A DNA stretch of 64,000 nucleotides from a bacterium (lineage in GTDB: Bacteria > CAIWAD01): the NCBI GenBank assembly GCA_030429345.1, contig JAUIFJ010000005.1:1-64000 (forward strand), read 5' to 3'. The notes under the pieces were generated by a model. It was given only the letters and a program-made list of their open reading frames with translations, was not told the origin of the DNA and ran no database searches. How positions within the stretch are numbered: position 1 is the first letter of the stretch; each line of letters begins with the position of its first letter. Made by a program: the position numbers and the translations under genes. Below are positions 1 to 64,000 of the stretch, piece by piece.

Positions 1-2
1 GT

Positions 3-3000
3 CAGGCTGCCGGGGCCGTTGAAGTACTCGGGAACGCCCTCGTACTGTACGACAAAGAGATCCCCGGCGGCCTCGTAGCTCACCGTGCCGCCCTGGCTGG
101 GATTCAGGTCGTCCCAGAAGAAGGCGATCAGGTTGTTGGGCGTACCGCCCTGGGGCAGGGGCCCGCCGAAATTCCCGAGCGAGTTCATGCCGTCGGCGGA
201 GAAGCCGATGATGCCGTTCGAGCCGACGATGACCTGGGAATAGTCGTTTCCGTAGTGGTTCCAGGTGAATCCAAGATCCAGGGGCTCGGACGAGGAGTCG
301 TCGCCGAGGGCCAGCGGGACCGGATTCTCCATCGTGTACCAGTCGTATTCCACCTGGCCGTCGGCGTCGGTCGTGCTCCAGAAATAGCCGTAGCCGTCCG
401 GGCCGCCCTGCACCAGCTGGACGTTCAGCAGGACCGTGCCATCCTGGCCCAGGTCCGTATTGCCATTGGAAGTGACGGTCATCGTGCTGATTGTCTGTGA
501 GACAGCCGGGATCTCCGGCACCTCGATCTCCATCTCGATCTCGAGGCTCTCGCCGGCGGGAACCGTCGGTGTGACAAAAACCGGCGTGCCGTCGATCATC
601 GCCTGGACGCCGAAGCCGTCGGCGTTGTCGGCGAAGAGCGTGTAGCTGTCATCGCTCAGGCCCACATTGTCGATGGTGAAGGTGGCGACGACGGTCTCCT
701 CCGGCGTGCCCAGCAGGGGCTCGGAGTCGCTGACGGCGAACCAGTAGTCGGGGGGCGGGGCGAGCGTGATCAGGAAGCTGCTCTGCTCGGCGGGCACCAG
801 GGGCAGGGCATTGACCGTGATCGGCATGCCGATGGTCCCGTCCTCGTTCTCCAGGCCGATGGTGCAGCCGGCGACATCCAGCCCGCCCTCCAGGGCCTCG
901 TAGTTCAGCCAGATCTCGCCATTGTCGGTGTCAATCACGACCTGGGCCGTGATCGCTCCCTCGCCGCCGAACTCCGGCACGGTGTCGAAGGTCATCACCC
1001 AGAGGCCGTCCTCGGTCTCGCCCGTATACACGGTGCCGCCGGCGCTCGGGTTCAGGTCGTCCCAGAACCAGGCGATCAGGGCGTTGGGAGTGGCCTCGTT
1101 GGGCAGGTCCGTGTTGCCCAGGCTGAACATGCCGTCCTCTGCGAAGCTCAGCATGCCGTTGGAGCCGATGTAAATCGAGTTGTAGGCGCCGCCGTAGAAG
1201 GTCACGCCGCCCGGCAGATCGTAGGGACCTGCGTAGGAATCGTCCGTCAGGACCACGGGAACGCGATCCTCTTCCGGAAGATCGATCCAGGCATACTCGG
1301 GGCCTTCGGCGGAGAGGCTGCTGATCCAGGAGTTGCCCCAGGCATCTGCACCGCCAGTCGGGACGATGGTGACGCTCACCGTCATGGTGGCGCAGGCCTG
1401 GTCGTCCATCTGGCTGCAGGCTGTCACGCTGAAGCCCTCCTGGACGACGCCGGGATCCTCGCCCACGGTCATCCGGATCCCGACGGTCGCGCTGTCCAGG
1501 GGATCCACGGGGCCGATGCTGCTGATCTCATCGCCTTCCTCGTCGATCAGGGAGTATTGCAGCTGCTGGCCCTCGTCATTGATGACAAGATCGTAGCTGT
1601 CAACCAGGAGGCCGCTGTTGTAGACCGAGAACCAGGCTTCGTAAACGCCGTCTTCCGCGCCCACGACGTCCAGGTTCTCGCTGATGTCCACGGCATAGTC
1701 CGGGGGCGGAGCCAGGTCGTAGCGCACGGTCCATTCGGCGGCCGGCTGGCCGGGCGTGCCATCGAAAATGACCTGCAGGCCGTCCGTTCCGTCCGCATTC
1801 TCCATGCCGATCGTGCACTCGTTCAACAGGATGCCGTCATCGAGCGCGGCCATGTTGGCGAAGATCTTCTGCTGCTCGAAATCGAATACGGCCTGCACCG
1901 TGACATTGCCCGGACCCGCCGGGTACTCGATCACCGCGTCGTAGGTAACGACGAAGCGGCCCGTCTCGTCATTGCCCGAGTAGACCTGGCCGCCATCGGC
2001 GGGGTCCAGGTCGTCCCAGAAAAGGGCGATCAGGTTGTTGGGAGTGCCGGCAACCGGCAGGGCCGTGTTGCCGAGGGAGGTCATGAAGTCCGGCGAGAAC
2101 CCGACGATGCCGTTGCTGCCGATGTAGACATCCGTGTAGGGATCGCCGTAGTAGCTGATCACGCCGTTCATCGGGATCGGCCCCACCTGGCCATCATCGG
2201 ACAAGATGTGATACTCGCGGTCCTCCTCCGCCAGCTCGACCCAGAAGAACTCCTGGTCGCCGCCGGCGCTGGAGACCCAGGTATTGCCGAAGGCGTCCGG
2301 GCCGCCGCCCGCGGCATTGAAGACCTGCGTGGTGACGGGCAGCGTACGGCTGGCCTCGCCGTTGTCCGAGGTGACGGTCACCGTGGCCAGGTCCGTCGAA
2401 GTGGGCGTTTCCTCCGGCACCGTGCCGCTCACGTGCACCTCGAAGGCCTCGCCCGGCTGCAGGATGCCCGTGTTCGCTACCGGGCTGCCGTTGTGCAACA
2501 GCACGAAATCGATCAGATCCGTCTCGATGGACAGGCTGTAGCTGTTCTCCAGCAGGCCCGCATTGAAGATCTGGAAGGAATCCAGCAGCTCGACGCCGGG
2601 CGTCGTGTTGAAGGTGATCGCGTCAGGCGCAAGACTGAGAGCATAGTCGGGCGGGGGTGCCAGGTTGTACTGGATCGTCGTATTGGCGCTGGGCGCAAAG
2701 GGCGTGCCGTCAAAGAAGACCTGCAGGGCATCCTCGCCGCCGGGGCTTTCAATGCCGCCGGTGCAGCTCAACAGGTTCATGTCCTCGCTGAAGTTCTGGT
2801 AATTGGCGTAGACAATGTTGTTCTCGAAGTCGACCACTGCCTGCACGGTGACATTCGCCGGACCGGCGGGGAAGATATTCAGCTCTTGCCAGGTAACCAC
2901 CAGGCGGCCGCCTTCGTCGACGCCCCAATAGTGCTCGCCGGCCGCCAGCGGGGCGAAGTCATCCCAGAAGACATAGATCTGGGCATTGGGCGCGGCCGCG

Positions 3001-3626
3001 TTGGGAAGCGCTGAATTGGTCCACTGCTGCATCTGCTCTTCGGCGAAACCGAAAAAGCCCTTGGCGGAGATCCAGAAGGTGGTGTAGCTCTCGCCGTAGA
3101 AGGAAAGCGGCGCCGGCATTTCGAAGGGGCCTTCGTAGCTGTCGTTGCCGCCCGGGAAAGTCAGCACGTTGCGGTCTTCCGCGGGCAGGTCCACCCAGAA
3201 GAACTCGGGGCCGCCTTCGTCACCGGTCATGATCCAGGTATTGCCGAAGAGGTCCGGTCCCCCTTCATCCACCTGCTGCCCCTTGGGCTGCACTTGTCCT
3301 TCCGCTTCCTCGGTCAGCAGCTGGCGCTGGCTTCGCGTGAGCGGCAGCCCGGCATCGAGCTGTTTCCGTGCCTCGCGAAGCTGCAGCAGACGCTCGGCCC
3401 GCGCTGCAGCGGCTTGCTTCTCGGCCATCTCATGGGAAGTCAAAGCGGAACTCGTCAAACGGGGCGATTGAAGAGCCTGCTGCTTCTCCTGCATCTCGGC
3501 CGGACTCAAGCCGGGAACGGTTTGCGCAGGCGCCTCCTTCTTCAACGATACATCGTTCGCCAGGGCCGTACTGGCACACAAGGCCAGACTTGCCGCCGCA
3601 AACAGGAATGCGGAACCTTTGGACAT
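3..3626 (-). CDS. Giant exported multi-module beta-rich protein (C-terminus beyond window)
   Basis: The frame stays open from an ATG at 3626 to the left edge, giving about 1208 residues without a stop. The start is chosen because GGAG lies 8 nt upstream; an in-frame ATG at 3632 sits on top of that site. A signal peptide (MSKGSAFLFAAASLALCAST) is followed by an Ala/Gln/Arg-rich helical stretch. Four modules of about 318 residues then begin near residues 120, 438, 755 and 1073, each opening with a GGPDxFGNTW-like motif. Each module has a half with SNG.IGF, FWDDL.P..GG and a closing CTxGxEN motif, which I infer is nidogen-like, and a half resembling an Ig-like beta domain. It is collinear with the paralogue at 3892-9081. 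A surface or secreted role is inferred; no enzymatic motif is seen. Confidence 0.85.
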   Translation of the reverse strand, partial: MSKGSAFLFAAASLALCASTALANDVSLKKEAPAQTVPGLSPAEMQEKQQALQSPRLTSSALTSHEMAEKQAAAARAERLLQLREARKQLDAGLPLTRSQRQLLTEEAEGQVQPKGQQVDEGGPDLFGNTWIMTGDEGGPEFFWVDLPAEDRNVLTFPGGNDSYEGPFEMPAPLSFYGESYTTFWISAKGFFGFAEEQMQQWTNSALPNAAAPNAQIYVFWDDFAPLAAGEHYWGVDEGGRLVVTWQELNIFPAGPANVTVQAVVDFENNIVYANYQNFSEDMNLLSCTGGIESPGGEDALQVFFDGTPFAPSANTTIQYNLAPPPDYALSLAPDAITFNTTPGVELLDSFQIFNAGLLENSYSLSIETDLIDFVLLHNGSPVANTGILQPGEAFEVHVSGTVPEETPTSTDLATVTVTSDNGEASRTLPVTTQVFNAAGGGPDAFGNTWVSSAGGDQEFFWVELAEEDREYHILSDDGQVGPIPMNGVISYYGDPYTDVYIGSNGIVGFSPDFMTSLGNTALPVAGTPNNLIALFWDDLDPADGGQVYSGNDETGRFVVTYDAVIEYPAGPGNVTVQAVFDFEQQKIFANMAALDDGILLNECTIGMENADGTDGLQVIFDGTPGQPAAEWTVRYDLAPPPDYAVDISENLDVVGAEDGVYEAWFSVYNSGLLVDSYDLVINDEGQQLQYSLIDEEGDEISSIGPVDPLDSATVGIRMTVGEDPGVVQEGFSVTACSQMDDQACATMTVSVTIVPTGGADAWGNSWISSLSAEGPEYAWIDLPEEDRVPVVLTDDSYAGPYDLPGGVTFYGGAYNSIYIGSNGMLSFAEDGMFSLGNTDLPNEATPNALIAWFWDDLNPSAGGTVYTGETEDGLWVMTFDTVPEFGGEGAITAQVVIDTDNGEIWLNYEALEGGLDVAGCTIGLENEDGTIGMPITVNALPLVPAEQSSFLITLAPPPDYWFAVSDSEPLLGTPEETVVATFTIDNVGLSDDSYTLFADNADGFGVQAMIDGTPVFVTPTVPAGESLEIEMEIEVPEIPAVSQTISTMTVTSNGNTDLGQDGTVLLNVQLVQGGPDGYGYFWSTTDADGQVEYDWYTMENPVPLALGDDSSSEPLDLGFTWNHYGNDYSQVIVGSNGIIGFSADGMNSLGNFGGPLPQGGTPNNLIAFFWDDLNPSQGGTVSYEAAGDLFVVQYEGVPEYFNGPGSL

Positions 3627-3836
3627 GTGCATTTCTCCGAAAATGAAGCCCGCGGCAGGAGGGGGGAATCACCGGTCGCCAGGACCGGGTGAATCGGGTC
3701 CTGCTACCATCTGAGGCCGTGATTGGATCGCTGTACTGGACGCATGAACCCGGAAAATACCATTCCCCGCCAAAGAGCAATAGAGGAAAGGGCTGCCAGA
3801 GAAGGCGGACGACTCATTCCGGGAAGCCGGCAGAGA

Positions 3837-3868
3837 AGAAAAAACCCCTGCCGCTGAGGCGACAGGGG
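3837..3868 (-). terminator. Rho-independent terminator after the 1729-aa exported protein
   Basis: Read on the minus strand, a 10-bp stem (CCCCTGTCGC paired with GCGGCAGGGG, one G-U pair) with a CTCA loop is followed by six T residues. It lies about 25 nt after the stop codon at 3892 and separates the two giant paralogues. Confidence 0.85.
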
Positions 3869-3891
3869 GGCGGATTGAACGCAGGCCAGGC

Positions 3892-6800
3892 TCACTTCAT
3901 CAGCATCATCTTCCGCGTATCGCTGAAGAGGGGGCGGCCGTCGCGGTCCGAGACCTGCAGACGGTAGAAGTAGACGCCGCTCGACAGGGACGAGCCGTCG
4001 AAGCGCACGTCGTGGTAGCCCGCGGGTCGCATGCCCGCCACCAGGCGCTCCTGGTGCTGGCCGATCAGGTTGTAGACATCCAGCTGCACACGCCCGGCCG
4101 TCGGCAGGGCGAAACGGATCACCGTGCTGGGGTTGAAGGGATTGGGGTAATTCACCGCCAGGGCGAAGTCTTCCGGCAGTTCGAAGGGACTGACATCCAC
4201 GCCCAGGTCGCAGGGTGCGCGGTAGAGATCCACGGGCTGCGCCAGGCCTGTGGTGGAACTGATGTAGAGCAGGCCGTCCTCGCTCAGCGCCAGGCCGGCG
4301 CCGTCGGCCAGGCCGCTGGGGCAGAAGTCGCCCCGGGCGTCCAGGTCGCCGTTCTGCAGATCCAGGAAGCATTCCACGTCGCCCGTCGCGGCGTTGAAGG
4401 CCACCAGCTGGTCTGTTCCCTCATGGTAGTCCAGTCCGGCCGCGCCGCTGCCGAAGGGCGTGCTCCAGGGCACGGCCGTCACGCTCAGTCCGACCGGGTT
4501 GGAGGCGTCGGCCACGTCCACGCGCACCAGCTCGTCGAAACCGCCGTGGCTGCACATCACCCAGAGGAGCTCGTTGTCGGCGTCGAAGGCCAGACCGGTC
4601 GAGAAGCGGCCCGTGGAAGGCTGCAGCAGGTCAATGGCGTAGTCGCCGATCTCCTCGCCCTCGCTGTCGACGTGATACAGTCCCTGCTCGTGGGTCAGCC
4701 AGATGCTGCCGTCGCGGTTGTCTACGGCGATTCCGCGGTAGTCCGGACCGCCGGGCAGGACCATGATCTCGCCGACCTCGCCCTCCTCCGTGTCCAGCGT
4801 CGCCATGCGGTTGACGCCGTGCGCCATCCAGATCACGGTCTCGCCGTCGATCCACTCGCCGTCGGAGAGACTCTGCATGCCGAAGAGGCCGTTGCCGGTC
4901 AGGTTCTGCGTCACCTGGTGCATGTGGTTGCAGCTGGCGCTGGTAAGGATGTTGACCTCGGCGAAGGCAGAAGCGTCCATGGTCGAGCTGACCGTGACGA
5001 GAGCCTGGTCGGTGAAGCTGGCCGGCTCCTCGGGGACGTAATGTCTCACGCCCAGCAGGAAGACCTCGTCGTAGGCCAGTTCCGGCACCTGCGTGATCTC
5101 GGCCCAGTCGTTCCCGACATCGTGGAAGCTGACGTCCCAGGCATTGGCCTCGACCGCCAGTTCGAAGGTCGAGTTGTTCTCGCCGCGGTTCTCGACCTCC
5201 AGCTCGTACTCGGCCGTGCCGCCGTTGATGCCGATGCCGGTGATCTCGTCCGGATCCACGTCGACGGCATAGGGGCCGCTGGGACCGATCACATTGAAGC
5301 CGAACCAGATGGCGCTGCCGTCGGTCGGCGTCCAGCCGCTGCCGTTGTAGTAGGCGGAGAAGCCCTGGCTGCCGCCGGCGCCCTCCTGTCCGATCGTCGC
5401 GATGCCCAGGTCGATGCCGTTGGCCAGGGACTGGTAGTTGATCCGGATCGCCTCCTCGTCCTGGTCCAGGATGACCTGGGCCGTCAGGCTGCCGGGGCCG
5501 TTGAAGTACTCGGGAACGCCCTCGTACTGTACGACAAAGAGATCCCCGGCGGCCTCGTAGCTCACCGTGCCGCCCTGGCTGGGATTCAGGTCGTCCCAGA
5601 AGAAGGCGACCAGGTTGCTGGGCGATGCAGGGGCGGGCAGCTCCTGGTTTCCCAGGGAGGTCATGCTCTGCGGATCGAAGCCGATGTAGCCGTTGCTGGC
5701 AATGTAGACCTGCGTCACCTCATTGCCGTAGTGGTTCCAGGTGAATCCGAGGTCGAAGGGTCCGTCGAAGTCGTCGTCGCCCAGGGTGACGACGACAGGG
5801 TTCTGCATCGTGTGCCAGTTGTACTCCACCTGCCCGTCGGCGTCCGTCGTGCTCCAGTAGTAGCCGTAGGCGTCCGGGCCACCCTGGACCAGCTGGATCA
5901 CCGTGGTGACGTTCCCGTCGCGAGAGAGCTCCGTGTTTCCGTTCGAGGTCGCCAGCAGGCTGCTGAGGGTTTGTGCCACAGGGGCCACTTCGGGGATCTC
6001 GATCGCCAGGTCGATCTCGATCATGCCGCCCGGCGCGACCTCCGGAGTGACCGTGGTCGGCGTGCCGTTGATCTCGGTCCAGACCTCGAAGCCGTCGGGA
6101 TTGTCCGCGAAAAGCGTGTAGCTGTCGGCCGCCTCGCCCACATTGTACAGCGTGAAGGTGCCGCGCACGACCTCTTCCGCCTGGCCGTATACGGGATTCG
6201 GACTCTCCAGCGCGAACCAGAATTCTGGCGGAGGCGCAAGGGCGTAGCGGATCGTCGTCTCGTCCGAAGGCACGAGCGGCTCCCCGTTGAAGGTCACGGG
6301 CAGGGCGACGGTGCCGTCCTCGTTCTCCAGGCCGATGGTGCAGCTCAACAGGTTCATGTCGTTGCTGAACTCGGCGTAGTTGGCGTAGATCGCGTCGTTG
6401 TCGAAATCGATCACCGCCTGGATGGTCACATTGGCCGGCCCGCTGGGGAAGGTGTTCAGGTTCTCCCAGGAAACGACCAGCCGCCCCTCCTCATCCGTGC
6501 CGTAGTAGTGCTGGCCGCCGGACTGGGGCGCAAAGTCGTCCCAGAAGACATAGATCTGCGCGTTGGGCGCGAAGGTTGTGGGGATTTCCGTGTTGGTCCA
6601 GGTCTGCATGTTGTCTGGAATGAAGCCCAGGAAGCCCTTGGCGCTGACATAGAACTGGGTATACGCGCCGTCGTAGAACACCAGGGTCTCGGGCAGGTCG
6701 AAGGGACCGTCGAAGCTGTCGTTCCCGTTGGGGAAGGTGATCGGCACACGGTCTTCCTCGGGCAGGTCGACCCAGAAGTACTCCGGCCCGTTCTCGGCCA

Positions 6801-9081
6801 GGCTGCTGGTCCAGGTGTTGCCCCAGGTATCGCTGCCGGCCACCGGGATGATGCGACTGGCGACCTCCATCAGATCGCAGATTTCCCCGTCCTGCTGGCT
6901 GCAGGCGCTCAAGCTGAAGAACTCCTCCAGCACGGGCGGATCCTCGGGGACGGTCATCCTCAGGCCGATGGTCGCGCTTTCGAAAGAGGCGATCGGGCCG
7001 ATACTCGAGATCTCGTTGCCCTCATCATCAATGATGGCGTACTCCAGGAGCTGTCCCTGGTCCGTGATCTGCAGGTCGAAGCTCTCCTCGCTCTGGCCTG
7101 TGTTGGTCAGCTCGAAGAAGTGCTCGAAGACACCGTCCGCGGCGCCGGTAAGCGCAAGGCTCGTCGGCAGATCGACCCCGAAACCCGACTGCGCCAGGTC
7201 GAACTGGATCGTCCATTCGGGCTGCGGCACGCCGGGATCGCCGTTGAACAGCACGCCCAGGCCGTCGCTGCCGTCGCTGTTCTCGATGCCGACCGTGCAA
7301 CTTGCTACATCCAGGCCCTCTTCGAAGGCGGCGTAGTTCAGGCGAATCTGCTGGTTCTCGAAATCGAAAGCCACCTGGGCCGTCAGGCTGCCGGCGCCGC
7401 CCAGAGCGGACACGCCGTCCCAGGTGACGACGAAGATGCCGTCATCGTCGGTTCCCGTATACACCTGCCCGCCCAGCGTGGGATCCAGGTCGTCCCAGAA
7501 GAGGGCGATCAGGTTGTTCGGCGTTCCCTCCAGGGGAATCCCCATGTTGAAGAAGGATGTCATGCTGACTTCGTCGAAGCCGACAAGGCCGTTGCTGCCC
7601 ACATAGATCTCGTCGTACAAGGTGCCATAGAAATTGACCAGGCCGCCGAGCTCGAGCGGGCCGGCCACCTCATCGTCCCCCAGCTCCAGCACCTCGCGCA
7701 CCTCTTCCTGGATCTCGATCCAGCCGTAGTCCAGGTCCCCCCCGAGGCTCGAGATCCAGGTATTGCCGAAGGCATCCGGTCCGCCGCCTTCGGGATTGAA
7801 GACGCTGGCCTGCACGGGCAGGCCCAGGCTGAACTCGCCGCTGTCCGATGCCACGGTCACGATGGCCTCGTCGACGGTGGTCGGATGATCGCCGGGAACC
7901 GTCGCCGACAGATGGACGAGGAAGGACTCGTCCGGCTGCATCACGCCCGTGTTGGCCACGGGCGATCCGTCGTGGAGCAGCGTATACGGAATCAGCCCGT
8001 TCTCGACGGAAAGGGAGAAGCTTTCGGCCAGCAGGCCCGTATTGTATACGAGAAAGGAGTCCGCGAGCACGGCCGCCGGAACCGTATTCAAGAAGATCTC
8101 CGTCGGGTCCACCGCGCAGGCGTAGTCCGGGGGCGGCGACAGGTCGAAGCGGATCGTCGTCTGCTCCTGCGGGGCGAAGGGCGCTCCGTCGGACAGCACT
8201 TCCAGGCCGATGCTGCCGTCCCCGTTCTCGATGCCGACGGTGCAGGAATTGGGATCCATGCCGTTCGAGAAGGAGTCGTGATTCACGAAGACCGCCTCCT
8301 GCTCGAAATCGACTACGATCTGGACCGTAACATTGGCGGGGCCCGCAGGAAAGGTGTTGAGCCCTTCCCAGGACACGACCAGGCGGCCCTCCTCGTCGGT
8401 GCCGTAGTAGTGCTCGCCGCCGGACAGGGGCGCGAAATCGTCCCAGTAGGCGTAGATCTGCGCGTTGGGAGCGAAGCCGTCGGGAATCGGGCCGTTGATC
8501 CAGCTCTGCATGTTTTCGGAGTTGAAGCCGATGTAGCCCTTGGCGGAGACATAGAACTGGGTGTAGGTTTCACCGTAAAAGGACAGGGGCTGGGGAAGCT
8601 CGAAGGGGCCGTCGAAACTGTCGTTGCCGCCGGGAAAGGGAATCGTGATACGATCCTCGAGCGGCAGGTCGACCCAGAAGTACTCCGGTCCGCCCTCGTC
8701 GCCGGTCATGATCCAGGTGTTGCCGAAGGCGTCGGGGCCGCCCTCGTCGACCTGTGCGCCCTTGGGCTGCACGCTCCGCACGGCGTGTTCGTCGAGCAGG
8801 CGATGCTGGCTTTCGCTGATCGGCAGGTTCTGGGCCAGGCGTTCCCGCGCCTTGCGCAGTTGCCGCTGCAGTTCCAGCTCGCGCAGGGCACGGGCCTTCT
8901 CCGCGCGCTCGGCGGGGCTCAGACCGTCCGCCGACAGCGCTTCGGCCTGCAGTTGGCGGGATCGCCGCTCGGGGAACCCGGCAGAGTCTTCCTTTTTCTG
9001 GCTCGCCTGCAGGGGCGCGGCGAGTGTCCCTACCAACAGAAGGCCACCAAGAGCCAAGGGAAACAGTTGTCCAGGATGCAT
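3892..9081 (-). CDS. Giant exported four-module protein with propeller-like domain and C-terminal sorting domain
   Basis: The protein is 1729 residues from an ATG at 9081, chosen because GGAG lies 6 nt upstream and a clear signal peptide follows (MHPGQLFPLALGGLLLVGTL...QAS); an upstream in-frame start at 9144 would bury that peptide. After an Arg/Glu-rich helical region, four ~318-residue modules begin near residues 113, 430, 747 and 1065, with GGPDAFGNTW, FWDDF/L and CTIGxEN motifs. Residues ~1385-1620 look like a beta-propeller-type repeat region (GIAVDNRDGSIWLT, GLAFDADNELLWV). The last ~95 residues form the NYPNPFNPSTVIRFALP...GVYFYRL domain used for type IX-like sorting or anchoring in FCB bacteria. 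It is a tandem paralogue of the gene to its left. Function is unknown; surface adhesin or structural protein is an inference. Confidence 0.92.
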   Translation of the reverse strand: MHPGQLFPLALGGLLLVGTLAAPLQASQKKEDSAGFPERRSRQLQAEALSADGLSPAERAEKARALRELELQRQLRKARERLAQNLPISESQHRLLDEHAVRSVQPKGAQVDEGGPDAFGNTWIMTGDEGGPEYFWVDLPLEDRITIPFPGGNDSFDGPFELPQPLSFYGETYTQFYVSAKGYIGFNSENMQSWINGPIPDGFAPNAQIYAYWDDFAPLSGGEHYYGTDEEGRLVVSWEGLNTFPAGPANVTVQIVVDFEQEAVFVNHDSFSNGMDPNSCTVGIENGDGSIGLEVLSDGAPFAPQEQTTIRFDLSPPPDYACAVDPTEIFLNTVPAAVLADSFLVYNTGLLAESFSLSVENGLIPYTLLHDGSPVANTGVMQPDESFLVHLSATVPGDHPTTVDEAIVTVASDSGEFSLGLPVQASVFNPEGGGPDAFGNTWISSLGGDLDYGWIEIQEEVREVLELGDDEVAGPLELGGLVNFYGTLYDEIYVGSNGLVGFDEVSMTSFFNMGIPLEGTPNNLIALFWDDLDPTLGGQVYTGTDDDGIFVVTWDGVSALGGAGSLTAQVAFDFENQQIRLNYAAFEEGLDVASCTVGIENSDGSDGLGVLFNGDPGVPQPEWTIQFDLAQSGFGVDLPTSLALTGAADGVFEHFFELTNTGQSEESFDLQITDQGQLLEYAIIDDEGNEISSIGPIASFESATIGLRMTVPEDPPVLEEFFSLSACSQQDGEICDLMEVASRIIPVAGSDTWGNTWTSSLAENGPEYFWVDLPEEDRVPITFPNGNDSFDGPFDLPETLVFYDGAYTQFYVSAKGFLGFIPDNMQTWTNTEIPTTFAPNAQIYVFWDDFAPQSGGQHYYGTDEEGRLVVSWENLNTFPSGPANVTIQAVIDFDNDAIYANYAEFSNDMNLLSCTIGLENEDGTVALPVTFNGEPLVPSDETTIRYALAPPPEFWFALESPNPVYGQAEEVVRGTFTLYNVGEAADSYTLFADNPDGFEVWTEINGTPTTVTPEVAPGGMIEIDLAIEIPEVAPVAQTLSSLLATSNGNTELSRDGNVTTVIQLVQGGPDAYGYYWSTTDADGQVEYNWHTMQNPVVVTLGDDDFDGPFDLGFTWNHYGNEVTQVYIASNGYIGFDPQSMTSLGNQELPAPASPSNLVAFFWDDLNPSQGGTVSYEAAGDLFVVQYEGVPEYFNGPGSLTAQVILDQDEEAIRINYQSLANGIDLGIATIGQEGAGGSQGFSAYYNGSGWTPTDGSAIWFGFNVIGPSGPYAVDVDPDEITGIGINGGTAEYELEVENRGENNSTFELAVEANAWDVSFHDVGNDWAEITQVPELAYDEVFLLGVRHYVPEEPASFTDQALVTVSSTMDASAFAEVNILTSASCNHMHQVTQNLTGNGLFGMQSLSDGEWIDGETVIWMAHGVNRMATLDTEEGEVGEIMVLPGGPDYRGIAVDNRDGSIWLTHEQGLYHVDSEGEEIGDYAIDLLQPSTGRFSTGLAFDADNELLWVMCSHGGFDELVRVDVADASNPVGLSVTAVPWSTPFGSGAAGLDYHEGTDQLVAFNAATGDVECFLDLQNGDLDARGDFCPSGLADGAGLALSEDGLLYISSTTGLAQPVDLYRAPCDLGVDVSPFELPEDFALAVNYPNPFNPSTVIRFALPTAGRVQLDVYNLIGQHQERLVAGMRPAGYHDVRFDGSSLSSGVYFYRLQVSDRDGRPLFSDTRKMMLMK

Positions 9082-9214
9082 TGTGTACTCCAATTTTGGA
9101 AGTCGCTCGTTCAGGCCTTCCGGGCGCATCCGAAAGGAATGCACCGATTGCTGTCGCCGGGAACTGCGGCAGGTCCTGCCGGCAGAGTCCGGGCCGGCAC
9201 CTTGTGTATGTGTA

Positions 9215-10603
9215 TCAGTCGCCCGTGAATTCCATCCTGTCGGCCAGATCGGCCTCGCGCGCCTCGAAGCCGGGACGGCCCATGGCGCCGTAGGTCAGGA
9301 TCTTCCCCGCCTCGACGCCGGGCTGGTCGAAGGTGTTGAGATCCATCAGTTCGCCGTTGATGAAGGTCTCCAGCATGAAGAACTGGAAGAGCTGCCCCAG
9401 GTAGAAGGCATTGACCTCGGGAAGGACCAATGTGCGGCTGGGACGCCCTTCCAGGCGCAGGGCCTCGGCGGTGCTCTCCAGTTCCGCGTTGATCAGGCTC
9501 GCCATGTCGTGCCCGCCCAGGTAGGCGATCTCCGGATGCGATGCGAAGGTCCCGGGAATCGGACAGGGACGAGGGAAGTGATCGACCTTGATGAAGGTCA
9601 CCAGCTTGTCCAGCGGGCCCTCCATGAAGAGCTGCAGCAGGCTGTGCTGGTCCGCGGCGCCCAGGGCTCCCAGGGGCGTGCTCCCCGAGTGGCGCACCTG
9701 GCCCTGGCGATCGACCTTCTTGCCCAGGCTCTCGCCCCAGAGCTGGACATACCAGTTGGCGACGTAGCGCAGGGCGCGGGCGTAGGGCATGAGCACGTTG
9801 ACCCTTGCCCAGTCCGTGTAGCACAACCAGGAGGCCGCCGAGGACTGCAGGACGGCGTTGTGCTCCAGGGGCCTATCGATGGCGGCCCGTGTGACAGCCT
9901 CCGCGCCGGCCAGCAGGGCGCGCACATCCACTCCCAGCAGGGCGGCCGGAAACAGTCCCACGGCGCTGAGCAGCGAGAAGCGGCCGCCGGTCGCGGGCGG
10001 AATGTCGAGCACGGGCAGCTGCTCTTCCCGGCCGATGCGCTGCAGCAGGCCCTCGCCGGCATCTGTCGTCAACACGAAATGCCTGCGCCAGGAGTCTCCG
10101 AGGCACTCGCGGAAGTGGCCGGCAAGAGCGGTGAAATTGGCCGCCGTCTCCGCCGTCGTGCCCGACTTGCTGACCACGTTGACCAGGGTCTCGGCGGGAT
10201 CGATGCTTTCCAGCAGGTCGTTCAGCGCTTCCGGGTCGCTGTTGTCCAGGAAATAGAAACGCGGCCGGTCGCCGCGCGTGGTGTCGAGCTCGTTCCATCC
10301 GCTGTGACACAGGGCCGCCTGGATCGCCAGCGTGCCCCAGGTGCTGCCGCCGATCCCGACCAGCACCAGGTTGCGGAACTGCCCGCGCAGGGACTCCGCC
10401 AGCTGGATCACTTTTTCCGGCTCGTCCCGGCGGAAGGTGTTGGCGAAGGTGCCCGTGTCCGAATCGACCATCTCCGCCAGGCGCGCGCGAATCCCTTCGA
10501 GGCGCGGGGCCAGTCCGGCCAGTCCTTCGCGTGTGACACCGCGCTCTCCGGGCAGGTTGGCCGAGAGCATCCGGCTCAGGTGGATGTGAAGCAGTGAGTA
10601 CAT
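9215..10603 (-). CDS. pgi: Glucose-6-phosphate isomerase
   Basis: This 462-residue enzyme interconverts glucose-6-phosphate and fructose-6-phosphate in cytoplasmic glycolysis and gluconeogenesis. The sequence has the two SIS-type sugar-isomerase halves, with VGIGGSTWGT near residue 83 and VNVVSKSGTTAET near 145 binding the phosphate, and a conserved SGSTPLGALGAADQHS segment in the second half. The length matches the shorter bacterial Pgi group (about 450 residues) rather than the ~550-residue enterobacterial form. A purine-rich AGGAAGAGG precedes the ATG at 10603. It stands alone on the minus strand between the surface-protein genes and a small zinc-ribbon gene. Confidence 0.95.
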   Translation of the reverse strand: MYSLLHIHLSRMLSANLPGERGVTREGLAGLAPRLEGIRARLAEMVDSDTGTFANTFRRDEPEKVIQLAESLRGQFRNLVLVGIGGSTWGTLAIQAALCHSGWNELDTTRGDRPRFYFLDNSDPEALNDLLESIDPAETLVNVVSKSGTTAETAANFTALAGHFRECLGDSWRRHFVLTTDAGEGLLQRIGREEQLPVLDIPPATGGRFSLLSAVGLFPAALLGVDVRALLAGAEAVTRAAIDRPLEHNAVLQSSAASWLCYTDWARVNVLMPYARALRYVANWYVQLWGESLGKKVDRQGQVRHSGSTPLGALGAADQHSLLQLFMEGPLDKLVTFIKVDHFPRPCPIPGTFASHPEIAYLGGHDMASLINAELESTAEALRLEGRPSRTLVLPEVNAFYLGQLFQFFMLETFINGELMDLNTFDQPGVEAGKILTYGAMGRPGFEAREADLADRMEFTGD

Positions 10604-10713
10604 GAACCCTCTTCCTGTAGTGGGCGCCTTCCGGCGCAGCTCTTGCCGTGAAGGGGAAAACTAAGGAAGAATCGCCAAAGGCGAAGGTGGGACGCGGGGC
10701 TCCGCGGAAAGAG

Positions 10714-10737
10714 AGAAAAGCCGCCCCGAAGGGCGGC
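10714..10737 (-). terminator. Rho-independent terminator after the zinc-ribbon gene
   Basis: On the minus strand a 7-bp GCCGCCC/GGGCGGC stem with a TTCG tetraloop is followed by TTTTCTCTC. It starts 15 nt after the stop codon at 10752. Confidence 0.85.
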
Positions 10738-10751
10738 TGCTACCGGCGAAG

Positions 10752-10907
10752 CTACTTCTTGTCGCTGGGCAGGATCTTGTACATCCCGGCGCCGCAGCTT
10801 TCGCAAACACCCTTGACGGCGTTGCGGCCATTCTTCATGGCGGTCTTGATGACATTCTTCATTTCGCGGTGCTCGCGGCAACGCATGCAATAACCCTTGT
10901 AGGACAT
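10752..10907 (-). CDS. Small zinc-ribbon protein (DUF5679-like)
   Basis: This 51-residue protein starts at the ATG at 10907, 5 nt after GGGAGG. It has two CxxC knuckles (CMRC near residue 7, CESC near residue 35) around a KxAMKNGRNAVKG segment. That is the pattern of short DUF5679-type proteins found in many bacteria and archaea. A zinc-ribbon fold is expected and its partner is unknown. It has its own downstream terminator and a 226-bp upstream region, so it is probably monocistronic. Confidence 0.85.
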   Translation of the reverse strand: MSYKGYCMRCREHREMKNVIKTAMKNGRNAVKGVCESCGAGMYKILPSDKK

Positions 10908-11133
10908 GGAACCTCCCTGATCGTGCTGTTCGATTCCGCGACTCCCCCGCGAGGTGAATCGGGGGCGGGTATGGAGGAGTGTCGCGCCTGTTCGAGAATC
11001 GGGCCGATTGGCCGTCTTCCGGATATGCCAACGGTCTGGCTTCGCCAAAACGCTTGCTGGATGACATGCACCGCTAAAGCTAGTCAAAGCCGAGACAGGG
11101 GGCAAACCGAATCTGGCCCTCGTGCAAATCCTC

Positions 11134-12915
11134 TCAGGCGCTCTGGCGAGCCCTCCGGGCACGCTCGATCTCGACCAGTTTCTTCTTGAAACCGAAGACC
11201 ACGATCAGGCCGATGCAAAGGGTCAGCGAACCGAAATAGACGATTTCATCCCCCGGATCCCGGTTGACGCTGAGGATCGTCACCTCCGGCCCCCCTTCCG
11301 TTCGGGGCCGTTCAAAGCTGGACTGGAAGATTTTGAAGCCGGAATAGACCAGAGGGTTGTTCATGGAGATTTCCACGTCCCGGTGCGCCCATTCCGGCGG
11401 GGCATCCTCGTCGTGATCATGGACGGTCACCTGGGAGGCGTAGGCCATGGCCATGCTGCTGCCGGGATACTTGTCCTCGATGAAGTCGTTCAGATGGACG
11501 GTGAAGCCGAGGGGCACCTGGCGCGGGAAGAAGCCGATCATCCAGCGCTTGCCCTCGAAACGGAAACTCTTCACCTGCCCATAGGCCAGCCATTCCTGGC
11601 GCTCGCCGCCGTCTTCATGCACGTTCAGACGGATCGCCGGATTGCTGTTGTTGTGGCCGGCATTCAACATGTCCTCGCGAATCCAGGCGCGGGGGAAGAA
11701 CTTGTCGACGCTCAGCTGGAAACCCATCCAGGGCAGGGTCAAGGCCGCGCCGCCCACCTCGACCGGGTGATGCGCCACCTGTCCTTCGGGATCCAGCCAG
11801 GCTACTTCGATGCCGTCGGCCAAAAGTGCGAAGAGCACTTCCTTGTTCTTCAATTCGCCGGCCTGTTCGGAAGGGGTGTAGCGCGGCTTGCTGACCGTCG
11901 CCGGCAGCACGGCCTCCTGGCCATGCAGGGGATCGAAGTCCGGCATGAGCGTGAAACTCACGTAATGGTCTTCCAGCTCGCCCTTTCGAATGACGTACTC
12001 GATCGCCGGATTGTTGCGTCCGCCGCCCAGGTCGCGGTACTGGCCGCCGGTGCCGATGCTGAAGCTTTCAAAGGTCTGCAGCACCTCCAGTTCATAGCCC
12101 TCCCCCAGGGACTGGACCTGGCCGGGCCGGGCCTCCAGCTGGTGGCTGCGGCCGTTGAATTCCAGGCTCAGGCTGGCGGGACGGGTGCGGGCCGCGCCGG
12201 AGAGCAGCTCCCGCCAGATCTGCTCGTTGCCGAATTCCTGCACGCGGAAGGACAGCAGCTCGCCGAAGGAAAGGCGGTCCCGTCCGGGTTCTCGGCTGAA
12301 GAGCCAGCTTTCCTCTTCGAAGAAGGCGGAGGAGAACTGGAAATGCAGCGCCGGATTGTCGCGGTTGCCGCCGCCGACAATGCTTTCCGTGCTGCGGGCA
12401 TCCGTGTAGAAGCGATCCACGCGCAGCTCCGTTCCCCCCTGGGTCGTGAAGGTGCGGTTGAGGAATTCCCGCGAAGCCATCGAGCGGAAGTCAGTGTCGA
12501 TGGTCTCCTGCAGCTGCTCCGTTTCCGCGTCATAGATGGCCAGCACCATGTCGCGCAGGGTGATCTGGCTGACACTCTGCCCTTCCTGGATGCGCAGGGT
12601 GCCCTCATAGCCGATGCGCCGGGTCACAAAAGCGCCGGCCATGATGATCAGCAACGAGGAATGGATGATGAGCACTCCCGTATGCCGCAGCCGGAAGGGA
12701 CGCAGATTCCAGGTCGCCGTCGAGAGGCTGATGGTGAAGAGCAGCAGCAGCAGGTCGAACCACCAGGAGCGGTAGATGTACACCTGCGCCAGGTGCGTGC
12801 TGGTATTCGATTCGAACTTGGTGGCGAAAGCCATGACCAGGGCCATCAGCACCAGGGTCGTGATGCCGAATCCGACGGAGCTGACAATGCGGTAGAGGCG
12901 GCTGAGGAATCTCAT
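11134..12915 (-). CDS. ResB-type cytochrome c biogenesis protein
   Basis: The 593-residue membrane protein resembles ResB/Ccs1, the subunit that with CcsA/ResC delivers and ligates haem to apocytochrome c outside the membrane (System II). Three hydrophobic segments lie near residues 13-35, 52-70 and 80-98. A large soluble domain follows, and a last transmembrane helix lies near residues 560-580, just after the family-typical NPLVYSGFKIFQSSF segment. The C-terminus is Lys/Arg-rich. No ccsA/resC partner or c-type cytochrome is visible nearby, so the partner must lie elsewhere or be absent. No strong Shine-Dalgarno sequence precedes the ATG. Confidence 0.88.
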   Translation of the reverse strand: MRFLSRLYRIVSSVGFGITTLVLMALVMAFATKFESNTSTHLAQVYIYRSWWFDLLLLLFTISLSTATWNLRPFRLRHTGVLIIHSSLLIIMAGAFVTRRIGYEGTLRIQEGQSVSQITLRDMVLAIYDAETEQLQETIDTDFRSMASREFLNRTFTTQGGTELRVDRFYTDARSTESIVGGGNRDNPALHFQFSSAFFEEESWLFSREPGRDRLSFGELLSFRVQEFGNEQIWRELLSGAARTRPASLSLEFNGRSHQLEARPGQVQSLGEGYELEVLQTFESFSIGTGGQYRDLGGGRNNPAIEYVIRKGELEDHYVSFTLMPDFDPLHGQEAVLPATVSKPRYTPSEQAGELKNKEVLFALLADGIEVAWLDPEGQVAHHPVEVGGAALTLPWMGFQLSVDKFFPRAWIREDMLNAGHNNSNPAIRLNVHEDGGERQEWLAYGQVKSFRFEGKRWMIGFFPRQVPLGFTVHLNDFIEDKYPGSSMAMAYASQVTVHDHDEDAPPEWAHRDVEISMNNPLVYSGFKIFQSSFERPRTEGGPEVTILSVNRDPGDEIVYFGSLTLCIGLIVVFGFKKKLVEIERARRARQSA

Positions 12916-13285
12916 GCGTGGCTGGAATCCAATTTATCCGGCAGGGTTCAAGGCGCGGCCGGCTTCGCTTTGCGCCGCTTCCGGGAAACGGCAGCTATTC
13001 AGATGCAGAATTGATGTCCGGGAAATGTCACGACAAAATCCGGAAGCCCCCCGGGCCGCTTCAGGACGACGTCTACGAAAGAGACTGTACGACGAAAAAG
13101 TACTGCCGAACTTGCTCAAGCTCAACGAATAGACCGATTCCGCATGCCGCCGCTATCGAATTGACCATAGATTCCGCCATCAAGCGGAAAGGGAAACCGC
13201 TTCCAGTCCGAAAGGGCGGAGTGAGCATGGCGGGTTCGCCCGAAGGCAGGGCGTGACGAGCGGGAATGTATACAAGCGCCACAGT
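12916..13285. other. Intergenic region without a supported gene
   Basis: About 370 bp upstream of resB. The short open frames here have no Shine-Dalgarno sequence and no recognisable product. The stretch is AT-richer than its neighbours and includes one GTATAC at 13268. It probably holds the resB promoter, but I cannot point to a convincing one. Confidence 0.5.
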
Positions 13286-13533
13286 AAAGGTTCCCCTGGC
13301 GGCACTTTCGCGCAGCGAAAGCGTCCGTTCCCAGACTGCGCGCAGCGCCCAAGAAAAGGTTCCATTGGCGGCACTTTCGCGCAGCGCCACAGTAAAGGTT
13401 CCCCTGGCGGCACTTTCGCGCAGCGAAAGCGTCCGTTCCTAGACTGCGCGCAGCGCCCAAGTAAAGGTTCCATTGGCGGCACTTTCGCACAGCGAAAGTG
13501 CCAGTTCCTAGACTGCGCGCAGCGCAGTCTAGG
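13286..13533. repeat. 108-bp tandem repeat made of hairpin-forming units
   Basis: A 32-bp unit beginning AAAGGTTCC and ending TTTCGCGCAGCG occurs at 13286, 13355, 13394 and 13463. The spacing alternates 69, 39 and 69 bp, so two copies of a 108-bp super-repeat are present. Between units are short inverted repeats with the same GCA centre: CTTTCGC-GCA-GCGAAAG, and a CTGCGC-GCA-GCGC type. The array lies just downstream of the gene ending at 13529. Confidence 0.85.
13507..13533 (-). terminator. Perfect hairpin overlapping the stop codon of the operon's last gene
   Basis: Two 12-bp arms (starting CCTAGACTGCGC) flank a 3-nt GCA loop. On the minus strand the arm begins with the TAG stop codon of the preceding gene. 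There is no T-run, so it may protect the 3' end or act as a weak terminator rather than a classic rho-independent site. Confidence 0.45.
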
Positions 13534-13993
13534 ATACAATCATGGAATACCGTTTCCGCTTGTTGCTTTCCTCGCTGCCGTCGTCGCGGGAAAAGGGATT
13601 GGCGCCCTTGCGCTTCTCCTTCCCCGTGGACATCTGCGCTCCCAGGCTGTTGGAGACCGCCAGCAGGTAGAAGCGCGAGCCGTCGGAATGCACGAGCACG
13701 ACCGATTCCTTGCTTTCCCAGTTGACAAAGACCGGTCCGGTCAGGCTGTTGAGTTCCAGGTGGTAGAAGATCTTCCCGCTCGCCGTATCACGACAGCGCA
13801 CCTGCACCGAGCGGAGGTTCGATCCGCGATTGCTACGCGCCTCGCCGGTCTCGGGAATAAACTCCAGCTGGAAGCTGCGCCCGGAACTGGCATCCTCGAT
13901 GAGCAGGGCGAAACGCCCCTCCTCTTCGGCTTTCGCCCCGCGAAGGGAAATCGACAGAATATTGAGGATCTCGCCCAGGGTCACGGTCTTCAT
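13529..13993 (-). CDS. Conserved-looking protein of unknown function, last gene of operon
   Basis: The 154-residue protein starts at an ATG at 13993 that overlaps the upstream stop by 4 nt (ATGA), indicating translational coupling. The sequence is mixed alpha/beta with no signal peptide or membrane segment. It includes ASSGRSFQLEFIPETGEARS and VFVNWESKESVVLVHSDG, and ends in a charged tail rich in Lys, Arg, Asp and Ser. I do not recognise the family. Its position after a methyltransferase, a histidine kinase and a gamma-carbonic anhydrase-like protein suggests co-expression but gives no specific function. A longer frame extending upstream to 14773 is excluded because it overlaps the well-supported gene at 13990-14538. 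Confidence 0.75.
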   Translation of the reverse strand: MKTVTLGEILNILSISLRGAKAEEEGRFALLIEDASSGRSFQLEFIPETGEARSNRGSNLRSVQVRCRDTASGKIFYHLELNSLTGPVFVNWESKESVVLVHSDGSRFYLLAVSNSLGAQMSTGKEKRKGANPFSRDDGSEESNKRKRYSMIVS

Positions 13994-14538
13994 GGTCTGC
14001 GGGCCTCCTCGAGCGGGATCACCCTGCTGGAAACGCGGAAGCGCTCGCAGTAGGCCAGGTAGTTCTCCGCGCTCTTGTGCAGGTTGGCCACCTCCTCCTC
14101 GCTCAAGGAGCGGCGGACCTTGGCCGGCACGCCGGCCACCAGGGAGCGCGGCGGAACGATGGTGTTCTCCAGCACGACGGCGCCGGCGGCGACCAGGCTT
14201 TCCTCGCCGATGATCGCCCCGTCGAGGATGGTGGCCTGCATGCCGACCAGGCAATGGTTCTCCACCGTGCAGCCGTGGAGCATGGCGGAGTGGCCGATCG
14301 TCACGCCGCTGCCGATGCGCAGGGGTGCCGCGCCGTTGGTCACGTGGAGCACGGTCCCGTCCTGGACATTGGTCCGTTCGCCGATGCGGATCCAGTGGAC
14401 ATCGCCGCGCACGGTGACGTTGTACCACACGCTGCTCTGCGCGCCGATCTCCACGTCCCCGACGACGATGCAGCCCGGCATGAGCGTGACACTGTCCGCG
14501 ATGCGTGGCCGATGCCCCTCGAACTCGACGATGGTCAT
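13990..14538 (-). CDS. Gamma-carbonic anhydrase family protein (YrdA/PaaY-like left-handed beta-helix)
   Basis: The 182-residue protein has the imperfect hexapeptide repeats of a left-handed beta-helix (IGAQSSVWYNVTVRGD, IGERTNVQDGTVLHV, IGHSAMLHGC). Three histidines, H65, H83 and H88, occupy the positions that bind the metal between subunits in this family. A C-terminal helix (EEEVANLHKSAENYLAYCERF) follows, as in YrdA-type trimers. Some family members are carbonic anhydrases and others have unknown or thioesterase-like roles, so activity is uncertain. It overlaps its neighbours by 4 nt on both sides. Confidence 0.9.
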   Translation of the reverse strand: MTIVEFEGHRPRIADSVTLMPGCIVVGDVEIGAQSSVWYNVTVRGDVHWIRIGERTNVQDGTVLHVTNGAAPLRIGSGVTIGHSAMLHGCTVENHCLVGMQATILDGAIIGEESLVAAGAVVLENTIVPPRSLVAGVPAKVRRSLSEEEVANLHKSAENYLAYCERFRVSSRVIPLEEARRP

Positions 14539-15731
14539 GCCTTCCCCTCCTTTGCGGGCGGGATCTCGCCGGTGGCGTCGAGCAGGATGCGGAAGGTGAT
14601 CCCCTTGCCCGGCCGCGTGTCGTGGACGAAGATCCGGCCCTTGTGATACCCTTCGATAATGCGCCGCGCCAGGCTGAGGCCCAGGCCCCAGCCGCGGCTC
14701 TTGGTCGTGTATCCCGGGCGGAAGATCTCCTCCCGCCGCGCCGGGTCGATGCCCTTGCCTGTATCACTGACATCGATCTGCAGCTTGTTTCCCTGGCGGA
14801 TCGCGCGCGACTCGATTCGGATCTCGCCCCCGGTCGCGCTGATCGAGTCCAGCGAATTGCGGATCAGGTTCTCGATCACCCACTCGAAGAGAAAGGAATT
14901 GAGCATCGCGCCGGGCAGGTCCCTGCCGGTCTCGCAGATCAGGCGCACGTCGCGTCCGCCCCGCGGCAGGCGGTGCTGGAAGTAGTCCACAACGCGTTCG
15001 ATGATCGCGCCGACATCCGCCGGCTTCAGGTCGACGGCGCTGCCGATCTTGGAAAAGCGGTAGGCGATCTTTTCCAGTCGCGCCGTGTCACGCTTCATCT
15101 GGTCCAGGGCCTCGGTCATGCCGGGATCGCTCTCCAGCACCTCGATCCAGCCCATCATCGAGCTGATCGGCGTGCCCAGCTGGTGCGCTGTCTCACGGGC
15201 CATCCCGACCCAGACATGGCCCTCCTCCGTGTCGAGCACATAGCGGAAGCCCAGGTACCCCAGCAGGCCGAAGAAGGCGATGGCCAGGATCGCCACGACG
15301 GGAAAGAACTGCACGCGGCGGATCAGGTCCGAGTCGTCGTAGTGGAACCAGTCCGTGTAGTCTCCGTAATGCACGGGAATCGGTTCGTGTCCGCTGCGAT
15401 CCATCCGTTCCACGTATTGCCGCAGCCGGTCCATGCTTTCCGGGTCCTCCCCGTCGGCCCAGGGGATGTTCTTCCAGAACTTTGGATTGCCCTCGTCGTC
15501 GGTGACCACGAGCGGGAAATCGATGGTGTCGACGAAATCGAGCACCTCGTCGGCGCTGTAGGTCACGAGCAGCGAGTACTGCTCGATCCGCGTGCTCATG
15601 TGCGTGCGGGCCTGGGCCTTCAGGTCGTCCACGAGCGACTTGGCGTATACAAGGATCGCGATGACGAGCAGCACGCCCGTCAGGAAGAGCAGTCCCTTGA
15701 TGCCGCCCCGGCTGCGCAGCGACTCGATCAC
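14535..15731 (-). CDS. Membrane-bound sensor histidine kinase
   Basis: The 398-residue kinase is read from a GTG at 15731 that overlaps the upstream stop (GTGA). Two transmembrane segments (residues ~8-26 and ~142-166) enclose an extracytoplasmic sensor region of ~115 residues that I do not recognise. The H-box ETAHQLGTPISSM places the phosphorylated His near residue 181. The N-box (ENLIRNSLDSI, ~288), G1 (DTGKGID) and G2 (GWGLGLSLARRI) boxes are intact. No response regulator is encoded in the operon, so its partner lies elsewhere. Translation of the whole operon appears coupled. Confidence 0.92.
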   Translation of the reverse strand: MIESLRSRGGIKGLLFLTGVLLVIAILVYAKSLVDDLKAQARTHMSTRIEQYSLLVTYSADEVLDFVDTIDFPLVVTDDEGNPKFWKNIPWADGEDPESMDRLRQYVERMDRSGHEPIPVHYGDYTDWFHYDDSDLIRRVQFFPVVAILAIAFFGLLGYLGFRYVLDTEEGHVWVGMARETAHQLGTPISSMMGWIEVLESDPGMTEALDQMKRDTARLEKIAYRFSKIGSAVDLKPADVGAIIERVVDYFQHRLPRGGRDVRLICETGRDLPGAMLNSFLFEWVIENLIRNSLDSISATGGEIRIESRAIRQGNKLQIDVSDTGKGIDPARREEIFRPGYTTKSRGWGLGLSLARRIIEGYHKGRIFVHDTRPGKGITFRILLDATGEIPPAKEGKA

Positions 15732-16549
15732 GCGGGGTCCTCCGCGACGACCAGCATGCAGCCTCCATAGGCCTTCTTCGTGCGGACCTCGATGGCATTG
15801 CAGAGGCGCGCGGGCAGGAAGCAGGCCAGCATCCAGAGGGCGACGAGCGGAGCCAGCAGGAAGGAGGCGCTCAGGGCCGCCATGGGCCAGCGGACCATCA
15901 GACGCCAGGCGATGCCGCCCCACGCGCCGTAGGTGCCGTGGATCACGACCTTGCCGAATCCTTCTTCGCGCAGGCGATCCCTCATCATGCTGTGCTTGTA
16001 GCCCATGCGCACGTGTTCGCCGACGGTGTAGGTTCCCGGCGCGTACTCCACGGCCTGTTCCGGCAGCTCCTCGGGAACGGCGGGCGTGTGCAGCACCAGG
16101 CGTCCGCCCGGACGGAGGACGCGGCGGAAGTTCCGGAAAACCTTACGGTCGTCCTCGATGTGCTCCATGACATCCACGTTGAGCACCAGGTCGAAGCGCC
16201 CTTCGTGCTCCAGCTCGAGCAGGTCCTGCAGGGCGAAGTCAATGCCGCCGATCCCCTCGCGACGGCAGAACTCGCGCATGTGATCCAGGTATTCCTGCTT
16301 GATGTCCACGCTGAGGATCTCGGCCCGGGGAAAGAGGCGGCGCAGGTAGAGCGTATACTGCCCCAGGCCGGTCCCCGCGTCCAGGATGCGTTCGGGCTCG
16401 AAGCCTTCCCGCTTCAGGCGCGCCAGCTGGCGGCGCACTTCCATTTCGCGCAGGAAGACATTGCGCAGGACCCAGAAGAGCGCTTTCCGCAGCAGGGGAA
16501 AGCGGCGGATCCAGGCTTCCAGGCGGTCCTTGACCGGGTCGTAATGCAT
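15728..16549 (-). CDS. Class I SAM-dependent methyltransferase with C-terminal hydrophobic region
   Basis: The 273-residue protein has the SAM-binding motif I ILDAGTGLGQYT near residue 55, an acidic motif after the second strand (LSVDIKQEY), and VLNVDVMEHIEDD, followed by VLRPGGRLVLHTP. This is the Methyltransf_11/UbiE-like pattern. The last ~60 residues contain a strongly hydrophobic helix pair (MAALSASFLLAPLVALWMLA), suggesting membrane association and possibly a lipid or polyisoprenoid-linked substrate; that is inference. It is the first gene of the four-gene overlapping operon and faces proC across a 157-bp divergent region. Confidence 0.88.
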   Translation of the reverse strand: MHYDPVKDRLEAWIRRFPLLRKALFWVLRNVFLREMEVRRQLARLKREGFEPERILDAGTGLGQYTLYLRRLFPRAEILSVDIKQEYLDHMREFCRREGIGGIDFALQDLLELEHEGRFDLVLNVDVMEHIEDDRKVFRNFRRVLRPGGRLVLHTPAVPEELPEQAVEYAPGTYTVGEHVRMGYKHSMMRDRLREEGFGKVVIHGTYGAWGGIAWRLMVRWPMAALSASFLLAPLVALWMLACFLPARLCNAIEVRTKKAYGGCMLVVAEDPA

Positions 16550-16706
16550 GCAGGGTTCCTCTTGGTGCAGACGGCTCCGGGGCCTCCGGCCCGGCCTTTG
16601 ATAGTATAGGAAGCCGCAGGCTGAAAGGCTTTTCCCCGCATGCCTTCAATGACTACCTTGGCCCTGCCGCGACTCTTTCGCGGCCAATTCAACTGGAGCC
16701 CCGCGC

Positions 16707-17501
16707 ATGGAGCAAACCGTCATCCTGGGAGCCGGCAAGATCGGCCTGGCCATTGCCCGCGGCCTGAAACGCGCGGGCGTGAAAAACCTGCTGCTCTGTC
16801 ACCATCGCGAGGAGGCCCTGGCGCCCCTGCGCGAACAGGGCTTCGAGGCGACGACGGATCACGCCGCCGCCTGCGCTTCCGGCGGCCTGCTGCTGCTCTG
16901 CGTGCAGCCGGCCCAGGCATACGGCCTGGTGGAGCAGCTGGCTCCGCGACTGGACAGCGCGAAGCACACACTGGTCTCGGTTGTCACCGGCCTGGGAATC
17001 TCGGAACTGGCCACCGGAGCTCCGGGAATTCCGCTGGCCCTGGCCATGCCCAACACGGCGGCGGAACTCGGAGAATCGATGACCTGCCTCGCGGGGCGCG
17101 ACCCCGAGGCCCTGCAGAAGACGCAGCAGCTCTTCGACCACCTGGGCACGACCCAGCTGATCGACGAGGACCAGATGACACAGGCCACGGCGCTCTGCGC
17201 CTGCGGTGTCGCCTTCTTCCTGCGCGCGATCCGCGCCGCCAGCCAGGGCGGCACGGAGATCGGCTTCCACGCCGAAGACGCCATCGTAATGGCGGCGCAG
17301 ACGGCCCGCGGCGCGGCAAGCCTGCTGCTGGAGCGCAGCAGCCACCCCGAGCACGAGATCGATCGTGTGACAACGCCGAAAGGCTGCACGATTGCCGGCC
17401 TCAACCGGATGGAGCACCAGGGCTTCTCCAGCGCACTGATCCACGGCATCATCACCTCGGCCCGCAAGGCGGCGCCGGACAAGGCAGGGACCAACGAGTG
17501 A
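16707..17501 (+). CDS. proC: Pyrroline-5-carboxylate reductase
   Basis: The 264-residue enzyme performs the last step of proline synthesis, the NAD(P)H-dependent reduction of pyrroline-5-carboxylate. The N-terminal Rossmann motif VILGAGKIGLAIARGL, the central MPNTAAELGESMT segment and the C-terminal dimerisation region with VTTPKGCTIAGLNRME are diagnostic. GGAG lies 8 nt before the ATG. Its stop overlaps the GTG of the following cupin gene. Ornithine aminotransferase at 51906-53153 produces the aldehyde that cyclises to this enzyme's substrate. Confidence 0.95.
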   Translation: MEQTVILGAGKIGLAIARGLKRAGVKNLLLCHHREEALAPLREQGFEATTDHAAACASGGLLLLCVQPAQAYGLVEQLAPRLDSAKHTLVSVVTGLGISELATGAPGIPLALAMPNTAAELGESMTCLAGRDPEALQKTQQLFDHLGTTQLIDEDQMTQATALCACGVAFFLRAIRAASQGGTEIGFHAEDAIVMAAQTARGAASLLLERSSHPEHEIDRVTTPKGCTIAGLNRMEHQGFSSALIHGIITSARKAAPDKAGTNE

Positions 17502-17860
17502 ACGACGACAGGACAGGCGACACGATTCGGAAGCCCTGGGGCTCGTATACGGTGCTCTCCGACGAGGCGGACCACAAGGTGAAACGGATCCGGGTCCGCC
17601 CGGGCTGCCGGTTGAGCCTGCAGAGCCACGAGAAGCGCAGCGAGCACTGGTACGGCATCAGCGGAGAGGGCATCGTCCAGCTGGACGAGTCGCAGGTCGC
17701 GATCACGGCGGGAACCGCGGTGGACATTCCGCTGGGTGTGCGCCACCGGGTCAGCAACCCGGGAGGCGGGGCCGACCTCGTCTTCATCGAGGTGCAGACC
17801 GGCAGCTATTTCGGCGAGGACGACATTCAACGCTACGAGGACGACTACGGCCGAGCCTAG
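17498..17860 (+). CDS. Cupin, mannose-6-phosphate isomerase type II C-terminal domain protein
   Basis: The 120-residue protein is read from a GTG at 17498 overlapping the proC stop (GTGA). It matches the stand-alone C-terminal cupin of bifunctional mannose-1-phosphate guanylyltransferase / phosphomannose isomerase: RKPWGSYTVL, KRIRVRPGCRLSLQSHEKRSEHW and IPLGVRHRVSNPG. The conserved Gln, His, Glu and His residues of the metal site are present. It may be a phosphomannose isomerase or a related sugar-phosphate cupin. No guanylyltransferase domain is nearby. Confidence 0.88.
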   Translation: MNDDRTGDTIRKPWGSYTVLSDEADHKVKRIRVRPGCRLSLQSHEKRSEHWYGISGEGIVQLDESQVAITAGTAVDIPLGVRHRVSNPGGGADLVFIEVQTGSYFGEDDIQRYEDDYGRA

Positions 17861-17895
17861 GGCCGCCGGCTCCCCCCTTTTCCCGGATCCATCCC

Positions 17896-18699
17896 ATGCC
17901 CCGTAAAACCTCCCGGCACGTCTCACAGCCCGATTCCGCGGACTACCTGGCCCGCAAGCGCGCCTTCGAACGCCTGCTCCAGGTCTACGGCCGCAAGCCG
18001 GTTCTCGACGCCCTGCGTGATCCAGCCCTGGATGTGGAGCGCGTGCACCTGGCGCCCGGCAAGGGGCGCATCCTGCAGGAGATCCGCCAGGCGGCGGCCG
18101 AAAGGGGCTGCGAGCTGAGGGAGTGCGACGCCGCCGCCGTCTCACGCATCAGCCGCAACGGCAAGCAGGACCAGGGCGTCGTCGCCGATCTGCGTCTGCC
18201 CCACCTGCGGCGGGCGGAGGATTTCCTGGCCGATCCTCCGGCGAGCTATCGCCTGCTGGCCGTGGACGGCGTGACCACGCCGGCCAACCTGGGCCTGCTG
18301 ATCCGCAGCCTGACCGCCAGCGCGTTGGACGGCCTGCTGCTGCCCCGTGTACGCACCTGCGGCCTGGGACCGCTGGTCATCAAGGCTTCCGCCGGCACGC
18401 TCTTCCGCTGTCCGATCCTGCGCTGCGCGGACCTGGAACGGACCCTGCCCGCCTTTCGGGAACGGGGCGCCGAGCTCTTCCTGCTCGACGCCGCGGCCGC
18501 GACATCGTGCTACGATCACGCGCCGCCGAAGCGGGCGATCTACCTGCTGGGTGGAGAGAGCGAGGGGGTGTCGCAGGAACTGCGGAATCTGCCGCACGAG
18601 GGCCTGTCGATTCCCCTGAGGCGCGGCGTGGAATCGTTGAACGTGGCAAGCGCCGCGTCGGTCCTGGCCTTCGAGTTGAGCCGGAAGATCGGCCCCTAG
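17896..18699 (+). CDS. TrmH/SpoU-family RNA 2'-O-methyltransferase
   Basis: The 267-residue protein has an N-terminal substrate-binding domain (GRKPVLDALRD) and a C-terminal SPOUT domain. The three knot motifs are visible: motif 1 TPANLGLLIRS near residue 129, motif 2 YLLGGESEGVS near 217, and motif 3 IPLRRGVESLNVASAASVLAFE near 240. The architecture resembles RlmB/TrmH enzymes that methylate ribose in rRNA or tRNA; the exact target cannot be told. It begins 35 nt after the cupin gene and is probably in the same transcription unit. Confidence 0.93.
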   Translation: MPRKTSRHVSQPDSADYLARKRAFERLLQVYGRKPVLDALRDPALDVERVHLAPGKGRILQEIRQAAAERGCELRECDAAAVSRISRNGKQDQGVVADLRLPHLRRAEDFLADPPASYRLLAVDGVTTPANLGLLIRSLTASALDGLLLPRVRTCGLGPLVIKASAGTLFRCPILRCADLERTLPAFRERGAELFLLDAAAATSCYDHAPPKRAIYLLGGESEGVSQELRNLPHEGLSIPLRRGVESLNVASAASVLAFELSRKIGP

Positions 18700-18708
18700 A
18701 CGGATCCT

Positions 18709-21700
18709 TCAGCCCGCCAGCGGCTCCTTGTCCCCTTGTCGCACATGGAGCAGGATCATCTCGCCCAGCTTCTTCATGTCTACCGGCTTGGTCAGATAGT
18801 CGTCCATGCCGGCATCCATGCAACGCTGCCGGTCCTCCTTCATGGCCGCCGCGGTCAGGGCGATCACCGGCAGATCGGCGTACTCGCCCCCCAGGGCCTT
18901 GATGCGTCGCGTGGCCTCGTAGCCGTCCATTTCCGGCATCTGGCAATCCATCAGCACCAGGTCGAAGGGCTGACGCTGCACTTCCGTCAGGGCTTCCTTG
19001 CCATCGGAGACCGTCGCCACACGGCAGCCCAGTTTGCGCAGCATCATGGCCGCCACTTTCTGGTTGACCAGGTTGTCGTCGGCCAGCAGGATGCGGGCAT
19101 CCAGTTCCTCGACCGGACGGCGTGTGACTCTTGACACTGTTTCGGCCGCCCTGGCGGCGGGACCGCAGAGCACCGCGCGGCAACTGCGCAACAGCTGTTC
19201 CTGCTTGACCGGCTTGGTCAGGTAGGCGGAATAGCCGATGGCGCGCGCCATCTCCGCGTCCCCCTTTTTTCCGAAGGAGGCCAGGGCCGCCAGGGCCGGA
19301 GCACCCGGCGAGGCGTCTTTGCGGATGTGTTCTGCCAGAGGCGTACCGCCGCAACCCGGCAGCTGCAGGTCCGCCAGCACCAGGTCGACGGGGCGCTTCT
19401 TCTTCGCGCAGCGCTCAAGGGCCGCCAGGGCCGTGTTGCAATCGTCGCTCTCCAGCATCTCGCAGCCCCAGGATTCAAGGAACAGACGGAGCACGCGGCG
19501 GCTGGTCGGGTTCGCGTCCGCGACCAGGACCCGCTTTCCCGCCAGCCCGGAAGCGTCCGTCGGGGCCGCTTCGGATTTCGTGATACGGCCGAAGGTCGCC
19601 GTGAACCAGAAGGTCGCCCCCTTCCCTTCCTCGCTCTCCACGCCGATCTCGCCCTGCATCAGGCCGGCCAGGCGTTTCGAGATGCTTAAGCCCAGGCCCG
19701 TGCCCCCGAACTTGCGCGTCGTCGAGCCGTCGGCCTGGGTGAAGGCCTGGAAAAGGGCCGCCTGTTTCTCGCGGGCAATCCCGATGCCCGAGTCCTGCAC
19801 CTCGAAGCGCAGGCTGACGTCTGTATCACTTTCCTTCAGCGGCAGGACGCGGACCGCGACCTCGCCCTGTTCCGTGAACTTGATGGCGTTGTTGACCAGG
19901 TTGATCAGCACCTGGCGCAGCCGTCCCGGGTCTCCCACCACGCCGGCGGGCACGCCCTTCTCGATCAGCTGCGTATACTCGATTCCCTTCTCGTGCGCCT
20001 TGAGCGCCAGCATGTCGCCCATTTCCTCGATCGTGTTGCGCAGGCTGAACTCGATCTGCTCCAGGTCCATCCTGCCCGCCTCGATCTTCGAGAAGTCGAG
20101 GATGTCGTTGATCAGGTCCAGCAGGGCCTCGGCGCTGCTGGAGATCGTGTTGCAGAAGTCCTGCTGGTCCGGATCGAGATCCGTTTCCTGGAGCAGGGAG
20201 GTCATGCCGATCACGCCGTTCATCGGCGTGCGGATCTCGTGGCTCGTGTTGGCGATGAACTGGCTCTTCAACCGGTTCGCCTCCTCCGCCCGGGCGAGGG
20301 CCAGGTCCAGTTCCTCGTTCTTCATTTCCAGCTCGAGAGCGATATCCTTCAGCTGCTGCGCCTTGTTGCGGGCGTCGTCGCGCGCGATCCGGATCTGGTC
20401 CTCGGCCTGCTTGAGGCTGCTGATGTCGTTGCAGACGCCGCGGAACCCTTCGGGGAAACCCGTTTCGTCATAGAGCGGCACACCGCTGATCAGCAGGCAG
20501 ATGCGCTTTCCTTCCCGCGTAACACACCAGTACTCCGCGTTGCGGAAGGGCCTTTCGTGGAGCAGATGCTGCTGCAGGGATTCCGCCGACTCTTCCAGGC
20601 TCTCGGGACAGAGGAAGTCGAAGAGCGTCCGCCCCTGCAGCTCTTCCGGCGTATACCCCAGGATCTTCCCGACCTGCCCCGAGCTGAAGGTGATGCATCC
20701 CTGCGGATCCGTTTCCCAGATCCAGTCTGCCATGCTGTCGGCAATGTCGCGGAAGCGGCTCTCGCTCTTCCGCACGCGCTCCTCGGTCTGCTTGCGCTCG
20801 CTGATGTCCGTGTGCGTGCCGAACATCCACTCGGGACTGCCGTCGGCTGTCCGCGTGACCACCCGTCCCCGGTCGTGGACCCAGATCCAGTGTCCGTCCC
20901 TGTGTTTCATGCGGCACTGGACATCGTAGAACTCCGCTTCCCCGCGGAAATGGCGCTCCAGGTTCTCCGCGGAAGCGAGCAGGTCGTCGGGATTGGCGAA
21001 GCGCTGCCAGGTCTCGATGGACACCGGCTGCAGCTCTTCCAGGGAGTAGCCGATGAGCTCGGCCCAGCGCTCGTTGAAGACGGTCTCGCCGGTCTGCACG
21101 TTCCATTCCCAGGTGCCGACGCCGGTGGCCTGGATCACATTCGCCAGGCGCCTCCTCTGCGCCTCCGCCTCCAGCTGCGACTCCCTGTATTCGGTCTGGT
21201 CGACCAGGTAGCCGCGGATCTCGATCACCGTGCCGGATGGATCACGCAGCAGCCGGGTCGAATCGTGGAACCAGCGGTAGCTCCCGTTCCTGTGTTTCAG
21301 CCGATAGCTCTGCTCGAAGGTGATCGCGCCCGACTGGAAATGGGTGTTGACCTCGTCGGCAATGCGCTCCAGGTCGTCGGGATGGATCAGGTCCGCGTAG
21401 AGAAGCTGGCCGGAGGTCAGCTGCTCGACCGTATACCCGAGGATCTGCTCGACATTCTTCGAGACATGGCGTACGGGCCAGTTCACGCCCGGGTCCCAGA
21501 TGACGGTGAAGACGGGCCCTTCCGAGAACAGGTCCCGCTCTTCCTTCAGCGCTTCTTCCGCACGCACCTGCTCCGTGATGTCCTGCAGAATGCCGTTCAG
21601 GCGGACAGGGTTTCCTTCCGCATTGCTGGAAACGGAGCCGCTGACACGGACATGCCGCAGCGAACCGTCGGGGTGGAACATGCGGAAGGTGGCGGGCGGA

Positions 21701-22002
21701 ACCTGCCTGCGTTCAATGGCTTCCATCTGCAGCCTTCGCACCCTGGCCAGGTCTTCCGGGTGGATCAGCGCCTCGAAAGCCTCCCGGGGACAGACGCCCG
21801 ACACCTGATGGATGCCGAAAGTCTCGCTCATCCCCTCGTCCCACCACAGTTCGCGAGTGAGCAGATCCACGGACCACAGGCAGATCTGCCCGGCATGGAC
21901 CGCCGCGAGGAGCTGCGGTGCAGAAGGCTGAGGAGCGGATACGAAAGGGGCAGAAAGAGAGCCGTCCGTCGAGAGGATGGAATCATGCGAAGAAGAGGCC
22001 AT
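18709..22002 (-). CDS. Hybrid sensor histidine kinase with four PAS and two receiver domains
   Basis: The 1097-residue protein starts at ATG 22002; an in-frame GTG at 22047 is possible. It has no transmembrane segment, so it is probably cytosolic. Four PAS domains lie at about 32-155, 160-285, 286-410 and 415-535. A coiled coil precedes the HisKA domain (ANTSHEIRTPMNGVIGM, His near 585). The HATPase (NLVNNAIKF near 701; GTGLGLSISKRL) and two receiver domains near 822-935 (VLADLQLPG) and 968-1085 (LVLMDCQMPEMDGYEATRRI) follow. No HPt domain is fused, so phosphotransfer to an unlinked HPt or between receivers is expected. It converges with the TrmH-family gene, 9 bp away. Confidence 0.93.
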   Translation of the reverse strand: MASSSHDSILSTDGSLSAPFVSAPQPSAPQLLAAVHAGQICLWSVDLLTRELWWDEGMSETFGIHQVSGVCPREAFEALIHPEDLARVRRLQMEAIERRQVPPATFRMFHPDGSLRHVRVSGSVSSNAEGNPVRLNGILQDITEQVRAEEALKEERDLFSEGPVFTVIWDPGVNWPVRHVSKNVEQILGYTVEQLTSGQLLYADLIHPDDLERIADEVNTHFQSGAITFEQSYRLKHRNGSYRWFHDSTRLLRDPSGTVIEIRGYLVDQTEYRESQLEAEAQRRRLANVIQATGVGTWEWNVQTGETVFNERWAELIGYSLEELQPVSIETWQRFANPDDLLASAENLERHFRGEAEFYDVQCRMKHRDGHWIWVHDRGRVVTRTADGSPEWMFGTHTDISERKQTEERVRKSESRFRDIADSMADWIWETDPQGCITFSSGQVGKILGYTPEELQGRTLFDFLCPESLEESAESLQQHLLHERPFRNAEYWCVTREGKRICLLISGVPLYDETGFPEGFRGVCNDISSLKQAEDQIRIARDDARNKAQQLKDIALELEMKNEELDLALARAEEANRLKSQFIANTSHEIRTPMNGVIGMTSLLQETDLDPDQQDFCNTISSSAEALLDLINDILDFSKIEAGRMDLEQIEFSLRNTIEEMGDMLALKAHEKGIEYTQLIEKGVPAGVVGDPGRLRQVLINLVNNAIKFTEQGEVAVRVLPLKESDTDVSLRFEVQDSGIGIAREKQAALFQAFTQADGSTTRKFGGTGLGLSISKRLAGLMQGEIGVESEEGKGATFWFTATFGRITKSEAAPTDASGLAGKRVLVADANPTSRRVLRLFLESWGCEMLESDDCNTALAALERCAKKKRPVDLVLADLQLPGCGGTPLAEHIRKDASPGAPALAALASFGKKGDAEMARAIGYSAYLTKPVKQEQLLRSCRAVLCGPAARAAETVSRVTRRPVEELDARILLADDNLVNQKVAAMMLRKLGCRVATVSDGKEALTEVQRQPFDLVLMDCQMPEMDGYEATRRIKALGGEYADLPVIALTAAAMKEDRQRCMDAGMDDYLTKPVDMKKLGEMILLHVRQGDKEPLAG

Positions 22003-22201
22003 GGGCACGCCCTGTGAATCGTACAAGCCCCGCCCCGGACCTCGCACGGTGCGATGCCTTTCGGGGTGTGGGATTCAAGGTATTGTTCCTGATTGCTTTC
22101 CGGTCTCACCCAGGCGGGTCGGAGGACTGGAAAACGTTTTCAGGAGTATCGACCGACAGGCTTTGGGATTCAGGGTCGGGAAAGCTGGGCCAGGAAAGAA
22201 A

Positions 22202-22285
22202 TACCGGAGGTGGGACTCGAACCCACACGACATTGCTGCCACAAGATTTTGAGTCTCGCGCGTCTACCAATTCCGCCACTCCGGC
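22202..22285 (-). tRNA. tRNA-Leu (anticodon CAA)
   Basis: The minus strand holds an 84-nt class II tRNA. It begins GCCGGAGTGGCGGAATTGG, has D-loop GGTAGACGCG, anticodon loop CTCAAAA (anticodon CAA, reading UUG), a long variable arm, the T-arm GGGTTCGAGTCCC and acceptor CTCCGGT with discriminator A. The last acceptor pair is G-U. CCA is not encoded. It lies 39 bp downstream of the EamA gene on the same strand. Confidence 0.95.
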
Positions 22286-22324
22286 AGGCCGGCGAAGGTA
22301 GCAAAGCGGCGGGGCCGGACAAAT

Positions 22325-23233
22325 CTACTCCGGCAGGACCTCTTTCAAGGGGTCCCCGGGCGGCTTGTAGAGCACGAAGAAGACAGCGGCCACCAACACC
22401 GCCCCTCCGATCCAGAGGCTGCCCGCCGGGGTCTCGGCCAGCAGCCACCAGGCCAGCAGGCTGCTGAGGATCGGCTCGCCCACCAGGGCGATGTTGACGC
22501 TGAAAGCGGGCAAATGCCCCAGGGCGTAGTTGAAGAGGCTGTGGCCGATGACAGTCGGAATCAGCCCCAGGGCCAGCAGGCTCCACCAGGTGGCGGCCTC
22601 GAAAGGGCCCACCAAAGGCAGGCCGAGCACCAGCACCCCCAGGCCGCAGACAAGGGCGGCAATCCAGTAGACCGGCGCCAGGTAGCGGGCAAGGGACAGG
22701 GCCAGCTGTCCTTGCCGGGCGGGGCGGGCCAGGCGGGCCATCAGCAGGTAGGCCGTCGAGGCGACCGCGCCGGCCAGGGCCAGGATGTCCCCGAAGAAGT
22801 ACTCCGCCGACAGCTGCAGATCCCCGCGGCAGATCAGCCAGGACCCGAGCACGGTCAGCAGAATGGCGCCGCCGTTCCAGCGGTTCAGCTTCTCCTCCAG
22901 GAAAAGGTGCGCCGCCAGCGCGCTCAGGATGGGCTGGGTCAGGATCAGGAAGACGGCGGAAGCGACCGTGGTGTAGGAGAAGGCACTGATCCAGAGGATG
23001 AAGTGCACTCCCAGGAAGAGGCCCGCCAGGGCTCGCGCGCGACGCTGCCGCCGGGTCGGCCGGTCGGGAGTCCGTCGGCGGGCCCGCCAGTGGAAGGGCG
23101 TCCAGAAGGCGGCGGCGATCGCCAGCCGAAGGAAGGCGATGACCACCGGATGCGCCTCGCCGGCCCAGCGAATGAAAATGGCCGACCAGCCGACGCAGAT
23201 CACCGCAATGCAGGTGGCCAGCCAGGGATTCAT
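22325..23233 (-). CDS. EamA-family (DMT superfamily) membrane transporter
   Basis: The 302-residue protein has about ten hydrophobic segments arranged as two five-helix EamA repeats. The first opens with CVGWSAIFIRW and includes AFSYTTVASAVFLILTQPIL; the second ends with NIALVGEPILSSLLAWWLLAE. The family exports amino acids or other small metabolites; the substrate is unknown. Its ATG at 23233 overlaps the stop of the upstream DNA methyltransferase (ATGA), an unusual coupling of a transporter to a DNA-modifying enzyme. Confidence 0.92.
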   Translation of the reverse strand: MNPWLATCIAVICVGWSAIFIRWAGEAHPVVIAFLRLAIAAAFWTPFHWRARRRTPDRPTRRQRRARALAGLFLGVHFILWISAFSYTTVASAVFLILTQPILSALAAHLFLEEKLNRWNGGAILLTVLGSWLICRGDLQLSAEYFFGDILALAGAVASTAYLLMARLARPARQGQLALSLARYLAPVYWIAALVCGLGVLVLGLPLVGPFEAATWWSLLALGLIPTVIGHSLFNYALGHLPAFSVNIALVGEPILSSLLAWWLLAETPAGSLWIGGAVLVAAVFFVLYKPPGDPLKEVLPE

Positions 23234-25041
23234 GCTGCGCCCCCTTCGCCGGAAACGAGCCTTTCCATGGCTCTGTCACACAGGGCTTCCAGCTCCCGCA
23301 GGGCGGGCCCGTGATCCGGTCGTTCCCGAAGGCGCAGGCCGAGGACGAGCAGCGCTTGTCGTACATCCGGGTCGTCGGGCGGAAGGGGAATGCGTGATAC
23401 CATGCTTCGGGTCAGGCTGAGCTGGCCGTTCATGCGCAGCGGATCGTACCACAGGCGCATCCAGCGATCGACGGCCGGGCTGTTGAGCCAGGCGCAGAGA
23501 AGCTGCGCCTCGTCTTCCCCTTTGCAGGGAACCTGGATCACATTGACCACGCCGATGCCTTCGCCGGGGCCGATCGCCAGCGCCTCGAGCCGGCGGCTCA
23601 TGTTGGCCACCAGCACCCGGTGTGTCGCCGCCTGTTCGCGGCGCGCCTCCGTCAGGGTGGCAGGATGAAGGACGGGACGCGTCCAGTCCCGCCCGCGTAT
23701 ACGCAAGGGCCTCCGCCCCCAATGGCTGCGCCAGGGGTCGATCGCACCCGAGCTGAGCAGGGGCAGCCCCTGCGGCAGCTCTTCCTGCTCGTGGAGAGGC
23801 AGGGCGTAATACTCGCCCACACTCAGCGAGGCCCGCACCGGGCGGTCGTCCCCCAGGCGGGCGATCGGCCGACGGGGGAGCAGGCGGCGGCGATCCTTCT
23901 GCAGGAGCGGCCCCCAGCCTTCCCGGGCCAGCTCCTTCCATTCGCCATGCTCCACTTGGTGAGCAGCGGTTTCTACGAGGTCGTCCCGGCGCTGGAAGAC
24001 CTGTGCGACAGGGCCGGATTCTGCTGCGCACCGCTTTTCCGCCACGAGCAGCAAGGCGCCCAGGGCGGCGCCGCCGAAGAGCCTGCCCTGCGGAAAGTGA
24101 TGCAGGCTGTGGATCACCGCCTGATCCGCCAGGTACTCGCGCAGGGACTGCCCGAAGGAGGCCGATAGCCACTTGTCGGGCAGGATCACGCCCAGCCTGC
24201 CGCCGGGCTTCAGCAGCTCCAGGGCGCGCTCGACGAAGGGGACATGCAGGTCGAAGGGGCCTCGCGCCGTGCGAAAGCGGGATCGAAGCAGCGAGCGCGT
24301 TTCCCGATCCGGACCGCCCTCCTCCACCCCGTTGGAGAAGGGCGGATTCATCACAACGCGGTCAAAGCCTTCCCGCCAGGAAGGGGGCAGCTCTTCGAAG
24401 GGAGAAAGCGCGTCCTGCAGCAGGGGCGGCTCCAGCTGCGGGTCCGCTTCCCGGCTGCCGCCGGCTCGCCAGGAGGCCTCGAAGACCTGCAGGGCCGCCC
24501 GGTCCACGTCTCCGGCCCAAAAGGCCTGGGGAGGCAGGTCTCCCTGTCGCCGGCAGATCTCGCGCAGCACCAGCCCGAAGACTCCGCAGCCGCAGGCCGG
24601 ATCCAGCCAGCGCAGAGGCCGTGGCTCCACCAGTTCCCCAAGCAGCAGGCGCGCCAGGGCCAGGGGCGTGTAGTGCAGCCCCGTGGATCGCGAGCGCGAG
24701 AGGCGCTGGTAGATCTCGCCGGCTGCGTGCGGATTGCCGCGAAGGTGGGCGCGAAAGGGCTCGAGCAGGGCAAAGGGAAGATCCGTCTCCACGATCAAAG
24801 GGCAGGCGGGAAACAGCTTCCGCGCTTCGCGGGCAAGTCCCGGCTCCGCCAGCGGGCGGTCCCCGGCCAGGCGCTGGGCAGCGGCCAGCACCAGGGGAAG
24901 CTCCTGGTCCAGCCCTTCTGCGGAAGTGCGTTCAGGATGGAGCGAGTGCCACCAGGCCTTCAAATCGCGGACGGCCTTCTGGCTGTCCCGCGGTCCCGGC
25001 GCGGGCGACTCTGTCCAGGAATCGGGTCGGGGGGGCGACAT
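23230..25041 (-). CDS. Adenine-specific DNA methyltransferase with TaqI/Eco57I-like target-recognition region
   Basis: The 603-residue protein has motif I DPACGCGVFG near residue 146 and catalytic motif IV NPPF near 229, the gamma-class N6-adenine order. LKPGGRLGVILPDKWLS follows. A C-terminal region (GEYYALP, SSGAIDPWRSHWG, VVNVIQVPC, LCAWLNSPAVDRW, LSLTRSMVSRIPLPP) resembles TaqI-like target-recognition domains. No separate restriction endonuclease and no nuclease motif were found, so it may be a solitary methyltransferase. The ATG at 25041 has no Shine-Dalgarno sequence but a -10-like TACATT 6 nt upstream. It is divergent from the DEAD-box operon. Confidence 0.88.
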   Translation of the reverse strand: MSPPRPDSWTESPAPGPRDSQKAVRDLKAWWHSLHPERTSAEGLDQELPLVLAAAQRLAGDRPLAEPGLAREARKLFPACPLIVETDLPFALLEPFRAHLRGNPHAAGEIYQRLSRSRSTGLHYTPLALARLLLGELVEPRPLRWLDPACGCGVFGLVLREICRRQGDLPPQAFWAGDVDRAALQVFEASWRAGGSREADPQLEPPLLQDALSPFEELPPSWREGFDRVVMNPPFSNGVEEGGPDRETRSLLRSRFRTARGPFDLHVPFVERALELLKPGGRLGVILPDKWLSASFGQSLREYLADQAVIHSLHHFPQGRLFGGAALGALLLVAEKRCAAESGPVAQVFQRRDDLVETAAHQVEHGEWKELAREGWGPLLQKDRRRLLPRRPIARLGDDRPVRASLSVGEYYALPLHEQEELPQGLPLLSSGAIDPWRSHWGRRPLRIRGRDWTRPVLHPATLTEARREQAATHRVLVANMSRRLEALAIGPGEGIGVVNVIQVPCKGEDEAQLLCAWLNSPAVDRWMRLWYDPLRMNGQLSLTRSMVSRIPLPPDDPDVRQALLVLGLRLRERPDHGPALRELEALCDRAMERLVSGEGGAA

Positions 25042-25047
25042 GGGCGG

Positions 25048-25053
25048 AATGTA
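25048..25053 (-). promoter_or_regulatory. Candidate -10 element placing the methyltransferase start at +1
   Basis: On the minus strand GTATACATT ends 6 nt before the methyltransferase ATG, and no Shine-Dalgarno sequence is present. The spacing would give a leaderless mRNA. The hexamer overlaps a GTATAC palindrome at 25051. Confidence 0.35.
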
Positions 25054-25126
25054 TACGCCGCCGGACAGGAATCCAATGAATCCGGCCTTTCCCGCGCAGA
25101 CCGGATCTCCCTGCCTTGGGGTTTGC

Positions 25127-25132
25127 TACAAT
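25127..25132 (+). promoter_or_regulatory. Candidate -10 element (TACAAT) for the helicase operon
   Basis: TACAAT is followed by only 8 nt before the ATG at 25141, with no Shine-Dalgarno sequence in between. Transcription would start at or next to the start codon. No good -35 hexamer is visible. Confidence 0.45.
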
Positions 25133-25140
25133 GACAGACT

Positions 25141-26790
25141 ATGAATACCACCGACAACGACACCTCCCGTCCCGAGGAGGACCGCGCGCCCGAGGGCAGC
25201 GCCGAGACACCCGCCGCCGATTCCGGCGAGAACCGGGTCCAGGAAGTGACAGAAGAAAACGCCGACGAGGCGAAGCCCGAACTGCCGGAATTCACCTTCG
25301 ATGAGCTGGAAGGCGATCTGCGCGAGTCCGTGCGGCGCATGGGCTGGGAAAAGCCGATGCCCGTGCAGGCCAAGTCCATCCCGATCCTGAACCAGGGCCG
25401 CGACCTGATCGTGCAGAGCAAGACCGGCAGCGGCAAGACCGGCGCTTTCCTGCTCCCGGTCATGCAGCGGCTGAAGAAGGACAAGGTCGAGTGCCAGGCC
25501 CTGGTGCTGGCTCCGACCCGCGAATTGGCGATCCAGGTCCACGAGGAATTCCTCAAGCTCAGCGAGGGCACGGGCCTCAAGAGCAGCCTGCTCTACGGCG
25601 GAGTCGGCTACAACAAGCAGGTCCGCGAGCTGGAGGAAGGCATTCACATTGCCGTCGGCACGCCCGGCCGAGTGCTGGATCACCTTGAGCGCGGGCTGCT
25701 GAAACTGGGCGCTCTCGAGTTCCTCTGCCTGGACGAGGCCGACGAGATGCTCTCGATGGGCTTCTATCCTTCCATGCGCAAGCTCAAGCGCTGGCTGCCC
25801 AAGAAGCGCCAGACCATGATGTTCAGCGCGACCATGCCCCGCAGCGTGCGCAGCCTGGCCAAGGAGTTCCTCTACAAGCCGGAATTCCTCAGCCTGACCG
25901 GCGATCGCCTCAACGTGGAAAGCCTGGCCCACGAGTTCTACGAAGTCCCGCCCATGGACAAGGACCGCATGCTGGTCCGGGTGCTGGAAATGGAGAATCC
26001 GGCCAACGCGCTGATCTTCTGCAACCGCAAGAGCGACGTGGAATACCTCTACCAGTTCCTGCAGAACGCGGGCTATGACGCCGATCGCATCAGCGGCGAC
26101 CTGACCCAGAAAGCCCGTGAACGGGTGATGAAGCTGATCCGCGAACGCAAGCTGCGCTACCTGGTGGCCACGGACGTGGCGGCGCGCGGCATCGACATCA
26201 GCGACCTGGAAATCGTCTTCCAGTACGATGTGCCACAGGACCACGAGGGCTATGTCCACCGTGCCGGACGCACGGCGCGCGCCGGCAAGACCGGCAAGAG
26301 CATCACCTTCGCCACCTACATGGATGTGTTCCAGCTGAAGCAGATCCGCAGCAAGTACAACATCCCGCTGATCGACAAGACCGTTCCCAGCGAGGAAGAG
26401 GTCGCCGCCCGCGTGTCCGAACGCCTGACCGTGGAACTGGAAGAGGAATTCCGCGACGGAGGCAGCATCAAGCGCGAGCGCATCGCGCGTTTCCTCAAGC
26501 TGGCCGACAGCCTGCTGGAAAGTGATACAGGACGCGAGCTGGTGGCCATGCTGCTCGACGAGGCCTATCACCGCATGCTGCACCTGCCGCCCAAGCTGCC
26601 CGAGGAACGCAAGCCCTTCGAGGAACGGCCTGAGGGTGAAGAAGTCGAAGAGAGTCGCGGCTCGAGGCGCGAAGACGGCGGTAGCCGTTCCCGCGGTGGC
26701 GGTGGCGGCGGTCGTCGCCGAGGCGGAGGAGGAGGCGGCCGGCGGCGCGGAGGGGGCGACCGGGGCAGGTCCTCCGGAGGCGGCGAGTGA
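25141..26790 (+). CDS. DEAD-box ATP-dependent RNA helicase with RGG-rich tail
   Basis: The 549-residue helicase has a ~55-residue acidic N-terminal extension, then the full DEAD-box core: SKTGSGKT (residues ~91-98), LAPTRELAIQ, TPGRVLDHL, DEAD (~198), FSATMP (~227), NALIFCNRKSD, VATDVAARGID and HRAGRTARAGK (~373). From about residue 510 the tail is Gly/Arg-rich (SRGGGGGGRRRGGGG), typical of RNA-binding tails. It most resembles DeaD/CsdA-like helicases in ribosome assembly or mRNA turnover. Its stop overlaps the GTG of the next gene. Confidence 0.95.
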   Translation: MNTTDNDTSRPEEDRAPEGSAETPAADSGENRVQEVTEENADEAKPELPEFTFDELEGDLRESVRRMGWEKPMPVQAKSIPILNQGRDLIVQSKTGSGKTGAFLLPVMQRLKKDKVECQALVLAPTRELAIQVHEEFLKLSEGTGLKSSLLYGGVGYNKQVRELEEGIHIAVGTPGRVLDHLERGLLKLGALEFLCLDEADEMLSMGFYPSMRKLKRWLPKKRQTMMFSATMPRSVRSLAKEFLYKPEFLSLTGDRLNVESLAHEFYEVPPMDKDRMLVRVLEMENPANALIFCNRKSDVEYLYQFLQNAGYDADRISGDLTQKARERVMKLIRERKLRYLVATDVAARGIDISDLEIVFQYDVPQDHEGYVHRAGRTARAGKTGKSITFATYMDVFQLKQIRSKYNIPLIDKTVPSEEEVAARVSERLTVELEEEFRDGGSIKRERIARFLKLADSLLESDTGRELVAMLLDEAYHRMLHLPPKLPEERKPFEERPEGEEVEESRGSRREDGGSRSRGGGGGGRRRGGGGGGRRRGGGDRGRSSGGGE

Positions 26791-27830
26791 TCCTGCGGCT
26801 GCTGACGCTCCTGCTCCTGTGTGCCACGGCACTTCCGGCCGCTCGCCGCGACCAGATGCGCAATCGGCTCTATACCGAGGAGGCGCGGCTCAAGGTTCGC
26901 CTGGACAGCCTGGAACACCTGCCGGCACTTCCGGCGACGGACATTGCCCCGCACCCCGTATACACCCTGCCGCGCAGCTGGAAGGCGCGGCAGGCGAATC
27001 ACCCGGACACTCCCAAAGTCAAGCTGAAGAAACGCAGCCGGATCCAGCTGCTGGGCCCCGCGAACGGGAACTGGAGGCTGGTATACAATGGGGACACCCT
27101 GGAGCTGCCGCCGCATCGCCGGTTCGCCGACGAGCTCGAGCAGACCTGGCAGGCCTGGCTCGACGATTCCCTGGACACGGCCCTGCGCGCGGAGCGCGCC
27201 CTGCGCCTGCGCGCACTGCAGAAGGACCTGATCCGCCAGGAGCTGGCCCAGGTGCCGGGGCTGGTCAAGCTCTACAAGAAGCAGGGCCCGCACCAGGAGA
27301 TCGAGCCGATGCTCTTCCTGCGCAGCCGGGCCTTGCCCGACTGGGAGGAGGAGGGTCAGCGATTGTATTACAATCTGCCCGCCTCCGTTCCGCTGGCGAT
27401 CGAACCCTGGGCGCCGGCCGCGGACTTTCCCGGAGCCGTGCTCTACTACAGCGGCGGCCTGCGGGACTGCCTGGCTTTTCGTGATCCAGCATCGGGAAGG
27501 ACCTGGTTCCTGGCCCCGACGGAAGTGCGCCGCAGCCTGCCGGAAGCGGAAAGCGCCGAGCTGCTGCAGCTGGAGAGCCTGCTCGCCGAACGCCGCCGCG
27601 CCGCGCGCACCTACGACCTGCTGCAGCGCTGGGACCGCCGGACCGTCGACCGCGTGATGCAGGGCCTGGCCTGGCAGGGCATGAGCCGCGCCATGCTGCT
27701 CGAGGCCCTGGGCGAACCGGCCGAACGCATGAAGGACACCGACGGGGAATGGTGGGAGTACGCCGCCGGCAACCGGGTGCGCCTCGAGGGCGACAAGGTC
27801 CGCGAGATTCTCCAGGAACCCGCTCCATGA
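26787..27830 (+). CDS. Exported protein of unknown function with SmpA/BamE-like C-terminal motif
   Basis: The 347-residue protein starts at a GTG overlapping the helicase stop (GTGA). It has a short signal peptide (MILRLLTLLLLCATALPAAR). The middle is Leu/Arg/Glu-rich with likely helices. The last ~60 residues (MQGLAWQGMSRAMLLEALG, then GEWWEYAAGNRVRLEGDKV) resemble the SmpA/BamE fold, where a GMS/T turn precedes LGxP. I do not recognise the remainder. Coupling between a cytosolic RNA helicase and a DNA helicase-exonuclease gives no obvious shared function. Confidence 0.8.
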   Translation: MILRLLTLLLLCATALPAARRDQMRNRLYTEEARLKVRLDSLEHLPALPATDIAPHPVYTLPRSWKARQANHPDTPKVKLKKRSRIQLLGPANGNWRLVYNGDTLELPPHRRFADELEQTWQAWLDDSLDTALRAERALRLRALQKDLIRQELAQVPGLVKLYKKQGPHQEIEPMLFLRSRALPDWEEEGQRLYYNLPASVPLAIEPWAPAADFPGAVLYYSGGLRDCLAFRDPASGRTWFLAPTEVRRSLPEAESAELLQLESLLAERRRAARTYDLLQRWDRRTVDRVMQGLAWQGMSRAMLLEALGEPAERMKDTDGEWWEYAAGNRVRLEGDKVREILQEPAP

Positions 27831-30298
27831 AACCGACCCCCGAACAGGAGGCGGTGATCCGCCACTGCCGGGGCCCGCTGCTTGTCCTTGCGCCGGTCGG
27901 CACCGGCAAGACCACCGTGCTGGCCCGCCGCCTGCTGGCCGCCATCTCGGACGGCATCCCCGCCTCCAATTGCCTCTGCATCACCTTCACCAACCGCGCC
28001 GCACGCGAACTGGCCGAGCGCTTCGAGCATCTTCGTGATCCAGCGTTGCGCGAGCGCCCCCTCGTCAGCACCTTCCACTCCTTTTGCGCGCGGCTGCTGC
28101 GCGAGGAGGCGGCTGCCGCCGGCCTGCGCGGGGATTTCTCGATCTACGACGAGGACGACAGCGCCGAGCTGCTTGCGCGCCTGCTGCCGCGGGAAGAAGG
28201 CCGCCGGGAGGATGAGAGCCTGGGCCAGGCGCGCCGTGTGCTGCAGCTCTGGTCGCGGGCTCTTTCGGCCCTGGAGCGCGGAGAGCTGAAGGCGCGCGGC
28301 CTGCCGGGCAGCCTGCTCGCGCGCTTCGACGAGGCGGAGGCGACGGCCCTGCGCCGCTGGCTGGAGGCGCTGAAGGAACACAACTCCCTCGACTTCTCGC
28401 TGCTCGTATACAAGGCCCGCGCGCTGCTGCAACACGACGCGGAGGTACGGAAACGCTGGCGGGCGCGCTGGCAGTGGATCCAGGTCGACGAGGTGCAGGA
28501 CACGCATCTTTCCGAGTGGGAAGTCCTGGAACACCTGGCCGGCGATCACGGCAACCTGGCCCTCTTCGGCGACCTGGACCAGACGATCTACGGCTGGCGC
28601 GGGTCACGGCCCCGCGAGCTGCTGCAGGCTTTTTCCGCCCGCTGGCCCAAGGCCGGGCGGCTGGCGCTCAGCGTCAACCATAGAGGAACGAAGCGCCTGC
28701 TCGAACTGGCCGACCGCGCCGCGAGGGGCATGAGCGCCCGTGACACAAAGCTGCAGCCTTCCCGCGCGCTGCCCCAGGGGGAGGAGGTCCGCCTGCTGCA
28801 GGGGCGCGACCTGAAGGAGGAGGCGGAGCTCGTCGCCTCTGCCCTGCTCGAACGCTTCAGCAGCGAGCCCGAAGCGCGGGAGAGCACGGCGATCCTCCTG
28901 CGGGCGCAGTACCTGGCGCCGGCCTTCCGCCAGGCCCTGGAAGCAGCGGGTCTTCCCTGCAGCACGGAAAGCGACCTGCGCTTCTTCCGCCAGCGCGAGG
29001 TGCGCGATGCCCTGGCGCCGCTGCAGCTGCTGGTCAACCCCGGCGATCGCAGCCGGCTGGCGCGCTGGCTGCGCTGGAGCGGGCGTCTCACGCCCTCGTT
29101 GAAGGCCGCCATGGCGGTCCTGCTCGGCGAGGGTCCCTCCTGTCAGCTGCGTGTCACGGATCTCTTCGATCTGGCAGCCCTGGAGCACAAGGACCCCTTT
29201 GCTCCCCTGCTGCGCGCCTGGAAGGACAACCTGGTCGCCGTGCTCGACCTGGAGACCACCGGCCTCGAGCCCTGGGACGCGGAGATCGTCGAGATCGCCC
29301 TGCAGGTGGTGGCGCGCGACTTCCCCGCCGACGAGTACGAGCGCCTGCTGCAGATCGAGGGCGGCCTGGGGGGCAGCGAGGCGGTACACGGAATCGACCG
29401 GGAGACGCTGCGGAAACAGGGCGTTCCTCCGGCGGAAGCGCTGCGGGAGCTGGCCGGCCGGGTCGGCGGCCTGCCGATCGTGGGACACAACGTGGGCTTC
29501 GATGTCGAGTTCCTGTTGTACCACTACCGCAGGCAGGGCCTGTCCTCCGCTCCGGTTCCGTACTACGACACCCTGGAGATGGCGCGCCGCCTGCTGCCCG
29601 CCGCCGGCGGCTACAGCCTGGGCGCGCTGAAGGAACGGCTGGATCTGCCTGTCACACCGACCCACCGCGCCATGGACGACGTGGCCTGCACGGTCGAACT
29701 GCTGCGTGTCCTGCTGCCGAAACTGGAAGAGTACCGCGAGGAGCGGGAGGACCTGCTGGCACAGCACGCGGCGGCGGCCCGCCCGGCGGCGGAACGCCTG
29801 GCCCGCTGGCGCGAGCTGGCCTGGACCTTGCCCCCGGCGGAGCTTCTGGATCACATTCTGCGCGAGGAATCGGAACACCCCGGCGCCCGCCCTCCCGACG
29901 AGGCGCTGCGCCGCAAGCTGGTCGACTGGATGAAGCGTCAGCAGCGCGACCTGCCGCCGTGGTACGCCCTGCGCGAGGTCCTGGGCCGCAGCAGCCTCAA
30001 CCGGAACGCGGAGCTGGCCGCCGAAGGACGCATTCCCATTCTGACGGTGCATGCCAGCAAGGGCATGGAGTTCGATCACGTGGTGCTGGGCGGCGCCAGC
30101 GAAGGCATCCTGCCGGATCGCCGCAACGCCGAGGGAGAAGGGCTGGAAGAGGAACGGCGCGTGTTCTATGTGGCCGTGACACGCCCGAAGAAGAGCCTGA
30201 CCCTCAGCAGTTCGCGACTGGACTTCCGCGGCGAGGCCGCCGGCTGGTCGCGCTTCGTCTGCGAGGCCTTTCCAGAGCAGGCCGGCGGGGAAGGCTGA
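27827..30298 (+). CDS. UvrD/Rep-family helicase with embedded DEDDh (DnaQ-like) exonuclease domain
   Basis: The 823-residue protein starts at ATG 27827, overlapping the previous stop (ATGA). Superfamily 1A helicase motifs are complete: APVGTGKTT (~21-29), ITFTNRAARELAERF (~52), DEVQD (~220), GDLDQTIYGWRG (~248), NHRGTKRLLELA, TVHASKGMEFDH (~740) and FYVAVTRPKK (~780). Between motifs IV and V, where domain 2B normally sits, residues ~470-632 form an exonuclease domain: VLDLETTGLE, GHNVGFDVEFL and THRAMDD supply the Asp, Glu, Asp, His and Asp of the DEDDh site. This predicts coupled unwinding and 3'-5' digestion in DNA repair; that is inference. Confidence 0.93.
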   Translation: MKPTPEQEAVIRHCRGPLLVLAPVGTGKTTVLARRLLAAISDGIPASNCLCITFTNRAARELAERFEHLRDPALRERPLVSTFHSFCARLLREEAAAAGLRGDFSIYDEDDSAELLARLLPREEGRREDESLGQARRVLQLWSRALSALERGELKARGLPGSLLARFDEAEATALRRWLEALKEHNSLDFSLLVYKARALLQHDAEVRKRWRARWQWIQVDEVQDTHLSEWEVLEHLAGDHGNLALFGDLDQTIYGWRGSRPRELLQAFSARWPKAGRLALSVNHRGTKRLLELADRAARGMSARDTKLQPSRALPQGEEVRLLQGRDLKEEAELVASALLERFSSEPEARESTAILLRAQYLAPAFRQALEAAGLPCSTESDLRFFRQREVRDALAPLQLLVNPGDRSRLARWLRWSGRLTPSLKAAMAVLLGEGPSCQLRVTDLFDLAALEHKDPFAPLLRAWKDNLVAVLDLETTGLEPWDAEIVEIALQVVARDFPADEYERLLQIEGGLGGSEAVHGIDRETLRKQGVPPAEALRELAGRVGGLPIVGHNVGFDVEFLLYHYRRQGLSSAPVPYYDTLEMARRLLPAAGGYSLGALKERLDLPVTPTHRAMDDVACTVELLRVLLPKLEEYREEREDLLAQHAAAARPAAERLARWRELAWTLPPAELLDHILREESEHPGARPPDEALRRKLVDWMKRQQRDLPPWYALREVLGRSSLNRNAELAAEGRIPILTVHASKGMEFDHVVLGGASEGILPDRRNAEGEGLEEERRVFYVAVTRPKKSLTLSSSRLDFRGEAAGWSRFVCEAFPEQAGGEG

Positions 30299-30389
30299 CA
30301 GGGCGGTCCTTCACCCGCGATTGGAATGCGGGCAATGGGGGAAGGCGCAATGCTCTGCAGTGCTTCGGGTACTGGGCTAGTGAGCGGAT

Positions 30390-31661
30390 TCAGGGTCCCA
30401 GCAAGGCAGCAGGAACCACGCCGATTCCATCCTTTCTTCGGTATGCCTCGGATCCTGTCGTAATCACGATCGCGTCCAGCAGATCCTCGCCGATCTGCTC
30501 TCTCAACCATTTCAGGTGGCGCACATCCTTGTCCTCGACGACGGATCCAAGCTTCACCTCGATTGCAACGACCTTTTGATCGGAACGCTCGACAATCAGG
30601 TCGATCTCGTGTCTTCCGCCCTGTTGGCGCAGGTGCTTCACCTTCGCCTCGGCAGCTTGCGCGTAGACCTGCACATCCAGTGTGACAAGCGACTCGAACA
30701 GCTGCCCCAGGAACGCGCCGTCCTTGAACCCCACGCCGGATTCGACGCGTTCACCCATCAGGGCCTCTTGATCCATTCCAAGGATGCGCACCGCCAGGGC
30801 CGGATCGGCCAGATGGTGCTTCGGAGGCTGCCCGAGTCGCTTCAGGTGGTTCTTCGTGGGAAGCCAGGCCTCGACAGGATCCAGGATCCACAGCTTCTCA
30901 AGCGCATCACGATAGACCAGTGTGCTCTGTTTCGCCGGCTTGTCCGACTGCTCTCCCGTTGCTGCATCACGAATCGTCTCCCAGGTCGCTGTGGTCGCAG
31001 TGGCTGCCGCATAGGCCCGCAGCCATCGAGCGAGCTTGTTCCGGTTTCGCACCATGATTCCCTGCTCGACGAAGTCCTTGTCGAGCGCCTGGGACAGATA
31101 ATTGTCGAGCTGAATCCTGTGCAGGCGTCCCGTATACTTCCGCATCCCCGGAAATCCGGATCGAAGGACCTCTTCCACATAGCCTTCGAGAGCCATTCCT
31201 GAGTGCCCTTCGATCAGAGGACCTTGTCCCTGCAAGAGTTTCCGGAGACTGACGGTTCCAGGCCCGCAGCCGCGTTCCATGAGTGTCATGGGCCGCATGC
31301 GAATTCTGACAATACGGCCTGCGCCGGAATGCATCGGAGGAGTGGCAGGCGCGCTTGATCCCGTGAGCAGAAATGCCCCGGGATCGCATCCTTCGTCGAC
31401 ACGCCTGCGAACCGCGTCCCATACGGACGGAATCCGTTGCCATTCATCCAGCAGTACAGGCTGTCGTCCGGTCAGCGCCCAGGAGAGGTTTGCTTCCGTC
31501 AATGCGGCCTGGGCAGGATCATCCAGTGTTCGAATCGTATTCGCACGCCGCATGGCTGTGGCTGTCTTTCCGACCCCTTTGGCGCCCTCCAGGACAATTG
31601 CGGGCAATCCGGGCAGAAGCTCATCCAGCTCATCATCTATAACTCTTTGTGAGTATGACAT
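30390..31661 (-). CDS. ATPase with DUF4143 domain
   Basis: The 423-residue protein belongs to the AAA_14/DUF4143 group. A P-loop (GAKGVGKT, residues ~25-32), a Walker B-like LLDEWQ (~69-74) and sensor motif LLTGSS lie in the N-terminal ATPase. The C-terminal DUF4143 region ends with HEIDLIVE...VVAIEVKLG, a PD-(D/E)XK-nuclease-like signature. These proteins are common, often acquired, and of unknown function. A Shine-Dalgarno AGGGG precedes the ATG at 31661. Codon use is looser than in its neighbours, and it abuts a cluster of short direct repeats at 31729-31814; both fit acquisition by transfer. Confidence 0.9.
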   Translation of the reverse strand: MSYSQRVIDDELDELLPGLPAIVLEGAKGVGKTATAMRRANTIRTLDDPAQAALTEANLSWALTGRQPVLLDEWQRIPSVWDAVRRRVDEGCDPGAFLLTGSSAPATPPMHSGAGRIVRIRMRPMTLMERGCGPGTVSLRKLLQGQGPLIEGHSGMALEGYVEEVLRSGFPGMRKYTGRLHRIQLDNYLSQALDKDFVEQGIMVRNRNKLARWLRAYAAATATTATWETIRDAATGEQSDKPAKQSTLVYRDALEKLWILDPVEAWLPTKNHLKRLGQPPKHHLADPALAVRILGMDQEALMGERVESGVGFKDGAFLGQLFESLVTLDVQVYAQAAEAKVKHLRQQGGRHEIDLIVERSDQKVVAIEVKLGSVVEDKDVRHLKWLREQIGEDLLDAIVITTGSEAYRRKDGIGVVPAALLGP

Positions 31662-31728
31662 TTACCAAGCCCCTGCTTCGCTTTCGCATTCCCGCGGAAA
31701 GCTTCCCTTGCACAGTGCCTCATCGGCT

Positions 31729-31814
31729 AGTTTACCATTTCGCCACGACTTAGTTGACCATTTCGCCAGCAGATAGTGGACCATTCCGCCAAGCTCTAGT
31801 GGACCATTTCGCCA
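31729..31814. repeat. Four direct repeats of 17 bp at 23-bp spacing
   Basis: AGTTTACCATTTCGCCA and near-identical copies start at 31729, 31752, 31775 and 31798, exactly 23 bp apart; the consensus is AGTKGACCATTTCGCCA. They lie in the 237-bp gap between the DUF4143 gene and the SRAP gene. Clusters of this shape resemble the multiple terminal repeats of IS21-type elements, but no transposase is present. Confidence 0.85.
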
Positions 31815-31898
31815 TCTGAAGGGCATCCGCAGGCAGATTCCGCTTGGTGGAAAACGTGCTTCTCCCTATGCTTCGGGCAGCATCGAAAGGACGCTCCC

Positions 31899-32582
31899 AT
31901 GTGTGGCCGTTACAGCTTGAGCAGCACCCGCCTGACGCTGCAGCAGCGCTTCCAGCTGACGAACCCGCCCCGGCTGCAGCCGCGCTTCAACATTGCGCCG
32001 ACGCAGCCGGCTCCCGTGATCCGCGCGGACGAGGAGGGCGGGCGCAGCCTGAAGCCCATGCGCTGGGGCCTGATTCCGCCCTGGGCCAAAGAGGCTGCGA
32101 TGGGCGCGAAGATGATCAATGCCCGTTCGGAGACGGCGGCGGAAAAACCCAGCTTCCGCCGCGCCCTGAAACGCCAGCGATGCCTGGTGCCGATGGACGG
32201 ATTCTTCGAATGGCGGCGCGGCAGGCAGAAAACGCCGTACTACATTCATTCGAGCAAAGGGGATGTGCTCGCCGCGGCCGGGTTGTGGGAAAGCTGGCTC
32301 GATCCCGCGGGCAGGACCGTCGAGAGCTACGCCATCCTGACCACCGGCGCCAACGCGCTGATGGAAGGCCTCCACGACCGCATGCCGGTCTTCCTGCAGG
32401 ACGGGGACTGGAAGCGCTGGCTCGACGCCTCGCTGCAGGACACGGCCGCCCTGGCCGACCTGCTGGCGCCCTGTGATCCGGATCTGCTGAAAATGCACGA
32501 GGTCTCCCCCGCCGTGGGAAAGGTGGGCAACGATTCGGCGGAGCTGATCGAGCCGGCGGGCGGGCAGGGCCAGCTGTTCTAG
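31899..32582 (+). CDS. SRAP-domain protein (YedK/HMCES family)
   Basis: The 227-residue protein begins MCGRYSLSS, so the catalytic Cys2 becomes N-terminal after Met removal. The other active-site elements are present: NARSET (~74), FFEW (Glu ~105) and LHDRMP (His ~167). Family members form a covalent thiazolidine link with abasic sites in single-stranded DNA and protect them during replication. AAGGA lies about 8 nt before the ATG. It is probably monocistronic; the next gene converges on it. Confidence 0.95.
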   Translation: MCGRYSLSSTRLTLQQRFQLTNPPRLQPRFNIAPTQPAPVIRADEEGGRSLKPMRWGLIPPWAKEAAMGAKMINARSETAAEKPSFRRALKRQRCLVPMDGFFEWRRGRQKTPYYIHSSKGDVLAAAGLWESWLDPAGRTVESYAILTTGANALMEGLHDRMPVFLQDGDWKRWLDASLQDTAALADLLAPCDPDLLKMHEVSPAVGKVGNDSAELIEPAGGQGQLF

Positions 32583-32598
32583 GTGCCGTCTCGGCGGA

Positions 32599-33219
32599 TC
32601 ACAATCCGACCCGCTTCAATGCATCACGAACGATCGCCTGTCCCTTCTCGCCGTGTATACGCGCCGACAGGTCGTCTACGAGGGTGCCGTCGTCCTTTCC
32701 GGCGATCTTGAGCGGATCGAAGACCAGCTGGAAGTACTCCCTCCCCTGGGCGCTCTGCTCGTCATAGCCCTGGCAGCGGAAGGCATGCAGACGCGGCAAG
32801 AGTTCCAGGATCCGCAGGCTGCGCTGGGCAGGGTGGGGACGCTGGGTCAGCTCCGTGTCCAGTTCGAGCAGCAGGGTCGTTTCCGAAAGGCGGGGGTCCC
32901 AGGGGCAGCTGCCCTCGCCCTCAGCCTGGAAACCGCGCTCGCGCAGGGCGGCGATCAGCCCTGCCTGCAGGGAGCGCGTGGGTGCGTCGGGCTCCTCGCC
33001 CACACGGACAAGAAAGCGCCAGTCGCCGCGCCAGTCGACATACTCGGCCCGCAGATCCTCCGGCAGCTCCGCACAACTGTCGGCCACTACCTGCGCCATC
33101 AGCAGATCCTGCCAGCTCATTGCCTCTCGGAGCCGCCCTTCGCAGTCCTCCGCGAGTGAGGGCATGGCCATGGAGAGGGCGCATGCCAGACAGTATGAAA
33201 TCAACAATAACCGACTCAT
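32599..33219 (-). CDS. Exported protein of unknown function
   Basis: The 206-residue protein has a signal peptide (MSRLLLISYCLACALSMAMP...LAED) and a Shine-Dalgarno GGAG before the ATG at 33219. Four Cys residues remain in the mature part (DCEGRL, DSCAEL, GSCPWD, FRCQGY), which could form two disulphides in the periplasm. I do not recognise the family. It converges with the SRAP gene (16 bp apart). A dispersed repeat copy lies just upstream at 33234-33269. Confidence 0.75.
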   Translation of the reverse strand: MSRLLLISYCLACALSMAMPSLAEDCEGRLREAMSWQDLLMAQVVADSCAELPEDLRAEYVDWRGDWRFLVRVGEEPDAPTRSLQAGLIAALRERGFQAEGEGSCPWDPRLSETTLLLELDTELTQRPHPAQRSLRILELLPRLHAFRCQGYDEQSAQGREYFQLVFDPLKIAGKDDGTLVDDLSARIHGEKGQAIVRDALKRVGL

Positions 33220-33233
33220 CTCTTCTCCGCGAC

Positions 33234-33269
33234 CTCTGCCTTCTCCGTGCTCTCAGTGCGAGCTCTTCT
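33234..33269. repeat. Third copy of a dispersed ~35-bp repeat
   Basis: The segment around CTTCTCCGTGCTCTCAGTGC matches, with a few mismatches, the right arm of the inverted repeat at 37030-37064 (CTTCTCCGTGCCCTCCGTGC followed by GAGCTCTTC). It fills the gap between two minus-strand genes and reaches the stop codon at 33268. Confidence 0.75.
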
Positions 33270-34920
33270 ACCAGAGATCCACGATCACCGGATCATGATC
33301 CGAGCTGCGGAAGGGATCCGGCCGGAAGTATACGGGGCTGCGGTTCTCCAGGTTGTAGTCCAGCAGGCGCGGCTCGTCGGCATTGATGTGCCAGATGTCC
33401 ACCTGCGCGATGCGGGGCTCGAGGCTGGAGCTGGCGAAAGCGTGATCCAGGGCGCCGCTTTCGCCTTTGTATACATAGGTATAGCGATCATCGAAGGGCA
33501 GGCGGCGCAGCAGGTTGACCATGCCGCCTTCCTCGAGCGCGTGGATCGGATCCTCTTCCAGGTAGGCGTTGAAGTCGCCCAGCAGCAGCAGGTCCGGGTC
33601 GCGGCTCTCGCGGATCACTTCGCCGGCGAAGGCCAGCAGCGCTTCGGCCTGCTGCACGCGCAGCTTGTTCCAGCAGCCCTGGCCCTTGTCCTTGTCGTCC
33701 TCCGGCACGTTGCGGCAGCCTTTCGACTTGAAATGCACCGCAACAGCGCTGAAGACCTCCTTGTCCGCCAGGCGGCGGAAGGTCACGGCGACGGGCGGAC
33801 GGTGATGCACTTCGTGGTAGTCTGCGAAGGCCTCGCCGGTAGGCTCGACACGATCGCTGCGATACAGCCAGGCCACCTTGATGCGATCGTCGCCCAGGCC
33901 CTCGAAGGGGTCGTGCATGAACTTGTAGTGGTTGTGCGGCACTGCCTCGTTGAGCGCCGCGCACAGCCGCTTGAGAGCCGCGTCCTTGTTGTTCTCGATC
34001 TCCATCAGGGCGATCACATCCGCCTGCAGGACCTGCAGGGCGGTGACGATCTTGCTCTCCTGCCGGCGCAGTTCCTCGTCGGAATCCGCTCCGCGGTCCT
34101 CGAGCGTCGTGAAGTAGTTGAGCACATTGTAGCTCGCCACGCGCAGGGCTCCGTCGGGAAGGGGCGCGGGCCGAGGTTGGCGCGTGTTGCCCGCCTGGAT
34201 GGCCAGGGCCTCCGTGACATGGATTCTCCAACTGCCGGCCAGGTAGTCGAGCACACCCACCGGGTCCGTCAGTTCGGCTCCGACGCGCACCGTGGATCCG
34301 GGATGCAGCCAGCGGATCAGGGAGGGATTCTCCTGCAGGGTGCCGTCATCAATGTGAATGTTCCAGCCATGTGGAGTGGCATCGTAGGCGCCGTAGCTGC
34401 CGCGCGTGAACTCCCGCGGCAGGCTGCTCAAGCGGGCACTACCGTAGCGCCCCAGGTTGTAGACATCGTTGATGTACCACGCGCCGGGCAGCTGCACGCG
34501 CATGCCCTCCCACGCCTCCGGGTCCTCCAGGGCCTCGCGCGGCAGAAGGACCGGATCCGGCAGAGTGGCAGGAGCCAGTTCCTTGACCTTCGCGTCGGCG
34601 AGCACCGTACGGCCGTCCACTTCCGTCACACGCCCGCTGACCCGCACCTTTCCGCCGATGGCGGGCGGGGCGCCGGATTTCTTCGGCAGGACGAAGAGCG
34701 CGTCGGAGGTCGCCTCGGAGCCGTCCGGCTCGCCCTGCAGGAAGAAGGATCCGCCGGCGCTGGCCAGCACCAGGGTCACTACTCCTTCCACCTCGATCGG
34801 CTGGCCGTCGTAGGGCGTTGCGGGGCCCTCGCCCTGCAGCTCGCCGATTTTCGCCATTCCCTGCCCCAGGGCCAGGGCCGGCAGGAGGCCCAGCGCGAGG
34901 GCCTGTATCACGCGATGCAT
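33268..34920 (-). CDS. ExeM/NucH-family extracellular endonuclease
   Basis: The 550-residue protein starts at ATG 34920, chosen for its signal peptide (MHRVIQALALGLLPALALGQ) and an AAGGA site. An N-terminal OB-like domain (VEGVVTLVLASAGGSFFLQG...VRVSGRVTE) precedes an endonuclease/exonuclease/phosphatase domain: ASYNVLNYFTT, LMEIENN, GDFNAYLEEDPI and SSDHDPVIVDL give the Asn, Glu, Asp and Asp-His catalytic set. Family members degrade extracellular DNA or are surface-anchored nucleases. No C-terminal sorting domain is seen. Its start codon shares one nucleotide with the stop of the amidase gene upstream. Confidence 0.93.
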   Translation of the reverse strand: MHRVIQALALGLLPALALGQGMAKIGELQGEGPATPYDGQPIEVEGVVTLVLASAGGSFFLQGEPDGSEATSDALFVLPKKSGAPPAIGGKVRVSGRVTEVDGRTVLADAKVKELAPATLPDPVLLPREALEDPEAWEGMRVQLPGAWYINDVYNLGRYGSARLSSLPREFTRGSYGAYDATPHGWNIHIDDGTLQENPSLIRWLHPGSTVRVGAELTDPVGVLDYLAGSWRIHVTEALAIQAGNTRQPRPAPLPDGALRVASYNVLNYFTTLEDRGADSDEELRRQESKIVTALQVLQADVIALMEIENNKDAALKRLCAALNEAVPHNHYKFMHDPFEGLGDDRIKVAWLYRSDRVEPTGEAFADYHEVHHRPPVAVTFRRLADKEVFSAVAVHFKSKGCRNVPEDDKDKGQGCWNKLRVQQAEALLAFAGEVIRESRDPDLLLLGDFNAYLEEDPIHALEEGGMVNLLRRLPFDDRYTYVYKGESGALDHAFASSSLEPRIAQVDIWHINADEPRLLDYNLENRSPVYFRPDPFRSSDHDPVIVDLW

Positions 34921-35732
34921 CACGATTCCTTTCGACTTCCGAGCGCCGCTTCCAGGTAGAACTCCGGTCGGCGGTCCTCGAAGAGGTGGTTGGTGGCGGT
35001 CATCATCTTGTCGTCGGCGTCCGCGGGATCGATCTCGGCAAGGATCACTTCCTCGCCGTCCTTGCCCGCCTTGGCGAGCACTTCCCCGCGCGGATGGACG
35101 ATCTCGCTGGCGCCGGTGAAGGCCAGGCTCGTCCCCTTCCGCTCTTCCGTGCCGATGCGGTTGCAGAGCACGGTGAAGACGCGGTTCTCCACGCTGCGGA
35201 TCACCATGGCCCGCTGGCACCATTCCAGCACCAGGTTGCTCGAGTGCAGCAGGATCTGTGCTCCATTCATCGCCAGGGTGCGGGCAAACTCGGGAAAGAC
35301 CCAGTCGAAGCAGATCATCGGCCCCAGGCGCGCGCCGGCCTTTTCCACCCGCGGATGCCGGTTGCCCGGCAGGAAGCAGTGCTTTTCCGTGTTGAAAAGG
35401 TGGATCTTGCGGTATACCTGGCGCAGCCCCCCCTCGTGGATCAGCAGGGCGCTGTTGTAGACGCCTTCGACAGTCCGCTCTGGCACGCCGGCGTATACGG
35501 TGCAGGCGCGCTCGCGGCTGAACTCTGACAGGCCCTGCAGGACCGCGGAATCCGCCAGGTCCTCGGCGTGCTCGGCAGCCTCTTCAGGACTCTGGAAGAA
35601 ATAGCCGCTGCTGAAGAGCTCGGGCAGCACGAAGAGGTCCGCGCGGTGGGGCGTCATCAGCTGCAGGGCGCGTTCCAGGTTGCGCTCCGGCTGGCCGAAA
35701 TGCGGGTGGGTCTGTACGGCACTGACGATCAT
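34920..35732 (-). CDS. Nitrilase-superfamily amidase, omega-amidase-like
   Basis: The 270-residue enzyme has the catalytic Glu38 (VLPELFSSGY), Lys109 (YRKIHLF) and Cys141 (MICFDWVFPE) of the carbon-nitrogen hydrolase family. The closest pattern is omega-amidase / YkrU-MtnU-like proteins, which hydrolyse alpha-ketoglutaramate or alpha-ketosuccinamate left by glutamine-dependent transaminases. Its ATG overlaps the stop of the aminotransferase (ATGA). That pairing supports a glutamine transaminase / omega-amidase route such as the end of methionine salvage; this is inference from context. Confidence 0.9.
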   Translation of the reverse strand: MIVSAVQTHPHFGQPERNLERALQLMTPHRADLFVLPELFSSGYFFQSPEEAAEHAEDLADSAVLQGLSEFSRERACTVYAGVPERTVEGVYNSALLIHEGGLRQVYRKIHLFNTEKHCFLPGNRHPRVEKAGARLGPMICFDWVFPEFARTLAMNGAQILLHSSNLVLEWCQRAMVIRSVENRVFTVLCNRIGTEERKGTSLAFTGASEIVHPRGEVLAKAGKDGEEVILAEIDPADADDKMMTATNHLFEDRRPEFYLEAALGSRKES

Positions 35733-36907
35733 GAGGATTCTCCCAGCAGCACGCGGTCCAGCCGCTCAAGGCCGACGGCGAGGCGCTTCGGATGTTCGCT
35801 GACGTAACACAGGCGGAACCAGGTCTCGTATCCCTCGCCGAAGGCCGCACCGGGAACGCAGGCCACGCCTTCCGCGGCCATCGCCTGCAGGACCTTGATC
35901 GGCCCGCCGAGGCGCTCGCAGGCCGCGTTCGCGTCGACGAAGGCGTAGAAGCCGCTGTCGGGGAGCCGGCAGGGGGCGCGCAGGGTATCGCGGACGATGG
36001 CGCGCAGCTCCGCGTAGCGTCCATAGAGTCCCGGGAACCACTGCTCCCAGGCCTGCAGCGCCTGGACGACGGAAAGCTGGTTGTTGCTCGGCGCGTTGTA
36101 GACGGTGCGCGAGCTGCAGGCGTGCAGCCGTTCCGTCAGCGCGGGCCCGGCCACCGTGTAGCCGATGCGGTAGCCCGCCGCGGCCATGTTCTTCGAGAAG
36201 GTGTATACGCTGACCGTACGCTCGAAGAGGCCCGGCAGGGAGGCGATGCTGCAGTGTTCCGTATCACAGAAGATGAAGTCCTCGTAGGCCTCGTCGCTGA
36301 CGACCCACAGGTCGTGCTCGACGGCGAAGGCGGCCAGCTCCTCGATCTGGCTCCTGTCCAGCACCACGCCGGTCGGGTTGTTGGGGCTGTTGAGGTAGAT
36401 CGCCGCCGTATCCGGACGCAGGGCCGCCTGCAGGATCTCGCGAATCGGCTTGCCCTCGGCGATCGGCAGGTAGAAGTCGACATCCACCGGCACGCCGCCC
36501 GCCTCCTGGATCACGCCGCCGATCAGGTGCCAGTGCGGCGCCAGGGTCAACACGCTTTCTCCCGGGGCCAAGAGGGCGCGAAAGGCGGCAAAGAGTCCGT
36601 GGATCGCCCCGCAGGTCACCTGCAGGTGATGCGGCTCCAGGCCCGGCAGCCCGTTCTTTTGCGCCAGCTTCTCCAGCAGCAGCTGCCGCAGCCCGCCGTT
36701 GCCGCGCGTGTTCGCATAGCAATTGTAGGACGGCTGCTCCCTGTGATGCAGGGCCTCGGGACGGGCGGGTTCCGGAGCGTCCACGTGGGTATCCCCCATG
36801 TGGAGCTTGACGAGATCCGTCCCCTTCGCGGCGCGGATCACCTCCGTCACCTGCTCGAACACCGACCGGAACACCGGCTCTGCAACACGTTGACTGACTC
36901 TCGGCAT
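35729..36907 (-). CDS. Class I/II PLP aminotransferase
   Basis: The 392-residue enzyme has the fold-type I signatures YLNSPNNPTGVVLD, VVSDEAYEDFIF and the PLP-lysine segment YTFSKNMAAAGYRIGY (Lys near 238). AAGGA lies 7 nt before the ATG. It is the first gene of a three-gene coupled operon with the omega-amidase-like enzyme and an extracellular nuclease. A MtnE-like or glutamine transaminase K-like role is suggested by the neighbour, but aspartate or aromatic specificity cannot be excluded. Confidence 0.93.
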   Translation of the reverse strand: MPRVSQRVAEPVFRSVFEQVTEVIRAAKGTDLVKLHMGDTHVDAPEPARPEALHHREQPSYNCYANTRGNGGLRQLLLEKLAQKNGLPGLEPHHLQVTCGAIHGLFAAFRALLAPGESVLTLAPHWHLIGGVIQEAGGVPVDVDFYLPIAEGKPIREILQAALRPDTAAIYLNSPNNPTGVVLDRSQIEELAAFAVEHDLWVVSDEAYEDFIFCDTEHCSIASLPGLFERTVSVYTFSKNMAAAGYRIGYTVAGPALTERLHACSSRTVYNAPSNNQLSVVQALQAWEQWFPGLYGRYAELRAIVRDTLRAPCRLPDSGFYAFVDANAACERLGGPIKVLQAMAAEGVACVPGAAFGEGYETWFRLCYVSEHPKRLAVGLERLDRVLLGESS

Positions 36908-36924
36908 GGCTTGTCCTTATGAAT

Positions 36925-37064
36925 AGAAGAACTCGCACGGAGGGCACGGAGAATACGGAGAGCGCAGGGAGGAAAAAGAGGCAAGAAAAGTGCATGTACC
37001 CGAAGACCACCTTTCAACGCTCTGTGGTCTCTGTCTTCTCCGTGCCCTCCGTGCGAGCTCTTCC
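36925..37064. repeat. Inverted repeat with ~35-bp arms around a 69-bp spacer
   Basis: The left arm (36925-36960, containing CTCGCACGGAGGGCACGGAG) is matched in inverted orientation by 37030-37064 with about three mismatches. It sits between divergent genes (aminotransferase and DUF1848). A third related copy is at 33234-33269, so this is a dispersed repeat family. Confidence 0.85.
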
Positions 37065-37111
37065 AATATAGAACCCGGCAATGCGGGGGGAAAGCGGGGG
37101 ATCGGCTTTGC

Positions 37112-37117
37112 TATGTT
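37112..37117 (+). promoter_or_regulatory. Candidate -10 element directly before the DUF1848 start
   Basis: TATGTT, within GCTTTGCTATGTT, ends 6 nt before the ATG at 37124, and there is no Shine-Dalgarno sequence. The spacing fits a leaderless transcript and resembles the TTTGCTACAAT arrangement at 25122-25132. Confidence 0.35.
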
Positions 37118-37123
37118 CGCGGC

Positions 37124-38041
37124 ATGCGACCGATTTTGAGCGTATCCCGCCGTACGGATATCCCGGCATTCTACAGCCGCTGGTTCATGCAGGCCCTGCG
37201 CGAAGGGCGCTGCCGCTACCCGAATCCGGTCAGCGGCAAGGCCGTCGAAGTCAGCCTGGAGGGGCGCGAATGGGCAGGGATCGTCTTCTGGACCCGAAAT
37301 CCGAAGCCGCTCCTGCCCCATTTGGACGAGATCGATCGCGCCTTCCAGGGCCGGGTCAACTGGCAAGTCAGCTTGACTGGCATGCCGAAGCTGCTGGAAG
37401 AGAACAAACCGCCCGAAGTGTTGGTGTTGTCCAGCCTGGAAGCGCTGGGCCGGCGCTATGGCCGAAGAGCGGTTGTCTGGCGCTTCGATCCGATTCTTCT
37501 GACAACGATGACCGACCCTGAGTGGGTCCGCCGCCGTTTCGCCGAACTGGCTCCACGGATTGCGGAGTCCTGCGAGACCTGCGTCACCAGCTTCGCCGAC
37601 GACTACCGCAAGGCCCTGCGAAACCTGGACAGCCTGGAGCGCCGCAGCGAACTGCGCCGCCTGCCCATGACGGACTCCCTGCAGCGCGAGCTGCTGGCCG
37701 ACCTGCGGGACACGGCAGCGAAGGCCGGACTGAGCCTGGAACTCTGTTGCGAAGACCATCTGCTCGACGTGCCGGGCATCCAGAAGGCGCGCTGCCTGGA
37801 CTACGGCCGCCTGGGGGTGCCGGAGGCGGCAGGACGCAGCAGCCAGCCGACGAGGGCGGAATGCGCCTGCCATGCCAGCCGCGACATCGGCAGCTATGAC
37901 AGCTGCGCCCACGGCTGCCTGTACTGCTACGCGACGCAGACGCCGGCCGCCGGCAGGGACTTCCTGCGGCGTTACCGCGAAGAAGGCGGCCGCATGCCCG
38001 CCGATCGCCAAGACGAGGAATACCGTGACACAGTTTCATGA
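37124..38041 (+). CDS. DUF1848 protein with C-terminal cysteine cluster
   Basis: The 305-residue protein opens with the DUF1848 signature ILSVSRRTDIPAFYSRWF, followed by VSLEGREWAGIVFWTRNP and VVWRFDPILLT. Near residues 246-270 it carries CACH, SRDIGSYDSC, and AHGCLYCYAT. The spacing C-x3-C-x2-C looks like the iron-sulphur motif of radical SAM proteins, but it lies at the C-terminal end instead of the usual N-terminal end. The function of the family is unknown to me. The start lacks a ribosome-binding site. It overlaps the next gene by 17 nt. Confidence 0.9.
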   Translation: MRPILSVSRRTDIPAFYSRWFMQALREGRCRYPNPVSGKAVEVSLEGREWAGIVFWTRNPKPLLPHLDEIDRAFQGRVNWQVSLTGMPKLLEENKPPEVLVLSSLEALGRRYGRRAVVWRFDPILLTTMTDPEWVRRRFAELAPRIAESCETCVTSFADDYRKALRNLDSLERRSELRRLPMTDSLQRELLADLRDTAAKAGLSLELCCEDHLLDVPGIQKARCLDYGRLGVPEAAGRSSQPTRAECACHASRDIGSYDSCAHGCLYCYATQTPAAGRDFLRRYREEGGRMPADRQDEEYRDTVS

Positions 38042-39164
38042 CCTGGCCTGGTGGTGGAAGGCCATTCGGCGCATCACGCTGACCCTTGGCGTGCTGCTCA
38101 GCCTCTTCGCGATCGGCGAGGTGCTGCGCCTGTATCTCACGCTGCGCGAAGTGCATCCCTGGCTGGGCTGGGGCTTCCTGGGCGGAGGCGGAGTCGCGCT
38201 GACATGGCTCACGGTCGCCGCCCTCCGCGGTTGGAGATCCCGACCGCGCGTGCTCCCCGACGCGCCGCGCCTGGCGAAGCTGGAAGAAGCCTCGCCGGAG
38301 GAGCTGCGCCAGTACCGCCGAGCCCTGCTGGCACACGGACGCCGTTTCCTGGGCAGCGAGGCGATCTCCACAGAAGAAAGCCTGCCGGCCCCGCAGCAGG
38401 TCGAGCGCCTGCACGAGGGCCTGGCGGAAGCGCTTCCCGGACCATCCCTGATCGAGGAGATCCGCGTATACGAGGAGCAGATCCTGCGCCCCGTGCTGGC
38501 CCGCCTGGACGCCCTGGCGGAAAAGGAGATCCGCGAATCGACGGCGGACATCATCACCGCCGTGACCATTTCCCCCTGGCGCAGCGCGGATTTGATGATC
38601 GTGATCGCCCGCTCGACGGGCATGGTGCTGCGCATCAGCTGGATCTACGGCAGCCGCCCCAGCCTGCGCGGCCAGCTCGCCGTGCTGAAGGATGTGCTGA
38701 AGATCGTCGCCACGGTCAACCTGGTGGGCCTGGGGCAGCGCTTCATCGAGCGCCTCTTCACCGGCATCCCCTTCGTCGGCGGCGCCGTCGACGACCTGAT
38801 CCAGGGCTTCGGCGCGGGGTATTACGCCAACCTGGCCGGACACGCGGCCCGCGAGCGCTGTCGCAGCATCCAGCGCTGGGAATTGCGCGAGGTCGAACCG
38901 ACCCTTCTCCGCCAGATGAGCCGCTTCGCCTCGGACTTGCGCAAATGGCTGGCCACGGACCTGGGCCAAGGCCTGTGGCACCGTCTCACACGCAAGCTGG
39001 GCGGCTCGGGCTCCGGCCGCGACCGGGAACTGGAAGACCTGCGCAAAAGGCTCGACTCGCTGCTCGCCGAGATGGACGACCCGGAGGCGCTTCAGCGCGA
39101 GCTGCCGAAGACCCCGGAACCGGAGAGCTGGTTCGGAAAGATGGGACGGTGGTTCGGGGTGTGA
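38025..39164 (+). CDS. DUF697 (YcjF-like) membrane protein
   Basis: The 379-residue protein is read from a GTG at 38025 with GAGGA 6 nt upstream, overlapping the DUF1848 gene. Two N-terminal transmembrane segments lie near residues 13-31 and 46-62. A basic/acidic linker and then the DUF697 region (ESTADIITAVTISPWRSAD, VLKIVATVNLVGLGQRFIE, FVGGAVDDLIQGFGAGYYA) follow. The C-terminus is a charged coiled coil. DUF697 domains are often tied to Era-like GTPases, but none is near. Role unknown. Confidence 0.85.
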   Translation: MTQFHDLAWWWKAIRRITLTLGVLLSLFAIGEVLRLYLTLREVHPWLGWGFLGGGGVALTWLTVAALRGWRSRPRVLPDAPRLAKLEEASPEELRQYRRALLAHGRRFLGSEAISTEESLPAPQQVERLHEGLAEALPGPSLIEEIRVYEEQILRPVLARLDALAEKEIRESTADIITAVTISPWRSADLMIVIARSTGMVLRISWIYGSRPSLRGQLAVLKDVLKIVATVNLVGLGQRFIERLFTGIPFVGGAVDDLIQGFGAGYYANLAGHAARERCRSIQRWELREVEPTLLRQMSRFASDLRKWLATDLGQGLWHRLTRKLGGSGSGRDRELEDLRKRLDSLLAEMDDPEALQRELPKTPEPESWFGKMGRWFGV

Positions 39165-39323
39165 GGCCAAAGGCCTGAGCCGTGTACAGCATCTCCAGCT
39201 GCATTGTCATCCCGTGGCTTGACCGCGAGATCCCGAGCGATTACACTGAAGCGGCACTACCATCACGGCATCACCAACCCGTGAGACGAACTCGAAAAGC
39301 AGAATCGCTGCCCAGGCCAAAGA

Positions 39324-39542
39324 ATGAAACCACACTACGAACTCATCAAGGCTCAGGGCCTGAAAAACCCTTACGCCAATCAACTGCTACAGCAGATAAC
39401 GCTACAACTGGACAAGGAGACCGTCGCCTACTTCAAGTCCCTTGCCGAGGAAATGGGCATTCCCTACCAGAGCCTGATCAATTTGTACTTGCGTGATTGC
39501 GCGCAGAACCGGAAAAAGCTGCGGATCAAATGGTCGGCGTAG
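39324..39542 (+). CDS. Ribbon-helix-helix antitoxin-like protein (BrnA/CopG type), no toxin partner
   Basis: The 72-residue protein has the pattern NPYA...QITLQLDKETVAYFKSLAEE followed by GIPYQSLINLYLRDCA, typical of BrnA-like ribbon-helix-helix antitoxins that bind their own promoter. The upstream 160 bp hold no BrnT-like toxin frame and the downstream gene is on the other strand, so it appears to be a solitary remnant. It marks the left side of a toxin-antitoxin cluster. Confidence 0.8.
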   Translation: MKPHYELIKAQGLKNPYANQLLQQITLQLDKETVAYFKSLAEEMGIPYQSLINLYLRDCAQNRKKLRIKWSA

Positions 39543-39639
39543 GACCGGCATTCGCGTTCTGAACTTCCTTCAGAGGCCGAACTTCTGCTCGGGAATCCTG
39601 CTCTGCCTTTCGAAGCCTGCTTTCGCGGCACAGCGCCAC

Positions 39640-39903
39640 CTAGTTGCGTTTCTCCCTGATCGCCTCACGGCGAACCCGCTCCAGATCAGCCGCAAAGTCG
39701 TCGGCATCCTTCCCAAGCGAGGGCAATGCGGCAAAGAAGCGGTTCAGCTCCTTCACTTTTACGGGGGAGTCCTGGCTGACGGGCGAGATGCGAGCGATGA
39801 TCTTCTGTTCTCGCGCCAATTCGACGACTGCACCCTCGAAGTAGACCCTGTCCAACAGGTCCGAGAATTTCCTGACGGCCTGGGTGACGCTCATTCGTTC
39901 CAT
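39640..39903 (-). CDS. Phd/YefM-type antitoxin, solitary
   Basis: The 87-residue protein is taken from ATG 39903 with GAGG upstream; a TTG at 39921 is possible. MSVTQAVRKFSDLLDRVYFE followed by IIARISPV is the Phd/YefM antitoxin fold, whose N-terminus binds DNA. The C-terminal part (ELNRFFAALPSLGKDADDFAADL) would bind a toxin, as in VapB/Phd hybrids paired with PIN toxins. No toxin gene lies directly on either side; the PIN gene at 40065 has its own antitoxin. Confidence 0.82.
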   Translation of the reverse strand: MERMSVTQAVRKFSDLLDRVYFEGAVVELAREQKIIARISPVSQDSPVKVKELNRFFAALPSLGKDADDFAADLERVRREAIREKRN

Positions 39904-40064
39904 GCGGGGCCTCGCGTTCAACGATCCGATTATCAGATGATCACACTACTTGGCAATGGAATCCGAAACGGAAATCCGGGTTTGAGATTTCTTCACTGTG
40001 AAAGCTGTTCGAGCAGCAGGAAGAGGATCACGCGAGCATGGGGGCCACTCAAAGAAAGGGCCTC

Positions 40065-40427
40065 CTAGGAAACGAATTCCACTCCCACCTGCTCCGCCGC
40101 CCCAAGCAAGCTTTTGTCTCGAGTGAGGAGACGACACGCGTCTAGCCGTGCTGAAGCCAGCAGGTGAGCGTCGATCCAACCGATTCCCATGCCGTATAAG
40201 CGATGGTCCTCGATCATCGCCAGCACCTCAAAATCAATGGCCCGCTGCACCAGGGGCAATCGGTCGAGATGCCGGAAGACCTCCCGCCGATTGCCGATTT
40301 GGCCACAGGCCAGCTCGCCGATGACCATCGGATGAGTCAGCACCTTCGTGTCATGAAGCAGCTCCTGCAACACAGGATGCCCACTGCGCAGGTGATCGAT
40401 CCAGATGGACGAATCCACCAGGACCAT
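40065..40427 (-). CDS. vapC: VapC-type PIN-domain toxin
   Basis: The 120-residue protein has the acidic PIN active-site quartet D5 (VLVDSSIWID), E38 (VIGELACG), D86 (GWIDAHLLASARL) and D104 (LTRDKSLL). VapC toxins are Mg-dependent ribonucleases that cut tRNA or rRNA. Its ATG shares one nucleotide with the stop of vapB (TGATG), the standard coupling in these operons. Confidence 0.92.
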   Translation of the reverse strand: MVLVDSSIWIDHLRSGHPVLQELLHDTKVLTHPMVIGELACGQIGNRREVFRHLDRLPLVQRAIDFEVLAMIEDHRLYGMGIGWIDAHLLASARLDACRLLTRDKSLLGAAEQVGVEFVS

Positions 40428-40621
40428 CAACGAGCACCTTTGCGACGTGGAATGTCCTTGAGATGCGGCATCGTTCCGCCCAGCGCCGCCAGCCGGCGGG
40501 CGCTCTCGTTGGCGATCAGGGCCTCCAGCCCCATACGCACCAGGGCCGTCTTTTCCTTCACGCCGGTCATTTCCGCGGCGGTGGCCAGCAGTTCGTCGTC
40601 GATGTTCAATGTTGTCCTCAT
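40427..40621 (-). CDS. vapB: VapB-type antitoxin
   Basis: The 64-residue protein begins MRTTLNIDDELLATAAEMTG, a ribbon-helix-helix N-terminus, and ends in a basic tail that would contact the toxin. The ATG at 40621 is preferred over an upstream ATG at 40648 because the latter lies inside a 19-bp palindrome that looks like the operator. It precedes vapC. Confidence 0.9.
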   Translation of the reverse strand: MRTTLNIDDELLATAAEMTGVKEKTALVRMGLEALIANESARRLAALGGTMPHLKDIPRRKGAR

Positions 40622-40630
40622 ATGCACAAA

Positions 40631-40649
40631 GATGCATCCCGGATGCATC
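40631..40649. promoter_or_regulatory. Palindromic operator candidate for vapBC
   Basis: GATGCATCC, one central C, then GGATGCATC form a perfect 9-1-9 inverted repeat. It is 9 nt upstream of the vapB start codon, where VapBC complexes commonly bind to repress their own promoter. Confidence 0.7.
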
Positions 40650-40776
40650 GATTCAAGCTCGATCTACAGGACATGAAAAGAGTGTGCCAAGGAAGAGGGA
40701 TTGAAAAATCAGTGGTTGGGCTGGAGCGCGATCGTTTGTCGCCGGATTCAGAATTCAAATATGAACAGGTAGAAGA

Positions 40777-40896
40777 CTACAGCAGGAAGAACATCGCCAG
40801 CCCAACTACGAAGAGTGCCAGCAGGGCAGCGTACCCGCTTGATGCCTTTGCCAGCCCTTTCGTATCACAAAGGTTGGTTTGTCCTCTGTGCGCCAT
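40777..40896 (-). pseudogene. Fragment or diverged copy of the small membrane-protein gene at 41589
   Basis: The last 15 codons read ALLALFVVGLAMFFLL before TAG and match the C-terminus of the gene at 41589-41765 (ILSALFVVGLAVYFLFA). A 24-nt stretch is identical (40796-40819 versus 41611-41634). A 39-residue frame can start at ATG 40896, but its first half is unlike the intact gene and overlaps the RelE gene by 32 nt. It is most easily read as a duplicated 3' end left when the toxin-antitoxin cassette arrived. Confidence 0.55.
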
Positions 40897-41152
40897 GCCA
40901 GACAGCGACAATCCAGATGGTTTTCCCTTTGACCTTGTAGAAAAAGCGATACGGTGACACGATGATTTCACGAAACGGCAGGCCGGGAGATTCCGGAATC
41001 TTTCGACCCGAATCGGGATCCTCCAACAGTTTCCGCAGCGACTGCTCGGCTTTTCTGCGGAAGCGCCTGGCTGCTGCCGGCTTGTCCCGGCGAATGAAGT
41101 CCAGGCCCGTCAAAAACTGTTCCCTGGCCGAGGGCGTGAAACGCAGCCGCAT
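40865..41152 (-). CDS. RelE/ParE-superfamily toxin
   Basis: The 95-residue protein has the RelE/ParE pattern: LRFTPSAREQFLTGLDFIRR, a basic central helix, KIPESPGLPFREIIVSPYRFFYKV and VAVWHGAQR at the end. Family members either cleave mRNA on the ribosome or inhibit gyrase. The final strand motif with Arg and Tyr is kept, so it could be active. Its ATG directly abuts the stop of the antitoxin gene with no intervening base. Confidence 0.9.
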   Translation of the reverse strand: MRLRFTPSAREQFLTGLDFIRRDKPAAARRFRRKAEQSLRKLLEDPDSGRKIPESPGLPFREIIVSPYRFFYKVKGKTIWIVAVWHGAQRTNQPL

Positions 41153-41428
41153 CTAGTCGTCTTCCAGCAAACGATCCGCTTCCGCAAGAACGCTGTCCAG
41201 GGAATGCCCTTCACCGGCAGCAATCTCTCGATCTCCCTGCGCGAGCAATTGCAGCAGCTTTCGATCATTCTCGGCCTTCTCATAGCTTTCCATACTGATG
41301 AGAACAGCCGCAGCCCGGCCCCGCTGAGTAATGATCAGGGGCTGATCCGAGGTTTTGACTCGCTGAAGAACTGCAGCAGCATCCTTGCGCAGGTCGGATA
41401 CGGGGATGATGGGCGGAATCTTCGACAT
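41153..41428 (-). CDS. Phd/YefM-family antitoxin paired with the RelE/ParE toxin
   Basis: The 91-residue protein starts at ATG 41428 (MSKIPPIIPVSDLRKDAAAV). Its N-terminal DNA-binding half includes PLIITQRGRAAAVLISMESY, the hallmark of Phd/YefM antitoxins. The acidic C-terminus (LDSVLAEADRLLEDD) would wrap the toxin. It forms a gapless operon with the gene at 40865-41152. Confidence 0.9.
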   Translation of the reverse strand: MSKIPPIIPVSDLRKDAAAVLQRVKTSDQPLIITQRGRAAAVLISMESYEKAENDRKLLQLLAQGDREIAAGEGHSLDSVLAEADRLLEDD

Positions 41429-41588
41429 GGGGGTCCTCCTGCTTGTATGCCCAAGAGTACGTTTACAGACCCTCCGATTCAAAGCAAAAACGAACATAGC
41501 CGTTTCGCCCACCATGCCTTGCAAGAAGGGCAACCCCCTGCAAGGCTGGGGAGGATTTGCGCTGTCAGGAATTCGTGTGATCCAAAGA

Positions 41589-41765
41589 CTAGGCGAAAAG
41601 GAAATAGACTGCCAGCCCAACTACGAAGAGTGCCGACAGGATCGCGATGAAGAGCGCACTGCTGATCCCCGTGTTCTCCCGCGCATTCCGCTTCTCTTCC
41701 TCGGTCTGCGGCTGTGTCGGGTCGTAGCTGGACTTCTTCGGGGTGTGCGGAACGTGAATCATCAT
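41589..41765 (-). CDS. Small single-pass membrane protein
   Basis: The 58-residue protein (ATG at 41765) has a hydrophilic N-terminus (HVPHTPKKSSYDPTQPQTEE) and one C-terminal transmembrane helix (ISSALFIAILSALFVVGLAV). No family is recognised. The presence of a second copy of its 3' end at 40777-40820 supports it as a real gene and suggests the toxin-antitoxin cassette entered at its tail. Confidence 0.65.
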   Translation of the reverse strand: MMIHVPHTPKKSSYDPTQPQTEEEKRNARENTGISSALFIAILSALFVVGLAVYFLFA

Positions 41766-41833
41766 GGGTCAATGCCCCAGGCGTTCTTTGTATGACATGA
41801 AAATCCACAATGGAACCTGCATGCCCAATTTTC

Positions 41834-44221
41834 TCATTTCAACAGCAGGACTTTCTCCACTTCCACCACTCCCCTCGCCTCCACCTGCACGAAATATACC
41901 CCGCTGGCTAACCCCTCCCCTCGCAGTAGCACCTGGTGCCGGCCAACCGCCTGATTGCCCTGAAACAGCTCATTCACCATCCGCCCCTGGATGTCGTACA
42001 GGCGAATGGACACCGACCCTGCGGTCGGCAGGACGTACTCCAGGCGGGTCTGGTTGTTGAAGGGGTTGGGATAGTTCGGAAGCAGCTCTAGACTTGCCGG
42101 GCGGAGGAGCCGGTCTTCGGGGCGCGGTGATACACGAACCAGGTGATCCAGTGTGCCGGCGTGCGGGCCGCCAGTGTAGCCGATGTCATTGCGCAGACCA
42201 CCCTGGCTGGGCCATAGGGCGAAACCTGGTCTCTCTGGATCTTCCAAGTCGTTGTAGATGGGATCAGGGTTACCGGCGTCAATGGCGGGCGAGGCAGGCG
42301 ATAAATAGGGAACGCCCAGCTCTTCATCGAAGAGGGGGTCTTCCAATGTGTTGTTGCTTCCGGTCATCCCTGGTTGAACAATGGAGGTTGAGAATTCGGG
42401 AGCCTCATACCACTGATCCGACAGGACATCGTAGTCGTTTCCCCAGACAATCGAGTTTCTGAAATCCAGGGGGCCCGTAAACAACTTGGACATCGAGCAA
42501 TTGGTCACCGTCACATTGTGCAATGAAGTCTCCCCGGGAACGACTCCGGCAGTCAATACATCCTGGTAAGAATCCGTGTACGGGAAGGGGATGTAGTTGT
42601 CTTGTTCAGTGATATCCTCGAACAGACAGTTTACCATGGACAGGGTATCAGGCCCGACGATCTGTACTGCAAATCGATTCGTACGCCGAACCACGACTTG
42701 ATTCATGATGACCCCACTGGGTCCATCATCTATCCAAATTCCCCCATCATCGCAGTCTTCCATCAGGATATTATGGAGTTCGTAGTGTTTGCCAGGACCG
42801 GAGCTAACAAACTCTACAGTACTGCCCACACTTCGGTGCCAGAGGTCCATGCCTGCCCATTCAGGGGCGTGGTTGGGTTGGCGGTTATTTCGGAAGACGC
42901 AATCACGCATCTCGATGTACTCATTGTCGTTTCCGCTATTCAGGAGAAGGGCACGAGCTATATTGGGTCTTGGATTTTGAATCTGTGAATAGTCATCTGG
43001 ATCATGGGTGAAATTGTCCTCAAACCTACAATTTCTCCAACGCACTGTATCGCGACCCGCTCCACTACTTACAACATTGCCACTCCAAGGAGCTTCTCCT
43101 CCCTCTACGGGTCCATTAAGGATTACGTTGCGACTGAACTCACTATCGATTACATCAACGTTGTTTACCTCGAATATCATTCCTCTTGCATCCTGCACTA
43201 AGGAGTCGCCTACGACATTATCCGTCACATGAAGATTTCGAACCGTTCCGTCGTAACTACTAACGGTTCCAGCGCCATCTCCCTGGAAAAATACCCGGTT
43301 GCGCTGGATATACAGGCTATCGATATCCAAATATGAAACGCCATAAATGGAATTAGCATTTCCATTATCAGTACCCTGGTTTAGATTGTCCGAAATGTAA
43401 ATGTTGCGAGCAACAAGAGTATCTCCTTGTATACGAAGAACTCCACCGCTCACATTGAAGCAATTCTGCACACGCACATCACGTGCTGTTGTGTTTGCAT
43501 CGCTATCGAATGCCACTCTATTGAATATAGGTGCTGCACCACCTTCCATTGTCACTCGAGCAAGTTGTAACCCTGCATCCGCGATGAATTGGTGGCCGTT
43601 ACTACCCGTATTCTCTTCTACGACAAGATCCTCGACAACTCCAGTTCCTTCCATTGAGATACGAAAGCACCATGCATAGGGTTCGGCTTCCAGCATTTCA
43701 TTGTCGTGAATGTGGACTCGTTGTAAAGAGAAACTGCCCACTCGCGTTGCAGAAGTACGCGCTTGTCTTGTAACAGCTCCACCAGCGCGATATCCGCGAT
43801 TGTGCCTGAAGACCAGGTCTTGGAAGTCAATACTCACATCACTTTGCAGGAAGAATCCGCCTGGGCGATAATCCCAGTAGGCATTGAAGTACCCTTCCCC
43901 GTGTTGAATCGTGAAGCCGCGAAGATGGAACACGGACGGCGTCTCGGTGTAGACGTCAAGCACTGTTCCCTGGTAGTCCCCATCCAGAATGGTCTCCTGG
44001 ATGTCCGTCGTGTCCTCACTAAAGATGTAGTGCGAGGCCAGGGTGACTTCCCAGACGGGTGTGGACAAGAGCTCGACATAGGTGCCATTGGCAACGAGGA
44101 CGGTGTCTCCGGGGCTGGTCGCATCCAACGCTCCCTGAATCGTCCCAAACTCCCCGGGCACATGCAGAACCTCCCCCCAGGCGGCGGGCAGGACTAACAG
44201 GATGAGAAGCAGAATGCGCAT
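41834..44221 (-). CDS. Exported right-handed beta-helix protein with C-terminal sorting domain
   Basis: The 795-residue protein starts at ATG 44221, chosen for the signal peptide MRILLLILLVLPAAWG; the open frame extends upstream to 44785 without support. VPGEFGTIQGALDATSPGDT opens a parallel beta-helix of the pectate-lyase-like or 'right-handed repeat' type, with runs such as NVDVIDSEFSRNVILNG. Near the C-terminus LLPNYPNPFNNQTRLEYVLP...GVYFVQVEARG is the same sorting domain class as in the 3892-9081 protein. Base composition across 42.6-43.9 kb is clearly AT-richer than its surroundings. A polysaccharide-binding or surface role is inferred. Confidence 0.9.
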   Translation of the reverse strand: MRILLLILLVLPAAWGEVLHVPGEFGTIQGALDATSPGDTVLVANGTYVELLSTPVWEVTLASHYIFSEDTTDIQETILDGDYQGTVLDVYTETPSVFHLRGFTIQHGEGYFNAYWDYRPGGFFLQSDVSIDFQDLVFRHNRGYRAGGAVTRQARTSATRVGSFSLQRVHIHDNEMLEAEPYAWCFRISMEGTGVVEDLVVEENTGSNGHQFIADAGLQLARVTMEGGAAPIFNRVAFDSDANTTARDVRVQNCFNVSGGVLRIQGDTLVARNIYISDNLNQGTDNGNANSIYGVSYLDIDSLYIQRNRVFFQGDGAGTVSSYDGTVRNLHVTDNVVGDSLVQDARGMIFEVNNVDVIDSEFSRNVILNGPVEGGEAPWSGNVVSSGAGRDTVRWRNCRFEDNFTHDPDDYSQIQNPRPNIARALLLNSGNDNEYIEMRDCVFRNNRQPNHAPEWAGMDLWHRSVGSTVEFVSSGPGKHYELHNILMEDCDDGGIWIDDGPSGVIMNQVVVRRTNRFAVQIVGPDTLSMVNCLFEDITEQDNYIPFPYTDSYQDVLTAGVVPGETSLHNVTVTNCSMSKLFTGPLDFRNSIVWGNDYDVLSDQWYEAPEFSTSIVQPGMTGSNNTLEDPLFDEELGVPYLSPASPAIDAGNPDPIYNDLEDPERPGFALWPSQGGLRNDIGYTGGPHAGTLDHLVRVSPRPEDRLLRPASLELLPNYPNPFNNQTRLEYVLPTAGSVSIRLYDIQGRMVNELFQGNQAVGRHQVLLRGEGLASGVYFVQVEARGVVEVEKVLLLK

Positions 44222-44540
44222 AAGACTCCCGGAACAGTTCGTGTTCGGAGAATAACAGCAGGCGTTCCCGAAAGCCAAGACTTTCGTCAAGTGGGTGGAA
44301 TCCAGGGGAGAAGGCATGGCCAGGCGGGACAGCCTGATGGCAGAGGGATCGAAATGCTTGTCAGGCAATGTGCCGGGAAGCCCTGGACAACTGTTCTGCC
44401 AAGTTGTCCCCCCCTGCCGAATGCCATACCTTGAAACTTTCCCGCTCCGCGGCGGTTTTAGTGAGGCGACAGGCTGTCGGCCTCGACCCGCCGGGAACGG
44501 CCCTTTCGCTGAGTACAGGTTCCATTCCATTGGAGACCCA
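44222..44540. other. Divergent intergenic region
   Basis: This 319-bp region separates two divergent exported-protein genes and must hold both promoters. TTGAAA occurs near 44431, but no matching -10 element at normal spacing is convincing. Frames that extend into it from either side lack Shine-Dalgarno sites. I see no repeat or RNA structure. Confidence 0.5.
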
Positions 44541-45734
44541 ATGATCCAGAAAACCCCCCTTTGGGCCCTTCTGCTTTGCCTGCTCGGCATGAGCCTGGGC
44601 GCCGTGGCCCAGGAAACGAAGACTGTCCAGGCCACCGGCATGGCGACGGTTTCCGGCGACAACACCATGGCGGCCCGCGACGCCGCCATCCGCGATGCCA
44701 TGCGCAAGGCGGTGGAGAACGGCCTGGGCACGCTGATCGAGAGCCAGACCCTGGTCGAGAATTTCGCCCTGGTCAACGACCGCATCTACAGCCAGGCGCA
44801 GGGCTTCGTCAGCAGTTATGATGTGCTGAGCGAGAGCGAGGAGCGCGGTACCTACATCGTCGCCATTTCCGCCGTCGTGCAGATGGCCAACCTGGAGAAC
44901 GACCTGCGAGGCATCGGGCTGATGCAGGACCTGGCGGGCAAGCCCAAGATCATGGTGATGATCGACGAGTTCTGGTGGGAGCCCGGCGTGCCCAAGGATC
45001 GCCAGCTGCCCGTCAGCGATCCCGCCAGTGCCGCGAGCCTGGAAGAGGATTTCCTTGACCGCGGCTTCTACAACATGGTCGACGCGCTGATGGTCCAGCA
45101 GCTGCGCAGCACCGAACTGCTGCTCATGGAAGACCTGATGGAAGATGCCGGCGCCATGGGCGACCTGGCCAAGAAAGCCGCCGCCGATTACGGCGCGGAA
45201 GTCCTGGTGCTGGGCACCTGCAAGGTCGAGCCCAATTCCAGCGCCGGCGGCAAGTACGAGGCGACGGGCGTGCTCGATGTCCGTGTGGTCGACGCCGCCA
45301 CCGGCGCCCTGCTGGCGCGCAAGACCGCCCGCCAGGCCGGTGCCGGCACCAGCCCCGAAGGCGCGCGCAGCGCCAGCGGCAGCCGGGCGGCGCACAGCAT
45401 TTCCAGCGAGCTGATCGGCCAGATCCTCAACTACTGGCAGAACAAGTCCAACAACGGTCAGGACTACATCGTCAAGCTCTACAATGTGGAAAGCTACGCC
45501 CGCCAGGGCCTGCGCTTCCTCAAGGCATTGAAGGAGATTCCCGGCGTCAGCCAGGCCAAGCGCCGCCAGTGGGACGAGGACCTGAAGCGCATGGAGATCG
45601 CCATGACCTGGAAGGGCGGCGACCCGGGAAGCCTGGGCGACGAGATCCTGCTGCAGGTGATGGACATGCCGGGCTTCGAGTCCATCGACATGCGGCGGGC
45701 CAGCGGCAACAACCTTGACTTCTACCTGCAATAA
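44541..45734 (+). CDS. Exported protein with FlgT-N/LPP20-like domain
   Basis: The 397-residue protein starts at ATG 44541 (GGAG upstream; signal peptide MIQKTPLWALLLCLLGMSLG). Residues ~30-140 (QATGMATVSGDNTMAARDAA, then AMRKAVENGLGTLIES and FVSSYDVLSE) resemble the FlgT N-terminal/LPP20 fold of cell-envelope proteins. The middle region (DLAKKAAADYGAEVLVLGTC) resembles CsgG/FlgT-M-type domains. No flagellar genes are nearby, so a flagellar role is doubtful. A terminator separates it from the related downstream gene. Confidence 0.8.
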   Translation: MIQKTPLWALLLCLLGMSLGAVAQETKTVQATGMATVSGDNTMAARDAAIRDAMRKAVENGLGTLIESQTLVENFALVNDRIYSQAQGFVSSYDVLSESEERGTYIVAISAVVQMANLENDLRGIGLMQDLAGKPKIMVMIDEFWWEPGVPKDRQLPVSDPASAASLEEDFLDRGFYNMVDALMVQQLRSTELLLMEDLMEDAGAMGDLAKKAAADYGAEVLVLGTCKVEPNSSAGGKYEATGVLDVRVVDAATGALLARKTARQAGAGTSPEGARSASGSRAAHSISSELIGQILNYWQNKSNNGQDYIVKLYNVESYARQGLRFLKALKEIPGVSQAKRRQWDEDLKRMEIAMTWKGGDPGSLGDEILLQVMDMPGFESIDMRRASGNNLDFYLQ

Positions 45735-45752
45735 CCGAATTCGCGTGACACA

Positions 45753-45779
45753 GGGGAACCGCGGTTCCCCTTTTCTTTT
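45753..45779 (+). terminator. Rho-independent terminator between two exported-protein genes
   Basis: An 8-bp GGGGAACC/GGTTCCCC stem with a 2-nt centre is followed by TTTTCTTTT. It starts 19 nt after the stop codon at 45734. The next gene begins 12 nt downstream of it, so the element may attenuate rather than fully stop transcription. Confidence 0.85.
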
Positions 45780-45791
45780 GCTGCGAGTGCC

Positions 45792-47951
45792 ATGCCTTCC
45801 TTCCTGTTTCTCCTGATCGGCCTGCTGCTGGCCGGATCCGCTCTCGCCGACGAGCGGCCGGAGCTGGTCGTCACGCGGATCTTCATCGGCGCCGCCTCGG
45901 AGATCGACGACGACTTCCTCGAGAACGGCGGCCGCGACCTGGCCATGAAGGAGAGCGAGCGCCTGGTCGAGCTGCTCCAGGCCCTGCCGCAGTATCGTGT
46001 CCACGACAGCTTCTTCGCCGAGCCTTCCACGGAACTGGGCAGCCTCGACGCCGCCGGCGACCGCGTCTATGTGCGCGGAGTCGTCACACGCGCCGATGTC
46101 GACCGCAGGAAGTACTTCGGCGACCTGGAACTCTGGCAGTTCACCATCGGGCTCAACCTGGAATTCTTCGACATCCGCAGCGGGCAGGTGTACTACAACC
46201 GCGGCATCGTCAGCCGCGTGCCCGTGGAGACGGCGACGGAGATCGACCGCGCCTACCGCCGCGAGCGCTTCGCGGAGGCCTTCCGCGCGGGACTGGATCA
46301 CCTGGTGATGCAGTGCGGCAAGGACTACCAGCCCGCCCTGCTGCAGACCCGCGTGCTGCAGGCCTCCGCTCCTGATCGCGTTTTCGTCGAGGGCGGAGCC
46401 GACAAGGGCCTGAGAGCTGGCCAGGTGCTGCAGGGAGCACAAGGCGAGGAGCGCTGGCTGCTCAAGGTGTTGCAGGTGGAATCCGCCTTCAGCCGCCTGG
46501 AAGTGCTGGCCTCGAGCAAGGGAAGCGCGCCTCCCGCCGGCCTGATGCTGGGTCTTCCCGGCGCGAACCGCTCCGCCGGCGGCAGCGGGCCTTCCCTGGC
46601 CGTCAGCGGCGTGATGACCGTCGACCCCGAAGCCCTCGACCCGGCCTTCGACCTGGACAACGCCACCCTCGGCCAGTGGCTGCACGACGGCCTGGCCGAG
46701 CAGAGCGGCCTGGACCTGCTCCCGCCCCTGCTCGCCGATGCCGGGGGCGAGGCCGGCGAACTGGCCTCGGCCTTCTTCGACGCACAGGCGGCCTTCAGCA
46801 CCTATGGAGACGTGAGACAGGACGAGATCATCGGCAGCCGGCCCCTTCCGGATCGCCTGGCGCGGGGCGTCGTCACACATGCCCTCAACCGCCGCAGCGA
46901 ACGCCTGGGCTTCGTGGCCAACGAACTGGTGCTCGGCCTGACCCTGGAGGTCTACGATCGCCGCAGCCGCGAGGTGCTGGCCACGGTCTCCGTCGAGCAG
47001 AGCCGCCTGGAGAAGCAGAACGACTCCTATCGCCAGGCCGACCTTCTGGGCGCCTGGCGCGACCTTTGTCGCACAGCGCTCCGCGAGGGTGCGAAGCGCC
47101 TGGCGGCAGAATTGCCCCCCGCGCAGCGTGAGACGAGCATCCTGGTGGAGAACGGCCCCTGGACGGCGGATCCCGGCGACCTGGGCGCGGGCCGCCAGCT
47201 GGCGCTCTATCGCCCGGAAGAAGTGATCCGCGACGCATCCGGCAAGGACATCGGCAGCTGGCTGAGGCGCTATGCCGTCGCACGGACCGTGGCGTCCGCC
47301 CGCGGCCTGGAGCTGGAGCTGCTGGTGGATGACGGCACGGCCCCTCGGGCAGGGGATGTGATCCGCTACAGTCCCCGCGCGGGAAACCGGCCGCTGGCCC
47401 GGCTGGTTTCGCTGGAGGTCGGCGGTCCCAAGGTGCGCGAGGGCTACGCCCCCAATGCAGACATGCTCCAGGCCTGGCTGCAGACGGAACTGCTCGCCAG
47501 CGGGCTCTTCCGCATGCTGCCGCCGGAAAGCCAGCAGGCGGCCTTCGACGCTGCCGATGTGCGCCTGGCCGGCGGCGAGTTCGAGCTGGGCCACACGGAC
47601 GAGGTGCTGAACGCCTCCTTCCCCGACGAGCAGGTGCGCATTCGCGCCCGCCTCGGGCTGGCCCGTGTGACAACCGAAACCGGCGACTTCCGCAACCGGC
47701 TCACCTTCAGCACGGGACTGGAACTGTCCTTCGAGGATGCCGCGGGTGCCCCGCTTCAATGGCTCACGGGAAAAGAGGCCGACAGGCTGCGCGCCGTCTA
47801 CAACCTGGAAGCGACCCAGGAGCTGGACCGCGGCCGCATTGTCCAGGGCGTGCGGCCGGAGGAATACGACACGCAACTCGACCTCTGCGCGCAGCAGGCC
47901 TGCCGCGCGCTGGTGGAGAAACTCAAGCAAGAGGCGGGAAAACTGCCATGA
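45792..47951 (+). CDS. Exported protein with three CsgG/FlgT-like segments, function unknown
   Basis: The 719-residue protein has a signal peptide (MPSFLFLLIGLLLAGSALAD). Three stretches share a layout of an acidic start, a helix with RLVELLQAL/LLASGLFRML-type motif, a strand pair describing a 'body type' segment (LNLEFFDIRSGQVYY; LTLEVYDRRSREVLA; LELSFEDAAGAP) and a terminal helix. That layout recalls CsgG and FlgT middle domains. ASAPDRVFVEGGADKGLRAG resembles the FlgT C-terminal beta domain. No precise family can be named. It follows the FlgT-N-like gene and overlaps the crotonase gene by 4 nt. Confidence 0.8.
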   Translation: MPSFLFLLIGLLLAGSALADERPELVVTRIFIGAASEIDDDFLENGGRDLAMKESERLVELLQALPQYRVHDSFFAEPSTELGSLDAAGDRVYVRGVVTRADVDRRKYFGDLELWQFTIGLNLEFFDIRSGQVYYNRGIVSRVPVETATEIDRAYRRERFAEAFRAGLDHLVMQCGKDYQPALLQTRVLQASAPDRVFVEGGADKGLRAGQVLQGAQGEERWLLKVLQVESAFSRLEVLASSKGSAPPAGLMLGLPGANRSAGGSGPSLAVSGVMTVDPEALDPAFDLDNATLGQWLHDGLAEQSGLDLLPPLLADAGGEAGELASAFFDAQAAFSTYGDVRQDEIIGSRPLPDRLARGVVTHALNRRSERLGFVANELVLGLTLEVYDRRSREVLATVSVEQSRLEKQNDSYRQADLLGAWRDLCRTALREGAKRLAAELPPAQRETSILVENGPWTADPGDLGAGRQLALYRPEEVIRDASGKDIGSWLRRYAVARTVASARGLELELLVDDGTAPRAGDVIRYSPRAGNRPLARLVSLEVGGPKVREGYAPNADMLQAWLQTELLASGLFRMLPPESQQAAFDAADVRLAGGEFELGHTDEVLNASFPDEQVRIRARLGLARVTTETGDFRNRLTFSTGLELSFEDAAGAPLQWLTGKEADRLRAVYNLEATQELDRGRIVQGVRPEEYDTQLDLCAQQACRALVEKLKQEAGKLP

Positions 47952-48736
47952 ACACCCTGTCGATCTTCCACGAAGAGGGCATTGCCCTGATCAAGCTCAA
48001 CCGGCCCTCCGTGCGCAATGCCATGGACGACCGCATGATCGCCGAGCTCGGCGACCTGGCGCACAGCCTGCACGAGGATCCTTCCGTGCGCATCGTGATC
48101 CTGAGCGGCGAAGGGGACGCCTTCTGCTCGGGCATGGACCTGGCCTACCTGAAGCGCCTGGCCGACTTCGACGAGAGCGAGAACCGCGCCGACGGGGAAG
48201 CCCTGTTGCGCCTGCTGCTCGGCATTCGCCGCAGTCCGCTGGTCTGGATCGCCGCCGTCAACGGCCCGGCCATCGCCGGCGGCTGCGGCCTGGCCTCGGC
48301 CTGCGATCTTGTCTACGCCGATCGCGAGAAGGCCCGCTTCGGCTACCCGGAAGTGCGCATCGGCTTCGTGCCTGCGCTGGTCAGCTCGCTGCTCGTCGAC
48401 CGGGTCGGCGAGACACGGGCACGCGATCTGCTGCTTTCCGGACGCATCCTGAAGGCCGAGAGGGCGCTCGACTTCGGCCTGGTCAACGAACTGGCCGAGC
48501 CGGGGCAGGTGCTGTCTCACGCCGGCACCCGGGCCAGCCGCCTGAGCAGCGAGGCCAGCCGGGCCTCCCTGGCCAGCACCAAGTCTCTGCTGCACCGTAT
48601 ACGGGGACTGGACCTGGAAAGCGCCATGGAGCTCTGCCTGGACGAGAATGTGCGCCTGCGCATGAGCCCCAGCTGCAAGAAGGGCGTCGGTGCCTTCCTC
48701 GACAAGCAGGAACTGGACTGGCGCAAGCTGGACTAG
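47948..48736 (+). CDS. Enoyl-CoA hydratase/isomerase (crotonase) family protein
   Basis: The 262-residue protein starts at ATG 47948 overlapping the preceding stop (ATGA). The oxyanion-hole segments AFCSGMDL and NGPAIAGGCGLASACD and the FGYPEVRIGFVPA motif place it in the crotonase family. Of the two catalytic glutamates of classical hydratases, the second (E135) is present, while the first position holds Gly114. This pattern is shared with methylglutaconyl-CoA hydratase-like members. A role in branched-chain acyl-CoA metabolism is possible but unproven. Confidence 0.9.
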   Translation: MNTLSIFHEEGIALIKLNRPSVRNAMDDRMIAELGDLAHSLHEDPSVRIVILSGEGDAFCSGMDLAYLKRLADFDESENRADGEALLRLLLGIRRSPLVWIAAVNGPAIAGGCGLASACDLVYADREKARFGYPEVRIGFVPALVSSLLVDRVGETRARDLLLSGRILKAERALDFGLVNELAEPGQVLSHAGTRASRLSSEASRASLASTKSLLHRIRGLDLESAMELCLDENVRLRMSPSCKKGVGAFLDKQELDWRKLD

Positions 48737-48773
48737 ATTTGGGTCCACACCTGTACCACAGAAAGAACGATCC

Positions 48774-49649
48774 ATGAGCCTGCCCGCAGCAGACCCCAAC
48801 GCACCCGTGCTCTATGTTTCCGACCTGGACGGCACCCTGCTCGATGCTGAAGGCCGGCTAAGCGAACGCAGCCGCAGGGGCTTGAAGCGCCTGCTGGACA
48901 AGGGTCTGCCTTTCACCGTGGCGACGGCGCGCAGCGTATACAGCGTCCGCGATGTGCTCGCCGGCTTGGAGTTGCCGCTGCCGGTGATCGAGTTCAACGG
49001 TGCCATGCTCAGCGAACTTGACGGCAACCACCACCAGGTTCATTCGCTTCCCGCGGATCTGGGCAGCGCCTTCGTCGACCATCTGCTGCAGGAGGGCGAA
49101 GCGCCGCTGATCGCCACCGCGGGCAGGGAGAAGGACACCCTGTACTACAACCGCGTCGACAACGATGGCATCCGCTGGCTGATCGAGAACCGCTTCCAGG
49201 ACGGCGACCAACGCCTTCACCAAGTCGATGACTACGGGCAGGCCACCCGGGAGCAGATGGTCTGCATCACGACGATCGGCCGGGAAGAGCGGATTCGGGA
49301 ACTCAAGGCGGAACTGGGAGCGATCGTCGGGAAGAAGGCGATCCTGCGCAGCTGGGGCAGCCTCTACGCCCCCGGCTGGCACTGGATGACGCTGCACGCG
49401 GCCGAGGCGCGCAAGGAGCTGGGCCTGCAGGCCCTGGTCGAAAACGCCGGTCTGCAGGGCTGGTCGGTAACCTGTTTCGGCGACGGCGGCAACGACGCCG
49501 GCATGCTGGCCGCAGCTCATCGCGGCATTGCCATGGCCAACGCGGGCGAGGCAACGGCCGCGGCGGCGAACCTGCGCATCGGACCGAACACGGCAGACAG
49601 CGTGGTGCGGTTTCTCGAGATCGACTGGGATGGGAAGAGACTTCCGTAA
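48774..49649 (+). CDS. Cof-type HAD-IIB hydrolase
   Basis: The 291-residue protein (ATG 48774) has HAD motif I VSDLDGTLLDAEG, motif II VATARS, the type IIB cap in the middle, and motif IV FGDGGNDAGMLAAAHRGIAMANA. Cof-type enzymes dephosphorylate sugar phosphates or cofactors; the substrate is unknown. It follows the crotonase gene after 37 bp. Its stop codon lies inside the first palindrome of the repeat array at 49644, which may help terminate transcription. Confidence 0.93.
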   Translation: MSLPAADPNAPVLYVSDLDGTLLDAEGRLSERSRRGLKRLLDKGLPFTVATARSVYSVRDVLAGLELPLPVIEFNGAMLSELDGNHHQVHSLPADLGSAFVDHLLQEGEAPLIATAGREKDTLYYNRVDNDGIRWLIENRFQDGDQRLHQVDDYGQATREQMVCITTIGREERIRELKAELGAIVGKKAILRSWGSLYAPGWHWMTLHAAEARKELGLQALVENAGLQGWSVTCFGDGGNDAGMLAAAHRGIAMANAGEATAAAANLRIGPNTADSVVRFLEIDWDGKRLP

Positions 49650-50265
49650 GGGTCGTTCGCGAACGACCCTTACGGATGGGCCCCACCGATCTGTGCGACG
49701 AACCCCGCCGTCCGATGACCGACACCCGATCACACCGGCCCCATCGACGACCCACCCTCACGGAAGGGTCGTTCGCGAACGACCCCTACGGTGGGGTTCC
49801 CGCGGATGCGTACGTCGCGGGTTCGCATGGGATGCACGACATCGGGTCACACCGACCCCATCGAAGAACCACCCTCATGTAAGGGTCGTTCGCGAACGAC
49901 CCCTACGCACGGGTACCCGCGGATGCGTACGTCGCGGGTTCGCATGGGATGCACGACATCGGGTCACACCGACCCCATCGAAGAACCACCCTCATGTAAG
50001 GGTCGTTCGCGAACGACCCCTACGCACGGGTTCCACCGATACGCGAGACACGGGGCAGCGCGGGATGCACGGCACACGATCACGCCGGTATCACGGGAAT
50101 CCGCCCCTCCGTAGGGGTCGTTCGCGAACGACCCCTACGCACGGGCTCCACCGGATGCGCGAGACACGGGGCCGCGCGGGATGCACGGCACACGATCACA
50201 CCGGTGTCACGGGGATCCACCCCCTCCGTAGGGGTCGTTCGCGAACGACCCCTACGCAAGGGTTC
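49644..50265. repeat. Tandem array of six perfect palindromes at ~116-bp period
   Basis: Six palindromes with the invariant core TCGTTCGCGAACGA are centred at 49659.5, 49775.5, 49892.5, 50009.5, 50124.5 and 50241.5, spaced 116, 117, 117, 115 and 117 bp. The first is a perfect 32-bp palindrome and the fifth extends to 28 bp (GTAGGGGTCGTTCG and complement). The ~88-bp sequences between them are themselves similar (GGGATGCACG, GGGTCACACCG), so the whole unit is tandemly duplicated. The array fills the gap between two convergent genes. It is not a CRISPR. Confidence 0.95.
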
Positions 50266-50305
50266 CACCGGATGCGCGAGGTTACCCGGATCGCCCTGAA
50301 AGCGC

Positions 50306-51838
50306 CTAGCCCCGCGCGTCCAGCGGACCGACGGTCTCTTCGACGGCCTCGAGAACGGCGCAGGACTTGACCAGGGCCTTCATCTTGTTGTGGTCCTCGT
50401 AGAGCGGACGGTCGATGTCGAGGAACTTGACGTGTTCGCGGATCACGGCATGCGCCCGTGTAACACCCTTGCCCTTGGTGAAGTCGCGGAAATCCAGGGC
50501 CTGGGCGGCGGCCATCAGCTCGATGCCGAGCACGCCGAAGGCGTTGTCGAGGATCGTGCCGTTCTTCAGCGCCGTGTTCATGCCCATGCTGACGAAGTCC
50601 TCCTGGTCCGCGGCGGCGGGAATCGAGGCCACGGAGGCCGGGGCACTCAGCATGCGCTGCTCGACGATCTGCGTATCCGCCGTATACTGGCTCAGCATCA
50701 ACCCGCTGAACATGCCGGCGCCCTTGGTCAGGAAGGCAGGCAAACCCTGGCTAAGGGCCGGATTGAGCAGGCGATTCAGCCGCCTTTCGCTGAGCACGCT
50801 GACCATGGTGATCGCTGCGCCGGCATTGTCCATGGGCAGGCTGACCGGCGTGCCCTGGAAATTGGCGCCGGTGAGCGCCAGGTCCTCTTCGGGGAAAAAG
50901 ATTGGATTATCGCCGACGCCGTTGAGCTCGATCTCGACCTGGCTCCTCGCCCAACGCAGGGCGTCGTGCGCCGCGCCGATCACCTGGGGCGTCGAGCGCA
51001 TGGAGTACGCGTCCTGCACCTTGGTCTTCATCTTGCCCGAGAGCAGGTCGCTGCCTTCAAGGCAGGCCCGGATCGCCAGGGCGCTTCGTACTGCGCCGGA
51101 GAAGCCGCGCACCTCGTGCAGGCGGCGGTCGTAGGGCTTCATGTTGGCCAGCAGGGCCTCGAGCGACATGGCCGCCGCGATCTCCGCCTGGCGAAGCCAG
51201 CGGTCCATGTCATACAAATGGATGGCGCTCATCGCCGTTAGCAGGTTGCTGCCGTTGATCGTCGCCAGGCCGTCGCGGGCCTCCAGCCCGGGCACCGGAA
51301 TGCCCGCCTTGTCCAGCGCTGTCTTGCCCGGCAGCCGCTCGCCCTGGTAGAAGGCCTCGCCCTCGCCCATCATCAGCAGGGCGATCTGCGACATGGGGGC
51401 CAGGTCGCCGCAGGCGCCGACACTGCCCTTCTCGCAAACCACCGGTGTGACACCCTTGTTCAGCATGGCCACCAGGGTCTGCGTGATCTCCGGACGGCAG
51501 CCGCTGTGTCCGTGGGCATGCACGTTGACGCGCGCCGCCATCGCTCCGCGAATGTGTTCCACGGGCGCCGGATCGCCGATGCCCGCGCTGTGGTTGTAGA
51601 TCAGGTACTTCTGGAAATCACGCACCTGCTCGTCGGAAAGCGCGACCTCGGAGAACTCGCCGATGCCCGTGTTGACTCCGTACATCACCTCGCGGGCGGC
51701 GATCTTCTTCTCCAGCAGCGCGCGGCAGGTCTTGATCTTCTCCAGCGACGCCGGCGCCAGTTCCACTTGTTTGCCGCCGCGGGCAATGCGCGTCAGCTTC
51801 TCGATGCTCAGTCCCGAGCCGTCCAGGATGATGGCCAT
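50306..51838 (-). CDS. Histidine ammonia-lyase-family enzyme with variant MIO triad
   Basis: The 510-residue protein matches the HAL/PAL/TAL aromatic amino-acid lyase family over its length: YGVNTGIGEFSEVALSDEQ, the MIO region GSVGACGDLAPMSQ, NGSNLLTAMSAIH and NPIFFPEEDLALTGANFQG. The MIO cofactor normally forms from Ala-Ser-Gly; here the Ser143 position is Cys (codon TGC at 51410-51412). Histidine is the likeliest substrate from overall similarity, but hutU, hutI and hutG are not nearby. Ornithine aminotransferase lies directly upstream on the same strand with a terminator in between. Confidence 0.9.
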   Translation of the reverse strand: MAIILDGSGLSIEKLTRIARGGKQVELAPASLEKIKTCRALLEKKIAAREVMYGVNTGIGEFSEVALSDEQVRDFQKYLIYNHSAGIGDPAPVEHIRGAMAARVNVHAHGHSGCRPEITQTLVAMLNKGVTPVVCEKGSVGACGDLAPMSQIALLMMGEGEAFYQGERLPGKTALDKAGIPVPGLEARDGLATINGSNLLTAMSAIHLYDMDRWLRQAEIAAAMSLEALLANMKPYDRRLHEVRGFSGAVRSALAIRACLEGSDLLSGKMKTKVQDAYSMRSTPQVIGAAHDALRWARSQVEIELNGVGDNPIFFPEEDLALTGANFQGTPVSLPMDNAGAAITMVSVLSERRLNRLLNPALSQGLPAFLTKGAGMFSGLMLSQYTADTQIVEQRMLSAPASVASIPAAADQEDFVSMGMNTALKNGTILDNAFGVLGIELMAAAQALDFRDFTKGKGVTRAHAVIREHVKFLDIDRPLYEDHNKMKALVKSCAVLEAVEETVGPLDARG

Positions 51839-51857
51839 GTTTCTCTCGCGGGGTTAG

Positions 51858-51887
51858 AAAGGAAAACGGGGACCTTGCGGCCCCCGT
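51858..51887 (-). terminator. Rho-independent terminator after rocD
   Basis: On the minus strand CGGGGGCC pairs with GGTCCCCG (one G-U) around a GCAA tetraloop, followed by TTTTCCTTTC. It lies 18 nt after the stop codon of the ornithine aminotransferase and before the lyase gene. Confidence 0.85.
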
Positions 51888-51905
51888 GGTATACAATCGA
51901 AATCG

Positions 51906-53153
51906 CTAGAACTGGTGGAAGGTCTTCTCGATGATCGTGATGCATTCTTCCAGCTGTTCATCGGTGATCACCAGCGGCGGCGCGAAGCGGATGATGTCGT
52001 CATGGGTCGGCTTGGCCAGCAGGCCGTTCTCCTTCAGCGCCAGGCAGACGTCCCAGGCGGTCTTGCCGTTGGTGGGCTTGACGACGACGGCATTCAGGAG
52101 ACCCTTGCCGCGGACAAGCTCGATCATCGGGTGATCGATGGCCTGCATGCGGGCGCGGAAGACCTTGCCCAGGCGCTCGGCGTTCTCGGCCAGCTTCTCG
52201 TCGCGTACGACATCCATCGCCGCCAGGGCCACGCGGCAGGCCAGCGGGTTGCCGCCGTAGGTGCTGCCGTGCTCGCCCGGGTGAATGCAGAGCATGATCT
52301 CCTTGTCCGCCAGCACCGCCGAGACGGGCAGCACACCGCCGGAAAGGGCCTTGCCGAGGATCAGCACATCGGGGCGCACCTCCTCGTGGTCGCAGGCCAG
52401 CATGCGGCCGGTGCGGGCGATGCCCGTCTGCACCTCGTCGGCAATGAAGAGCACATTGTGCCGGTCGCAGATCTCGCGCACGCCCTTCAGGTAACCCTCG
52501 TCGGGCACGAAGACGCCGGCCTCGCCCTGGATCGGCTCGACCAGGAAGCCGCAGACATCCGGATCCGCGGCCTCGCGCTCCAGCGCGGCCAGGTCGTTGT
52601 AGGGAATCTTGACATAGCCGGGCAGGAAGGGACCGAAGCCGTTCAGGCAGTCCGGGTCTGTGCTGGCGCTGATGATGCCCATGGTGCGTCCATGGAAGTT
52701 GCCCTCGCAGACGATCACCTTGGCCCGGTTCTCGCCGATGCCCTTCTTCGTATAGCCCCACTTGCGGGCCAGCTTGATGGCCGTCTCATCCGCTTCCACG
52801 CCCGTATTCATGGGCAGCATCATGGTGTAGCCGAAGAGCTCGGTCAGCTTCTTCTCGTATTCGCCCAGCACATTGTTGAAAAAGGCGCGGCTGGTCAGGG
52901 TCAAGGTTTTCGCCTGCTCGACAAGCGCGCCGATGATTGCCGGGTGGCAATGCCCCTGGTTGACCGCGCTGTAGGCGGAGAGGAAATCGAAGTAGTGGAC
53001 CCCTTCCGGGTCCCAGACATGCACGCCCTCGCCCTTGGCCAGCACCACCGGCAGCGGGTGGTAGTTGTGGGCGCCATAGTTCTCTTCCAGCGCCATTGCG
53101 TCGGCACTCGATACGAGGCCATTGACCAGGGCGGTGTCCAGGGTCTGAGTCAT
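51906..53153 (-). CDS. rocD: Ornithine aminotransferase
   Basis: The 415-residue class III aminotransferase converts ornithine and 2-oxoglutarate to glutamate-5-semialdehyde and glutamate. It shows [58 protein letters not shown] and the PLP-lysine motif ILGKALSGG (Lys ~271), with [17 protein letters not shown]. The length matches the family. GGAGGAG precedes the ATG. With proC at 16707 it could link arginine/ornithine breakdown to proline synthesis. Confidence 0.96.
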
Positions 53154-53450
53154 GAATCTCCTCCGGCTGGGGTGTCTAGGTTTCGCGCCGGTTGCGCCCC
53201 GGTAGGATCGGGTAGGGAAGGCAGGGACTTAAGGCCCGGAATCCGGCAGCCGCCCCGGCAGGCAGAAACTCGCGGAACTTCGGAAAGGGCACCCGCATTC
53301 TCAACGAAGAAGAATGCAAGATCGACCGCTCAGGACGCCGATAGGAGCACTCCGACCCCGGTTGCAGCTTCCTGAGCGAGGCCATACCTTACGGGGTTCC
53401 ATACTGTTGATAAAACCGGGCCCTGCGCCCGATGACGAATAGGAAGCTTC
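53154..53450. other. Divergent region between rocD and secA
   Basis: About 300 bp with no supported gene. It should contain both promoters. GTTGATAAAACC near 53408 is AT-rich enough to form part of a secA promoter, but no -35/-10 pair is convincing. A GGAAG site lies before the secA ATG. Confidence 0.5.
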
Positions 53451-56438
<2,988 letters not shown>

Positions 56439-56462
56439 TCTGCGCCCGACAGCCAGAACAAC

Positions 56463-56500
56463 AAAGCCCCCGCGGAGCGCTCCGCGGGGGCTTTCTCTTT
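56463..56500 (+). terminator. Strong terminator after secA
   Basis: A perfect 32-bp palindrome at 56463-56494 (arms AAAGCCCCCGCGGAGC and complement) is followed by TTTCTCTTT. It lies 25 nt after the secA stop. The A- and T-rich ends would let it work in both directions. Confidence 0.9.
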
Positions 56501-56552
56501 GAATTCGTCCGCATTTTCGCCGATACAACAGGCAACAAGTGCGGCGGAGAAC

Positions 56553-57221
56553 ATGAGCGAAAAGAAATCCACCATTTTCAATGACTTTCGAACGGAAGTC
56601 ATCGACATCAACCGGGCCTTTGCCGAGATCCGTCCCCTGATCCGCGAGACCCGGCACCTGAGCCTCAACGCTGAAACCTCCAGCCTGAAGGTGGGACCGG
56701 CGGCCGCGGCCTTTGCCGTCGTAGTCAAGAACCTGAACCAGCTCTCCGAGAGCCTGGGCAGCCAGGTCAACGGCATCGAGGAGGTCTTCAACTCCCTGGT
56801 GCAGCTGATCGGGGAATGGGCCAAGCGCGACCAGCAGATCGGCCTGCACGAGAGGGCCCACGAGCTGATCGCCGAAGGGGCCGAGGAGGAGGCGCGAGAG
56901 GTCCCCTCCATCGAACGCAACCTGGAAGAGGGGCAACAGGACGTGCGCGGCATGGTCGCGGAAGTCATGGATCACATCGAGAAGCTGAACCGCCAGGTCA
57001 CCGAGCTCAACCAGGTCGCCGTGAGACAGTGCCGCTTCATCGCCATCAGCTCGATGATCGAGGCCCAGCGCATCGAATGCGTCGAGGACGGCGACCTGAC
57101 CACGGTCGCCGGCGACATCAACGACATGGCCAATCGCATCGGCAAGGTCGAGCTGGAGGCCCGCAACCGCGTGCTCAACCTGATGACCTCGGCGCGTCTC
57201 CTGGAACAGGCACTCAAGTAG
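56553..57221 (+). CDS. Soluble chemoreceptor-like (MCP signalling-domain-like) protein
   Basis: The 222-residue protein (ATG 56553, GGAG upstream) has no signal peptide or membrane segment and is almost wholly helical. LSLNAETSSLKVGPAAAAFA followed by VVVKNLNQLSESL (residues ~36-68) resembles the conserved MCP hairpin region. A second similar segment, FIAISSMIEAQRI...TTVAGDINDMANRIGKVE, follows near 165-200. The fold is likely an antiparallel coiled coil able to touch CheA/CheW-like partners. It lies 12 nt before the ODP-like gene, which suggests one operon and a joint oxygen-sensing job; that is inference. Confidence 0.8.
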   Translation: MSEKKSTIFNDFRTEVIDINRAFAEIRPLIRETRHLSLNAETSSLKVGPAAAAFAVVVKNLNQLSESLGSQVNGIEEVFNSLVQLIGEWAKRDQQIGLHERAHELIAEGAEEEAREVPSIERNLEEGQQDVRGMVAEVMDHIEKLNRQVTELNQVAVRQCRFIAISSMIEAQRIECVEDGDLTTVAGDINDMANRIGKVELEARNRVLNLMTSARLLEQALK

Positions 57222-57233
57222 GAGAGAGGGCGC

Positions 57234-58013
57234 ATGCTGAAATCGATCGAACTCTTCAACGACGGCCGCCGGCGCTGGATCTTCCTGGGGCGTGATCCGA
57301 AGAAGCCGGACACGCTGATCGACTCCAACCAGTACATCATCATGGAAGGGGACAAGGCCACGCTGCTCGACCCGGGCGGGCTGGAGATTTTTCCCTCGAT
57401 GATCGCCGGCGTGTCACGGGAAGTCGAGATCGAGAACGTCGAGTCGATCATGGCCAGCCACCAGGACCCGGATATCGTCAGTTCGCTCTCCATGTGGTTC
57501 AGCGTGCAGGACAAGCTGAGCGTATACGCTCCCTGGGTCTGGAGCTCCTTCATTCCGCACTTCGGCGGCGCCCGCGAAGTGAAAGCGATCCCCGACGAGG
57601 GCATGATCCTGCCGCTGGGCAGCAGCCGCGACCTGCAGCTGATCCCCTGCCACTACTGCCATTCGAGCGGGCACTTCACGCTCTACGACCCCAGGGCGAA
57701 GATCCTCTTCAGCAGCGACATCGGCGCGGCCCTCGTTCCCGCGGATCACGAGATCTTCGTGCAGGACTTCAAGGCCATGCCGCAGTACATGGAGGCCTTC
57801 CACAAGCGCTGGATGCCGAGCAACCGCGCCAAGAACGCCTGGATCCAGCGCGTGCGCCAGCTGGACATCGAGATGATGGTGCCCCAGCATGGCTGCATCT
57901 TCCGCGGCGAGGACGTGCAGCGCTTCCTCGACTGGTTCGAGGCCCTGCAGGTCGGCAGCGCCGTGGACGGCATCACCGCCGGCATCGCGGAGACGGCGGA
58001 GGCGGCGCTCTAG
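57234..58013 (+). CDS. ODP-type di-iron oxygen-sensor protein (flavodiiron-like metallo-beta-lactamase fold)
   Basis: The 259-residue protein has a lone metallo-beta-lactamase domain of flavodiiron type without the flavodoxin domain. Metal-ligand motifs are SHQDPD (~76-81), CHYCHSSGHFTLYD (His ~147), SSDIGA (Asp ~161) and VPQHG (His ~218). The HxDxD form of the first motif and the YIIMEGDKATLLDPGG start match the oxygen-binding di-iron protein (ODP) described as a chemotaxis oxygen sensor in spirochaetes. GGAGAGAGG precedes the ATG. The MCP-like gene directly upstream strengthens that reading. A simple MBL hydrolase is the alternative. Confidence 0.87.
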   Translation: MLKSIELFNDGRRRWIFLGRDPKKPDTLIDSNQYIIMEGDKATLLDPGGLEIFPSMIAGVSREVEIENVESIMASHQDPDIVSSLSMWFSVQDKLSVYAPWVWSSFIPHFGGAREVKAIPDEGMILPLGSSRDLQLIPCHYCHSSGHFTLYDPRAKILFSSDIGAALVPADHEIFVQDFKAMPQYMEAFHKRWMPSNRAKNAWIQRVRQLDIEMMVPQHGCIFRGEDVQRFLDWFEALQVGSAVDGITAGIAETAEAAL

Positions 58014-58035
58014 GATTGTGATGCATGGATAATCG

Positions 58036-58061
58036 AAGGGGGCCGGTGTGGCCCCCTTTTT
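58036..58061 (+). terminator. Rho-independent terminator after the ODP gene
   Basis: A 7-bp GGGGGCC/GGCCCCC stem with loop GGTGT is followed by TTTTT. It begins 22 nt after the stop codon at 58013. Confidence 0.9.
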
Positions 58062-58078
58062 GTGTTTCAGGTGTCTGT

Positions 58079-58314
58079 GGGTGGTTCGCGCTGCGGGCTG
58101 GCGGCCGCGGGTGGTTCACGCTGCGGGCTGGCGGCCGCAGCTACCTCAAGCCGGCGCTTCGCGCCTTGCGGTATCAGCTTTTCAACTCCGCCGTGCATCG
58201 CGATGTCTTCGGCCGACCAACACATCCTGCAGTGCGGCAAGTGATCGGCGCACCAACACCACGAACCGCGAAGCGGTGGCTCAAGGTAGCTGCGGCCGAA
58301 AGCCCGCAGCGGAA
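58079..58314. repeat. Tandem 30-bp direct repeat leading into a long inverted repeat
   Basis: A 30-bp sequence starting GGGTGGTTCGCGCTGCGGGC occurs twice head to tail (58079-58108 and 58109-58138, one mismatch). The second copy is the start of a ~48-bp arm (58115-58163) that is matched in inverted orientation at 58267-58314 with several mismatches; the spacer is 103 bp. The size and shape resemble a MITE or REP-type palindromic element. It carries no gene. Confidence 0.8.
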
Positions 58315-58562
58315 AAGTGATATTACGGGCAAATCCCACTGCAAGCCTATAGGCCCCCGTCTTCGCGGGGGCGACTGAGTTGGCTTTCCGAGACAATGAT
58401 GCCCAATCAAATCTGTGTGCGCCCACCAACAAACCAAGCCGCAAAGCGGCGAAAGAATAGTAGCTGCGGGTGCCAACGCGCAGACCACATCCCACAGTCG
58501 GCCAACCCGCAGTCTACGGCCAACCAACCCGAGGATCGTACCCCGCAGCGATGCAACCCCAC
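58315..58562. other. Intergenic region with short partial repeats
   Basis: No gene is supported. Sequence such as AAGCCGCAAAGCGGCG and TAGCTGCGGGTGCC partly resembles the arms of the neighbouring inverted repeat, so it may be a decayed second copy. Confidence 0.4.
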
Positions 58563-58601
58563 AGAGAGAAAACGGCGCAGACCCTGCAAAGATCCGCGCC
58601 G
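58563..58601 (-). terminator. Probable terminator after the 105-aa protein gene
   Basis: On the minus strand ACGGCGC and GCGCCGT form a 7-bp stem around a 16-nt loop, followed by TTTCTCTC. It lies about 28 nt after the stop at 58629. Confidence 0.7.
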
Positions 58602-58628
58602 TGACACATGCGATCATCGCGTGAAGCC

Positions 58629-58946
58629 CTAGGCCTTCTCCTCTTCCGCCGGTACGTCGTATTCGTCGATCCAGCCGTTTAGCAGCTCAACGATCTGCTT
58701 CGCCTGTTTCACGGAGCTGATGTTGAACTTGCTGTGCGGACGGAAGACGCCGTTGCGCTTCTGGTAGCGGCCGACGCGGAACTTGACCGGGCCGTAGTCG
58801 CCGGACTGGCGGTTCAGTTCCTGGTAGCTGAAGACCAGGGTCGACCAGGCTCCGCTGGTCAGCACTTCCTTCTTCAGCTGCTTGACGAGCAGGCGTCCCT
58901 CGTCGTCGGTCCATTCAATGGTGATATCCTGCACGGTCTCGGCCAT
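58629..58946 (-). CDS. Small conserved-type protein, possibly nucleic-acid binding
   Basis: The 105-residue protein starts at ATG 58946 with AAGGA upstream. It reads as beta-rich with a C-terminal helix: KEVLTSGAWSTLVFSYQELN, then VKFRVGRYQKRNGVFRPHSK and FNISSVKQAKQIVELLNGW. I recall similar short proteins in many bacteria without an assigned function. The basic KFRVGRYQKRNG strand and the overall size recall PC4-like single-strand binders, but I cannot assign it. It lies 42 bp upstream of nothing else on its strand and has its own terminator. Confidence 0.8.
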   Translation of the reverse strand: MAETVQDITIEWTDDEGRLLVKQLKKEVLTSGAWSTLVFSYQELNRQSGDYGPVKFRVGRYQKRNGVFRPHSKFNISSVKQAKQIVELLNGWIDEYDVPAEEEKA

Positions 58947-58988
58947 GGGAAATCCTTTCGGGGGTTGAGTGCGTGTTCAGCCCTGGGA

Positions 58989-60824
58989 CTAGCGGGCGTC
59001 CAGTTCCAGCTTGTGGATCCAGTCGCGGAAGTCGCCGGCCATGGCCAGCAGGTCCCGGTTCGTGTTGTCGGTAATGGTCTCGTCGCCGTGGATCACGGCA
59101 ATCGTCGCGTCCAGGTCGACGGCGCCGTCGAAGGCCGGCGTCTTCGCTTCCAGTTCGAGGCTCTTCGCGTGTGACGCACGCACCTCGTCCTCGCTTCGCT
59201 CGACCAGGGCCACGGTGGCCTCGGAACTGAAGGGCTTGCCGCACAGATCCTCGACCAGTTCCAGGAAGCCCTTCGAGTTGCCCGGCGCCCAGTAGGTCTT
59301 CGCCAGGTCGGGACCGATGGCGGCGTTGTCCATCAGCTGCCCGTCGCGCTCCAGGAAGAAGGCGCGGGTCTGGTAGACGGCCATCTGAGCCAGCGTATAC
59401 CCGTGATAGTATGCGCTCGAGTCGCCGGAGAGCAGGTGCGGAATGCTGAGCAGCGGGCGGCGGCCCCGGTTCAGGCCGCTCATGCGGCGTTCCGTGTCAC
59501 GGGCGATCTCGAGCACGCGCTCCGGCTGCAGGTCGGATTCCGGCAGTTCGTAGAGCGCCTTCTCGAAATAGGACACGGCCAGCATCTCGCGCAGGCGATG
59601 GGCGCGATAGCGGTGGCCGGCCAGCTGGCTCTCGAGGATCAGGTCGGCAGGCATCGGCCGGCCCTGGGAGTCCTTCGCGTAGCGCGTCAGCCAGTCCGTG
59701 TCGCCGATGATGCTGTCGAGGAACATGGACTGCGTCTCGGCGAAGGCCACGGAAGTCGGCGCGAATTCCTGGGCGAAGCAGGGCGCCGGCTTGCGGATGT
59801 TGCTGAAGTGCGCCGCGTGGCCACCTTCGTGGAAAAAGGTCTGCAGGGCGCGGTTGCCGCTGCCTACCTGGCCGGGAACGGCGTTGGCGGTGAAATTGAT
59901 GCGCGCCGGGCGGAAGGTGCCGCGGTCGACCCAGGCCGGGCCCGGTCCGTGCATGAAGCCGTTCTCGTATTTGCCGCGACGGTCGACCAGGTCCAGGGTC
60001 ATTCGCGCGCCGCCGTAGCCGATGCCCAGGGCGGCGAAACTGCGCACCCAGCGCTCGAAGCTGTCCGCGAAGCCCAGGTAGGGATCCTTGCGGTGCGCCA
60101 GATCGCCCGTCGTGTGGTAGCCGAAGTTCCAGGCCTCGCGAGCGCCATCGCCATGTGCGCCGACGACCGTCCGCATGGTGCGCTCGAGAGCCGCCCGCGT
60201 GTTCTCTTCCAGCTCGTCGAGCAGCTCGAAGAGGCGCTTCTTCGAGAAGCCCTCGTTGGTCTGCACCTTGTAATCGTAATAGTCCTCGTAGCCCAGCAGG
60301 TGACCCAGGCGATTGCGTTCGCGGACGATGTCCAGGAAGCCGTTCTCGAGCACGAAGCCCTCGATGCTCCCCAGGCCTTCCAGGGCCGCGCGGCGCAGGC
60401 CTTCATTCTTGTCCGTGCCGACCATCAGGCCCAGCTTCACCGAACCGGCGCGCACGCTCGCGCCGCTGGCGGGATCCTTGTAGCCCAGCTCCATCTGCCG
60501 GCGTTTGGCGTCCAGGGCGCCTTCCAGCTCGACGATCTTCGCCTGCAGCTCGCGGGCTTCCGCACTCTCGATGGCATTGGTCTCGAAGAAGCGCAGCCAG
60601 CCCTCCAGGCCTTCCCGCTCTTCCCCGGCAACGCCGTTGGACAGCGCGCCACGCAGCTTGCCGATCCAGCCGGCGTCGGAGATGAAGTTCTTCAGGGCGA
60701 TCTCGTTGCGATGGAAGGCCTTGGCGTCGGCATCCTTCAGGCCCATCATCTGGGACCAGAAGGTGTCTTCCTTGGCGACGTGCAAGTCGAGGTACTGTCG
60801 ATTGATCTGGTCCAGCAGGGACAT
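58989..60824 (-). CDS. M3-family (oligoendopeptidase-like) metallopeptidase
   Basis: The 611-residue protein starts at ATG 60824, 6 nt after GGAG; a frame extends upstream without support. The zinc motif HEGGH in TFFHEGGHAAHF lies near residue 330, with the downstream Glu in the following helix (FAETQSMFLD). The C-terminal SAYYHGYTLAQMAVYQTRAFF contains the His/Tyr residues that bind substrate in M3 peptidases. No signal peptide is seen, so it probably digests peptides in the cytoplasm. The downstream 105-aa gene is 42 bp away and may be co-transcribed. Confidence 0.93.
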   Translation of the reverse strand: MSLLDQINRQYLDLHVAKEDTFWSQMMGLKDADAKAFHRNEIALKNFISDAGWIGKLRGALSNGVAGEEREGLEGWLRFFETNAIESAEARELQAKIVELEGALDAKRRQMELGYKDPASGASVRAGSVKLGLMVGTDKNEGLRRAALEGLGSIEGFVLENGFLDIVRERNRLGHLLGYEDYYDYKVQTNEGFSKKRLFELLDELEENTRAALERTMRTVVGAHGDGAREAWNFGYHTTGDLAHRKDPYLGFADSFERWVRSFAALGIGYGGARMTLDLVDRRGKYENGFMHGPGPAWVDRGTFRPARINFTANAVPGQVGSGNRALQTFFHEGGHAAHFSNIRKPAPCFAQEFAPTSVAFAETQSMFLDSIIGDTDWLTRYAKDSQGRPMPADLILESQLAGHRYRAHRLREMLAVSYFEKALYELPESDLQPERVLEIARDTERRMSGLNRGRRPLLSIPHLLSGDSSAYYHGYTLAQMAVYQTRAFFLERDGQLMDNAAIGPDLAKTYWAPGNSKGFLELVEDLCGKPFSSEATVALVERSEDEVRASHAKSLELEAKTPAFDGAVDLDATIAVIHGDETITDNTNRDLLAMAGDFRDWIHKLELDAR

Positions 60825-61019
60825 GAACACTCCGGGATTGGCACAAAAGCAGGAAGCTAGTGGAGGGACGAGGGATTTCAAAGTCCCGTACTCACAGGCG
60901 GAGGTGGCTGCAACCCTTCGTTCGCAGGAAGAGAGGGGGCGCCATTGCAGGCGAACAACTCTGATGAAATGGAAAGCGCCAGGCGGCGAAGAAGAGGCCT
61001 CTTCCGGGTACGGCCGACT

Positions 61020-61457
61020 TCAGGAGGTGGCGTCCCGGAAACTCTCCACTTCCTGCAGCCAGGCGCGCGCTTCTTCCATGGTCGCCGTTTCCTGCATGAT
61101 CAGCCGGGAGCGGTTCCGCACCTGGGCTTCCCAGAGGCGGGTGGCAATGCGCGAGAGCTCATCCCGGGGTTTGATGGTCACGACGAAACGCAGGGGCGTC
61201 TCCGCCAGAATGCGGGGGAACTGGACGTCCTGCACGAAGGTCAGTACCGCGGGAGAAAAGGCACCCCGGGCCTGGCGCGTATCGACGATCAGCTTCTCGA
61301 CGGGGTGCTTGAGCAGGTTGGCGAAAATGTGATCCAACAGGTTCAGCACCAGCTCGTCGCGACCGTCCGGGTCGTAGTCGAGCCATTCGTGGATCTGGAG
61401 ACCGTTCTCCTCCTCGAGGTAAAGGCGTAGGACATCTGGCTCGTCATGAAGCAGCAT
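61020..61457 (-). CDS. SpoIIAA-like (STAS-type) protein, tentative
   Basis: The 145-residue protein is taken from ATG 61457, preceded by GGGAG at 6 nt; the open frame upstream to 61553 lacks a start signal. The pattern of strand-helix pairs (KLIVDTRQARGAFSPAVLTF, then RFVVTIKPRDELSRIATRLW and ARAWLQEV at the end) resembles SpoIIAA-like or STAS-type proteins. No conserved phospho-serine can be identified. It lies downstream of rmuC on the same strand (128 bp). Confidence 0.65.
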   Translation of the reverse strand: MLLHDEPDVLRLYLEEENGLQIHEWLDYDPDGRDELVLNLLDHIFANLLKHPVEKLIVDTRQARGAFSPAVLTFVQDVQFPRILAETPLRFVVTIKPRDELSRIATRLWEAQVRNRSRLIMQETATMEEARAWLQEVESFRDATS

Positions 61458-61585
61458 AGGTTCTCCCTGGACTGCTCCCAAGGAAGCAATCGCAGGGAAG
61501 TGTGCAAAGGAGACCCAATCGATAACGGGACACGGCGATGTAAGCTGCAACACGACCCATCAAAGCTGAAATCGATGCCCGGAAC

Positions 61586-63100
61586 TCACTCTTCGTCAAC
61601 CGGGGGTTCCTTGAGGGCAATCTCTTCGACAGTCGTTCCATCCTCCCCGGGCTCCACGCGGCTCTCCTCGAGCAACTCCCGCGGCAGGCTTTCCTTGACC
61701 TTGACGCCCAGGTCCTCGAAACGCCCGGCCAGGCCGATCAGGCTGCCTCTTCCGGTGAGGGTCTTCAAGGCGGCGTCGTAGGAGTCCTGGGCGCGGCCCA
61801 GGCCGACGGCCACATCCTGGAATCGCTTGGCGAAGGTGTTGACCTTGCGGTGGACCTGCGCCGCCATCTCCGCCAGGGCCTGCGTGTTCTTGTTCTGCTT
61901 GTCGATCTGCCAGAGACTGGCCACCGTGCGCACGATGGGCAGCAGTGTGTTCGGCGTGACAATGGCGATCTTCTTGTCGTAGGCCCGGCTGAAGAGGTTT
62001 GTATCACAGGACAGCGCCGCCAGGTAGGCCGTCTCGATGGGCATGAAGAGCAGCACGAAATCGGGAGAGTTGACGCCGATCAGGCTGGAATAGTCCTTTT
62101 CGGAAAGCGCCTTGATGTGGGCGTCGACGCGTGCCACATGCGCCTTCAGCGCCAGTTCCGCGGTCTCGCCCTCCACGGCATTGACGCTGTCGATGTAGTC
62201 GTTGAGCGAGACCTTGCTGTCAATGATGATGTGCTTGTCCTCGGGCAGGTAGAGCACGAAATCCGGCCGCCGCAGGTCTCCGTCCACCGTGCGGAAGCTG
62301 TCCTCCCGCCGGTAGTCCCGGTCCCTGACCAGCCCTGCGCCCTCCAGCAGGCGCTCGACCTGGATCTCGCCCCAGTTGCCCAGGGTCTTCTTCTCGTTCC
62401 GCAGGGCCTTGGCCAGGTTCTCGGCCTGCGAACTCAGGCCCTCGTTCAACTTGCCCAGTGCCTGCAGCTGCTTGTCCAGCCTGCCCTGGTCGCGCACCTG
62501 TTCCGAATGGATCACGTTGACGCGCGTCTGGAACTCCTCCAGCTGCTTCTTCAGCGGTTCGACAATGCTGCCGATGCCGCTGTCGTTGGATTCCTTCAGC
62601 GCCTTCGAGCGGGCCTCGAGGATCTCCTGGGAAAGCGCCTTGAACTCGTCCTTGAAGCCGCGGGCCTGCTCGGCGAACTGGGCCTTCAACTCCTCGAGCC
62701 TTGTCTCACGCTCCTTGAGCGACTCCTCGCGCAGGGACAGGTCCCGCTCCAGGGTCGCGACACGCTCGCGCAGCTCCTCGCGGCTTGCCTTCAGGCTTTC
62801 GGCCTCCCCGTCACGCTCTTCCAGCGAGCGGGCGGCCTGATCCGCCTTTTCCTGCAGGACCGCCAGCTCCCGCTCAAGGACCGCTGTCCGCGCGGCAAGA
62901 TCCTCCCGCTTCGTGCGGCTGTCGGAAAGCTCCTGGCGCAGGGTTTCCAGCTCCTCGCCGGCGCGCTGGTGCTCCCGCCGCAGCAGCTCCAGTTCGCGCA
63001 GCAGCGAATGGGCCTTCAGCAACTGACGCACGAAGAGCGCTCCCAGCACCAGAACAGCAGCCAGCAGGGCCGCGAGCAGGCTCAGGGTATTTGCGTCCAT
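61586..63100 (-). CDS. rmuC: DNA recombination protein RmuC
   Basis: The 504-residue protein has an N-terminal membrane anchor (SLLAALLAAVLVLGALFV), a ~170-residue coiled coil and the RmuC domain. The domain includes GNWGEIQVERLLEGAGL, RPDFVLYLP and IIIDSKVSLNDY, the PD-(D/E)XK nuclease-like core, and VTPNTLLPIVRTVASLWQ. RmuC limits DNA rearrangements in E. coli. GAGGAGG precedes the ATG. It may share a transcript with the B3/4 gene 78 bp upstream. Confidence 0.96.
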   Translation of the reverse strand: MDANTLSLLAALLAAVLVLGALFVRQLLKAHSLLRELELLRREHQRAGEELETLRQELSDSRTKREDLAARTAVLERELAVLQEKADQAARSLEERDGEAESLKASREELRERVATLERDLSLREESLKERETRLEELKAQFAEQARGFKDEFKALSQEILEARSKALKESNDSGIGSIVEPLKKQLEEFQTRVNVIHSEQVRDQGRLDKQLQALGKLNEGLSSQAENLAKALRNEKKTLGNWGEIQVERLLEGAGLVRDRDYRREDSFRTVDGDLRRPDFVLYLPEDKHIIIDSKVSLNDYIDSVNAVEGETAELALKAHVARVDAHIKALSEKDYSSLIGVNSPDFVLLFMPIETAYLAALSCDTNLFSRAYDKKIAIVTPNTLLPIVRTVASLWQIDKQNKNTQALAEMAAQVHRKVNTFAKRFQDVAVGLGRAQDSYDAALKTLTGRGSLIGLAGRFEDLGVKVKESLPRELLEESRVEPGEDGTTVEEIALKEPPVDEE

Positions 63101-63178
63101 ATCCTCCTCTTTTCTCGGTGCTGCATCCTGGCGGGTCCTTTCATCGAAGTGGCAGAATGCGCAAGGGGTGGGACAGAC

Positions 63179-63841
63179 CTAGGCTCCGCACCAGCGCAGG
63201 AACCGTTCCCGGCAGAGCTCGACGGCCGCCTGCAGGTCCTCCTGCGTTCGGTCGGTACCGGCGTATACGACCAGCAGCAGGCGAGTGGTCCCTTCCGTGA
63301 CACAACTGCGAAGCGAGTCGCTGCTCGGGCTGCCGAAGCCTCCTTCGCGGTCGAAGAGGCCCAGCCGGTTCTCCAGGTTGATCCGCCCCTTGCGGATGCC
63401 CTCGTAGCCCTCGCCTTCCCGGCCCAGGCGGCAGCTCAGGGGCGGATGCAGGCGATCCATGTCATACAGGCCCAGCGGCAGGAGCAGGTCCAGGCTGCAG
63501 TAGTTGCAGACATCGACGGCGTTGTGGATCACGGGCAGCTCCTGGCCCTTCAGCGTGCGACGCAGCAGGGCTTCGGAACTGGGGCGATGCCGGGTGGGAT
63601 CCATGCCGGCCGCCCGGTAGACGGCGCGGGCTTCGGCCAGGCCGGGAATCTCTCCGGGGCGGGAATCGCCACAATCGGCGCGGAGGCGCTTCTGCAAAGC
63701 CCGGATCCGGTGGGCCAGCTCCTCCGCCGCCGGGCCCACACGAACCGGCTCGATCAGCGCCTGCCCCAGCCGCAGTGCAGGCCGCAGGGAGTCATCGAGC
63801 CGGACAAGCGGCGCCGCTTCGCTGGAAAGGTGTCGGGACAT
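63179..63841 (-). CDS. B3/4-domain protein (PheT-editing-domain-like)
   Basis: The 220-residue protein is read from ATG 63841; a frame continues to 63871 but without support. Residues ~60-210 match the stand-alone B3/4 domain found in the beta subunit of phenylalanyl-tRNA synthetase, where it edits mischarged tRNA: LPVIHNAVDVCNYCSLDLLL, PLGLYDMD, GEGYEGIRKGRINLENRLG and TTRLLLVVYAGTD. Stand-alone members may edit aminoacyl-tRNAs or act on D-aminoacyl substrates; unproven. The ATG lacks a Shine-Dalgarno sequence and has TACTCT 6 nt upstream, so a leaderless transcript is possible. Confidence 0.9.
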   Translation of the reverse strand: MSRHLSSEAAPLVRLDDSLRPALRLGQALIEPVRVGPAAEELAHRIRALQKRLRADCGDSRPGEIPGLAEARAVYRAAGMDPTRHRPSSEALLRRTLKGQELPVIHNAVDVCNYCSLDLLLPLGLYDMDRLHPPLSCRLGREGEGYEGIRKGRINLENRLGLFDREGGFGSPSSDSLRSCVTEGTTRLLLVVYAGTDRTQEDLQAAVELCRERFLRWCGA

Positions 63842-63847
63842 GCAGGG

Positions 63848-63853
63848 AGAGTA
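63848..63853 (-). promoter_or_regulatory. Candidate -10 element before the B3/4 gene
   Basis: On the minus strand GCTACTCT ends 6 nt before the ATG at 63841. There is no ribosome-binding site, which fits a leaderless start. The neighbouring gene ends at 63872. Confidence 0.3.
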
Positions 63854-63871
63854 GCGAATCCGTGGCAGCAA

Positions 63872-64000
63872 TCAGGCGCGCGATTCATCGCCGGGACTCG
63901 GATGGCCGCCCGCTTTCCAGCCTGTCGACCACCAGGCGAGCGCCTGGGCCTCGACCTGCTTGATGAAGGGGTCCTTGCCGTCCATGTAGGCCTCGATGTC
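63872..64000 (-). CDS. C-terminal end of a gene of unknown function (start beyond window)
   Basis: The last 42 codons of a minus-strand frame are visible (YMDGKDPFIKQVEAQALAWW near the edge) before a TGA at 63872-63874. Codon use is normal for this genome and the frame is open to the window edge. It ends 31 bp before the B3/4 gene start. No family can be named from this fragment. Confidence 0.6.
   Translation of the reverse strand, partial: DIEAYMDGKDPFIKQVEAQALAWWSTGWKAGGHPSPGDESRA

Follow-up and report, generated by a model that had tools for sequence, protein, structure and literature searches.

Two small adjacent genes, one for a chemoreceptor-like helical protein and one for a flavodiiron-type protein (ODP), lie outside any chemotaxis (che) cluster in the 64,000-nucleotide stretch of bacterial DNA analysed here (the window), raising the question of whether they form an oxygen-sensing module and which system such a module would inform. 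Both open reading frames were confirmed where an earlier note, made from the sequence alone, had placed them. Gene 1 (56553..57221, + strand) encodes a soluble, all-helical protein of 222 aa, classed below as a chemoreceptor-tip-like adaptor of a tandem-tip family, and gene 2 (57234..58013, + strand) an ODP of 259 aa that carries all four of the motifs SHQDPD, GHFTLYD, SSDIGA and PQHG; 12 nt separate the stop codon of the first from the start codon of the second, and a purine-rich ribosome-binding stretch precedes each. The hydropathy scan found no transmembrane segment in either protein (maximum 19-residue value for gene 1, 1.18), in keeping with the membrane-free character previously ascribed to gene 1. 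Between secA and the pair is a hairpin of 14 pairs (56463..56494), terminator-like on both strands, and 3′ of the ODP gene is a second, intrinsic-terminator-like hairpin (58035..58059, + strand). Given these strong terminator-like hairpins after secA and after the ODP gene, the pair has the appearance of a separate unit. No sigma-70-like promoter was found at its locus. The DNA 3′ of the ODP gene (window 58070-58550) is non-coding and repeat-rich: a 30-nt unit occurs twice in tandem, and a 54-nt inverted repeat is 81% complementary.

Sequence comparison identifies gene 2 as an ODP, as the earlier note had suggested, and it is the sole one in the window's genome. It matched the Pfam ODP family (PF19583) at 247.7 bits against a cut-off of 27.2 (E 1e-73, model positions 1-194 of 194), and the closest solved structures were the ODPs 6qrq (8e-67) and 6qnm (7e-60), with flavodiiron proteins far behind. 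Six residues, His76, Asp78, Asp80, His143, Asp162 and His219, were invariant in an alignment across 13 homologues, and by analogy with flavodiiron proteins we take them to be metal ligands; this set is of the flavodiiron type (H-x-D-x-D, H, D, H) rather than the HxHxDH of zinc hydrolases, and gene 2 presumably binds iron and O2. Along the gene, all on the + strand, the ligand regions comprise SHQDPD (57456..57473; His76, Asp78 and Asp80), the CHYCHSSGHFTLYD region (57651..57692), which holds the invariant His140 and His143 and a conserved YD, SSDIGA (57711..57728; Asp162) and PQHG (57882..57893; His219). In a tree built from 62 ODPs, those with an upstream adaptor gene, including the window's, formed one clade with the two ODPs of known structure, from Treponema denticola and Thermotoga maritima (support 0.997). 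Partnerless ODPs from Acinetobacter, Burkholderiales and other gammaproteobacteria, though of the same Pfam family (34–42% identity), fell into another, separate clade and have neither an adaptor gene nor che neighbours.

The chemoreceptor resemblance of gene 1 was weak when the protein was searched as a single sequence and decisive when its family was compared as a profile. On its own, gene 1 matched no curated family in Pfam or NCBIfam, and searches of these and of the PDB returned only weak, mixed coiled-coil and MCP matches; its score against MCPsignal (PF00015) was 13.7 bits, below the curated cut-off of 34.6, while the relative L038 reached 22.9 bits. Domain and hydropathy searches detected no ligand-binding domain, HAMP domain or transmembrane helices in gene 1, some of which soluble MCPs also lack. 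Because it falls below the curated cut-off and carries no sensor or membrane parts, gene 1 is classed as an MCP-tip-derived adaptor and not as an MCP.

For the profile comparison, an alignment of 45 adaptors (gene 1 and 44 relatives from species-genome, plasmid and further genome loci) was split into N-half and C-half profiles, and each was compared with MCP signalling tips. Both halves matched the MCP tip, the N-half at 98.3% (E 2.4e-14) and the C-half at 96.2% (E 2.7e-9), and they matched one another at 93.7%, with all matches in register at the tip, whereas the controls stayed at or below 6%: reversed MCP tips gave 5.5% (N-half) and 1.0% (C-half), and MCP stalks 3.2% and 2.5%, respectively. 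At the family level, the profiles thus identify the adaptor as a tandem of two MCP signalling-tip hairpins, which bears out the MCP likeness that had been read from gene 1. The protein of the window is a divergent member: its first half alone matched the MCP tip at 61%, its second tip was not recognisable (2.3%), and for the four-member clade to which it belongs the C-half match fell to 65.6%. In gene 1, tip motif 1 (residues about 35-59, HLSLNAETSSLKVGPAAAAFAVVVK; 56655..56729, + strand) aligns to the MCP tip without gaps, and tip motif 2 (residues about 163-194, IAISSMIEAQRIECVEDGDLTTVAGDINDMAN; 57039..57134, + strand) is clear in the family but weak in gene 1 alone. In a numbering that we take to be equivalent to that of Tsr, tip 1 conserves Asn 381 (45 of 45 members), Ala 382 (41), Arg 388 (33), Gly 390 (40), Gly 395 (37) and Phe 396 (34), and tip 2 conserves Glu 385 (39 of 45) and Ala 386 (38).

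These features suggest that the gene 1 family represents a minimal single-chain pseudo-dimer, a geometry read from sequence and only partly backed by models. AlphaFold2 predicted all-helical folds for gene 1 (pLDDT 86.3, pTM 0.73) and for the better-conserved L038 (pLDDT 89.2, pTM 0.80), and the best PDB matches found by Foldseek were designed single-chain four-helix bundles at E values of about 1e-3 to 1e-2, among them 8d9o (TM 0.60/0.67, rmsd 5.7) and 6z0c_D (TM 0.58/0.64, rmsd 6.5). The low rmsd over about 206–221 columns suggests a compact four-helix bundle in the adaptor models. No MCP hairpin was among the Foldseek matches, and the DSSP string was broken at tip 2 only, with no break at tip 1. 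Structure prediction, which the earlier note had proposed as a check on both proteins, thus led to designed single-chain bundles as matches but not to the MCP hairpin, and was less decisive than sequence.

The pairing of adaptor and ODP genes was conserved well beyond the window. When 84,980 species genomes were searched with the ODP, 12 loci were returned, distributed among Gammaproteobacteria, Nitrospinales, Planctomycetota, Manganitrophaceae and others, and at all 12 a helical gene of 203–267 aa lay directly upstream of the ODP gene (gap -4 to 50 nt), even though these upstream proteins shared only 13–28% identity with gene 1. Within 369 gammaproteobacterial genomes, 72 of which contained an ODP, strong adaptor matches (profile, E < 1e-30) numbered 20 and every one adjoined an ODP gene, ruling out chance adjacency. 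The reverse search agreed, as an adaptor was found upstream at 44 of the 44 paired-clade ODP loci read out, the most divergent adaptors scoring a modest 34–65 bits against the profile; beside lower-scoring, more distant ODPs, none was found at the 10 loci read out. Checked by sequence and gene neighbourhood, none of the three outcomes named beforehand as contrary to a sensor–adaptor pair (a first protein unlike MCP signalling hairpins, a second protein grouping with ordinary hydrolases, or no conserved adjacency in related genomes) was what we found.

CheA was encoded in all 30 pair-bearing genomes, compared to 194 of the 369 overall (53%; hypergeometric P 1.3e-9, related genomes not being independent), as well as in 13 of 13 genomes of a further set and in 34 of 42 genomes with a solo ODP. 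Nine pairs (L149, L155 and L159-L165) were located inside che operons, with gene orders that included cheA-MCP-MCP-cheW-cheW-adaptor-ODP-cheR-cheB (L161), cheA-adaptor-ODP-MCP (L165) and cheA-MCP-cheW-adaptor-ODP-cheR-cheB. Several pairs follow the order cheA-receptor-cheW-...-cheR-cheD/cheB and so resemble, with class judged by gene order only, stage 1 of the gammaproteobacterial F7 clusters (PMC7184735), the published text on which is silent about ODP and lactamase-like genes.

Unlike the pairs in F7-like clusters, that of the window stands outside any che cluster, and its entire contig (C13) gave no match to CheA, CheW or MCP; the earlier note had seen no CheA, CheW or flagellar gene in the window. 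Chemotaxis genes were instead present elsewhere in the genome, where other contigs encode three CheA, seven MCPs, FliM and several CheW. One of these contigs, C40, has a cluster with CheA, CheW, a HAMP-MCP and a protoglobin-HAMP-MCP that lacks transmembrane segments; among the three CheA systems, this one may reasonably be guessed to be the system that the pair serves. The aminotransferase-secA neighbourhood (window 51906-56438) was retained in two sister genomes (L181 and L182), in which the genes after secA differ; the pair was absent after secA from same-family genomes with this conserved neighbourhood, and a search of the phylum's other genomes turned up no strong adaptor homologue. The pair is thus patchy and may be an insertion after secA, and it is not essential for the chemosensory systems of those same-family genomes. 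That the unit is detachable, as formerly suggested, is something that we infer from its stand-alone locus. Separately, the soluble protoglobin-HAMP-MCP of the C40 cluster (L070, C40:76000-95500) is a second candidate O2 sensor of this genome.

Since conservation of the pair extends to distant bacteria, always together with chemotaxis kinases in the genome and sometimes in che operons, it probably feeds oxygen or iron status into a chemosensory system, and we assign a probability of roughly 70% to the reading that the two genes form an oxygen/iron input module of a chemosensory array, acting in trans on CheA. Here the ODP, a lone flavodiiron-type metallo-beta-lactamase domain that would hold two irons and bind O2, would be the sensor, and gene 1, membrane-free and with the MCP tip hairpin repeated twice, would be its dedicated signalling adaptor, one chain of which would resemble the four-helix signalling tip formed in ordinary chemoreceptors by homodimerisation. 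Depending on its iron or oxygen state, the ODP would bind or release the adaptor, which would take a place among receptors at the CheA/CheW layer and alter CheA activity. The link between adaptor and CheA/CheW is indicated indirectly by CheA co-occurrence and che operons, while metal and O2 binding, the ODP–adaptor contact, docking in the array, control of the kinase and the sign of the effect are presumed.

Unlikely, but the strongest of the alternatives, is that the adaptor serves as a competitor or a structural spacer, its tip-like helices entering arrays and weakening or reordering receptor–CheA contacts in one state of the ODP, with no activation of CheA. In its favour, neither tip retains the full set of MCP hallmark residues, and tip 1, while retaining N381/R388/G390/G395/F396-type residues, no longer has V398 in most members (24 of 45 carry P there); in Treponema denticola, moreover, deletion of the ODP altered CheA ordering in arrays (PMC7666581). 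Conservation across phyla and in che operons is equally expected of an ordinary receptor and does not distinguish the two. Considerably less probable is an enzymatic role, in which the ODP would reduce O2 or NO or handle iron as a scavenger and gene 1 would be a structural subunit or chaperone with no part in chemosensing: many genomes, some lacking CheA, do contain partnerless ODP genes, and flavodiiron relatives are reductases, but the pair has no flavodoxin domain or reductase partner, profile comparison shows its helical member to be homologous to the MCP tip, and the pair is confined to CheA genomes and sits in che operons. A generic coiled coil with compositional similarity to MCPs, to which the weak matches of gene 1 alone to many coiled-coil families might point, is rejected as highly improbable, given that the profile matches align in register with the tip motif, that reversed tips of the same composition and stalks of the same coiled-coil type fail, and that 9 of 13 family members match MCPsignal singly at E<=0.01.

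An input module of this kind has a precedent. The ODP of T. denticola (TDE2498) is genetically coupled to the MCP homologue TDE2496 (PMC7666581; review PMC6978683), which lacks transmembrane and sensing modules yet modulates CheA (PMC7666581; PMC6978683). Like the window pair, this system joins an ODP sensor (the clade-mate 6qrq) to a membrane-free MCP-type partner. The sensor–adaptor idea of the earlier note accordingly holds in outline, but its principle was already known from T. denticola, and the pair loses its billing as the best candidate for an undescribed system (PMC7666581, PMC6978683). In comparison with TDE2496 as published, the window-type partner is about 210 aa long with two divergent tips, and that of the window falls below the MCPsignal cut-off. 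Natural soluble single-chain MCP signalling domains have been reported from Rhodospirillum centenum and a few others, with function not known, and engineered Tsr~Tsr and Tar single-chain receptors signal with two hairpins per chain (PMC4692393). In common with both, the adaptor family combines two MCP signalling hairpins within a single soluble chain, but the natural domains were reported without an ODP, whereas the adaptors are paired with one, and the engineered receptors join two full canonical subunits, whereas the adaptors consist of short degenerate hairpins only. CheO of Campylobacter was considered as an adaptor relative and rejected, as it lacks both an ODP and any known domain.

What is new here is the family of two-tip adaptors, together with its strict linkage to ODPs, its wide range and its presence in F7-like operons. 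We consider it about an even bet that these adaptors constitute an unnamed, widespread family of minimal single-chain chemoreceptor pseudo-dimers of about 210 aa, built of two degenerate tip hairpins, lacking a sensor part and devoted solely to coupling a di-iron O2/iron sensor to CheA arrays from stand-alone loci or F7-like operons. An adaptor tied to an O2/iron sensor, sometimes in F7-like clusters, offers a concrete input that can be tested with two small soluble proteins. If the proposal is correct, natural single-chain MCPs of unknown function would gain a defined input, and sensors that act in trans on chemoreceptor arrays would be known from many phyla, beyond one spirochaete.

Among the solo ODPs, a few adjoin GGDEF genes. 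A partnerless ODP gene was followed directly by a GGDEF gene on a Fusobacteria plasmid (L079:3917-5436) and in two gammaproteobacterial genomes (L167 and L173), where it is possible that the ODP provides an input to cyclic-di-GMP. Additionally, ODP domains were found within longer open frames of 612 and 1730 aa (L174; G273:C1:112797-113522), which are possible fusions of ODP to other domains.
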